A stretch of 41,128 nt of DNA, taken from positions 1 to 41,128 of IMG/VR virus record IMGVR_UViG_3300046169_000038; one strand, 5' to 3'. Positions 1 to 41,128 of this stretch are shown piece by piece. The translations under genes and the position numbers were made by a program. Source of the DNA: a virus. Numbering within the stretch: position 1 is the first letter of the stretch; each line of letters begins with the position of its first letter. A model generated the notes under the pieces. That model saw nothing but the letters and a program-made list of their open reading frames with translations. It did no database searches and had not been told where the DNA came from.

Positions 1-1017
1 AAACCAGTAGCGTACTCAGAAGTGCCGATAGCACCACCGTCTGCACCACCACCTAGTTTAATCTTAGAAAGATCATTAGTCCAATCAGTACCAAATGTTG
101 ACGGTTTGAAAGAGTTAGAGTAGTCTTCACAGCGGAATCAACAGTAGGTTGAGCACCAAACTTCTTAGCGAAGTTATTGTGAGTTGCACCAAATGCAGAG
201 TCATCCCCAAAGTATGGGTTGTAGACATAGTTAGACTGATTGTTGATTACGTCACTGATGTAGTTCGGTGCGCCGTCTGTAGTCTTAAGCACCTTTCAAC
301 ATAGATACATGTGCGAAAGTTTCTAGAACTGTACCAACAGTACCAGAGATAGCACCAGTACGATCAGTTATCGCAATGTGCATCTCATCGTTAGCGCCAC
401 TAGCGTTTAGAGACGATAGGTAAGGTGAAGTGCCAGGTGCGTTGATCGAATTGACCAGCATAATCCCACTGACTAAAGAATGTACCACCGTCACTGTCGT
501 TACCAGCAGGACAGAACGATACTTCAAGACCATCACCTAGTGCGCCAGCATATCTAGCGACAAACGAACCAGTCTTATTACCTTCGGTGAAGGTGTGGAC
601 GGCATCTTCGCCCTGTACCAACAGTGGTAGTGGTATCTCCAAGAGTACCTAATGTTAATGTGTCGAAATGTGATTTATTCTTAACTAATACTTGTGAAGC
701 GTCAGAATCCTTATTTGCCTCTACTATGTAGGAGGATGAGGAGTTTCTTGCTGCTTCGTCTACTTCACGTACTACGTAAAGTGCGCTTTGAGTATCGTAA
801 GAAGGAAGCTGCGGACAAAAAGTCCACATTACTTGATGTGTCGGGTGCGCCGAAGACACTAACTAGACCAGTTTCATCTGATACTAATGTGCGTTCTTGT
901 ACAGGCCCCCCAACGAAATTTCCCTACAAAGGCGCCAGTTGATGACGTAACACTGGGTACTACACCAGTGAGATCAATCTCTTTGACTACAATTGCGGGA
1001 GAAGCTGATGTTGCCAT
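1..1017 (-). CDS. 18: tail sheath protein gp18, 3'-partial, frame broken six times
   Basis: N-terminal third or so of the contractile tail sheath subunit. It starts at the ATG at 1017 behind an AAGGA ribosome site and opens MATSASPAIVVKEIDLTG, the standard start of marine T4-like sheaths. Family-typical stretches follow in successive frames: FRWGPV, LVSVFGAPDTSSNVDF, ALYVVREVDEAARN, TGEDAVHTFTEGNKTG, APGTSPYLSSLNASG, TTDGAPNYISDVINN, and finally GGADGGAIGTSEYATG at the left edge. Frame changes lie near 906-911 (a run of six C on the plus strand), 783-790, 608-613, 439-444 and 284-290, all +1 on the coding strand, and near 102-108 (-1). The sheath is essential for a contractile tail, so genuine decay is unlikely unless the phage is dead. 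The rest of the gene lies beyond position 1. Confidence 0.9.
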
Positions 1018-1085
1018 AACTTTATCCTTTTTTTTATCGGTTGCGAATTATATGTTTATCATTATACGAATTTTTTCAATACTAG

Positions 1086-1093
1086 TATTTATA
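1086..1093 (-). promoter_or_regulatory. T4-type late promoter for gp18
   Basis: The minus strand reads TATAAATA, the exact T4 late consensus recognised by RNA polymerase carrying gp55 and gp33. It sits 12 bases past the gp17 stop and about 69 bases before the gp18 ATG, in the only sizeable gap of this section. Its leader is A/T-rich and contains a run of eight A just before the ribosome site. Confidence 0.75.
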
Positions 1094-1105
1094 CTTTTGG
1101 ATATT

Positions 1106-2737
1106 TTACCAGTCATGAACACCTACCGTACCATGTAAACGATCTACCCAATCTTCCATCGACTCATTATCCTGCCTCATAGACTCTTCCATTTCTATGT
1201 GTTCTGATCCATCATCAATGAATCCAGCTGGAGGAACATCGTTTTCGATTTCTCGCATCTGTTCTTCAAACATCATCTGTTTGAGGTTAATATCTGTCAT
1301 GTCCGCAAAGAATTGGGTAGATACAAAGTATCCGAACATGACCAAATTCATCATAAGATCATCGTGGTTGCCGTCTGAGGCTTCGTAAGACTGTCCCTTA
1401 CCCACGAATGTACTGATCTCCATGATAGTGTTTTCGTCAACGATTTCTAGTTTACCTTCTTCAAGTATATCCTTGATGGCGGTACAACCAAGACGTTTAC
1501 TCTTGCGAGTCATCTCGATACCGATAGAGTTTGCTTTTACTGCCGATGAAACATATACATTCTCATACTCTAGATCATAATACAAACCATTACAAACGAC
1601 CGTACCTTGATCATTTGACTCAATTACCACATATGCATCGTTGTAGAGAGACGAATACTTATATATAATATTAGGAAACAGCACAGGCGATATAGAATTA
1701 TTGCGATAGACGGCAACCTGTTTAAATGGTTTCGTGCTAATGTCGATAACGTTAAACGTAGAATAGTCCTGTCCTCTTCCCTTCGATACATCGACACATA
1801 CAAGATACTCGTGATCTTTTTGTGGCTTATCGTAAACTAGGAAGTCTCCCCCATTTAGATATTCTATGGGGTCTTTTGCACGTAGTGACAGAAGTGTCTC
1901 TGCGTTAATTAGTGTATCACCTGTTCCGAAGAAGGTGTTACCAAATTCTTGATCGAACTGTAGTTGTGACGTGTTCGCAATTGTTTGTCTCTGCCATTCC
2001 TCGTCCCTGCCTGGCACATCCCACCAATTTACTTCAAATGGTTGGAACTCGTTTACTCCTTGTTTAGCACCTGTCCAGATTTTTTCGAATGGATTTCCGA
2101 TTCCATTTGCGGTGGAAGTAATAATGACCTTAGTTTCCTTACCAGCCGACACGACAGGATATGTGGAAGTGTAGAATTCATTTGCTCTTTCCACAAAAGC
2201 GAACTCGTCAAGAAACAGAAGGTTGACAGACATGCCACGAATAGAACTACCTGATGTGGCAGCCGCAATAATACGAGAGTTATTACTAAACTCAATGCTA
2301 CCTTTATTGAGTGCTTTACAACCTGGCTGTAAAAAGAACGGTAAGTTTTCCAATGCGAGCGTAACACGACCTAACATCTCCCTTGCAGTTGCGCCTTTAT
2401 TGGCAAGAACTGCGATTGTTTTTTCTGGGTGAAAGATCGCATACCATAGAATGTATACCACGGACGAAATACTCTTACCCGACTGACGGCAAGCAAGCAC
2501 TACGCAGAAACGATTATCGTTAAAGTGGTTAAACATATTCTCTTGGTATGGATACAAGTCAAAATTGACTAGACCATCATCAAGAGAGATAATTTTAACA
2601 TAGGTGCGAGCAAAGTACGCTGGATCGTTCATACATTTAGCGTACTCTTTTACCGACTCCTCTGTCCACTCCTCTGCAACCCCATCTTTCTTTACATTGG
2701 GATTACCGAGGTAGTTATTCTTCTGATCCTGAAACAT
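1106..2737 (-). CDS. 17: terminase large subunit gp17
   Basis: ATP-driven DNA packaging motor and headful nuclease that docks on the portal. With the ATG at 2737 the protein has 543 residues, a little shorter than T4 gp17. The ATPase half shows Walker A CRQSGKS (about residues 83-89), Walker B LLFLDEF (about 173-179) and a coupling motif TSTANG (about 207-212). The nuclease half shows the RNase H-like acidic residues: Asp in VCVDVSKG (about 316), Glu in VVIESNDQG (about 373) and Asp in DGNHDDLMM (about 459-460). A TTG codon lies directly before the ATG, but the ATG is the more likely start. The gene overlaps the end of gp16 by 23 bases, as is usual for this pair. Confidence 0.96.
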   Translation of the reverse strand: MFQDQKNNYLGNPNVKKDGVAEEWTEESVKEYAKCMNDPAYFARTYVKIISLDDGLVNFDLYPYQENMFNHFNDNRFCVVLACRQSGKSISSVVYILWYAIFHPEKTIAVLANKGATAREMLGRVTLALENLPFFLQPGCKALNKGSIEFSNNSRIIAAATSGSSIRGMSVNLLFLDEFAFVERANEFYTSTYPVVSAGKETKVIITSTANGIGNPFEKIWTGAKQGVNEFQPFEVNWWDVPGRDEEWQRQTIANTSQLQFDQEFGNTFFGTGDTLINAETLLSLRAKDPIEYLNGGDFLVYDKPQKDHEYLVCVDVSKGRGQDYSTFNVIDISTKPFKQVAVYRNNSISPVLFPNIIYKYSSLYNDAYVVIESNDQGTVVCNGLYYDLEYENVYVSSAVKANSIGIEMTRKSKRLGCTAIKDILEEGKLEIVDENTIMEISTFVGKGQSYEASDGNHDDLMMNLVMFGYFVSTQFFADMTDINLKQMMFEEQMREIENDVPPAGFIDDGSEHIEMEESMRQDNESMEDWVDRLHGTVGVHDW

Positions 2738-3065
2738 CAATCACTTTTTCCTCATCACGTAATATTCTCTGTAGATCAGTAGTAGAACCTATAAACACAT
2801 TATTGTTGGTAGTTCCTTTATTTTCCAACTGTTTAGATTCTTGTTTGATATCCTTATTTTTCTTATTCAGATCCATAAGTTTATCATTTACATCTGAGAT
2901 ATTTTTAATCATCCCAGATAATACTTCGAATGCACGAGGGTGTTCTGACTCTCGTGCCACTTCGATCATAAGTTCTAAAGACTCTCTACCCCTCTCGATC
3001 AGATCGTAATAGGTGTCTCTTGAATACTCGTAATCTTTATTAACGTTCTTGTTTTCATCTGTCAT
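2715..3065 (-). CDS. 16: terminase small subunit gp16
   Basis: A 116-residue protein directly upstream of gp17, in the position and size of T4-like small terminase subunits, which form rings that recognise DNA and stimulate the gp17 ATPase. It is highly charged and predicted helical. A central helix-rich part (about residues 15-80, with LIERGRESLELMIEVARE) looks suited to coiled-coil ring formation, and it ends in an acidic tail. The ATG at 3065 abuts the gp15 stop. The assignment rests on synteny with gp17 and overall character; sequence motifs alone would be weak. Confidence 0.85.
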   Translation of the reverse strand: MTDENKNVNKDYEYSRDTYYDLIERGRESLELMIEVARESEHPRAFEVLSGMIKNISDVNDKLMDLNKKNKDIKQESKQLENKGTTNNNVFIGSTTDLQRILRDEEKVIDVSGSEE

Positions 3066-3611
3066 TTATACTTCACTATCAAGGAGTTGAATATTAAATC
3101 CGAAATCACTGTCTGGACTTATATTAGACGGTGTCGGTGTTATATTTAGTCTTTCAACAAATAAGTCACTATCTTGTAATCCCTCTTCTTTTAAGAAGAA
3201 GTTTGCATCAACAGTACGTACAATAGGCGCATCTTTATCTGGCCCATAGAACGACATCTTCATCTCAAAGTCTAGTGTGTAGATGATAGTACGTCTTTGT
3301 CCTACAGATCCTTCGAAGTCATCTGAGAAGGTAACACCATTCAATATGATAGGTGTATCTTCTATAATCTCAGCGTAATCCGTAAACGGTTTTACTGATA
3401 GAGTATATTGTGGGTTAAAATATGGTATAACCTGTTCCACGACTTGCAACGCATCATCTTGACTCTTGGCATATACGTTCAACTGGAAACCAATTGTGTA
3501 TGGAACAGATGTATAAAATCTTTTCTTTTTGGTATTGTCTGTGGCAGATCGAGTAAACTTATTTACCTTGGGTAGTTGTCTCTCTGGGTCGTATGCAATA
3601 TTTGTAATCTC
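3066..3611 (-). CDS. 15: gp15 tail sheath stabiliser, C-terminal part (frame +1)
   Basis: Continuation of gp15. This frame opens directly at the break near 3612 and continues EITNIAYDPERQLPKVNKF, then NVYAKSQDDALQVVEQ, IPYFNPQYTLSVKPF, GVTFSDDFEGSVGQRR, and ends SPDSDFGFNIQLLDSEV. These are the signature segments of marine T4-like gp15. The first ATG in this frame is only at 3482, so a caller that needs an ATG would lose about 43 residues. It is not an independent gene: it has no ribosome site at the break, and the two pieces join exactly into one family-length protein of about 260 residues. Confidence 0.9.
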   Translation of the reverse strand, partial: EITNIAYDPERQLPKVNKFTRSATDNTKKKRFYTSVPYTIGFQLNVYAKSQDDALQVVEQVIPYFNPQYTLSVKPFTDYAEIIEDTPIILNGVTFSDDFEGSVGQRRTIIYTLDFEMKMSFYGPDKDAPIVRTVDANFFLKEEGLQDSDLFVERLNITPTPSNISPDSDFGFNIQLLDSEV

Positions 3612-3846
3612 GAAATGACATACGTGGGAGTTTCATTGCAACTCTACGTTCTGCCTCCTCCCCTTTCGCCATCTCCGCAAGACGATCTAGGAATGATCTA
3701 CGAGGTGCGTATGATAAAGGAACCTTGACCTGAGATATTGTTGCACCCGAAGAGTTCTGTCTCAACACATGTATGTTGTTAAACAAAGAACCAAATACCG
3801 ATACGGCAGTCCTTACTCGCTTGTTATAAAACCAAGTACCGAACAT
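3559..3846 (-). CDS. 15: gp15 tail sheath stabiliser and completion protein, N-terminal part
   Basis: gp15 forms the hexameric ring that caps the finished tail and joins it to the neck. This piece starts MFGTWFYNKRVRTAVSVFGS and continues through LRQNSSGATISQVKVPLSY and AMKLPRMSF, as in cyanophage gp15. At codon TTT CGA G (C at 3612) the frame is lost: frame 0 continues as an unrelated arginine-rich tail and stops at 3559. Skipping the C of CGA gives MSF-EITNIAYDPE, the expected text. The start codon at 3846 adjoins the gp14 stop, which agrees with the gp14-gp15 order of T4. Confidence 0.92.
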   Translation of the reverse strand: MFGTWFYNKRVRTAVSVFGSLFNNIHVLRQNSSGATISQVKVPLSYAPRRSFLDRLAEMAKGEEAERRVAMKLPRMSFRDYKYCIRPRETTTQGK

Positions 3847-6398
3847 TACGTCATGTCTCCGAATGGGTTAGACTCCGAGAAGTCTAAGAAGTCTGCTTCA
3901 AAATCATCAAACACTTTACTTTGCGAAGTGGTTTGTATTTGTTGTTGCATATCCTCTACCGATAGTGGCGACCATTTAGCACCTGATGTACTACCAACTA
4001 AAATATTAGATGTGCTGAATTCCTTGTATGTACCGTCCGTACTACCGACATGAGCAAGTTGAAGTATACGATCACTGTCTGACCAACGAGTTACTTCACC
4101 CTTTAAAGTGTAACTTGGATTTACTTGGGTTACGATTTCACCAATCAAGAAGTCTGAAGAGTCTAGATTCCCTTCTGTTGTTATTAGAGGTGATTCACTG
4201 TATCCAAATCCAGAATCAGCGATTACAACCGAGGTAACAACGCCATCCGTTTCGGTGGTGGTTAACGTTGCGGTTTTTCCTTCGAAATGTTCTAGCAAAA
4301 CTGTATTACTATTACTATCAAAACTTGAAACAGGCGTATTGATATCTACAGGAAGAACCGATATCTTACCACGCATATTGACGTGATGAGTACATTGATA
4401 GTAGTAATTGCCCTTTTCAGTCGGGGTGAATCTAGTAGCATAATATGACGGATTAGTGCCATCACTGTCATAGTAAAAACCGCCATCACTATCTGCTGGT
4501 GGGGGACTAGCAAGAATGGTTCCATCAGAATCTTCTACTCTTATTGGATGACCACCATGTTCTATGTACGATATTTTAACATTACGTAAACTAACTTCAG
4601 TATTTCTTGTTAGTACATACATGAGTAAAGAACTGTATGTATCAATCTTCTTACGAGGAAGTGGTACACTATAATTTGTTTCGCTATCTCCTGCAATCCG
4701 AATTTCCGTAGTAGAAAATGATGGATTGACATCTGGATAAGATTGATATTCGAATACGAAATTTATTTCAGCTGAATCTAATTCTTGACCACTGGGTATA
4801 TATGCATCAAAACTTAATCGAGAATTATCTTTAAGTTCTATAGGATATTGATATGAAAAACTATTATTAAAACCGCCCCAATCTTCAGCGTCATTAGGCC
4901 AAATATACTTGTCTTCCGCACCCGCCAATCTTGCACCACCAAAACTACCACCAAAGTAAAAGTCCAATGGTTGGGGTACGGTTTGACTTATATAATTTTT
5001 AAGACACAATGTGTCTCCGAGGTACATTGTTAAATTTGGATCTTCACCAATGATCGCACCTTTTCTGTCACTATCGTTTGTGTCAAATATATAATTAGAT
5101 CTATTATCATTGGCATCAAGAACAGCCAAATTTATATCTTTGTATGTTACTACGTTGCCCGTTATCATTTCTGTTTTTGATTGAGTAGTTACATGTAATT
5201 CATCTACTTTACCGTCAAATAGACTATAAACATCTCCTGTGCCATAAAGTCTCGGTGCTTGGGAACCCAAATTTATTTTATTGTTACCAATAAAATTCAG
5301 TTCTCGACCGATATCGCTATCAAAAACTTTAACGCCATTAAGATACACATACAGTTGACTAATAGTGCCAGACCCATTACTGTCCGCACCCAATATCAAA
5401 TGTGACCACTCTGAGGCAAGAATCGGATCATTATCGAGTGTTCTTACAACAGAATCTTGACCTAGAGTATCACGGAAAGAAAACTGTATTTTACCTTGGT
5501 CATTCACACCAAAAGACATGATGTTGTCGGAAATACTAGTATTCCCACCCAATGTAATTAATGCTTGTCGGCCGGCACCCGGCAGATTGTTTGGATAGAA
5601 AAATGCTTCTACAGTACCCTTATCAGAAGTGAACAAATAATTTTCACTATATGATCTGACCTTATCTGAGTGGAATGACTGGTTGCCGAACTTGGATAAC
5701 CCAAACGGCGCAGACAAGTTTATGACAGGGGCAGAGTCATAATTACGACCACCATTAATTAAAGTTACACTCTTCAGTTTACCAGTAAATGGATCGAGGT
5801 TATCATCGTCTATAGTGATAGAAACGGTATTATCTTCGGGCGGGTGCATCGTGACCGCATATTGATAAGCACCTTCATACTCAATCGCATCGATTTCTGC
5901 AATGTTAGTATCAAAGTCTTCGTCACTATACTCAAACAATTCACACTGTAATCGAAATGTTGGTAAGTGACTTAATTGATAGAACGGTGTCTCGGTCTCT
6001 ACCTTCAATACTTCGAACATAGAGTTCGACATTGGTAGATAGATGATATCGCCTTCACGTGGACGGAACCCAACCTCTGCTAGGTTGTCGCCAATTAGTT
6101 TCTTCCAACGTCTACGTGCAAATACGAATGTGGCCTGATCACGCAACTCGATACCGAATTTAGTGAATAGGTCACCCTCTCCATCAAACCCTTCAGTATT
6201 CTCGATGTAAGTCTCAATCTTATATGCATCAGAAAAACGTGAAGGTATATCGTCAGCAAAGATCTTATCCTTGTTAACAATCTCACGTGGTAGATAGTAT
6301 ACGTCCTCACCATAGAACTTCAGAGACTCGATTACGAGATCTTCATAAAGATGTTGTTCGGATCGTACCTTTTTGCTTATATACGGATTTGTTGCCAT
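3846..6398 (-). CDS. 14: neck protein gp14, enlarged by lectin-like and cupredoxin-like insertions
   Basis: The ends are gp14: residues 1-165 (YISKKVRSEQHLYEDLVIES, FGIELRDQATFVFARRRW, REGDIIYLPMSNSMFEVLKV) and the tail FLDFSESNPFGD. In T4, gp14 has 256 residues; this one has 850. The extra length holds three recognisable segments. A LamG/concanavalin-like beta-sandwich covers about 238-405 (GTVEAFFYPNNL, WSHLILGADS, KVDELHV). A cupredoxin-like frame runs from about 450 to 685, with GGHP (His617) and YYYQCTHHVNM (Cys669, His672, Met675) matching a type 1 copper site. Between its first strand and His617 lies a carbohydrate-binding-like beta-rich insert (about 480-612). The insert calls are inference from motifs. 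No frame break is seen. The flanks are gp13 upstream and gp15 downstream. Confidence 0.88.
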   Translation of the reverse strand: MATNPYISKKVRSEQHLYEDLVIESLKFYGEDVYYLPREIVNKDKIFADDIPSRFSDAYKIETYIENTEGFDGEGDLFTKFGIELRDQATFVFARRRWKKLIGDNLAEVGFRPREGDIIYLPMSNSMFEVLKVETETPFYQLSHLPTFRLQCELFEYSDEDFDTNIAEIDAIEYEGAYQYAVTMHPPEDNTVSITIDDDNLDPFTGKLKSVTLINGGRNYDSAPVINLSAPFGLSKFGNQSFHSDKVRSYSENYLFTSDKGTVEAFFYPNNLPGAGRQALITLGGNTSISDNIMSFGVNDQGKIQFSFRDTLGQDSVVRTLDNDPILASEWSHLILGADSNGSGTISQLYVYLNGVKVFDSDIGRELNFIGNNKINLGSQAPRLYGTGDVYSLFDGKVDELHVTTQSKTEMITGNVVTYKDINLAVLDANDNRSNYIFDTNDSDRKGAIIGEDPNLTMYLGDTLCLKNYISQTVPQPLDFYFGGSFGGARLAGAEDKYIWPNDAEDWGGFNNSFSYQYPIELKDNSRLSFDAYIPSGQELDSAEINFVFEYQSYPDVNPSFSTTEIRIAGDSETNYSVPLPRKKIDTYSSLLMYVLTRNTEVSLRNVKISYIEHGGHPIRVEDSDGTILASPPPADSDGGFYYDSDGTNPSYYATRFTPTEKGNYYYQCTHHVNMRGKISVLPVDINTPVSSFDSNSNTVLLEHFEGKTATLTTTETDGVVTSVVIADSGFGYSESPLITTEGNLDSSDFLIGEIVTQVNPSYTLKGEVTRWSDSDRILQLAHVGSTDGTYKEFSTSNILVGSTSGAKWSPLSVEDMQQQIQTTSQSKVFDDFEADFLDFSESNPFGDMT

Positions 6399-6399
6399 A

Positions 6400-6852
6400 T
6401 TACCCTGCGAAGAAGATCGGGCCTACATCTTCCTCTTCCCTAAACCTAGTACGAATCTGTTCAAGTTCATTGTTAGCGTCCTCAAATATAGAACGACCAC
6501 TGATCTGAACACCCCCAGGCAAGGTCATGCCATCAAACTTTAATAGGTTGGTTCCCCATTGCCTTTTGACAATTGCGGTTAGATACTCTTTAAGAAACTT
6601 GTGATTGAACAGAGAGTTGTAATCACCACCAGCAGATTCTTCAGATGGAGTTCTGATACCATAGACTTCGATAACAATGTGATCGCCTACAGTGAGTTTC
6701 TCGGAACTCAAGTAGTAGTATAAACGATTACCTTGTCGGTCAAATGTAGTTTCGGGCGTACCGCTTAGTTTCATATCAAGTAATGATAGATGTTGTTGCA
6801 TTTGTTCGTAGTATGCAATGTCACCAGCATAGTTGTTTAAGGTCGGTGACAT
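6400..6852 (-). CDS. 13: gp13 neck protein, C-terminal part (frame +1)
   Basis: Carries the second half of gp13: NNYAGDIAYYEQMQQHLSLL, then GNRLYYYLSSEKLTVGDHIV, and a C-terminal helix-rich part with FLKEYLTAIVKRQWGTNLLK. These follow the pattern of T4-like gp13 after its central 'YQ-LND' segment. The ATG at 6852 lies inside the overlap with the N-terminal piece and is probably not used. Joined at the break (about 6833-6843) the two pieces give a protein of about 255 residues, close to the usual gp13 length. Confidence 0.85.
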   Translation of the reverse strand: MSPTLNNYAGDIAYYEQMQQHLSLLDMKLSGTPETTFDRQGNRLYYYLSSEKLTVGDHIVIEVYGIRTPSEESAGGDYNSLFNHKFLKEYLTAIVKRQWGTNLLKFDGMTLPGGVQISGRSIFEDANNELEQIRTRFREEEDVGPIFFAG

Positions 6853-7168
6853 CGTTCAACATCATCTGATACTTGATATCAAAGAAATTTGTTGTTTGTG
6901 AAACAGTGTTGATCGGGAACATACGAACAACAGTGGAGATGGATGCATCTCCTAGATCGATATATCCGTTGTCAATAATGTCTTGAGTCATTTCAAAAGA
7001 CATATAGTGCCTACGTGAACCGTCAGGATGATTTTCACGGAACCACTGAAGTGCCTCGTCTACACGATCTTCTAGTTGTTCGTCATCGACATTTATTTCA
7101 AGAACAGGCGCACCCAAACTACGTAAGCAATAATCTATTAGTTCCTGTCTAGTGTTAGGACTTGCCAT
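6821..7168 (-). CDS. 13: gp13 neck protein, N-terminal part
   Basis: gp13 joins the completed head to the tail in the neck ring. This piece opens NTRQELIDYCLRSLGAPVLE and continues NVDDEQLEDRVDEALQWF, DIIDNGYIDL and VVRMFPINTVSQTTNFFDI, the canonical gp13 N-terminus. After KYQMMLNDVTDL the frame runs into a short alien tail and a stop at 6821. In the +1 frame the sequence resumes as NNYAGDIAYY. The break lies at GACCTTAAAC on the coding strand. The start at 7168 follows a short A/T-rich spacer after the fibre-like gene upstream. Confidence 0.88.
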   Translation of the reverse strand: MASPNTRQELIDYCLRSLGAPVLEINVDDEQLEDRVDEALQWFRENHPDGSRRHYMSFEMTQDIIDNGYIDLGDASISTVVRMFPINTVSQTTNFFDIKYQMMLNDVTDLKQLCW

Positions 7169-7187
7169 ATCTTTTCTCTTAAATTAA

Positions 7188-8750
7188 TTAGTATGTTCCA
7201 CCGTCAAGAGCGGTAACTCTAACTCCGCCAGAGGTAAGAGTAAACTGATTGGTTGATCCACCATCTGATTCAGCAAGACCGTCAAACTTCGCCACACCTA
7301 TCGCACTTGTAGTCGCAATATCAACATTAACCGTAAGTGTGTTTGCAGCGTCATCGTAAACAGAACCAATACTTTGACCATCTGTAAATAAAGTATTAAC
7401 ACGATCATCAATTGTTTCGGATAGATCATGAATCGTTGCTTCAACGGTTTTGTTGAATACCCATCTGTCGTTCGATCCATCATATGTAAGAGATGGTGGA
7501 CTACTGAATGAAGATGAACCAATAATGATACCAGCACCATTAGCTGCTGTTCCATCATCTGCACTGTCAGCGAGGGTAAGAACAAGATCATTAATTGATA
7601 CTTCAGTACTATTTATTGTTGTTGTAGTACCTTGAACAGTTAAATCACCTAGGATAACAACTTCACCCGAATCACCAACAGGGCCTGGATTCAAGAAAAG
7701 AGTTGATTCACCAGCGTCAGTTGTACTGATTGTGTTACCATCGATTCGAATATTGTCAACATCAACTTGGGTTAAACCAGCTAGTGCAGTAGAAGAACCA
7801 CCAAGTGAGATTGCGGTAGTACCAACTGTTAATGAACTGTTTGCAAGTTTAGTGTTACTAACACCACCGTCTTTAACACGGAGTACATCTGAGTTTGTCT
7901 CAATAGTAGCATCATCTACACCTACAGCGAGAGATACAGAAGCACCAAGAGCTACACTGCCACCGCCACTCAGACCATCGCCCGCAGTAACGGTTACTGA
8001 ACTATTTGCGAGCTTGCCGTTTGCGATAGAACCAGCAAGTTGATCATTGGTGATCGTACCACTCAGAGATGAAGTTGGGTAACTAGTCGCATTTGTTAAG
8101 TCAAATGCTGGTTGAGCAGAAGTCCCACCTAACGCAACAGATACACCACCAAATGATACTGAAGTGTTGTCCATGTTGAACGTTACTGTATCATCAGTAA
8201 CAACAGAAGTCAAACCAGTACCACCAGCAAAGGTTAGTGCGTTACCTGTAGTATAAGCATCAGTGTTAGAGGCATCATCGGTTAAAGTAATCGTTGACGA
8301 AACTCCACTGAGTTGAGTATCAACATATCCTTTAGTTGCCGCATCAGAGTCAGCAGTTGGTGTTACAACATTCGATATCTTAGAACCTTCAACAGAGACC
8401 ACACCAGATCCATGTGGACTTAATAAAAGATTGCCGTTATTATCTGTTGTGCTGATGGTGTTGCCGTCAATAGTAATGTTATCAACGATCCATTGATTCA
8501 CTTTTGAATTAGCGTCTAGAATAACCGCTTTTGAACCAGCAATAGTGCCAGCAGTTGAACCTAGTAAGTCAGTATAGTATTTACCACCGATGGGGTCAAT
8601 GTTTGCGGCTTCTCCGTTTACCTCCGCACCCCAACCGATGAATAACTTACCGCCTGTACCACCACTCCAACTATAAGCCAGTTCACCACTACCTAAAGCT
8701 GTTGGAGCATTTGATGACCCTGACCGTTTGATTTTAATTTCAGTTGCCAC
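7188..8750 (-). CDS. fibre-like virion structural protein
   Basis: A 520-residue protein opening MATEIKIKRSGSSNAPTAL, a start shared with the S74 fibre at 13085-14839 (there SSTIKIKRSNTSGNAP). Such starts are typical of marine T4-like fibre and structural proteins. The N-terminal part has GELAYSWSGGTGGKLFIGWG and KYYTDLLGSTAGTIAG. The rest is Gly/Ser/Thr/Val-rich beta repeats, including two units with ITIDGNTISTTD or IRIDGNTISTTD, and segments of the SNTKLANSSLTV type. There is no enzyme motif or S74 domain. It sits between two small structural genes and gp13, where T4 has its fibre and whisker genes. The attachment point and receptor are unknown. Confidence 0.75.
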   Translation of the reverse strand: MATEIKIKRSGSSNAPTALGSGELAYSWSGGTGGKLFIGWGAEVNGEAANIDPIGGKYYTDLLGSTAGTIAGSKAVILDANSKVNQWIVDNITIDGNTISTTDNNGNLLLSPHGSGVVSVEGSKISNVVTPTADSDAATKGYVDTQLSGVSSTITLTDDASNTDAYTTGNALTFAGGTGLTSVVTDDTVTFNMDNTSVSFGGVSVALGGTSAQPAFDLTNATSYPTSSLSGTITNDQLAGSIANGKLANSSVTVTAGDGLSGGGSVALGASVSLAVGVDDATIETNSDVLRVKDGGVSNTKLANSSLTVGTTAISLGGSSTALAGLTQVDVDNIRIDGNTISTTDAGESTLFLNPGPVGDSGEVVILGDLTVQGTTTTINSTEVSINDLVLTLADSADDGTAANGAGIIIGSSSFSSPPSLTYDGSNDRWVFNKTVEATIHDLSETIDDRVNTLFTDGQSIGSVYDDAANTLTVNVDIATTSAIGVAKFDGLAESDGGSTNQFTLTSGGVRVTALDGGTY

Positions 8751-9007
8751 TAAAAGTTTCCTCCGTTAATGAACTGTTTATCTAAATTCTGTGTTGCTTC
8801 GAAATTTTCTGTTCCTGAGTTGTACACTAATACACTTCCATCTTGTTTATTAGAAACGTCTATACCATCTAAAACATCGATAGATCCCGACTTCTGGGTT
8901 ACGTTTCTTATAGGACGACCCACTCTGACAGATGCTACTTTTGTTCTGCCTGATACCTTAACTTCCGTTACGGTTTTTCCTCGTCCAACTGTTACGTCTA
9001 TCGCCAT
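8750..9007 (-). CDS. small conserved structural protein ending in INGGNF
   Basis: An 85-residue protein. The first half is Val/Lys/Arg-rich beta-type sequence (TVGRGKTVTEVKVSGRTKVA). The second half, GSVLVYNSGTENFEATQNLD then KQFINGG, is a pattern I know from small proteins in marine T4-like structural clusters. It overlaps the next gene's start by one base (TAATG), which implies translational coupling. No function is known to me. A fibre-associated or accessory virion role is inferred from position only. Confidence 0.7.
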   Translation of the reverse strand: MAIDVTVGRGKTVTEVKVSGRTKVASVRVGRPIRNVTQKSGSIDVLDGIDVSNKQDGSVLVYNSGTENFEATQNLDKQFINGGNF

Positions 9008-9014
9008 CTCTATC

Positions 9015-9371
9015 TTACCTAGTAACCGATGGATTTACTTTTATTTTGCCTTCCAGAATACGTTCAATGACATCGTCGCCATGGTCATCACGAAACGTTA
9101 ATTCTACATCGTAAACATAACGACCAGTAGTAATGAGTTGATCGGTAATAATGTTATTCAATGTTAAAAGCGCAATTCCTGATGTTGGTGGATCGACAAC
9201 AGTTGTTACAAAGTCTATTGTATCTTCTGGGCCAGAGTTATAGTTTCTTTTCATTTTAGATGTAAGTGTATGACCTGTTAGGTTCTTTGATGAACCATCA
9301 AGTTCTTTGAGATGTAACTCTATTGCAACATCAGCGCCTTGATCTATTGAAAAATCTTCGTAATCTGCCAT
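9015..9371 (-). CDS. small beta-rich virion protein, function unknown
   Basis: A 118-residue protein, MADYEDFSIDQGADVAIELH, with NLTGHTLTSKMKRNY, GIALLTLNNIITDQ and TGRYVYDVEL, ending in LEGKIKVNPSVTR. The pattern (an 'IDQG' start, an alternating hydrophobic beta-sandwich, 'GRYVYDVE' near the end) recurs in marine phage structural clusters and looks like an Ig-like or BppU-like fold. It has its own late promoter about 33 bases upstream, so it begins a transcription unit that includes the next two genes. No enzyme residues are visible. Confidence 0.72.
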   Translation of the reverse strand: MADYEDFSIDQGADVAIELHLKELDGSSKNLTGHTLTSKMKRNYNSGPEDTIDFVTTVVDPPTSGIALLTLNNIITDQLITTGRYVYDVELTFRDDHGDDVIERILEGKIKVNPSVTR

Positions 9372-9403
9372 AACCCTATTCTAAAAAGTAGTTTTCTTTG
9401 TTT

Positions 9404-9411
9404 TATTTATA
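9404..9411 (-). promoter_or_regulatory. T4-type late promoter
   Basis: The minus strand reads TATAAATA in the 53-base gap after the oxygenase-like gene stop (9425), about 33 bases before the ATG at 9371. It would drive the two small structural genes, the fibre-like gene and the neck genes. Confidence 0.75.
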
Positions 9412-9424
9412 AGAATCAGAACCT

Positions 9425-10141
9425 TTATTCTGAACTAATTTCATCAATTATTTCTTCTCTGAACCCTTTACTCACTTCGGATTTGTCAAAACAAAAAGAG
9501 ACGGTATGTCTCCAACACTTAGATGCAGCTGAATGATAGAAAATATTTTCTGGTTCGTCATAACTACCGAAGTATCCAGCTTTGCATTGCCATCCTGGCT
9601 TGTCATACATATAAACAATTTCTTGTTTTTCTATGTCCCAATATTTAAAATAACCATCACCAGTTTCACTATAAGTAAAAACAAAATTGTATGCAGCTGC
9701 ATTTGCATTATTGTGCCATGCAATATAACCGTTTGGTGGATAAACTGCCGATAACGCATTATTTCTACAACCCAAGAAATTCAATAGGTCACCATGAAAA
9801 TTACCTACTTTCGTAATAAAATCTGATCGCCATTTGATGTCATCTGGATCACTTGACATGTTTACGGTATCAAAAAATTCGTGGTCTTTTTGGTTAGTAC
9901 GCATCTCATAAGCATACAAAGAATCAGGAAACCCAGAATGGGATCTCCCTTCACTTATAAGTTGTCTCAAATATTCATCAGATATCCATTTCTCAGGATT
10001 ATCTTTTTGATGCCCCTTACAAGCTAGATGCATATTTTTCTTGAACAGTTCTTCATTATCTGTACGAAAAGAAATGTGTCTATTTAAAATTTCCAGTAGT
10101 TCTTTATTCTTAACTGGAATATCTCTCATTCTTTCTGTCAT
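9425..10141 (-). CDS. putative 2-oxoglutarate/Fe(II) oxygenase-like protein
   Basis: A 238-residue protein. Residues about 140-225 resemble a double-stranded beta-helix oxygenase: YPPNGYIAWHNNANAAAY gives a first His, YSETGDGYFKYWD follows, and YHSAASKCWRHTVSF gives a distal His with Arg eight residues later. The usual HxD is HxN here, so iron binding is uncertain. Related 'GWHTN' proteins occur in marine T4-like phages. The start ATG overlaps the stop of the glycosyltransferase-like gene (ATGA), so the two are coupled. A joint role in modifying fibres or host surface molecules is inference. It could also be a non-catalytic cupin. Confidence 0.5.
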   Translation of the reverse strand: MTERMRDIPVKNKELLEILNRHISFRTDNEELFKKNMHLACKGHQKDNPEKWISDEYLRQLISEGRSHSGFPDSLYAYEMRTNQKDHEFFDTVNMSSDPDDIKWRSDFITKVGNFHGDLLNFLGCRNNALSAVYPPNGYIAWHNNANAAAYNFVFTYSETGDGYFKYWDIEKQEIVYMYDKPGWQCKAGYFGSYDEPENIFYHSAASKCWRHTVSFCFDKSEVSKGFREEIIDEISSE

Positions 10142-10869
10142 GAGTAGTGGGAATCCTTATTTAGTCCACAAGAGTAATGTCTAAAGATTACTGGGTTTTC
10201 GGGGTAAGTTGTTTCTGCGTGCCATGCATTATAATAATTCCATCTCATATCATCATCAAATATACCAATCTTTAAATCTTTATATTTTTCTTCTTGGTTC
10301 GTCAACCACCAAAGTGAAAACTGATCCCAGTTTCGAAGACTTTTTGGGTAACCTTCGGGCCACCATTCCCTATCCATTTGTTTTCTGGTTAGTTCCCACC
10401 AATCTTCTACGAACTCACGGACGATAGGTTTAGACATATCATACAAACACACACCGCCACAAAGTGTAAACGACTGTCTTCCCATGTCGGGTGTGTCGAA
10501 ATTATATTCAGCATATATGTAATCACGTTCTTTTGTTAGAGCCGAAAACACAAGGTCGTGGTCTTTCATTTCGTCCCAAATTTTAATCACATCTTCATGT
10601 TCGCATTCCATGTCAGCATCAACATACATTGTAATGTCATAAGGAGATTGAGCCATGCCCCAGAGTTTGGCACGGTAATGGTCATTACAATGTATTACTT
10701 TATCGGTCAATTCTTCTGCACGTTCGTCTACCATCCACTCTTCGCACACTAAGGTTATGTTGGCGTCTGGGTAGTAATCTAGGATAGAGTCTATTAGATT
10801 TATAGCGTAACAGTAGAAACTTCTTTTACGAGAAGCTACTACAACAAAACCCTTACTTTTCTCCGTCAT
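10138..10869 (-). CDS. glycosyltransferase-like protein (GT-A fold)
   Basis: About 243 residues from the ATG at 10869, chosen because GAGGA at 10878-10882 lies 8 bases upstream; an in-frame ATG at 10890 is possible. The protein begins KSKGFVVVASRKRSFYCYA. It has ITMYVDADMECEHEDV, in which DAD fits the metal- and nucleotide-sugar-binding DxD motif, then LCGGVCLYDM and NWDQFSLWWL. This is the layout of small GT-A glycosyltransferases found in marine T4-like phages. Donor and acceptor cannot be told. Its position among fibre genes suggests a target on the virion or the cell surface. Confidence 0.68.
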   Translation of the reverse strand: MTEKSKGFVVVASRKRSFYCYAINLIDSILDYYPDANITLVCEEWMVDERAEELTDKVIHCNDHYRAKLWGMAQSPYDITMYVDADMECEHEDVIKIWDEMKDHDLVFSALTKERDYIYAEYNFDTPDMGRQSFTLCGGVCLYDMSKPIVREFVEDWWELTRKQMDREWWPEGYPKSLRNWDQFSLWWLTNQEEKYKDLKIGIFDDDMRWNYYNAWHAETTYPENPVIFRHYSCGLNKDSHYS

Positions 10870-11328
10870 CAGAGGATTCCTCATTAGCAATATGTTCTTG
10901 TAAGATCATCATTGCATAAAGATCGACTTCGATCTTGCTTTTAAGCACGTCTGAGTTTTGCTTTTAGTTTTCTGTTTTTACAGTTTTTGATTTCTTCGAC
11001 TTCAAATGCTTCCATTTTATATGAGAAAAGTTTTTCCATTTTTCGAGCTTTCTCGTGCTCGATCTCACGTAATTTTTTTTCTTCTTTTTCAGACGCTTTT
11101 CGTCTATGTCTTTCTTCGGTATTTTTGGTGATTTGATCTTCACCTAAAACTTCAATAAGTTCTTCAAACTCCGCACTGGGACTACCATTCTTATCGATTT
11201 TTTTTAACCGCATGACCTGTTCAAGTTTTCTATCTTCATCGTCAATGATTTGCAAAATGCAAGTCACGTCATCTTTGGTTTCTGGTGCTTCCCAAAAAAG
11301 CATTATCTAACCATTTTCTACTACTCAT
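10853..11328 (-). CDS. small charged coiled-coil protein, frame broken twice
   Basis: A highly charged Lys/Glu-rich helical protein of about 155 residues once the breaks are bridged. The best start is the ATG at 11328, with AGGAG at 11335-11339: it reads MSSRKWLDNAF, then a run of six T forces the frame (five T would continue FWEAPETKDDVTCILQIID). The main frame covers 10941-11303. It stops at GCT TAA, while the +1 frame continues LKSKIEVDLYAMMILQEHIA to NEESSDDGEK and a stop at 10853, overlapping the glycosyltransferase-like start by 17 bases. Function is unknown. The Asp/Glu/Arg/Lys-rich middle (RHRRKASEKEEKKLREIEHE) predicts a long helix. Confidence 0.6.
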
Positions 11329-11334
11329 CTCAAT

Positions 11335-11339
11335 CTCCT
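11335..11339 (-). promoter_or_regulatory. ribosome binding site that fixes the start at 11328
   Basis: The minus strand reads AGGAG six bases before ATG 11328. The downstream ATG at 11303, which begins the longest open frame, has no such site. This supports a start at 11328 and hence a frame break at the T run (11294-11299). Further upstream the minus strand carries TATATAATAAACA, a weak candidate -10 element. Confidence 0.6.
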
Positions 11340-11376
11340 AATTGTTTAATGATGATGTTTATTATATATATTGTAC

Positions 11377-12639
11377 CTAACTAATACCGATAATATCAAA
11401 CTTAATAAAATCTAAAGAAGCACAGTCCACTCCATACCAAACTTCTACGGTGTCCCCATCGTTTAAATAAAATAGCGGTGATCGAGCATGATAGTAAACA
11501 CTACTCTGCGAGGCGATCGACCCACCACTGGTTTCAAAGTATCCGTACCCTATATTATCTCCAGTTAGAGAAGTGAGGAATGGATTGGGTATTCTTCCTG
11601 TACCACTACTACCAGTTCTGCCAAAGTTGTAAGCATTAGTATAAAATATAGTAAACCTTCCGTCAGAACCATTTCTGTTATGAATAACACTGAGCTCAGT
11701 GCCAGTACTATTATGCCATTCATCGGGATCAGTAGTTGTGGGATTGACGGCACTCTTAGTTTTCCAACCACTATTAGTACTGGTAGTTGACCCAAACGTG
11801 TCAATATCATGAAACGTACCATTAATAGAATATCCGAAAATTTGAGCATCTCCATGAAAATATGAACCTATCGCAGGATTAGCTCTCTGAGCCGAAATGT
11901 GCAAATACTTTGATGCGGATGCACCACTATACGTCAACTTTACCCTTCTTACAAATAGTAAAGGGTTATTGGTGATTGTGCTTGAAGAGGAACCAGTACC
12001 ACCAAGAGTGGTATGGTTGGGAATAGCAGTGTCGGTATATGAATTTGTGCCAGTGTAGGTTACAGCTACCCCACCCAAGTTACGTTCTTTACCATAAAAG
12101 TCGTCAAAATCGATGGTGGACAAACCAGTGGTCTCTTCTGCTATTGCTCTCACGTCCGTGTCATTCAGTCTTATCGTTTCACCATTAGTATCATCAAGAA
12201 GATTCCCAACATTGTTGTAAAATTTTGACCCAGACTCATTTCCGAGTGTTATTGGTTGAACAGCACCAGTCGAAGTTGCTGTGGAGTATGAACCACTAAT
12301 CTGAAAAATTTTATTAGCTGATGTAGTAAGGTAACACTGAAAAGAACCAGTACTAGAGGAACCGAAACTAAGTTTTAAGATGCTAAAGTGATGACCAGTA
12401 GTTTTCTGTATTGAGGTAGTTAAAGAATCTACCGTACAGTTTATAAGAGGAAATGTGGAAGTTCCTGGCACACCAACAGTCTTGACGTAAGCAGTGATTG
12501 TTTGACCGCTATACACTGTCAAATTATAACCAGTTGCAGCAGTACCACTCGTATCGTTTTGGAATCTTATGTCACTTTCTAAGATAAATTCGTCGGCTTC
12601 CTGTAAACGACCTCTAACCGTCATTATAGATGCTGACAT
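11377..12639 (-). CDS. adhesin-like tail fibre protein with FDDFYGK motif
   Basis: A 420-residue beta-rich Ser/Thr/Gly protein. The middle contains IRLNDTDVRAIAEETTGLST followed by IDFDDFYGK, the short 'LND/SD-VR ... DFYGK' element found in many phage tail fibres and tip proteins just before the receptor-binding part. The C-terminal half (GYGYFETSGGSIASQS, ending YLNDGDTVEVWYGVD) looks like a compact beta-domain. It lies directly after the small acidic-tailed gene in the fibre cluster and is a good candidate for a receptor-binding fibre or fibre tip. No carbohydrate-active catalytic motif is visible. Confidence 0.7.
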   Translation of the reverse strand: MSASIMTVRGRLQEADEFILESDIRFQNDTSGTAATGYNLTVYSGQTITAYVKTVGVPGTSTFPLINCTVDSLTTSIQKTTGHHFSILKLSFGSSSTGSFQCYLTTSANKIFQISGSYSTATSTGAVQPITLGNESGSKFYNNVGNLLDDTNGETIRLNDTDVRAIAEETTGLSTIDFDDFYGKERNLGGVAVTYTGTNSYTDTAIPNHTTLGGTGSSSSTITNNPLLFVRRVKLTYSGASASKYLHISAQRANPAIGSYFHGDAQIFGYSINGTFHDIDTFGSTTSTNSGWKTKSAVNPTTTDPDEWHNSTGTELSVIHNRNGSDGRFTIFYTNAYNFGRTGSSGTGRIPNPFLTSLTGDNIGYGYFETSGGSIASQSSVYYHARSPLFYLNDGDTVEVWYGVDCASLDFIKFDIIGIS

Positions 12640-12641
12640 TA

Positions 12642-13082
12642 CTATTCACCTTCATTGATGTGTGCTGTCGAATCAGAATCGACATTATTTTCTTCCTCAT
12701 CGGGCGTCTCATCGTTGACGACTTCTTCACTGGTGTCTACTTCAGGGACTACATCCCAAGGATTAATGTTATGTTCGACAGGTGTTTTAGATAAAGCAAT
12801 ATCTCCTGCAATTTGCGATTCGGTATTTGAAACTTCTTCCTCTCCGAGCGCAGATTTAACCCAACCGATTACAATATCTTTAGTGACATCCGCCCATGCA
12901 ATGTAGTTTTCCGAAGAAGGATCTGCATCAATATGAACACTGCCATAACGTCTACCACGGTGAATTACCTGTTTGTCGCCAACTTGTTCCGTCTCATAAT
13001 CTGAAGCTTCCCAATGTACCATTTTGATAGCACCATCAGAGATATTCGATTCAACCTTTACTATATTCCAAACTACTGCCAT
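12642..13082 (-). CDS. small conserved virion-cluster protein with acidic tail (DUF7936-like)
   Basis: A 146-residue protein opening MAVVWNIVKVESNISDGAIK, with VHWEASDYETEQVGDKQV, YGSVHIDADPSSENYIAW and VIGWVKSALGEEEVSNTESQ. This domain (an 'MAVxW' start, 'HWxASD', 'Y..L/VT...V.GWV') recurs next to fibre genes in marine phages; the DUF number is from memory. The last 35 or so residues are almost all Asp, Glu, Asn, Ser and Thr and are probably disordered. It lies 2 bases from both neighbours, between the S74 fibre and the FDDFYGK fibre. A chaperone or fibre-accessory role is possible but not shown. Confidence 0.68.
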   Translation of the reverse strand: MAVVWNIVKVESNISDGAIKMVHWEASDYETEQVGDKQVIHRGRRYGSVHIDADPSSENYIAWADVTKDIVIGWVKSALGEEEVSNTESQIAGDIALSKTPVEHNINPWDVVPEVDTSEEVVNDETPDEEENNVDSDSTAHINEGE

Positions 13083-13084
13083 AA

Positions 13085-14839
13085 TTATTCGCCTTTCTCA
13101 CTAATTTTAGATTCTAGATACGCAACCTTTTGGGTCAACTCCTTTACTGCTTCTATCAACAGGGGTGTTAGTTTGTCATAAGAAACACTTTTATAATCTT
13201 CTCCGAACTCGTCTTGACCTACCGCAGATTTAGTTACAATCTCAGGTAATACTTCCTCAACCTCTTGAGCAGATACACCGACCTCTAGTTCGGTATTATC
13301 CACGCCCAAAGAATGCGCTAATGCGTTTGGTGTATAGTAATATCCTGTGAGTTTATTAACTTTATCTAGAGCATCTGGAATTGCGCCCTTCAAGTCTTTC
13401 AGTCTTTCGTCAGAGTAATATGCAGTCACATTACCTGTAGCAATGATATTACCACTAACGTGAAGTGCTTCAAGTGGGGACGAGACACCTATCCCAAATT
13501 TACCACTTGCATCTAACCGATGTCTTTCTCCGTTCGCACCGTATTTGAATTGAATGGATTGTGCGCTACCAGAACCATAATAACTTTGAACTTCAGCCAA
13601 CCCTAGGTAACTAGCAAAACGAAAGTGAGAAGCACTTGAGGTATTGTGAAGTTGTAAACCTTGCAGAGTAGTGTTAAGTGCAGCATATGTACTCTCTACA
13701 ACTAAAGGTACTCCAGAAGTTCTTTTAATCTTCGTAGCACCATTGAGGTTATTCTGGCCAGTAGACTGAGATGATGAGTTGATATTTACAACTCTAGATC
13801 CAGAATTTCCAGTCCCAGCGCAGATATTGACGGTCTTTGCCCCGCCTGAACCCAAGTTACTCCCAATATCGATCGTTTGGGCAGTAGGGCTAGCACTGGC
13901 ACTTGAACCAATAGATATATTTTGAGAAGCAGTACTATGCCCAAGTGTTATAGTACCTGTGCCAGTTGTTCTACCGATAGTGATGGTGTTAGAGGTTCCT
14001 GCTGGAGTTACAGAAAAGTTGTTACCATTAAAACTAACATTACCATTCGTAAATGTACTAGCACCACGAACCGCAACACTGTGAGTACCAGCCGAATTAC
14101 TATTACCTATTGTCACTGTTGTATCTGAGCCAGTGGAATTATTTGCCGCTAAATTTAATACAGTGTCGCCACCAAGCTGGTTGTTACCACCGATATTAAT
14201 CGTTTGGGTTTCACCATCTGCTGTCTGAGCATTACCAATATTAATTGTATTGGATGCGGTACTTTGACCAAGAGTGATTGTGCCTGTGGAACTTTGAGTG
14301 GTCGAACCAATAGTAATTGTGCGATCGGCAGTATCTGGTATTACATTAAAATCATAACCATTAAAGTTAATATCGCCGTATTGGAATGTACTAGTACCAC
14401 GAATCGCTACGCTTGTTGTGCCAAAATTTGGATCACCACCACCTATTGTTACTAGCGTATCATTACCTTGTGCTCCACACGCTGCAATATTTACTGTGTG
14501 AGTACCAGAACCAGATCCAGAAGCAATATTGACAATTTGCTCTTGGTCGTTCTCCATTGCAGCATTACCAATATTAATAGTATTGTCTTTATCACTCCGA
14601 CCAAGGGTGATAGTGCCTGTTTGTTCAGTTGCGCCAAGAGTAATAGTGTCTGCTGCGGTAGATGGGTTGACAGTAAATGGAGTAGTTAAGTTTGCGCCTA
14701 CTTCAAATATATCATTACCGCCACGAGAGTATAGGATACCATCTGCGGTATTGAGGGCGAGTTCGCCTTCTACAATGTTATTGGTGTCAGGAGCATTACC
14801 AGACGTATTGCTCCGTTTGATTTTAATGGTGGATGACAT
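13085..14839 (-). CDS. tail fibre with C-terminal S74 self-cleaving chaperone domain
   Basis: A 584-residue trimeric-fibre candidate. The N-terminus is MSSTIKIKRSNTSGNAP. The shaft (about residues 45-370) holds three tandem modules of roughly 100 residues built from TITLG, NTINIGNA, TVTIG, SVAVRG and STF-x4-FNG elements. From about residue 476 comes the intramolecular chaperone: SDERLKDLKGAIPDALDKV, VGVSAQEVEEVLPEIV, YDKLTPLLIEAVKEL, and a C-terminal coiled coil. In this peptidase S74 family, cleavage occurs just before the Ser of SDERLK after trimer folding, and the Lys in the motif assists. Here the sequence Y-Y-SDERLK is intact, so cleavage is expected. It has its own late promoter. Confidence 0.85.
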   Translation of the reverse strand: MSSTIKIKRSNTSGNAPDTNNIVEGELALNTADGILYSRGGNDIFEVGANLTTPFTVNPSTAADTITLGATEQTGTITLGRSDKDNTINIGNAAMENDQEQIVNIASGSGSGTHTVNIAACGAQGNDTLVTIGGGDPNFGTTSVAIRGTSTFQYGDINFNGYDFNVIPDTADRTITIGSTTQSSTGTITLGQSTASNTINIGNAQTADGETQTINIGGNNQLGGDTVLNLAANNSTGSDTTVTIGNSNSAGTHSVAVRGASTFTNGNVSFNGNNFSVTPAGTSNTITIGRTTGTGTITLGHSTASQNISIGSSASASPTAQTIDIGSNLGSGGAKTVNICAGTGNSGSRVVNINSSSQSTGQNNLNGATKIKRTSGVPLVVESTYAALNTTLQGLQLHNTSSASHFRFASYLGLAEVQSYYGSGSAQSIQFKYGANGERHRLDASGKFGIGVSSPLEALHVSGNIIATGNVTAYYSDERLKDLKGAIPDALDKVNKLTGYYYTPNALAHSLGVDNTELEVGVSAQEVEEVLPEIVTKSAVGQDEFGEDYKSVSYDKLTPLLIEAVKELTQKVAYLESKISEKGE

Positions 14840-14882
14840 ATGTACCCCTGTTGGTTCAATCTCTATTTAGAGTTTATTTAAA

Positions 14883-14923
14883 TTTTATCTACCTTGTATA
14901 TACAAGGTTGTTGTTAGATAAAA
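14883..14923. repeat. nested inverted repeat in the leader of the S74 fibre gene
   Basis: Positions 14891-14908 form a perfect 18-base palindrome (ACCTTGTATATACAAGGT). It is flanked by a second pair of arms, TTTTATCTA at 14883-14891 and TAGATAAAA at 14915-14923, with a six-base bulge on one side. It lies between the late promoter at 14934-14941 and the ATG at 14839, so it would be the first structure in that transcript. It may stabilise the 5' end, control translation or terminate upstream transcription. There is no clear U run after it on either strand. Confidence 0.55.
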
Positions 14924-14933
14924 ACTTTTAATT

Positions 14934-14941
14934 TATTTATA
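14934..14941 (-). promoter_or_regulatory. T4-type late promoter for the S74 fibre gene
   Basis: The minus strand reads TATAAATA three bases past the stop (14944) of the tetrapeptide-repeat protein and about 95 bases before the ATG at 14839, a longer leader than at the other late promoters. Confidence 0.72.
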
Positions 14942-14943
14942 TG

Positions 14944-15213
14944 TTAAGAAATTCTAGCATAAAGTGTATATACACGATGATTTACAAAACCACTTAATAT
15001 TGTAGAACCTACATAGTCACCAGTAAACACTCTAGAGAAAGCCGAACCATAAACACCGTGATAGTCACCAACATACTCACCAGTATATTCTTCAAATCTT
15101 TCTCTTGTACTTAATCTTGTGAAATCCCCAAAGGTGGTTCGTAAGAAGTCTGTCTGACGTAACTGTTGATAATTCACATATCTAGCTTCTAGAATAGTCA
15201 CCAGTAAAATCAC
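14944..15213 (-). CDS. tetrapeptide-repeat structural protein, C-terminal part (frame +1)
   Basis: C-terminal end of the repeat protein whose main frame covers 15182-18025. After the break near 15184-15187 the +1 frame reads ARYVNYQQLRQTDFLRTTF, then returns to the same repeat style: DFTRLSTRERFEEYTGEYVG, DYHGVYG, VFTGDYVG, ending in VYTLYARIS. The shared repeat proves the link. The ATG at 15213 lies in the overlap with the main frame and is unlikely to be a true start. The joined protein would have about 1,025 residues. Confidence 0.72.
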   Translation of the reverse strand: MILLVTILEARYVNYQQLRQTDFLRTTFGDFTRLSTRERFEEYTGEYVGDYHGVYGSAFSRVFTGDYVGSTILSGFVNHRVYTLYARIS

Positions 15214-18025
15214 CTACATAGTCACCAACAAAATTACCTGTATAATCTTTTATGCTTAGTCTGGTGAAATCGGTGTTTATTTCTCTCGTGGACACACGAG
15301 TGAAAGGATTCGCATAACCAGTGTAATCACCAGCAAAACGTCTTGTATAATTACCAACAAACCTACGAGAATAGTTACCAGTAAAGTAACCAGTAGAAAT
15401 ACCTTCTTTCTGTTGGTTAACACTACTGTAAGTACTTATTACTTTGGGAACAATTCTTGTGAACGCTGAAGATCTGAATCTGGTGTAGATACCAGTATAA
15501 ATGGCAAAGACTCCACCGATAGAAACACGAGTATATGAACTGTTTCTCCATCTGACATAGTTGCCTGTGTAGTCTGTAATAAAATTACCTGTATATGTAA
15601 CAGGTCTTTTCGTGATAACAAGACGGTTATATGTGCCTGTGTAATCAGTTATACGTGTTACTGCAACTCTTTTTCTGATGTACGTTTTATCTGTTGTTAC
15701 ATCTCTCGATCTGAGTCTCACTCGACTATATGTTTCTTTATCCCATCTAACAGAAGCAGGTGGAGTTTTTGTTGTGCGGTTTAGGCGTGTGAAATTAGAG
15801 TTAATTATATCTCTATGTCTTGCGTAGCTTTCTGTCCCAGTATAATACTCAGCTTTTGTCCACCATACATACCTGTAGTTTGTTATTCTTCTCTCAATGC
15901 CTGCTCCTGTTCCTTCTCTCGACACAGCTCTAGACGGCCCACTTCTGATCTTCTGTCTTTGTCCTGTAAAGTTCTGACCTACCGCACCTGCCGCTCTTCC
16001 TGCAGCAGGAATAGACATGGCAAAACTTTCATAAAACCTTCTACTATACTCAGCAGCGAAGTAGGCGGTATAAGTGACACCTAACTGGTTATAATCGCCG
16101 GCGCTGCCTGAGATAGTTCTACTAAAATAATCTGTTGTACCAATCCATTTGGTGAAAGTAACAGATCCTGTATAATAAAGTGTTTCCAGTTTATACTCCG
16201 CTACATAATCACCAGTATAATTACCAACATACCTTCTAACGTAATTACCGACATAGATACGACTGTATTCACCAGTGTAATTACCAGCATATTTTCTGGT
16301 AAAGGCACCAGTGTAGTCACCAGTGTAAATAGTTGTGAAATCACCTGTAAAGGTTTTATCCTTTGGATCAGTTACGATATTAGTAAATTCTTCGTTTCTA
16401 TCTGTCTCACGTGTGACCGATGTACTGAGTCTAGTATAATTACCTACAAATCTTCGAATATAATTACCTGTATAGTTTACAGGTTCAGTTACAACATAGT
16501 CAACTGCCGTACTAGCTTGATAGTATAAAATTGATGTACTAGAATAAGTAGAAGTTTTAGAACCTACGTAATCACCGATAAAATCTCCGACAAATGTATT
16601 ACCTGTGTAATCCGTTACCCTAAGTCTGGTATAACTAGAGTCTCGATTTTTTTCTATGATTGTGGCATAATTACCCACATACTTACGAACATAATTACCT
16701 GTGTAATCACCAGTAAAGTCGCCAGTATAATTACCAGTATAATTACCAGTGAAGATAGTTGTGTAACCAGCAGGATCAGCAGAGTTAGTAATCCTGACTC
16801 TGGTGTATGCACCGATGTACTGACCAATATAATCGCCCATGAAATCGCCAGTATAATCTCCGACATAACTACGAATATAATTACCAGTGTAGTCCCCTAT
16901 AAACAACCGAACATAAGCTCCTGAGTATTCACCAGTGTAATTAACCGTTCTAAATCGAGTATATGCACTATATCTAGGTTTTATGTGGTTTACTTCTCCG
17001 ACATCATTTCTTGTGTCGTTTGCAGTACCTACTGCTCTCCAATTTCCTGTTGCAGTAGGAGATCCTTGAACATCACTTCGAAGTTCATATGTACCAATAT
17101 TTCCAGCAAGACCTCTCCGTCTAAGACAGTAATGTCCCAAAGTAAATGATAATTGTTCTTTGGAAGCTATTTTGAAGGTAGTTTTTTCGGTTTCGTTTTT
17201 ATCAACAAAAGGAATCTCTTGTTCGTCCATCAAGTCACGGATATCAGATGGAAGTTCGTTTTTTGTTAATGAACCTTTTTTTCTCCATATATGATAATCT
17301 AGAGATGTTCCATCAGTTCTAGTGTCAGAGGCGAAAGTTTTTGTGTGACCATTCGAAGTTAAAAGATCTTCTTTTTCCCATTCAGTTTCGGAAGAATCAA
17401 ACCCAGCTGAGTCTAATCTGTATGCTCCAGCAAGGTCGTGGCTTACAATCCTACCATTTAGTCGGTCAGCTAAAGAATCCATTGCTGAGTCACGCATGAT
17501 ATGCATACCGTCATTGTCATTCACGGTTCCGTACATCAATGGTCTAGTTAATTGTCCTATGCTTACAACACTGTCGTCCCATCCAAAATAATCGGGAAAC
17601 GCATCTCCACCCATAGAATTACTAGTATTGTATTCAAGTTGGTTCAAAGACGTAGTTATAGTAGAATGAGTAATCAGTCCCGCCGGATGAGTACCTACAG
17701 GTTGATTATAGAAGGAGTTTGAATAGTTACCAACGTCTAAATACCCTGATTGACCGCCAAGTATAGTCATTCTGCCTGAAGCAGATACTTGAGAATAAAA
17801 CATGAGATTACCCGAAGTTAACCCACCAAGTTGTTGGAAGTATTTAAACCTACTTCCGTCATCTGTTAACAGGTATGGTCGAGCCATTTCTGTGCCAGCT
17901 AACCAAGCAAGATATTTCTCGTCCAGACTTCCAACATCTATTTGTTGCAAGTCAGAGTAACCCTCACGACTTCCGCCCTGAGAGTTTCTGTTATCCTTGA
18001 CCTTTAGTGGTAAACTGTTTGACAT
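15182..18025 (-). CDS. large virion protein with x-Tyr-Thr-Gly tetrapeptide repeats, main part
   Basis: A 947-residue frame. Residues 1-345 form a non-repetitive head domain (YLAWLAGTEMARPYLLTDDG, FKYFQQLGG), with no family I can name. From about 350 to the end the sequence is dominated by tetrapeptides x-[Tyr/Phe]-[Thr/Val/Ile]-[Gly/Arg], for example NYTG EYSG AYVR LFIG and DYTG NYIR SYVG DYTG. A less regular stretch about 630-780 is Arg- and Tyr-rich. The end, DFTGDYSRS, runs into a stop at 15182, and the repeat resumes in the +1 frame. The alternation of aromatic, small beta-branched and Gly residues suggests a fibrous beta-spiral. A fibre or baseplate-appendage role is inference from the neighbours. 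Confidence 0.7.
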   Translation of the reverse strand: MSNSLPLKVKDNRNSQGGSREGYSDLQQIDVGSLDEKYLAWLAGTEMARPYLLTDDGSRFKYFQQLGGLTSGNLMFYSQVSASGRMTILGGQSGYLDVGNYSNSFYNQPVGTHPAGLITHSTITTSLNQLEYNTSNSMGGDAFPDYFGWDDSVVSIGQLTRPLMYGTVNDNDGMHIMRDSAMDSLADRLNGRIVSHDLAGAYRLDSAGFDSSETEWEKEDLLTSNGHTKTFASDTRTDGTSLDYHIWRKKGSLTKNELPSDIRDLMDEQEIPFVDKNETEKTTFKIASKEQLSFTLGHYCLRRRGLAGNIGTYELRSDVQGSPTATGNWRAVGTANDTRNDVGEVNHIKPRYSAYTRFRTVNYTGEYSGAYVRLFIGDYTGNYIRSYVGDYTGDFMGDYIGQYIGAYTRVRITNSADPAGYTTIFTGNYTGNYTGDFTGDYTGNYVRKYVGNYATIIEKNRDSSYTRLRVTDYTGNTFVGDFIGDYVGSKTSTYSSTSILYYQASTAVDYVVTEPVNYTGNYIRRFVGNYTRLSTSVTRETDRNEEFTNIVTDPKDKTFTGDFTTIYTGDYTGAFTRKYAGNYTGEYSRIYVGNYVRRYVGNYTGDYVAEYKLETLYYTGSVTFTKWIGTTDYFSRTISGSAGDYNQLGVTYTAYFAAEYSRRFYESFAMSIPAAGRAAGAVGQNFTGQRQKIRSGPSRAVSREGTGAGIERRITNYRYVWWTKAEYYTGTESYARHRDIINSNFTRLNRTTKTPPASVRWDKETYSRVRLRSRDVTTDKTYIRKRVAVTRITDYTGTYNRLVITKRPVTYTGNFITDYTGNYVRWRNSSYTRVSIGGVFAIYTGIYTRFRSSAFTRIVPKVISTYSSVNQQKEGISTGYFTGNYSRRFVGNYTRRFAGDYTGYANPFTRVSTREINTDFTRLSIKDYTGNFVGDYVGDFTGDYSRS
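15190..16980 (-). repeat. DNA repeat underlying the Tyr-Thr-Gly protein repeats
   Basis: The region is full of degenerate 12-base units on the coding strand of the form (GAT/AAT)-TAT-ACT-GGT, in clusters of up to about a dozen separated by less regular spacers. Units drift at third positions, so the amino-acid pattern is under selection, not the DNA. Such arrays favour slippage and recombination, so unit number may vary between relatives. Confidence 0.65.
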
Positions 18026-18050
18026 TAAGTACGAACCCTTGACTTACTGT

Positions 18051-18058
18051 GATTTATA
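18051..18058 (-). promoter_or_regulatory. variant late promoter for the tetrapeptide-repeat protein
   Basis: The minus strand reads TATAAATC, one base from the T4 late consensus. It lies immediately after the stop of the GDI/LDA-repeat protein and 26 bases before the ATG at 18025, the same geometry as the exact late boxes at 29804 and 33204. Confidence 0.5.
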
Positions 18059-20770
18059 TTATGTATTTAGTAGGTTTCCAGATGGGTCGTATACGTCAAT
18101 CGTCCTTCTGCCTAACCGATTTAGTGCAGCTATTATAGTTGTTTTATAACCTAAGAAATCCGAATCCGTTAAATCTGTAAGTGTTCCCACATCATCATGT
18201 ACTTCGTTAATCGCACCGACAAGTTCGGTTGCAGTTGTATTTAGTGTTGTGCCTGGCGTGATAGTTCCAGCAGTTGTAACATTCGCACCACTGAATGTCA
18301 TTGCAGTGGTATCACCTGATTTTAGTATCAAGTTACCCGAAGTATTCTGGAATCTACCGAACTGAGTAGCACCGTCTTTAAGTAGTACATCACCACCGTC
18401 TGCATCAAGTACAATGTCACCAGCAACATCCATTGTCAGACTACCACCAAAGACTTTCATCTCGGTTCCAGCGGATCGTGCATGATTGTAATCGAACTGG
18501 ACTCTTGTATCATTATCAGAGTCTCGGAAGTGTACATTACCTTCGGTAGCATCAAGATAAATATTCTTAGCAACATCAAAAACAAGATTCTTGTTGTGGA
18601 CTTTATTCGTTATTGACGATTGATTATTACCCAAATCCCATTCAATACGATCAGAATCACCCATCTTAAATTTAATGTCGTCACCACCAGCATCAAAAAT
18701 GATATCCCCCGCTACATCAACTATTAATCCCGCAGTGCTGTTACTTATTGTGTTGGTGTTGATGTTGAAGTTTGCGATAGTACCACTATCACCATCTAGG
18801 TTGTCCGCAAATACTGTTCCGTCAAACCATGCGTGTCTCCATTGAAGAGTGGACGATCCAAGGTTGTTTGCATTATTTGTTTTTGGTAAAATATTAGTAT
18901 CAACTTTACCGTTTATAGAAATGTCATCTGCAGCCGCATTACCCAGATCAACATGACCGTTTAATGTAGTATCACCATCTACATTCAGTGTTAGATCAAC
19001 ATCGAGATCACCCTCAATGTTTACATCGTTCTCGAATACTGCATCTGAATCTTCGAATGTGATTACACGGATACTGTTATTGTCGATGCCCGCATTACCA
19101 CTGCCAGCATGAGTGAATCTTAGGTACTCTGTCGCACCGTCTTTAAGAATAACGTCATCTGCGGCCGCATCTAGGATAATATCTCCAGATGCATCTACAG
19201 TAAAGTTCCCAGCAACGTCTAGTTCTAGACCGCCTTGTGAGTACAACTGTCGAACTAAGGTAGCGTCTCCCGCCATACCCATTTGAGTCTTGACAAAATG
19301 CGTACCTTGTCTAGCGAAGATAAGGTCACTATCACCAGCATCAAGGATGATATCTCCAGTTGCATCAACATGGAAGTTACCTCTTGGTGTTTCTAGAGCA
19401 AATGTGTCGGGTGAAGCAGTAATACCCATCTTCCATCTTGCAAATGTAGTATCGTTTCTCTGGAAATAGATGTCACTATCACCAGCGTCTAGATAAATGT
19501 CACCGTCCGCATCTAATACGATATTCTGAGTCGCATTGAGATCAATATGTCCAGTAGTATATTGTACGTTGTTACCACCAGTGTTTACTACGAGTGTTCC
19601 TCGTGTATCGATGTCCATGTTTCCAGTCGCACCGATAGAGTATGTTCCAGCCGCACTGTCGGATACATTACCTGTAACAGTCTCGGTTCGGTTACCAGTT
19701 GTTGCGATTGTGGTTGTTGCACCTAGAGTATATTCTTGACGTGTTGTACCACCGTCTTTTAAGGTTATATTATTTCCAGCTGCATCTAGGGTGATATCTG
19801 CCGCTGCGTTGAAAGTTAAATTATCGGGGGTACTAAGTGTGAATCCGCCACCGTCAAGGAATGTTATCTGTGCAGAATCATCTCCTCCACCGTTTCTAAA
19901 TATGAAGTGATTGCCATCTGCATCAAGGACGATATCCCCTACCGCATCAAGTTTCAAGTTGGCGGGTGTACTTATTGTATATGTACCATTATCACCAAGA
20001 TTATGAGTTACTTGGTCATTACCATCACCATTCTTAAAGATAATGTCGTTACCTTCAGCATCAAAGGTTATGTCGCCATTCACATCAACAGTGTAATGAC
20101 TTGGTGTAGTCACGGTATAATGAGCATTGTCTGCAAGATTATGGGTTACGGTATCTCCACCACCCTGACCATTCTTAAAGTAAATGTCGTTACCGTCAGC
20201 ATCAAGAGTAATATCTCCAGACGCATCTAGAACAATATTGTTAGATGCATTTAGATCAATATGTCCAGTAGTGGTCTGAGTAAAGTTACCACCAGTTGTA
20301 AGATCGTAAGTAGAGTTACCTGTTACGGTAATTGCCCCATCAACAGAATCTAGAGATGTTCCGTCAACCCTAGAGGTTCGATTACCGTCTATGTCTATAC
20401 TATGGTCACCAGAATAGTCACCGTCAAAATTAACACTAGTAAGATTGATATGACGAACCGCATCAACAAGAAAATCTTGACCCGCATCAATGTCGATGTC
20501 TGTACCACCACTTTGATTAGTACTGATCTTTAAGTGTGTGTTAGGTAATTGAGCAGCTGTTCGGAACGGCACATCTGGGTTAGGATATAGGATCTCCCCT
20601 CGATGTGCATCAAACGTAGCATCAATTTCGTTGATAACGGTTACAAGATCACTATCATTGTAAGTGTTCAGATCTACTGGATCACCCACATTGTTAGATA
20701 AGACGTTGAACTTTTCAACTAATTTTCTGAAAGATTCGTGTAGTACTACTATCGGTTTTCTACTTGACAT
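18059..20770 (-). CDS. tail fibre/structural protein with GDI-LDA-GNDI repeats
   Basis: A 903-residue protein. The first 85 residues are helical (VVLHESFRKLVEKFNVLSNN, DLVTVINEIDATFDAHRGEI) and probably anchor it. From there almost to the C-terminus there are imperfect beta repeats with the core 'GDI-x-LDA-x-GNDI-x-FKNG' (for example NIVLDASGDITLDADGNDIY and GDIILDAGDSDLIF), the pattern of a beta-helix fibre shaft. The end, LVGAINEVHDDVGTL then FLGYKTTIIAALNRLGRRTI, again turns helical and echoes the N-terminal 'INEIDATF' segment. No S74 or enzymatic domain is seen. It starts one base into the end of the small coiled-coil ORF. Confidence 0.75.
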   Translation of the reverse strand: MSSRKPIVVLHESFRKLVEKFNVLSNNVGDPVDLNTYNDSDLVTVINEIDATFDAHRGEILYPNPDVPFRTAAQLPNTHLKISTNQSGGTDIDIDAGQDFLVDAVRHINLTSVNFDGDYSGDHSIDIDGNRTSRVDGTSLDSVDGAITVTGNSTYDLTTGGNFTQTTTGHIDLNASNNIVLDASGDITLDADGNDIYFKNGQGGGDTVTHNLADNAHYTVTTPSHYTVDVNGDITFDAEGNDIIFKNGDGNDQVTHNLGDNGTYTISTPANLKLDAVGDIVLDADGNHFIFRNGGGDDSAQITFLDGGGFTLSTPDNLTFNAAADITLDAAGNNITLKDGGTTRQEYTLGATTTIATTGNRTETVTGNVSDSAAGTYSIGATGNMDIDTRGTLVVNTGGNNVQYTTGHIDLNATQNIVLDADGDIYLDAGDSDIYFQRNDTTFARWKMGITASPDTFALETPRGNFHVDATGDIILDAGDSDLIFARQGTHFVKTQMGMAGDATLVRQLYSQGGLELDVAGNFTVDASGDIILDAAADDVILKDGATEYLRFTHAGSGNAGIDNNSIRVITFEDSDAVFENDVNIEGDLDVDLTLNVDGDTTLNGHVDLGNAAADDISINGKVDTNILPKTNNANNLGSSTLQWRHAWFDGTVFADNLDGDSGTIANFNINTNTISNSTAGLIVDVAGDIIFDAGGDDIKFKMGDSDRIEWDLGNNQSSITNKVHNKNLVFDVAKNIYLDATEGNVHFRDSDNDTRVQFDYNHARSAGTEMKVFGGSLTMDVAGDIVLDADGGDVLLKDGATQFGRFQNTSGNLILKSGDTTAMTFSGANVTTAGTITPGTTLNTTATELVGAINEVHDDVGTLTDLTDSDFLGYKTTIIAALNRLGRRTIDVYDPSGNLLNT

Positions 20771-20955
20771 TATAGTTTCTCTATAAGTTGCGAAAGCATG
20801 TCTTTTATGTCAGAGATATCGTACTCTAAGTTTTCAACTTTTGCTTTCAATTCTTCTTGTTCTTGTAAACGTTGTCTTTTGATATTTCTTCTCTGACGAG
20901 ATTCTTGTATCTTTTTACTATTTATATTAACTATAGCCCCCAGTATTTGGGTCAC
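20770..20955 (-). CDS. small coiled-coil protein, start uncertain
   Basis: Up to 61 residues. The useful part is IQESRQRRNIKRQRLQEQEE followed by LKAKVENLEYDISDIKDMLS, a basic helix then a coiled coil. The only standard upstream start is a GTG at 20955, inside the hairpin at 20949-20975 and before the late promoter at 20919-20926. A transcript from that promoter would have no ATG until the Met close to the C-terminus. Either the ORF is read from longer transcripts, a non-ATG start (a TTG lies within the coiled coil) is used, or a base error hides the start. Its stop overlaps the next ATG (TAATG). Confidence 0.5.
   Translation of the reverse strand: MTQILGAIVNINSKKIQESRQRRNIKRQRLQEQEELKAKVENLEYDISDIKDMLSQLIEKL
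20919..20926 (-). promoter_or_regulatory. T4-type late promoter inside the small coiled-coil ORF
   Basis: The minus strand reads TATAAATA (within AATATAAATAGT). It lies about 149 bases before the ATG of the GDI/LDA-repeat gene, farther than usual, which suggests that the small coiled-coil protein is meant to start just after it. Confidence 0.6.
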
Positions 20956-20975
20956 GGGCTAAATCCCCATGACCC
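20949..20975 (-). terminator. strong hairpin, possible terminator, after the DUF4815-like gene
   Basis: GGGTCA (20949-20954) pairs with TGACCC (20970-20975) and GGG (20956-20958) with CCC (20966-20968), with one mismatch between them and a seven-base loop. It lies 19 bases past the stop at 20994 and before the late promoter at 20919, so it separates two transcription units. No U run follows, so it could instead be an RNA-processing or stability element. Confidence 0.45.
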
Positions 20976-20993
20976 TCTACTGGTATTAATTTA

Positions 20994-23900
20994 TCAGTCT
21001 GCAAGTGCAATTGCCCTCAATGATTTAACTACTGGAACCTTGGCAGATGATGTACTACCAAAAGTTATCTTCAATTGGAATCTATCAAATGGATCTAATT
21101 CACCTGTCTCACCACCTATCAAATACTGATACTCACGGAAAGTATTTTTATTTGTATCTGATGGCATTTGAGTTACTGGTTCAGCATATTCCCAAGAAAT
21201 ATCTTTTATGTTCACATCTTTCGGACAAGTTCTGTAGTACAAACCGATACCTGTGTCTGGTGGTCTGTTAACACTCATTTTAACTGATAAACCACGAGAA
21301 GTTTCCGTTAGACTGATAGGGATACATACGTGTTTGGAAGCAACAGTACCTCCAGCCACTTCTTCTTCGTCTAATCCTCCTGTGACTCTATATTCGTCAG
21401 CACTAGATGTAGACAGTTCAAACTCATCTTCAATATTCTCATCGGTATTGTCGATAATATTATGTGTCAGTTTAAGATCTGCCGATTCCATATCAATTAC
21501 TGGACTTACACGTGTATCGGACGTAGTCATGACTACATGAGTGGTCATGGATTTATTCCGATCATTAGTATCCGTTATTTCGAAAGAACCCTCAGTGTCT
21601 TCTTCATAACTGTTAAATACAGCGTAATCTTTATCCAAAGTTACGTTAGTTTTATTTCGCATCAAAGTGAAATTGTCATCTATGGCAAATCGATCATTAA
21701 TACCCAAACCACTTAATGGTGTATTACGTGTCATTTTTGCAGAGAACGTGTAGTTAGTTGTTTCTGGTTGTAGAACATCTAAATCTGGTCTAATTAATTC
21801 AAACGGTACGTGTTGCATCAATCTTAATTCACCGCCTCCAGTTCTTCCAGACGATGTTGCCGTTCCGTTAGTTAAGATTTTGATACTGGTAGCATCTGCG
21901 GACACAACGGTCTGTAGTCCACTCATTTGAACACCTTGGATGCCATTGTACGATGCGGAATTGTTCAATCCAAATATTCTTGTTCGGTCTCCCGCTCTTA
22001 GACCATGTCCTTCACAGAATATCGTCACATATGATTTTCCACTTGCATTGAATATGTTAGTATTATCAGCAATCAGGTTACCATCAGAATCAGTCGTAAC
22101 GTCTCCTTCAATTTCTGTCATTATTGGATTTGCGACAAGAACTGTTGGTCTGACCTTTCGGTTCTTCAGAACAACTTTACCTTTGTTTTCAAAGTCTGCA
22201 CGATACATCATATATGCAAGATCTTGTTGACCACGTGGTTCCCAAACATCTGTGTTCTGAGATACAAATAACGAACCTAGAGTCGGTTGTTTGTGGATAC
22301 GTTGAGTCGTAGAACCTAATAAGAAGTCCTGTACTTCGGAGATATACATCTTATATTCCATAGACTTAGATCTAATGATAATCGCATAGTTAGCACCATT
22401 GCCTTCTAAGAAGATGGGTTCATCAAATACAAAGTCAGTACCTTGTGCAAGCATGTCACCGATGTTAATATTTCCACTTATAGTTTTAACATCAGAAGCG
22501 TCCAAATGAACAAGTGAGCCTGGAACTCTTCGAGTACGATCAGGGAAACCAGCAGGTGCTTCGGTAATCGCAATACTAACACCATGTTGAACATCGTTAG
22601 TGCCAGGTTTTGATTCAAAGAACAATCTTAAACGAGTTAAGAAGATACCATTTGGATCAAGTACCTCAAATGATTGTGCAGTCGGATCTTCGTCCTTATA
22701 CTTAGCGCCTTTTGGTTGAATAACAACTTTACCATCACCAGTACCATATGTAGGTATTGAAGACTTTTTATTCTGATAAACGTGTCCTGCTAAACCAGTA
22801 GTACCTTGAGCATAATCGTATGTTACGTTAGTTCCGACATGTTCTGTTCTGTTACCTATAGTTACAGAATTAGTTTCTGTTGGCCCATATACCGTAGATT
22901 TAGTAACCTCTGTTTTTTCATCAGTTTGTGTATCGAATGTGACAACTTCATCTGTACTAACTGTATGTGTTGTGTACCTATCATTATCTACTTTAGTGGT
23001 TGCATTACCAGAAACTTCTAATACACGTGTATTCGTAATAGTATACTCACCACTCAGACTCTCGATCACACCTGAAGCGGTGTAGAACTGAGAAGCATAA
23101 GATAATGCATTTTTCTTGTCTGGAACACTAATATCAAATAATTCAAATATCGCTGTTCCAGTAGGGAATCGCATTGGAGGTTCAACTATATTAGGAACCT
23201 CGAACTCACCCTCAAGAACACCATTGCTATTCGATATTAAGTCACCAAAACCTTCGGAGTGTTGAGTTGATGGAGGTAGTTCTACTTCTGGAATCATTCT
23301 CGCATTATCACTATCTTCATAATTTGGATCTGCAATTGTCGATGACTTATAGAAAGTCTTTGTCTTACAGAAACGACTCACATCAGTATCATTAAAGAAT
23401 GGGAAGTACTGAGTATTTGGTCTTAGTCCAGTCGCCTTGAACGATACTTTACGAGAACGCATCCAAGGGATATGGATTATCTGCAATACTCGTTCATCAA
23501 CTATTTCTGTGAGTACACTTTCAGCAGTAATTCTGTTAACCGAAGTAGTTGTTTCGGTGGCAGTGTTGTACTCTTGTGTCGTTAAGTGTTGATTCTCAGT
23601 CGTTATCGTATCTGTTTTAGCAAGAGACGTGTTAGTGGTTGTTTCTTTAATACCCACATTTTTAGAGTAAGTTGTTAGTTCAGTACTAACATCTGTGTAG
23701 TATTCTTTGATACGTGCGGTGGACGTTCTAGGAGCATAACCATTGTAGACATTTGCCCTACCCTTCTTACCTTTAGAATGGTTATACCAATTTAAGTGAG
23801 CTTTACCCTTAGAGACACTTCTCATTAGGAATGAATCACCATCATTTAGATAAACTACATGTGGTTCTGGGTTTCGAACCCAACTAGAAACTGTGTAAGG

Positions 23901-24044
23901 GTTTCCAGATGATGGTGTACCGCTAGAAGCTCTCCAATAGAAGAGATCAAAGTGTTCGTGGTGACGACTTCTACCACATGAATGAAAATGGAATTTACCG
24001 TTTCGTTTCGTGTGACCTGGCCGGAACAGTGAATACCCACTCAT
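20994..24044 (-). CDS. giant DUF4815-like structural protein, C-terminal part (frame +1)
   Basis: About 1,000 residues continuing the gene at 23995-27285. It resumes GHTKRNGKFHFHSCGRSRHH, then HFDLFYWRASSGTP. Long Thr/Ser-rich beta segments follow (TTTNTSLAKTDTITTENQHL), then IIHIPWMRSRKVSFKATGLR and a region with LRLFFESKPGTNDVQHGVSI, typical of giant marine T4-like structural proteins. The end has RFQLKITFGSTSSAKVPVVK. The ATG at 24044 lies inside the overlap and has no family support. The two parts are best read as one gene of about 6.3 kb encoding about 2,100 residues. It is probably a baseplate-attached fibre or wedge component. Confidence 0.72.
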   Translation of the reverse strand: MSGYSLFRPGHTKRNGKFHFHSCGRSRHHEHFDLFYWRASSGTPSSGNPYTVSSWVRNPEPHVVYLNDGDSFLMRSVSKGKAHLNWYNHSKGKKGRANVYNGYAPRTSTARIKEYYTDVSTELTTYSKNVGIKETTTNTSLAKTDTITTENQHLTTQEYNTATETTTSVNRITAESVLTEIVDERVLQIIHIPWMRSRKVSFKATGLRPNTQYFPFFNDTDVSRFCKTKTFYKSSTIADPNYEDSDNARMIPEVELPPSTQHSEGFGDLISNSNGVLEGEFEVPNIVEPPMRFPTGTAIFELFDISVPDKKNALSYASQFYTASGVIESLSGEYTITNTRVLEVSGNATTKVDNDRYTTHTVSTDEVVTFDTQTDEKTEVTKSTVYGPTETNSVTIGNRTEHVGTNVTYDYAQGTTGLAGHVYQNKKSSIPTYGTGDGKVVIQPKGAKYKDEDPTAQSFEVLDPNGIFLTRLRLFFESKPGTNDVQHGVSIAITEAPAGFPDRTRRVPGSLVHLDASDVKTISGNINIGDMLAQGTDFVFDEPIFLEGNGANYAIIIRSKSMEYKMYISEVQDFLLGSTTQRIHKQPTLGSLFVSQNTDVWEPRGQQDLAYMMYRADFENKGKVVLKNRKVRPTVLVANPIMTEIEGDVTTDSDGNLIADNTNIFNASGKSYVTIFCEGHGLRAGDRTRIFGLNNSASYNGIQGVQMSGLQTVVSADATSIKILTNGTATSSGRTGGGELRLMQHVPFELIRPDLDVLQPETTNYTFSAKMTRNTPLSGLGINDRFAIDDNFTLMRNKTNVTLDKDYAVFNSYEEDTEGSFEITDTNDRNKSMTTHVVMTTSDTRVSPVIDMESADLKLTHNIIDNTDENIEDEFELSTSSADEYRVTGGLDEEEVAGGTVASKHVCIPISLTETSRGLSVKMSVNRPPDTGIGLYYRTCPKDVNIKDISWEYAEPVTQMPSDTNKNTFREYQYLIGGETGELDPFDRFQLKITFGSTSSAKVPVVKSLRAIALAD

Positions 24045-27000
24045 CGCCTACTTTAGGCCCCCAGTTGTGATGACCAGTCTTCAGGAACGACCAAGCTTTG
24101 TTCTCTCTTTTATGTACATAAGGTACAGTTTTACTCTTAGTAACAACTTTCGAGGCACCTACTACATCATTTTTCTCTTGACCAAGGATCACTTGACCAG
24201 TGTGGAGTACCTGAGAACTGGACGTAGAACCAGTCTTAACCCAGTCGCCTGGTTCTGTAGTCACTCTCTGACCAACAAATGAGGTGTTCTCACCTTCTAG
24301 TGTAGTCTTAGATGTTTGTTGTACTAGAGGATCTGAAGTCATACCTACTTGTAGGTCATTAGGTGCTATACCACCCCAACTGTTTTCCCAGTCGTTCCAA
24401 AGTAAAGCGGCATCAGTATTAAACTCTGTACCAGCATCAATCACAAGTGGTGCTTGGTGATCTAAATTCTTCCAAGTATCTTTGGACGGTGATAATACTA
24501 AATCACCATGAGTCTTCTCAACGTGGAATGGGTTAACATTGATAGTCTTAGATGCCATAGTTTGAGACAAATAAGGAGTCTCGGTATGGTTAAGATAGAT
24601 GTTATCGCCTTTCTTAACGGTATCTGTTGATTCGGCACTGTCATATTTTAAGAAAATCGACTTACATTTGTATGATGGTCTGATGAGTCCCTTAGATGGA
24701 TCCATTGACGCTCTGTGTTCAATACTCTTAGTATCCGTAAACTTCTGATTCTTGAAGTTATCTACAAAGAAACCTGTGTGTATTCTTTCTTCACCAGTAT
24801 CGTCAAATATTCTTTCGTTAGCTGCGTTAGACTCTAATAGGGAAAGCGTTGTTGCTTCCTCTAGTTTATCGATTCGTTTTTCGATCTTGTTGATGTCTTC
24901 CATCGTGTAACCACGTCTTGGAATAATAGTAGTCTCAAGATCTTTAACATGCATTGTGTTCGCATTCATATGAATCTTGTAGAGATCAATACAGTCCACT
25001 GGAGTCGATGGATACTTAGGTTGCATTGAAGATACACCCTGAATCAAACGTAACTCGCCACCCTTCGACAACACTAGTTTGTCAAGACGAGGCATGAAAT
25101 ACTCACCGTCACAGGTTATGACTGAGTTTGACTGTGGTAGACCCAATACGTCAGAAGCACTAAACGCATCAGTAGATGGATTGATAGATGGACGTAAGTC
25201 AACCACATCACGTAAATTTACTAGTCTATTATTCGCAGTTCTATGTACTGGTATATCTACATAAGGAAGACTATATGAACTAACGTCAAAGAAGTCCCCT
25301 GCTGTGTGTTCAAAGAAATCAAAAGAAACGTGGATCGGAACAACCGAAGAACTATCCCTTAATCCACCACCCCTGAAGAGTAGTTTAGCTTCATCGTAAT
25401 GAGTATCTCTTTGACCATTATCAATACCAAACACACCTAGTACATTTCTACCGTTTGCGCTATCTTCTCTAACAGAATTAACTCTATAAAGGTCGATTTT
25501 TCCTAACTCAATTAACTCTTGACCTACACCGTCAGAATCTATAGCATAAGTGGCGGTATGTGTTTTCAGTGTTTTATTCTTTCTAACTGGAGCACTGAGT
25601 TGTTCGAAATACATTAAGTCGTAAGTTGTACCGTCAACCAGACCCGAAATCTCGGCATCATTTCCATTGAAAGTAACAACCGCATCAGAAACCTCATCAG
25701 AATCCGCAGAAGAAACGATCCATGCACTACCGTTAGTTAGACTGGTGTCAGAACTACTGTTACTGAATGAGTGCGTAGTTGCTCCTGAAAGACTAAAACT
25801 TTTCTTTTTAGCTACAGTGTATACGTGATCACTAAACGTCTTGGGTCTAGGTAAGGGACTATCGAAGATAACACCTTTCTTTTCACTTTGATAAAGTTTA
25901 GTACTGTTGTTAGTTCGATATATGTTTAGGTAGTTGGTAGTCGGAGCTCCAGAATTAGTCACAACAGACTGAATATCACGGATACTCTTAGTTTCGTTCG
26001 TTATCTGTAGATCAAAAATATGTAGTTTTTTAGTACCAGAAACAGTACCGCTAATGTTTATACCACGAACACGACATGTACCAATTTTGTTACCACCGCC
26101 ATTGGCAGCATCGTGAATGTCTATTTTTTCACATGTCGAGAAGTTGGGCATACTACCCTTACCGTCAGTATATAATAAAAAGTTTGCATAGTCAACTGTT
26201 ACGGTGTCATTATTTCTAGAAATAGTATCGGTCGGTTTATCCGAGATGATAGTCGTAGCGGCATCTTTATTAATACGATAACCCCTAACGTATGCGGTGC
26301 CAGGCGATACTTTTAATTTGAACGTTGTGTCGTCATTGGGTTCAAATGAAGCACGGAAATAACGTTTAACGTAATCACCAGATTCTTCATACGTTCTGAT
26401 CGCCATTTCATCTCTAATAGATTTAAATCCAGAACTAGTCGTTGTTTTAGAAACAATTTGACCACCCACAACTTCAACGATCGGAATGAAATCATCTTCA
26501 TTTAAAACTACTCTCGCATCAGCAAGAGTGAGTTGGATACGATATCTGTCAGCACCAGGCGATGTTAGATTTGGAGTCTCTCCCTGATTATCATACAATG
26601 ATACGTCATCATCGACATTTACAATATCTTGCGTAACTTTAAAACCGAAACGACTCGATTGATTAGTTTCGTATTTACGGAAAATTAGTTTTTGTGGAGG
26701 ACAATAAACAACGTGACCTTGTATGAAGAAATGACCTTCGTCAACAGATATAGCAGAACCTAGACCGACAGCAGGATTAGTAGAAGTGTTTTCAGACTGA
26801 ACACTAAATGTGTAAGTGTTTCCGTCAGAAGCACCAATCAAAGATTCTCCGGCTTGAGCCCTAGTACCAGTCTCTCCACCTACCTGATCTTTGGTATACT
26901 CAACAATTAGTGTATCTGGATCATCTCCTTCAGCAGCAATTGCATTGACGACCAGAAATTCTTTGTTGCTTCCAGTAGATCCGATCTCAAAAGTTAGACC

Positions 27001-27285
27001 TTCTAATACACTTGGGTCTGATGGAAACGGTGTTGCAGAACTTATTTTTATAAATTCTAATTCATTATCTACTCGGAAGGAGCCTGGGGATATTGATGCA
27101 CCTTCAGTAAATAGGTTTCCAGCAAGTTGAGAAAATTGTTCTTGTATCGCTGTTTGTAACTGAGTTAACTCTCTTGCTTGTAGTGCTTTACCACTATTGA
27201 ATAGAATCTTATGATAATTTTTAGTTCTATCGTAATCATCTTTATAGGTGGTAGCAAAAGTATTTTCTGTATAAGTCGTTGGCAT
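23995..27285 (-). CDS. giant DUF4815-like structural protein, N-terminal part
   Basis: A 1,096-residue frame with the marine phage N-terminus: TYKDDYDRTKNYHKILFNSG, KALQARELTQLQTAIQEQFS, NLFTEGASISPGSFRV. This matches what I know as DUF4815 (name from memory). A long beta-rich body follows, with FFIQGHVVYCPPQKLIFRKY, TAYVRGYRINKDAAT and PSTPVDCIDLYKIHMNANTM, and a short helix (DINKIEKRIDKLEEATTLSL). It ends VGDEWVFTVPA-RSHETKR at a stop. Skipping one base at CCGGCCAGG (GGCC at 24019-24022) gives VFTVPAGHTKRNGKFHF and joins the downstream frame. It sits directly after gp8, where T4 has gp9 to gp11. Confidence 0.78.
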   Translation of the reverse strand: MPTTYTENTFATTYKDDYDRTKNYHKILFNSGKALQARELTQLQTAIQEQFSQLAGNLFTEGASISPGSFRVDNELEFIKISSATPFPSDPSVLEGLTFEIGSTGSNKEFLVVNAIAAEGDDPDTLIVEYTKDQVGGETGTRAQAGESLIGASDGNTYTFSVQSENTSTNPAVGLGSAISVDEGHFFIQGHVVYCPPQKLIFRKYETNQSSRFGFKVTQDIVNVDDDVSLYDNQGETPNLTSPGADRYRIQLTLADARVVLNEDDFIPIVEVVGGQIVSKTTTSSGFKSIRDEMAIRTYEESGDYVKRYFRASFEPNDDTTFKLKVSPGTAYVRGYRINKDAATTIISDKPTDTISRNNDTVTVDYANFLLYTDGKGSMPNFSTCEKIDIHDAANGGGNKIGTCRVRGINISGTVSGTKKLHIFDLQITNETKSIRDIQSVVTNSGAPTTNYLNIYRTNNSTKLYQSEKKGVIFDSPLPRPKTFSDHVYTVAKKKSFSLSGATTHSFSNSSSDTSLTNGSAWIVSSADSDEVSDAVVTFNGNDAEISGLVDGTTYDLMYFEQLSAPVRKNKTLKTHTATYAIDSDGVGQELIELGKIDLYRVNSVREDSANGRNVLGVFGIDNGQRDTHYDEAKLLFRGGGLRDSSSVVPIHVSFDFFEHTAGDFFDVSSYSLPYVDIPVHRTANNRLVNLRDVVDLRPSINPSTDAFSASDVLGLPQSNSVITCDGEYFMPRLDKLVLSKGGELRLIQGVSSMQPKYPSTPVDCIDLYKIHMNANTMHVKDLETTIIPRRGYTMEDINKIEKRIDKLEEATTLSLLESNAANERIFDDTGEERIHTGFFVDNFKNQKFTDTKSIEHRASMDPSKGLIRPSYKCKSIFLKYDSAESTDTVKKGDNIYLNHTETPYLSQTMASKTINVNPFHVEKTHGDLVLSPSKDTWKNLDHQAPLVIDAGTEFNTDAALLWNDWENSWGGIAPNDLQVGMTSDPLVQQTSKTTLEGENTSFVGQRVTTEPGDWVKTGSTSSSQVLHTGQVILGQEKNDVVGASKVVTKSKTVPYVHKRENKAWSFLKTGHHNWGPKVGDEWVFTVPARSHETKR

Positions 27286-27299
27286 TTTTCTATATTACC

Positions 27300-28754
27300 C
27301 TAGAGTTGTATTACGATTTTTAAATCTTCGGTTTGTTCAGATGAACGGTCAACTGCCGCTCTGTTATCAATATATAGGAGTTCTCCAGAGAGAGGATCTA
27401 CCTCACCTCTAATATAATTGTTTTGCAAGATCTTTCCTGTGTTAGTACCATTACCGTCTGCCACATCTAAAGTAACACTTTGACCGATAAAGGGTGTGAA
27501 TCCTGTTCCTTCATTTTGGTGTACCAATAATCTCGCTTGTGAACCATCAACAGAAACTGAGTCAACCGTGTCAATATATGCTTTTGAGAATGGAGTATCT
27601 CCGTTCTGAGCAGTGATGAACTGGTCTTCCACAAACGAACCATTTATCGAAGTTAAGATAGCTCTGTCCAAAGTACTTCCTGTCGCATCCGTAAAGAAAT
27701 CCAGTTCTGATCTATTAGCAGAATCTCTAACCAATGGATTACGCAAAAGTAAAACTTGACGGAAAGTGTTGTCACCTAGTAAGAAGTCTCCACCTTCAGC
27801 ACCATCAATCTTGGCGTTAAACATACATGCGCCAGATTTTAAATCATCTCTTGGGTCGGCACCCAGACCATTTTCTGGGCCTAAAATAACTCGTCCAGAT
27901 GCACCTGTACCGCCACCACCAGCGAAACTTACACTAGCACGTTTGTAACCAGAACCACGGAATGAACCAGTTGACCAACCGTTTGGGTTAGTTCCTTGAA
28001 GGTTTCCGTCTGAATCTTGTTTAACTCTCAAGTTAACTACAGAGTTACCACTAACTATAGCAACTACCTCAGCGCCTGTACCATCACCATCAATTTTTGC
28101 GGTTGGTGTACCTGTATAATTGTTACCACCGCCAACTACTTGAACGCCTACTATCTCACCAGGCGTTGCCGCTAATTGTACCGCACGTTGTTCCACTTGT
28201 TCCGCAGTCGCATCAACAGATGCAGCTTCGTCAGAATCAACTAATTGTACAGGTATGTATGAAGAAGACAAAAATTTAGATGCAAGTAACGCACCGATAG
28301 AATATAAGAATTTCCAAACATAACCGTCCGCAGTAGTGAATGGAACACCTGTGGTGTTACCAGTAGGTTGAGTTGTAGAGTTTACTGGAGATCCGTTTGC
28401 ATCTCTACCTTGTTGTAAACAAACGTATAGTTCTTGGTTACTGTTCATTACATAATAAGGTTGTAACGGATAACCAATGTGATTATCGTCATAGGGCGAG
28501 TACTGTGTACCAGAAGACCAGTTACTACGAGGAACAACGAAAGATCTGTCAGTAATATTTTTAACAGATTGCATGTTCATTCGTGCATCACGTTCATCTC
28601 TTTTACGTGGTTGCGGAGTCGCAACATTGTCTTGTTCATCCCATTGTTCTGAACGAGCAATACCAGCATAATACCTTACACCAGCCGAATCGAAATCCTT
28701 GAACATGTCTTCAAGAAATTGTTTTTTAATTTTGTCTGTTACTATAGCACTCAT
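27300..28754 (-). CDS. 8: baseplate wedge protein gp8
   Basis: A 484-residue protein with the marine gp8 pattern: RYYAGIARSEQWDEQDN, MNMQSVKNITDRSFVVPRSN, YDDNHIGYPLQPYYVMNS, YVCLQQGRDANGSPVN, TTADGYVWKFLYSI. T4 gp8 has 334 residues and joins gp7 and gp6 in the wedge. The extra length lies in the Gly-rich second half (VVGGGNNYTGTPTAKIDGDG, VSFAGGGGTGASGRVI), which resembles the 'INGGRNYDSAP' segment in the gp14 of this window. It follows the gp10-like gene with a 9-base gap containing an AGGAAAAG ribosome site and is in one uninterrupted frame. Confidence 0.85.
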   Translation of the reverse strand: MSAIVTDKIKKQFLEDMFKDFDSAGVRYYAGIARSEQWDEQDNVATPQPRKRDERDARMNMQSVKNITDRSFVVPRSNWSSGTQYSPYDDNHIGYPLQPYYVMNSNQELYVCLQQGRDANGSPVNSTTQPTGNTTGVPFTTADGYVWKFLYSIGALLASKFLSSSYIPVQLVDSDEAASVDATAEQVEQRAVQLAATPGEIVGVQVVGGGNNYTGTPTAKIDGDGTGAEVVAIVSGNSVVNLRVKQDSDGNLQGTNPNGWSTGSFRGSGYKRASVSFAGGGGTGASGRVILGPENGLGADPRDDLKSGACMFNAKIDGAEGGDFLLGDNTFRQVLLLRNPLVRDSANRSELDFFTDATGSTLDRAILTSINGSFVEDQFITAQNGDTPFSKAYIDTVDSVSVDGSQARLLVHQNEGTGFTPFIGQSVTLDVADGNGTNTGKILQNNYIRGEVDPLSGELLYIDNRAAVDRSSEQTEDLKIVIQL

Positions 28755-28763
28755 TTACTTTTC

Positions 28764-29042
28764 CTATGAAATCGTTGCGCCGTTATTTGAAATTACGTAC
28801 CAATTTTGTGTTCCGCCCACAGATGCCCAAATCAGTTGAACCGACTTGTTCGGAGGTAATACTACTGACTGTACACCAGATGGGTTACCAGTAATAGCAA
28901 TTGTATAACTACCAGTTTGGTTTATGTTTATTAAATATTTGACTTCACCATCTTCTACACCATTCGGTAAAGTGGCAGTGTTAGTACCTGCAAGCCTTAT
29001 TGAAATATGATATTGGTGCATTAAGACTAACAGTAACGCCAC
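28764..29042 (-). CDS. gp10-like protein, C-terminal part (frame +1)
   Basis: Continues the protein at 28981-29778. After the break near 28988-28996 (AAGGCTTGCAGG on the coding strand) this frame reads AGTNTATLPNGVEDGEVKYL, NINQTGSYTIAITGN and ends KSVQLIWASVGGTQNWYVIS, a compact beta-domain that often closes phage fibre proteins (last strand 'W-x-V-I-S'). The ATG at 29042 would give an alien start, so it is not an independent gene. The joined protein has about 337 residues. Confidence 0.7.
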   Translation of the reverse strand: MALLLVLMHQYHISIRLAGTNTATLPNGVEDGEVKYLININQTGSYTIAITGNPSGVQSVVLPPNKSVQLIWASVGGTQNWYVISNNGATIS

Positions 29043-29778
29043 TAGTGGTGATACCTTCTGTTTTTAATGTCAGTTTAGATTCTACCGCAACCGCACCAGT
29101 TCCTTTACCATGCAATTCTAAGTTAACATTTGCCTGATCACCTACTGCCTTTAGTGCTGGGTGTAGGTTAATTGCAGCTGAAACAACCTCAACATTGTTG
29201 ATAGCGTTTGTTGCTGGAGTAAGAGTAATTAGTTCGTTACCAGATCCATCATCAATTGCAGTAGATATTTTTGGTTCTGAAATTACTGGAGTGGTAAGTG
29301 TTTTGTTAGTTAAAGTCTGAGCATGACTATTAAAAGTAAACTCATCATTTGTACCTAGTAAAGGTAGAGTTACTGTACGATCAGCTGCAAGTTCACTCAC
29401 ACCAAATATGTATTGGTGATTAGCACTTGTATCATTAATTTGTGGAGTAGTAATAACAGGACTGGTTAAAGTCTTGTTAGTTAACGTTTGAGCAGGAGTA
29501 GTTAGTACGAAGTCACCGTCCGCATCTGGAAGTGTTAATACTCTATCTGCTGTCGCATTAGCGGCTGTCAGTTTTACTTCAAAGTTATCGATGGACGTTC
29601 CTTCAAATAAGATACCGTCAGAGTCGAACTGGATCTTAGTTGCCAGTACGTCACTATCCCCACCGAGGAATTTATAAAGTTCTACGAAGTTTGCGTTTAT
29701 TTTTAAACCAGCAGTACGAAGGGTATCCCCTTGACCGTCATTCGCTACTACGCCTCTATTTAATACTTGTCTTGTCAT
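28981..29778 (-). CDS. gp10-like baseplate wedge/fibre protein, N-terminal part
   Basis: The first 40 residues, MTRQVLNRGVVANDGQGDTL followed by RTAGLKINANFVELYKFLGG, line up with the start of T4 gp10 (KQNINIGNVVDDGTGDYL, then RKGGIKINENFDELYYELG). In T4 this segment anchors the gp10 trimer on gp7. The body is different: two 'AQTLTNKTLTSPVI' or 'AQTLTNKTLTTPVI' repeats and 'VLTLPDADGDFVLTTP' or 'TVTLPLLGTNDEFTF' units, as in phage fibre shafts. The gene sits between gp7-like and gp8, not after gp9 as in T4. So it is probably a fibre tethered to the wedge by a gp10-type plug. It has its own late promoter 26 bases upstream. Confidence 0.72.
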   Translation of the reverse strand: MTRQVLNRGVVANDGQGDTLRTAGLKINANFVELYKFLGGDSDVLATKIQFDSDGILFEGTSIDNFEVKLTAANATADRVLTLPDADGDFVLTTPAQTLTNKTLTSPVITTPQINDTSANHQYIFGVSELAADRTVTLPLLGTNDEFTFNSHAQTLTNKTLTTPVISEPKISTAIDDGSGNELITLTPATNAINNVEVVSAAINLHPALKAVGDQANVNLELHGKGTGAVAVESKLTLKTEGITTSGVTVSLNAPISYFNKACRY

Positions 29779-29803
29779 CTCTTCTACCTAAGATTGTTAC
29801 TTC

Positions 29804-29811
29804 TATTTATA
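29804..29811 (-). promoter_or_regulatory. T4-type late promoter for the gp10-like gene
   Basis: The minus strand reads TATAAATA five bases past the gp7-like stop (29816) and 26 bases before the ATG at 29778. The wider context CGTATAAATAGAA is shared with the promoter at 33204, which reads CGTATAAATAGAT. Confidence 0.78.
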
Positions 29812-29815
29812 CGTT

Positions 29816-30889
29816 TTATAACAGTTCATCGAGAGTTATTTCACTATCTGAATCACCAGTTATACCAACTGCTGGGTTATTTGTGTCTTCCCTTTCAACG
29901 TTTCTCCAAGTAAACTGTTCTTGGTCAATCGTTTCTAGTGAAGATAATCCAATACCTGAACTATCCGCATTGTGATCAATATCAAATGTCGGTGAGTTAG
30001 GTTCTAGATATTCTGTCATGGTCTGATACAAGTTATGCAGTTCACCAATAGACTTATCTGCAACGTCCTTCATATCATTACCGCCTGGGTTAGGATAGGT
30101 TGTTGTACTACCCAAATTCATTCTGAACTTCATGTTAGTTCCTCCTCCAATATTAGTGTCGAAGTAATCAAACAGTGCAGTGTGTTGTGCGTAACCTTCT
30201 GGATGACGCATAGTTGCAATACCTTCCACTTCTTGTGGTGGAATGTCCAACGTGCCAGGAAATGGTTGATTCTCGATATCCAAATCAACAACACCTTCTA
30301 ATTGTACTTGTGATCCCAAGTACATACCAGCTGGATGGACGAACAGTTTGTAAATATTTCTCCACTCAGATATAGACAATTCACTCTTGATTTGAATTGC
30401 ATATGTCTGATATAATTTATCGTCTGTAAGATATCTTTGAGACGATGATCCGATTTCAGACTCATTTAAGTTGAAAACGTTTTTCTTTGTATAGACCACA
30501 TCTGGATCTATATTAAAGAATGTACGAAAGAACTGTTGTATCGAGTACTTAGTACCTTTAGATTTGTACAATGTATTCGAGTACTTTGCAGCCTCTCTCT
30601 TATCTGGGAATCCTTCAAAGTAAGATTGTCCCAATAATAGTTCATCTTCTACGAACGATAGAAGATCAATATCTGTTTGAGTAATGTCCTTTGTAAGGAA
30701 CAACTCATTAAGAAGATTAGTCGGTGAGGACTCCTGATCTTCAAACGAATAATAAGCCTTTAATAACTTGACAAATGTAGGATAATTCTCTACAATATGA
30801 TCGGGAAGTACTTCCTCAACCTTATAGTGTCGTAGGTTTATTTCCCTACGACCTAGATCCGAAAATGTCTTATCTAAATGTGTGGTCAT
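29816..30889 (-). CDS. 7: gp7-like baseplate wedge protein (C-terminal-domain form)
   Basis: A 357-residue protein between gp6 and the gp10-like gene. Residues about 30-210 resemble the C-terminal domain of T4 gp7: ENYPTFVKLLKAYYSFEDQE, DKREAAKYSNTLYKSKGTKY, SIQQFFRTFFN, and most clearly YAIQIKSELSISEWRNIYKL then FVHPAGMYLG, which parallels T4 gp7 YVMKIKSNLPSSRWKSDVIR then FVHPVGFGF. T4 gp7 has 1,032 residues, so the large N-terminal domains are absent here. In T4, gp7 with gp6 forms the wedge core. The final 150 residues are acidic and loosely structured. The start overlaps the gp6 stop (TAATG). Confidence 0.75.
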   Translation of the reverse strand: MTTHLDKTFSDLGRREINLRHYKVEEVLPDHIVENYPTFVKLLKAYYSFEDQESSPTNLLNELFLTKDITQTDIDLLSFVEDELLLGQSYFEGFPDKREAAKYSNTLYKSKGTKYSIQQFFRTFFNIDPDVVYTKKNVFNLNESEIGSSSQRYLTDDKLYQTYAIQIKSELSISEWRNIYKLFVHPAGMYLGSQVQLEGVVDLDIENQPFPGTLDIPPQEVEGIATMRHPEGYAQHTALFDYFDTNIGGGTNMKFRMNLGSTTTYPNPGGNDMKDVADKSIGELHNLYQTMTEYLEPNSPTFDIDHNADSSGIGLSSLETIDQEQFTWRNVEREDTNNPAVGITGDSDSEITLDELL

Positions 30890-32718
30890 TAGTTAGTCGC
30901 TGTCGTTAGAATACCAGTTGTTTGTGATCTCGAATCATCGAAACTAAGAACATCGTTTCTCTGTGGTACAACTAATGATTGGTTAGCTGGAACCGCAGAT
31001 ACCTTAATAAATGTCTGACCTCCAGTAATACTATCTACTTGTAGTCCGACCAGATAAACTGTACCTGTACTTGATGCATAGTTACCTACATTATCTACCA
31101 ATACACGGTTGTCTGTCAAGTTAATAACCTGTAAAATATTACTATTTAATTTGTTTCGTATAACACAGTTAACATTTTGGAATACAAAGTTTGTTGATGT
31201 GACGATAAAGTTCTCATCATCTCTCGATTGTAATTCAACAGGGAACTTCAATGTATGGTTTGATACGAGTCCGAGTGTCGGTGTGAATCTTTGTTGCATC
31301 TTCACTGAAGTACGAGAAGAAAGAATCGCAGGCGAGATTTCATCAATCAATGACAGTAGGTTTGATCGTCTAAACGCTTGGTCAAACTTACCAGTATTTT
31401 CATTAAAGTATTGACGTACCGCATCATCTACCTGTGTTTTAATTGTGTTAAGTGTCAATGAAGTAAGTCTTTCATTGAATTGGAATTTGGTGTCTAGTTC
31501 CACAAACGTTCTTACAGGATCAGCAAACTTCAAATCAAAAGAAGCGATTGACAACTGTTCTGCAAGATCTAAGATTGCGGTCTTAGTTGCATCTATTGTT
31601 GTGGTTGGTATATTAGTGTTGAACAGTACAGACATATAAACACATCCATACTCTTTAACAATATTGTCTTCTCCACCCCATGACTTGATGTCTTTAATTA
31701 GAGATGAGAAGTTACGTAATACAAGTGAAGAGTAATCTGCATGAGTTACCATTCTGTTTTGAGCTGCATATTGGAATGGTGCATTCTTACGAATAGATTC
31801 TAATGTTTCTTTCTCAGCACCACCAGATGATTCTGCTTCCGTTGTTATTGTTGGTGTACGAGTAGTACTTGCATTAATCTGAATTTCATTTACTGGTTCG
31901 AATATATCAGAGAAGTTAGCTGCATCACCAGATACAGATAAGTATTCAACGACAATCTTATTTCCTGGCTCTGGTGTTCTACCAAGAGTAGTACCATTAC
32001 CAAAGGTTAATTCAAAATGTCCGTTAGGCATTTCTTTTAGAATGTATAGTGTCGAGTCGTTGTTAATTACATTTGCTTCAAGTATATTCTTATATGCAGT
32101 GAAGTCTAAAGATGTTGAACTAGGATGTACCTTTACTACCGCAGTAGATAGATCTAAGTTTTTATCTGGGATTATGTAAGTAATGTTTTCCGTGTTATCA
32201 CCAGAGATAAACGTCTTAGTTTTTGCGTTACCCTCTTTGATAGGTATTATATTAGAACCGTTTTGTTGTTGGAACTCATAAAAACCAAACCCATCATCTG
32301 TCGCAGAAATGGTTTCTGTTGTTTGGAATGTGTATTCAACATCTTCTACAGATGTCGTAAATTTGTAACCAGAAGGTAAAGAGATACGTGGACTACGATC
32401 GGCTACACCATTTAGATTGATTGACATTTTAATGAAAGCAGTAGAGGCATTCTTACTATCTGGGATATATCCGATACCTTCGGAAAGAGATACCAAAGAA
32501 CTACGCAACTGTGCAGTACCAAGGAAGGATTCGTTCAATGCGAAGTTGGCAGTCAACGCATTTATATGCGTATTATATGCCAAAACATCTAATAGGTTTG
32601 ATAAACCAGATGCTTCGAAATTGAAGTCCTTAAACTCCTTTTCCTGTTGAAGGTATTCTTTCAGATTGTTTTTGATTGCCTGAAAGTCTAATGCTGTTGA
32701 TTTTATTGTTGTTGCCAT
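30889..32718 (-). CDS. 6: baseplate wedge protein gp6
   Basis: A 609-residue protein, close to the 660 of T4 gp6, with the gp6/J family signature: FEASGLSNLLDVLAYNTHIN, ALTANFALNESFLGTAQLRS, SLSEGIGYIPDSKNASTAFI, later HFELTFGNGTTLGRTPEPGN, ESIRKNAPFQYAAQNRMVTH and ADYSSLVLRNFSSLIKDIKS. gp6 forms the inner ring that joins the six wedges and drives the opening of the baseplate on contraction. The C-terminal 150 residues (SLIDEISPAILSSRTSVKMQ) are also typical. One intact frame. It sits directly downstream of gp25, which binds it in the wedge core. Confidence 0.92.
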   Translation of the reverse strand: MATTIKSTALDFQAIKNNLKEYLQQEKEFKDFNFEASGLSNLLDVLAYNTHINALTANFALNESFLGTAQLRSSLVSLSEGIGYIPDSKNASTAFIKMSINLNGVADRSPRISLPSGYKFTTSVEDVEYTFQTTETISATDDGFGFYEFQQQNGSNIIPIKEGNAKTKTFISGDNTENITYIIPDKNLDLSTAVVKVHPSSTSLDFTAYKNILEANVINNDSTLYILKEMPNGHFELTFGNGTTLGRTPEPGNKIVVEYLSVSGDAANFSDIFEPVNEIQINASTTRTPTITTEAESSGGAEKETLESIRKNAPFQYAAQNRMVTHADYSSLVLRNFSSLIKDIKSWGGEDNIVKEYGCVYMSVLFNTNIPTTTIDATKTAILDLAEQLSIASFDLKFADPVRTFVELDTKFQFNERLTSLTLNTIKTQVDDAVRQYFNENTGKFDQAFRRSNLLSLIDEISPAILSSRTSVKMQQRFTPTLGLVSNHTLKFPVELQSRDDENFIVTSTNFVFQNVNCVIRNKLNSNILQVINLTDNRVLVDNVGNYASSTGTVYLVGLQVDSITGGQTFIKVSAVPANQSLVVPQRNDVLSFDDSRSQTTGILTTATN

Positions 32719-33177
32719 TTATCTTAACCTACTTAATACGGTAGTAAATTCTACAAGTTCTCCAGTGTTGATTACCTTAAAGATAACCGTTACTTCAGCA
32801 GAGTTGTAGTCTGGTTGCATGTTGACCGACACCTTTAGTGTAGGTATGTCAACACGAGGTTCATATACTTCTAAAACGTTCTTAATCTCACGAATTACAG
32901 ACTTCTCTGTTCCACCGTCTGCAAGTTCAAATAAGAAATTATAAAGGTTTCCACCATAATATGGATTGAATGGTTTCTCTCCTTGGTTAGTTAACAGGAG
33001 ATTCTTTACCGCAAACTTCACTGACTCTACATTTAGTTTCTTGTAGATATCTCTAGTTTGCGATTTGAGAGCCAACGACAAATCTATATCAGAGTATTCT
33101 TTGTTACGTGTTGCGGTAACAGTAGACGCTGATGATAGATTAGTGTCTTCTATCGATAATGCTCTTGTGATTGCCAT
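32719..33177 (-). CDS. 25: baseplate wedge protein gp25
   Basis: A 152-residue protein of the GPW/gp25 family. In T4, gp25 bridges the wedge core bundle to the first sheath ring. Signature segments: DIDLSLALKSQTRDIYKKLN, VKNLLLTNQGEKPFNPYYGG, NLYNFLFELADGG, and the Glu-Pro-Arg of VLEVYEPRVDIPTLKV, the EPR core typical of the family. The N-terminus is about 20 residues longer than the minimal domain. It has a late promoter 27 bases upstream and its stop adjoins the gp6 ATG. Confidence 0.93.
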   Translation of the reverse strand: MAITRALSIEDTNLSSASTVTATRNKEYSDIDLSLALKSQTRDIYKKLNVESVKFAVKNLLLTNQGEKPFNPYYGGNLYNFLFELADGGTEKSVIREIKNVLEVYEPRVDIPTLKVSVNMQPDYNSAEVTVIFKVINTGELVEFTTVLSRLR

Positions 33178-33203
33178 ATTAGTCTCTTAAATAACCTTGT
33201 ATC

Positions 33204-33211
33204 TATTTATA
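33204..33211 (-). promoter_or_regulatory. T4-type late promoter for gp25-gp6-gp7
   Basis: The minus strand reads TATAAATA five bases beyond the preceding stop (33216) and 27 bases before the gp25 ATG (33177). Context CGTATAAATAGAT. Confidence 0.8.
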
Positions 33212-33215
33212 CGTT

Positions 33216-33560
33216 TTAATCTAGTTTTACTTCGATTAATTCCTTAGATGATAGTAACTTACTATTATAAGTTGTTGTTACTGATCCCTTGAAACCTAAA
33301 TCAAATGATTCCGAAACCTCAGGCATCTCGATCGCAATCTGAGATGTCAGAGATCCGTCTGGGTTATAGATGTCATAATCCAGAGTTAACTTGTCAAAGA
33401 AACAATAGTCTTTCCAGTATTCTGCAACATCAAATGTCGCACTGTGATCTATCTTGCCTTCTCTATCAATAACTGATATACTACAAGCACGACCATTTTG
33501 TTTCTTTATGATTGTCACCCCCAACTGTCTCCAGAGGGCCACCTTTGTATATACCTTCAC
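33216..33560 (-). CDS. baseplate-cluster protein of unknown function, C-terminal part
   Basis: Third frame of a gene that starts at 33814. From the break at GGCC 33537-33540 it reads LWRQLGVTIIKKQNGRACSI, SVIDREGKIDHSATFDVA, EYWKDYCFFDKLTLDYDIYN and ends in SKELIEVKLD. The piece looks like a small alpha/beta or OB-like domain. The ATG at 33560 is in frame but would add alien residues. The joined gene encodes about 199 residues. I recognise the arrangement (between the gp5 spike and gp25) from marine T4-like genomes but know no function. Confidence 0.65.
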   Translation of the reverse strand: MKVYTKVALWRQLGVTIIKKQNGRACSISVIDREGKIDHSATFDVAEYWKDYCFFDKLTLDYDIYNPDGSLTSQIAIEMPEVSESFDLGFKGSVTTTYNSKLLSSKELIEVKLD

Positions 33561-33577
33561 TCACAATCAGACGTACA

Positions 33578-33814
33578 TCATTGAACAAGCTCTGTATTAC
33601 CATTGATTGTTCTGTACATCTCTGCGTGTAGATAAAGGTTACGTGCAATCTGTTTCCTTTCTTCTGCCGTACCGATATGAGAGAACGGTGTCTTGTCTCC
33701 ATACGCACCAAGGTATTTCGCAATGGTTACGCCTGGCGCTAACTTAGTTCTAGATGATATATTATCTCCGTCAAGAAAGTTTGGATTGTAAATTGGATCT
33801 GGTAATATAATCAT
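33578..33814 (-). CDS. baseplate-cluster protein of unknown function, N-terminal part
   Basis: Starts at the ATG at 33814, overlapping the spike gene's stop (ATGA), with AGAGGT upstream. It reads MIILPDPIYNPNFLDGDNIS, TKLAPGVTIAKYLGAYGDKT, FSHIGTAEERKQIARNLYLH and AEMYRTINGNTELVQ, then stops at 33578. After a +1 change at AGCT (33588-33591) a second frame continues FNDVRLIVSEGIYK, and after another at GGCC (33537-33540) the third frame continues LWRQLGV. The N-terminal half looks helical with a Tyr-rich loop. Two breaks within 55 bases make this gene one of the most affected in the window. Confidence 0.65.
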   Translation of the reverse strand: MIILPDPIYNPNFLDGDNISSRTKLAPGVTIAKYLGAYGDKTPFSHIGTAEERKQIARNLYLHAEMYRTINGNTELVQ

Positions 33815-34389
33815 CCTTTAAACCTCTTACCTCTGCTACCAATAGAATTACCGATAGGAACAAATCCAAATCGTGAAGACTCTTTTGTACCAACAGTTCT
33901 TCCGATCTTAGGTGGACTTGAGTTATCAAATTGTGAGTTTAATTTACCTTCCGCAACCATCTTGTTTCCAATAAGAGAACGGTTCGCAGTATCACGAATC
34001 GTAGATCTAATCTCTTGTGTTGTCGGAACCTTTTCAAATAATCCTTCGTAGTCATCACGTAGTAGAATCTTATTCTTCAATACGTCACCAGCATCCACTG
34101 TCACGGTACGTACAGAGAAGTCACCCATAGTCATCATTGCTCCAATTGCATCTGCAAGTGGTACAGGTTTCTTTGGTGTTGGTGTCTCTTGTGCTTCAAC
34201 TGCTTTCTTAACTGTTGGGTTAGGGCCAGATCCAGCTGCCCCTAATGCACCAGCGGTTCCCGCTTTGGTCGCTTGGTGTGCAGTCTTTGCCTTATCACAT
34301 ACGTTTGCGTTATAAGATCGAATCGCCTCTGTTGCCTGTCCGTGGAATGATCCATAGAACGCAGCTTCCAGATGCAAATGGAACCGCAC
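33811..34389 (-). CDS. gp5-type spike protein, C-terminal extension (frame +1)
   Basis: Continuation of the spike gene at 34310-35254. After the break at AGCT 34363-34366 the +1 frame reads AAFYGSFHGQATEAIRSYNA, passes an Ala/Gly/Pro linker (KAGTAGALGAAGSGPNPTVK), and then a charged domain: VRTVTVDAGDVLKNKILLRD, DYEGLFEKVPTTQEIRSTIR, ANRSLIGNKMVAEGKLNSQF. It ends Arg/Gly-rich. This roughly 190-residue tail is absent from T4 gp5, but similar endings occur in marine T4-like spike genes. It would lie past the needle, so it may be a tip domain or a folded-back baseplate contact. Confidence 0.7.
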   Translation of the reverse strand: MRFHLHLEAAFYGSFHGQATEAIRSYNANVCDKAKTAHQATKAGTAGALGAAGSGPNPTVKKAVEAQETPTPKKPVPLADAIGAMMTMGDFSVRTVTVDAGDVLKNKILLRDDYEGLFEKVPTTQEIRSTIRDTANRSLIGNKMVAEGKLNSQFDNSSPPKIGRTVGTKESSRFGFVPIGNSIGSRGKRFKG

Positions 34390-35254
34390 CTTTTGGCCCC
34401 ATGTAAACAGGTGAAGTCATCTCTACCTGTTCACCCCCGATCACACCTTTCATACCCATGACCGATAACTCTGCACCTGTGATTGCCATTACTGGTGCGG
34501 TCTGAATGTACTCGTCCTTTGCAGTCATGATTAAACGATTGTCAGTAAACACATTGAGTTCTCCCTCAACATGTTCCTTAGAATATCCTTTAGTCCACTC
34601 GGTGTTGTTACCCAACACGAGTTCTGTCTTGTTCTCTACGGTCTTGTATGAGGCAGATTGTTTAGTGATATGTTCTGTGTTGCCACATACTTCGGTTCTT
34701 TTGTTCAACAATACTGTTTGCTTATTGTGTCCATGTATGTTAAGATTGTGGTTACCACCCACGTCCATATTCCAGTCACCTGTAACCGTCTGGTTCAGAT
34801 TACCTTTATAGACCATCTCTGCATCACCCTCTACGATGACCGTATTGTCTCCACCAGTCACCTCGACTTTATTGTTCGGGGACGATATGATGATAGAACC
34901 ATCAGCACGCATTTCAATACCACCACCTTTACGGTGTTTGATAAGAATACGTTCTCCGCCTGGGGTGTCATCATATTCGATTACGTGTCCAGATGCAGTC
35001 TCTTGAACCTGATTGAATGGATACTGTGAAGGTTGTTGATCTTCTAGGTTGAGTGATACATTGAAATCACCACCCCCAAGATATAATTCGTTTACTTCAA
35101 AACCACGAGCCGCATAGTTTATAGAGTTTGAGTAGTGGTAGTTTATCTTGGGAAACTCACCTGTAGGATCTTGGAAACCGTCTAATGGGACGCCAAGAGT
35201 TTTGTCTCTAGCAGGATTTTGTCCTAGTTTGTCTTTATCGTTTTGTATTGTCAT
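34310..35254 (-). CDS. 5: gp5-type beta-helix tail spike, N-terminal part
   Basis: Corresponds to the C-terminal half of T4 gp5, the membrane-piercing needle. It begins near GFQDPTGEFPKINYHYSNSI, which parallels the T4 gp5 linker GFSDPTGQYPR just after the OB domain. Then comes the VgrG/gp5 motif GHVIEYDDTPGGERILIKHR and eight-residue-type beta-helix repeats (VEVTGGDNTVIVEGDAEMVY, NMDVGGNHNLNIHGHNKQTV). The frame holds to VYMGPKGAVPFASG, then runs into an alien tail; the +1 frame continues AAFYGSFHG. So in this phage gp5 is split into separate genes for the OB/lysozyme-like part (37360-38247) and the needle. Confidence 0.85.
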   Translation of the reverse strand: MTIQNDKDKLGQNPARDKTLGVPLDGFQDPTGEFPKINYHYSNSINYAARGFEVNELYLGGGDFNVSLNLEDQQPSQYPFNQVQETASGHVIEYDDTPGGERILIKHRKGGGIEMRADGSIIISSPNNKVEVTGGDNTVIVEGDAEMVYKGNLNQTVTGDWNMDVGGNHNLNIHGHNKQTVLLNKRTEVCGNTEHITKQSASYKTVENKTELVLGNNTEWTKGYSKEHVEGELNVFTDNRLIMTAKDEYIQTAPVMAITGAELSVMGMKGVIGGEQVEMTSPVYMGPKGAVPFASGSCVLWIIPRTGNRGDSIL

Positions 35255-37332
35255 TGTGGTTTCTTCGTTATCAATTCATTTGGTGTTAACGATTGGTCTT
35301 TAAATAGATCTACATAAACAGATTTCTTACGGAACATCGTTTCAACATACTGGGAAACATCGAAGTATGGGTCAGTAACTTGTGGTTCGATTTCGTTGTG
35401 TCCAAACACTTGTCCACCATGATATCTTCGGTAGAACGCTTCACACAATGATTCGAATGTGGTCATCTGTTCACGAGTAAATGATTGCGATGAACGATAC
35501 TGATCTGGATTCTCACAACCAGTAGAACAGTTTAGTCCGCCCACAATGCAGATATCTATAGACTGGATATTATGTCCTCTAAGTTTACTAGACTCACCTA
35601 CGGTATCTAATGGTCGTCCTCTCTGTAAACGACCATCTCTTCTGATGACATAATGATACTGTAACCCATCAGCGCCTGATTCATTATGAGATACATGTAA
35701 TTCTTCGGAACCAATGTTTTGGTTTGTGTATGTATCCGATGCGTGGACAATCAACTGTGTTATAACTCTTTGTATTTTTCTAAACTCTGCGCCTAGTTCT
35801 TCTTTAGAATCAACATAAGTGAAAGTGTCAAACGCAGTTTGTTGACCATCAAATTTAGTTAGTGTCTCACTTAGATCATATTCTTCAACTACAAAGTCAT
35901 CTGAACTTTTTATCAAACTACCAGAGATAGTACTATCCAACAGTTGCAATTCATCTTGAACCTGAAAGACCCGACCCTGCACTAATTGTATTTCCTCATC
36001 TGGGATATTCGCTGCTTCAGCTTTCACTTTTAGATCTGCCACGAAATCCGAATTAGAAAATCCTTCGGGTACATTATCGACCACCGCTTTCATTTCTGAA
36101 CTAAATGTCGTATCTCTTCTAATGATTTCTTGAGTCGCCTTGTCCCTATCTTGTTCACTTTGAGTATTCAATGCATTGGTGGCAATGTCGGAAACTGCGG
36201 TGTTAGGTAGTTTTGCATTACTAGTAAAGGTTTTGATTCTAGATGTAACGCTTTTAGTTATGTCTTCAACAAGATCTTGTAGTAGACCTAGACCAGTTTT
36301 GACTGGGTTACGATTAAAAAATCCATCCTGTTCGCCCTGCGCCTCTTTTAACTTGTCGGCCGAAGGGTTTGTCTTATTAGAAATCTCGTCACCAATCGTT
36401 CCTATCGACACAGAAACGGAATTTAGATTACTCACACTAGATGGATCTGGTATTGATCCTACAGAGTTTGTCACATTACTAAGATCAGGCGCATTAGGAT
36501 TTAGAGAAGGAACAGAAGATACCTCCTCCAATACACCCTCAATCATATCTTCTCCTTTCTTCAACGCATCTGTGACAGCACCTAGTCCACCAGCTGCACC
36601 ACCACCAGTACCAGATGCGGCCTTGGTTTCCGAAGCGACACCTTGAATCTTTTCTTTCAACACATTTGATTTACCAGTTGCATCACTTGCAGTCGCATCA
36701 ATCGCATCTAACGAAGAAGCCCCAAGTGTCTGAGTATCTAATTTAGCAACAGGTGCGCCCAGTCCAGTAAGTTCTTGTACTACAGATGATACAGGTTGAT
36801 TCTCTGTTGCGCCTGCTGTTATTGTTGTCTCCACAGCAGAATCAGCACTAGGTGTATTAGAAGAAACAGTGAATACTGGAACCGAACAATCTAATTCCAC
36901 TTTTTGTGGATCTGGTACACCATCTATGCCTTTAACTTCGTCACCGAAGGAACACATAGCGTCCCCCATAGCGGTAGCGCCTGCATCATCGACTTTACTC
37001 TCTAATGATTCAATACCAGCAAAGGATTCACCAGCGTTACCACCAATGAGAGTCGCATTCTTTGCGAAGTTCTTTTCCTGTAGTTCAGTAGCATTAGACG
37101 ATACGTCTTGACCAAAACTTTGACCATTTTGGTTATGGTTCAACCTGGCGTTTAACTGTTCTTTCTGTAATTTCTGATATGCTGCAAACTGCTCTTCCTC
37201 CGAGGGTTCGGCCGCTCTCGCCGCCAAAGTTTCGGCATCAGGCGACTCATAGGCAACTGCGCCAGTTTTCAGATCGTAAGTCCTAACCCAGCCTTCGCCA
37301 CGATCTTCATATTTTCGAGATATTATGCTCAT
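35251..37332 (-). CDS. tail-associated N-acetylmuramoyl-L-alanine amidase
   Basis: A 693-residue protein. Residues about 525-660 form an amidase_2 (AmpD/T7-lysozyme) domain that would cut between muramic acid and L-alanine. His530 (QLIVHASDT), His645 (FGHNEIEP) and Asp654 (VTDPYFD) fit the AmpD-type zinc ligands, and Tyr559 (GLQYHYVIRRDG) fits the catalytic-site tyrosine. The usual Lys before the TD is Val. Residues 1-420 are Ser/Asp/Asn-rich and probably disordered or fibrous, with a Gly/Ala-rich stretch near 245-255. Its place between the OB/lysozyme-like hub gene and the needle gene marks it as part of the puncturing device. It overlaps the needle gene by 4 bases. Confidence 0.85.
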   Translation of the reverse strand: MSIISRKYEDRGEGWVRTYDLKTGAVAYESPDAETLAARAAEPSEEEQFAAYQKLQKEQLNARLNHNQNGQSFGQDVSSNATELQEKNFAKNATLIGGNAGESFAGIESLESKVDDAGATAMGDAMCSFGDEVKGIDGVPDPQKVELDCSVPVFTVSSNTPSADSAVETTITAGATENQPVSSVVQELTGLGAPVAKLDTQTLGASSLDAIDATASDATGKSNVLKEKIQGVASETKAASGTGGGAAGGLGAVTDALKKGEDMIEGVLEEVSSVPSLNPNAPDLSNVTNSVGSIPDPSSVSNLNSVSVSIGTIGDEISNKTNPSADKLKEAQGEQDGFFNRNPVKTGLGLLQDLVEDITKSVTSRIKTFTSNAKLPNTAVSDIATNALNTQSEQDRDKATQEIIRRDTTFSSEMKAVVDNVPEGFSNSDFVADLKVKAEAANIPDEEIQLVQGRVFQVQDELQLLDSTISGSLIKSSDDFVVEEYDLSETLTKFDGQQTAFDTFTYVDSKEELGAEFRKIQRVITQLIVHASDTYTNQNIGSEELHVSHNESGADGLQYHYVIRRDGRLQRGRPLDTVGESSKLRGHNIQSIDICIVGGLNCSTGCENPDQYRSSQSFTREQMTTFESLCEAFYRRYHGGQVFGHNEIEPQVTDPYFDVSQYVETMFRKKSVYVDLFKDQSLTPNELITKKPQ

Positions 37333-37359
37333 TCGTTTATCCTATCTACTTAACGCCAT

Positions 37360-38247
37360 TTATTCGCCTACCAAAGTTTGAAGACCGACAACGAGTCTAT
37401 CAACACTTTGAAATTGATCGTCTTTTTTAAAACCAAGATAATATTTTCCAAAAACTCTCTGACAACTGTTTGGTGAATCTTTCTCTAGAGTGTCGGTTCT
37501 TTTTAGTCGTATGTTCGCAGCTGCTTGAGTACTATTTAGTTCATACTTAATAAACACCAACTGAGAACTGAATTTTCTCCAGTCATTCGAGAATCGTTTC
37601 AATAGAAGTTTTCGTTCATTTTTCCAACCAGCAATACCCAGAGGATTCTGTTCTGTTTGTTCTTCTATTCCAGTTTTATTTAAATTAGACACATTTAACA
37701 GACAAGCGACCATGCCTATTGATTGATTTAGGTTGTAACCAGCATTCATAAAATATTTTATTGCTTCTAGTTTGCGTGATTCGACAGTGTTTTCATATAC
37801 AAAATCATACTCAGTATCTTCAACCTTAACTGAATCTATAACTTGTATCTCTTGTTCATAGAATACTTCTTCTTGATCAATCCTTTCTTGGATAGTACTA
37901 AACTCCACCTGTCTCTGTACACGAGTGGGATATTCTGTCTTAGGTATTGACCCTACAACCAAAGGAATTTGAGATGCGGTTCCGTCCATGAAGAATCCAA
38001 ATACAGTTGCACCCGAAGTTAGTCTGGGTGTTCTACCCAAACCAGACACACCACCTTCGGTTGTAGGTAACACTACTTGAGCCCAAGGAAGATCGTTCTG
38101 TGGTATTTCTCTTGTTGATGGGTTATGTACACCGTGGATGCGAATCTTCACACGACCTTCATATCCGTATGGGGGTGTGTGGTCAATGACATCTGCCACA
38201 AACCAACGAGTATTATCACCGTAAAATTCTGATTGAATTGCCTTCAT
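37360..38247 (-). CDS. 5: gp5-like hub protein: OB fold plus degenerate lysozyme-like domain
   Basis: A 295-residue protein. Residues 13-102 match the N-terminal OB domain of T4 gp5 (WFVADVIDHTPPYGYEGRVK, NDLPWAQVVLPTTEGGVSGL, GATVFGFFMDG). Residues about 157-250 look like a tail lysozyme domain (AIKYFMNAGYNLNQSIGMVA, NPLGIAGWKNERKLLLKRFS). Where active relatives have N-L-x-x-E-S-G-L-N-P, this protein has CLLNVSNLNK, with Val186 in the place of the catalytic Glu. So it is probably structural or wall-binding only. It follows the gp27-like gene with a TAATG overlap, as gp5 pairs with gp27 in the T4 hub. Confidence 0.78.
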   Translation of the reverse strand: MKAIQSEFYGDNTRWFVADVIDHTPPYGYEGRVKIRIHGVHNPSTREIPQNDLPWAQVVLPTTEGGVSGLGRTPRLTSGATVFGFFMDGTASQIPLVVGSIPKTEYPTRVQRQVEFSTIQERIDQEEVFYEQEIQVIDSVKVEDTEYDFVYENTVESRKLEAIKYFMNAGYNLNQSIGMVACLLNVSNLNKTGIEEQTEQNPLGIAGWKNERKLLLKRFSNDWRKFSSQLVFIKYELNSTQAAANIRLKRTDTLEKDSPNSCQRVFGKYYLGFKKDDQFQSVDRLVVGLQTLVGE

Positions 38248-39287
38248 TATCCCCTCACCAATTTGCAGACCGACATAACAGCATCATGTCGAGTATTCTT
38301 AAATGTGTGTCTAACATTATAAATCAGAAAGTCACCCGACCGTAACCTGTCTAACGTTGCATCTCTTGTATTGTCACCGTCATCCGATATAATATTGATT
38401 GTAACTATGTCCCCAACACTTGATCCCGAAACCATAAATCCTGCTCCAGGCACAGTAACATCGAACATATTTTTATATAACATATTACGAATAGCGTAGT
38501 TACCAACCTTCACAGTAAATGTTCCTGGCTTTAACTCATCATGATAACTCTTCCAAGTTCCATATGTACCAGTGGATGTTATCTGATGAAATACCTTAGC
38601 TCCCTGAGTATGCAAAAACTTATCATTGATTTTAAAGTCTTCTGGATACACATTCTGATTTTTAGTGTCAGGTATAATTTCTTTGTCTGATAATCTTTTA
38701 ATAACCTTAGTAACATCAAAATGTTGAGAAGTAACTTGACCTGTTCCTAAATTTGTGTTATTATAAACTGCACCGATACTACCAGACACTAACTGTTTCA
38801 ATGTATTCTGCATTTTAGCGGTTCGTATAGATTCTACTTGCATTGTGCGGTGCAATGGTGACTTTTCTTCTGTTTGTTTTACATTGGAAGGAGAATACAA
38901 GTACGGAAGTTTTTCGTTCCAAGGTCTTTGTTCCAACATCTTATCTAGACTACCCAATCTCAAATTCTCATCATGAATAGAAGCGTACAAGAACAATGGA
39001 CAACCATTTACTGTAGTCGCACGATCTCTTAACCATTCACATGCCTCAAGTGGGTGCATGTATGGTATGAGTACTTTAACATTGTTTTGAATAGAAGGGT
39101 AGAGATAGGAGGCATCAATCTTCTTTCCGAGATCTTGAACACACAACTTCATTATCTCATTTTCAAGAGAGTCTGTTAAGGATCTACTAATCTTTTTGGT
39201 TCTATTTAAAAATGCATGTTCATCAATAATTGTAAAGACGTATACGGAGGGCCTGACCAGCATCATTTGATTTAATTGCCTGATCAA
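38247..39287 (-). CDS. gp27-like baseplate hub protein, C-terminal part (frame +1)
   Basis: Continues the gene at 39223-39588. From the break near GGCC 39250-39253 it reads VYVFTIIDEHAFLNRTKKIS, IMKLCVQDLGKKIDASYLYP, LIPYMHPLEACEWLRDRATT, NGCPLFLYASIHDENLRLGS, and ends RSGDFLIYNVRHTFKNTRHD, AVMSVCKLVRG. The order of barrel, helical adaptor and final barrel fits T4-like hub proteins (gp27 type). The first 13 residues from the ATG at 39287 are out-of-family. Joined length is about 465 residues, against 391 for T4 gp27. The assignment rests on position next to the gp5-like gene and general pattern. Confidence 0.65.
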   Translation of the reverse strand: MIRQLNQMMLVRPSVYVFTIIDEHAFLNRTKKISRSLTDSLENEIMKLCVQDLGKKIDASYLYPSIQNNVKVLIPYMHPLEACEWLRDRATTVNGCPLFLYASIHDENLRLGSLDKMLEQRPWNEKLPYLYSPSNVKQTEEKSPLHRTMQVESIRTAKMQNTLKQLVSGSIGAVYNNTNLGTGQVTSQHFDVTKVIKRLSDKEIIPDTKNQNVYPEDFKINDKFLHTQGAKVFHQITSTGTYGTWKSYHDELKPGTFTVKVGNYAIRNMLYKNMFDVTVPGAGFMVSGSSVGDIVTINIISDDGDNTRDATLDRLRSGDFLIYNVRHTFKNTRHDAVMSVCKLVRG

Positions 39288-39588
39288 TACCAGTCATAAT
39301 AAATTTTCTAGACATCATAGGTTCTAAAGAAGGGTCTTCGGAGGAAATCTCTATGAACAATCTTTCAGTTCCAGAAAAACCAATACCATCAACAAAACCT
39401 TGATCGTCTGTTATGGCAACTTGACCAGAGATGTATGCTTTTTCTAGACTTTCAAAAAATACCAATTCGACAATACTAGAGTTTATGTTTATTCTAGCAG
39501 ATGGATCGACATCACCACCTAGCGCCTCTGACGTTATGTACGCCTGAGTGATTTTGTATTGCGATTGATTGTCGTTCTGTATACTCAT
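39223..39588 (-). CDS. gp27-like baseplate hub protein, N-terminal part
   Basis: Starts at the ATG at 39588, overlapping the gp53 stop (ATGA). It has ITQAYITSEALGGDVDPSAR, INSSIVELVFFESLEKAYIS, GQVAITDDQGFVDGIGFSGT and FIMTGIDQAIKSNDAGQAL, a beta-barrel pattern typical of hub tube-domain proteins (a first barrel with 'E-x-LE-KAY-SG-V-I-D'). After GQAL, frame 0 goes to a short tail and a stop at 39223; the +1 frame gives VYVFTIIDEHAF, the expected continuation. Confidence 0.68.
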   Translation of the reverse strand: MSIQNDNQSQYKITQAYITSEALGGDVDPSARININSSIVELVFFESLEKAYISGQVAITDDQGFVDGIGFSGTERLFIEISSEDPSLEPMMSRKFIMTGIDQAIKSNDAGQALRIRLYNY

Positions 39589-40454
39589 CTTTGATTCATT
39601 AGACTATAAAAGTCTTTAACTATTGTCTGGATCACATCTGGTTTTAAAATTTTAATTTGTTTTAATTCTTCATTCCTTTTCTGAACTCTTTCTAGATTGG
39701 TAACTGCTGTCAATCCCGATGGAAGAGTTGAACTATACGGATCGATGTCTACGTGTTCCCCATCAGCATTCTCATAGTGATGAACAGCAAGATACTGAGC
39801 GGTTTCTGATTGATAGTCTAATGTACTATCGTCGCCGTCATCATCTACGGCAATTCTTTTTTGAACTTCTAATCCTGTCGTTGGGTCGAACATTCTCAGA
39901 ACTTCGCCTGGGATGAATCTACCTTCGACTGGATTAATTAAGTTTATGACAGGAACTAGTTTATATTCAAAAGTACGAACACTGTCATTGGGTTGGAAAG
40001 GTATACTTGTTATTTTTGCTTTAGTGTTTAACTCCGTAAGTTCTATATTGTGTCCAGCAACCAAGAGTGGTTCGGAGTCGGTTTCACTCAAGTCCTGTTT
40101 AGTTAATTTCCAGAGATCTGGAGTAACAAAAATTTCTTGTTCATTGGTTAACTGAATTTCTGCCACACCGTTACTATTCACATCTAGTATGAACTCCCTT
40201 GGGGGGTCAAGTAATTTAGCATCAGTTTTCACATCTACTATCAATTGACCTAGATCTAGATTACGTTTGATGATTATACCGTGTGTACCAGAGTCATTGC
40301 CTTCAATTCTTCGACCTACTCTAAAGTCATACCCACCTTCTGCCGAACTAATATCACTGTTGATCGTAAGTACACGGTGAGGATAAAACTCTTTCGTTCT
40401 TTTTAAAACTTCTTCGTTCTTTAAGGGGCCAACCAGATTCACGTAAGTCATCAT
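39585..40454 (-). CDS. 53: baseplate wedge protein gp53, C-terminal part (frame +1)
   Basis: Second frame of gp53. From the break near GGCC 40427-40430 it continues LKNEEVLKRTKEFYPHRVLT. A central beta-rich insert follows (GTHGIIIKRNLDLGQLIVDV, IPFQPNDSVRTFEYKLVPVI) that T4 gp53 lacks but marine relatives have. The end, RNEELKQIKILKPDVIQTIV then KDFYSLMNQR, parallels the T4 gp53 end NEKLRQIKIIAKSDINSF. The first residues from the ATG at 40454 (MMTYVNLVG) are the +1 reading of LNDDLRESG and are not real. Joined length is about 365 residues, against 196 in T4. Confidence 0.85.
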   Translation of the reverse strand: MMTYVNLVGPLKNEEVLKRTKEFYPHRVLTINSDISSAEGGYDFRVGRRIEGNDSGTHGIIIKRNLDLGQLIVDVKTDAKLLDPPREFILDVNSNGVAEIQLTNEQEIFVTPDLWKLTKQDLSETDSEPLLVAGHNIELTELNTKAKITSIPFQPNDSVRTFEYKLVPVINLINPVEGRFIPGEVLRMFDPTTGLEVQKRIAVDDDGDDSTLDYQSETAQYLAVHHYENADGEHVDIDPYSSTLPSGLTAVTNLERVQKRNEELKQIKILKPDVIQTIVKDFYSLMNQR

Positions 40455-40683
40455 TCAACAAAAAGAATGTCCAGTAATACTTTGGATCACCATATAACTG
40501 TAACGATAACGTGTCTGGTCTATCTCCCGACTTAATTGTGTAATCTTCATAGAATGCTTGTTGAGATTTCAAATGATCAATAAGATCTACATATTGAGTC
40601 AGGTTTTGCATTAGAGAAAAACTGCTCTCATCACCAAACTGGTAATATATTTTCTCAAAGTTTGTAAAGAAATTTGTACTCAT
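40354..40683 (-). CDS. 53: baseplate wedge protein gp53, N-terminal part
   Basis: gp53 contacts gp6, gp25 and the hub and helps join six wedges. This piece has FEKIYYQFGDESSFSLMQNL, then the LysM-like gp53 core YTIKSGDRPDTLSLQLYGDP and KYYWTFFLLNDDLRESGWPL (T4: YYIKGSPRPEELANAIYGNP, QLYWVLLMCND). After GWPLK the frame becomes basic alien sequence and stops at 40354. The codons are TGG CCC CTT AAA; dropping one C restores WPLKNEEVLKR. The start overlaps the gp48 stop by one base. Confidence 0.88.
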   Translation of the reverse strand: MSTNFFTNFEKIYYQFGDESSFSLMQNLTQYVDLIDHLKSQQAFYEDYTIKSGDRPDTLSLQLYGDPKYYWTFFLLNDDLRESGWPLKERRSFKKNERVLSSPCTYDQQ

Positions 40684-41128
40684 TAGAATCCTACTCCATC
40701 AGCATCTACGTCAAGAACATCCTTCTTGGATAGAGTAACTGTTTCTGTAAAGTTAAGGTTCATGTCCACTTCTAGGAACTCGCCGTCCTCGTGAAATGCC
40801 ATCTGACTTGCGTTATATGTGGTATCCACCGAACGTAGGAAACATGGTTTTACTTTGTGTGCAATAGTTTTACCGTCATACTCGAACTCGATGTTAAACT
40901 TATTTGGGAACTGATAACCCAAGGATATTTTTTGACCACCAATAGTTACTGGGATGTCTTCTGGGTACAACTCAGATCTGAAAAACTGAATAATCTGTTT
41001 GATCTGGTCAGCTTCCTTTTTAGATCTAGCGACCATCTTGAAGTTGAACTGAAACTCACGCATGTTAACTTGTTTAAATAACGAGCGTTGATTAGGATTA
41101 GTAGTAACACCAGTTTGTAGTTTAAGTC
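40683..41128 (-). CDS. 48: baseplate tail tube cap gp48, 5'-partial
   Basis: The frame is open to the window edge, so the beginning of the gene lies beyond 41128. It reads LKLQTGVTTNPNQRSLFKQV, NMREFQFNFKMVARSKKEAD, QIKQIIQFFRSELYP, FPNKFNIEFEYDG, FLRSVDTTYNASQMAFHEDG and MNLNFTETVTLSKKDVLDVD. This is the tube-like C-terminal fold of T4-like gp48, the platform on the baseplate from which the tail tube polymerises. The ATG at 41063 is internal (NM-REF) and should not be taken as the start. Its stop overlaps the gp53 ATG (TAATG). Confidence 0.88.
   Translation of the reverse strand, partial: LKLQTGVTTNPNQRSLFKQVNMREFQFNFKMVARSKKEADQIKQIIQFFRSELYPEDIPVTIGGQKISLGYQFPNKFNIEFEYDGKTIAHKVKPCFLRSVDTTYNASQMAFHEDGEFLEVDMNLNFTETVTLSKKDVLDVDADGVGF

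Follow-up and report, generated by a model that had tools for sequence, protein, structure and literature searches.

Nested LamG, cupredoxin and CBM-like domains in an inserted arm of the gp14 neck protein of an uncultured marine T4-like phage

The gp14 neck protein described here carries a large inserted arm in which a LamG domain is followed by a cupredoxin that is itself interrupted by a third, CBM-like module. The protein is encoded in a virus record of 41,128 bases, referred to below as the window, which contains a block of T4-like structural genes. From sequence comparison, we consider it about an even chance (probability roughly 0.5) that the arm acts as a neck adhesin for glycans, in which the cupredoxin would form a copper-capable scaffold. 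The features of the protein are listed below in window coordinates, from the N-terminus to the C-terminus.

3846–6398, minus strand: gp14 / head closure Hc2 neck protein, 850 aa, with a large internal insert (PF11649, PHROG 460, T4 gp14 PDB 9mkb/9lu4)
5877–6398, minus strand: gp14 core, residues 1–174 (94–97% identity among closest relatives)
4164–5843, minus strand: inserted arm, about residues 186–745 (from alignments; missing from compact gp14, e.g. L041, 297 aa)
5691–5831, minus strand: GSGYxxAP-type β repeat on the N side of LamG, residues ~190–236 (sequence and alignment)
5181–5639, minus strand: LamG / concanavalin-like domain, residues 254–406 (PF13385, AF2, Foldseek)
4992–5147, minus strand: first cupredoxin piece, residues ~418–470 (assigned by a profile of uninterrupted relatives)
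4566–4958, minus strand: CBM-like module within the cupredoxin, residues 481–611 (homology to marine bacterial tandem repeats)
4329–4559, minus strand: second cupredoxin piece, with all putative ligands, residues about 614–690 (profile positions 52–118)
4548–4550, minus strand: His617, putative first copper ligand (GGHP), in a region that aligns with amicyanin/plastocyanin
4392–4394, minus strand: Cys669, putative ligand
4383–4385, minus strand: His672, putative ligand
4374–4376, minus strand: Met675, putative axial ligand (CxxHxxM, amicyanin-type loop)
4155–4304, minus strand: second GSGYxxxP-type repeat, after the cupredoxin, residues ~699–748 (alignment; AF2)
3846–4154, minus strand: gp14 C-terminal core, residues 749–850 (alignment; 75–80% identity in L002–L004)

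The identity of the protein as gp14 is secure, since it is supported by both homology and gene order. Pfam, PHROG and PDB are concordant on residues 1 to about 174: the N-terminal region matches PF11649 with E = 4e-34 (118.7 bits, against a cutoff of 25) and PHROG 460 with E = 6e-95, and in the PDB sequence comparison the T4 gp14 structures match the 850-aa protein with E = 3e-27. The gene order 13-14-15-16-17 is present, represented by the PHROG assignments Ad2, Hc2, tail sheath stabilizer, and terminase small and large subunits. Both ends of the protein align with compact relatives of ~290 aa, confirming the original prediction, made from the DNA sequence, that the gp14 ends are standard. 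One relative, L001, encodes an identical protein (100% over 850 aa).

In the window, gp13 (6400–7168) and gp15 (3066–3846) each occupy two frames owing to single-base changes relative to the sister contig L001, in which gp13 is unbroken; the frame breaks are probably sequencing or assembly errors. Two overlapping open reading frames (1016 and 1096 aa) at 20994–27285 match consecutive parts of PHROG 358, which suggests that an indel has disrupted the frame of a single, very large structural protein. Two others (238 and 250 aa), at 9425–10890 amid the structural genes, had no PHROG match.

The insert lies in the C-terminal arm of gp14 and, measured against compact relatives such as L041, comprises ~560 residues. 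A large insert had been anticipated, but its size had been underestimated at about 500 residues. The 80 gp14 relatives collected from IMG/VR fall into length classes of ~290–300, ~570–590, 678–695 and 829–872 aa, and the aligned classes nest within each other: compact; with LamG; with LamG and a whole cupredoxin; and with LamG and a cupredoxin split by the third module. Between the compact and the LamG class, a LamG domain is gained between two GSGYxxAP repeats. The ~680-aa class has an additional domain of ~100 residues between LamG and the second GSGY repeat, and in the ~850-aa class a further ~145 residues are gained inside this ~100-residue domain. The members of the split-cupredoxin class are the window protein, L002 and L003.

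The LamG domain matches PF13385 with E = 2e-13 (51.2 bits, cutoff 27.6). Its AF2 pLDDT is mostly ~90, and Foldseek matches it to pentraxin, the neurexin LNS domain and CBM40, so that both family and fold bear out the LamG/concanavalin domain first placed at residues 238–405, which Pfam delimits at 254–406. The second GSGY repeat is modelled with pLDDT >90 at residues 701–740. In the cultured cyanophage S-BM1, GSGY-type repeats are found at the equivalent gp14 site, without the remaining arm. A search of 50,697 phage records with the LamG-bearing stretch gave no match.

A cupredoxin profile was made from three uninterrupted relatives of the ~680-aa class. When this profile was compared to the PDB, all 34 of the sequences found at E ≤ 0.1 were cupredoxins (best E = 8e-5), and hhalign aligned the ligand region with query sequences of amicyanin (E = 1.8e-5) and plastocyanin (E = 2.9e-5). 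The same profile gave 23.5 bits against window residues 418–470 (profile positions 12–50) and 31.5 bits against residues 612–694 (profile positions 52–118), compared to 8.7 and 5.0 bits, respectively, for the best of 200 shuffles. The stretch between the two pieces did not score against the profile, and a genome search with the profile recovered the same two pieces. Because the pieces abut at neighbouring profile positions, the split is confirmed at the level of sequence, and it falls between the first strands and the first His ligand, as had been proposed. By these comparisons, residues ~418–470 and 612–694 make up a cupredoxin with a complete type 1 copper ligand set, and the four ligands originally named (H617, C669, H672 and M675) are correct in both numbering and residue.

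The cupredoxin call for the window protein depends on its relatives, since the protein alone matches Pfam Copper-bind with E = 0.51. The whole-cupredoxin relatives reached 20.7 bits, just below the cutoff of 21.2, and the sole NCBIfam match of the region was a weak one to TIGR02657 (amicyanin). Two AF2 models were made, the second from the only alignment that held the whole cupredoxins in register; other mixes with bacterial modules misplaced these. For both models, the Foldseek top 50 consisted of LamG-type or LamG-containing proteins, with no cupredoxin or CBM-insert match among them, and the cupredoxin region had middling AF2 confidence. The assignment thus rests on the sequence profiles.

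The module that splits the cupredoxin (residues 481–611) had no family match in Pfam, PHROG or NCBIfam and no credible match in the PDB. A scan of bacterial genomes recovered homologues in metagenome-assembled genomes of Glaciecola, Porticoccaceae, Halieaceae and Flavobacteriaceae; complete copies have domain E-values no worse than 1e-44. The bacterial copies are mostly in tandem and occur in proteins with GH16 (L112), GH81 (L117), RTX repeats (L118) or T9SS sorting tails (L114, L116). Among 150 genomes of the family to which the Glaciecola record belongs, six contain the module, on a GH16 protein in every case (the Glaciecola record included), and the Porticoccaceae genome has a copy on a GH5+CBM6 protein. 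An alignment of 18 sequences of the module contains 12 invariant positions. On this sequence evidence, residues 481–611 are the same domain as the repeats of the marine bacterial GH16, GH81 and GH5 proteins. Searches for viral copies beyond the gp14 clade, using the cupredoxin plus insert, the insert alignment and degenerate DNA patterns, found none. On the bacterial side, an unnamed and often tandem domain of 128 positions recurs on marine GH16, GH81 and GH5 exoenzymes (L112, L117, L142–L149).

We refer to the module as “CBM-like” rather than as a CBM member, because it had no match to a known CBM family in Pfam; judged from its sequence relationships, it is probably a new CBM-like family. 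Its enzyme partners imply that the bacterial module would bind carbohydrate, and the domain shared with GH16/GH81-type exoenzymes lends support to the early description of a CBM-like insert in the cupredoxin. GH16 and GH81 include laminarinases, and β-1,3-glucan is therefore a reasonable guess at the ligand.

In T4, gp14 forms a hexameric ring beneath the gp13 dodecamer, its residues 178–256 contact gp15, and the whiskers dock at gp13 residues 190–239 (PMC12270204). By analogy with T4, the window gp14 would form a hexameric ring in the neck. The arm might replace the T4 whiskers, touching the retracted long tail fibres or sensing the environment instead of binding glycans. Besides the neck position of the arm by homology, this explanation could draw on the lack of the fibritin-binding domain III in gp13: judged by length and alignment, no counterpart of the T4 whisker dock is present in gp13 of 12 relatives (252–266 aa), and no Fibritin_C (PF07921) was detected in nine relatives, several of which are contigs of unknown completeness, with a positive T4 control. 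However, the relatives with compact gp14 also have neither the gp13 dock nor fibritin, which makes a one-for-one replacement unlikely, and lectin and CBM-type domains are better suited to glycan binding. We consider a whisker substitute of this kind unlikely. The initial comparison of the insert with a whisker or collar is apt only in a loose sense: in T4 the whiskers are attached to gp13, but the insert is in the gp15-facing arm of gp14, and it is dispensed with in compact relatives. A 520-aa protein (7188–8750; PHROG 15769) is encoded immediately upstream of gp13 in the window, at the place of the T4 whisker gene wac. The photosystem II reaction-centre family is missing from five related long contigs and from Phage C48C1 and present in S-BM1 and S-SM2, and its absence hints at heterotrophic hosts.

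The core and arm of gp14 have diverged at very different rates. Between the window protein and L002–L004, the core retains 94–97% identity, compared to 28–50% for most arm segments and 45–72% for the second GSGY repeat. A nearly fixed core combined with fast arm divergence is typical of exposed, quickly changing surface modules; recombination would look alike. In the gp14-core tree, the split-cupredoxin forms group together (support 80/63) and the whole-cupredoxin L004 lies beside them (clade support 96/90), while LamG and compact forms alternate, which implies repeated gain or loss of the LamG arm. This alternation, the rapid divergence of the arm and the simpler repeats that occupy its position in a cultured cyanophage could all reflect largely neutral shuffling of domains, at a surface site that tolerates insertions and has not been selected for binding. 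Yet the copper ligands, the LamG fold and the CBM-like core residues have been kept at 25–50% identity, and the large open frames are intact in independent contigs (L001–L003), which makes the neutral explanation quite improbable.

All four copper ligands are retained in each of the 19 module copies that cover the ligand region, among them copies in additional proteins of marine phages (virion and S8-peptidase proteins), such as a subtilisin-like protein of S-CAM4. (A cupredoxin module with the full ligand set is fused to subtilisin-like, S8 peptidase marine phage proteins in L104:791-2836, L099 and L105.) This complete retention of His/Cys/His/Met, with the variation in loop length seen in genuine type 1 copper proteins, would also be expected if the cupredoxin were more than a scaffold and served as a redox or copper-acquiring device, handling copper at the cell surface. 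Such a role is doubtful: the cupredoxin has no attached redox partner or enzyme, the copper carried by six copies per particle would be a trace at most, and the retained ligands may reflect folding stability. A chimeric assembly or fusion artefact, which the single-base differences from L001 that break the adjacent gp13 and gp15 might bring to mind, is rejected, since the identical 850-aa protein occurs in L001 and independent contigs encode 829- and 872-aa homologues of the same architecture, with 57 and 55% best-segment identity.

The reading we favour is a glycan-binding neck adhesin. LamG framed by two GSGY repeats would be the basic state of the arm; the cupredoxin would then have been placed behind LamG, and the CBM-like module, of the type found in GH16/GH81 proteins, would have been inserted last, into the cupredoxin. 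If gp14 is a hexameric ring as in T4, the head-tail joint would be ringed by six arms of ~560 residues. Their LamG and CBM-like modules may bind weakly to surface or dissolved polysaccharide, with β-glucan as the best first guess for the target, and such binding could lengthen the residence time of virions near their hosts. The cupredoxin would act as a rigid, copper-capable scaffold on which the CBM-like head would stand clear of the neck. Beyond the sequence relationships themselves, the hexamer and the neck location (from T4), the order of insertion, surface exposure, glycan binding, copper occupancy and a benefit to the phage are inferred. The original idea that the insert adorns the neck and binds glycans or metal is plausible. 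The functional reading gains from the third module being shared with GH16/GH81-type exoenzymes and from the missing whisker dock on gp13. Any benefit of the arm would be conditional, because related phages with compact gp14 dispense with it.

T4 gp14 (PDB 9mkb, 9lu4; PMC12270204) has the homologous core (residues 4–173) and the same placement in the gp13-gp14-gp15 gene order, but has 256 residues and no LamG, cupredoxin or CBM-like insert. The neck fibres of T4 are separate fibritin trimers on gp13, unlike the gp14-borne arm of the window. Kyanoviridae gp14 (S-BM1, S-SM2 and Phage C48C1, in which gp14 is compact) resembles the window protein in its core and C-terminus, but is without the LamG/cupredoxin/CBM arm. 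Amicyanin and plastocyanin have the GDT strand, first His and Cys-His-Met loop in common with the window cupredoxin, which differs in being split by a ~145-residue module and embedded in a virion protein. In the marine bacterial GH16/GH81 exoenzymes (L112, L117, L142–L146), the same module is found as C-terminal tandem modules, whereas the window has one copy, within a phage cupredoxin and with no glycosidase.

Some phage virion proteins have Ig-like or lectin add-ons, for which weak glycan binding has been proposed in the bacteriophage adherence to mucus model. These are likewise modular β-sandwich additions on structural proteins, and the window gp14 is in this sense another T4-type structural protein decorated with modules, an arrangement of a kind already known; its arm differs from them in site (the neck protein gp14), domain types and nesting. 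In the literature searched, which was largely open-access, we found no description of phage neck or virion proteins with a cupredoxin or LamG domain, and did not find the combination of LamG, a split cupredoxin and a sugar-enzyme-type module in a neck ring protein described there.

The series of insertion states among the relatives is a natural one in which to study how structural phage proteins acquire nested domains. The unnamed CBM-like family, found both on GH16/GH81-type proteins and in a virion, is the most testable part, since its sugar target can be tested directly. As a tentative picture, which we hold to be possible but less than probable, uncultured marine T4-like phages would have built a glycan-binding, copper-loaded collar into the head-tail joint by Russian-doll insertion, using a new carbohydrate-binding family common to virions and marine glucan degraders. 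The arm would put a decoration of the receptor or glycan type on the neck, which is not usually associated with adhesion, in phages represented by metagenomes alone.
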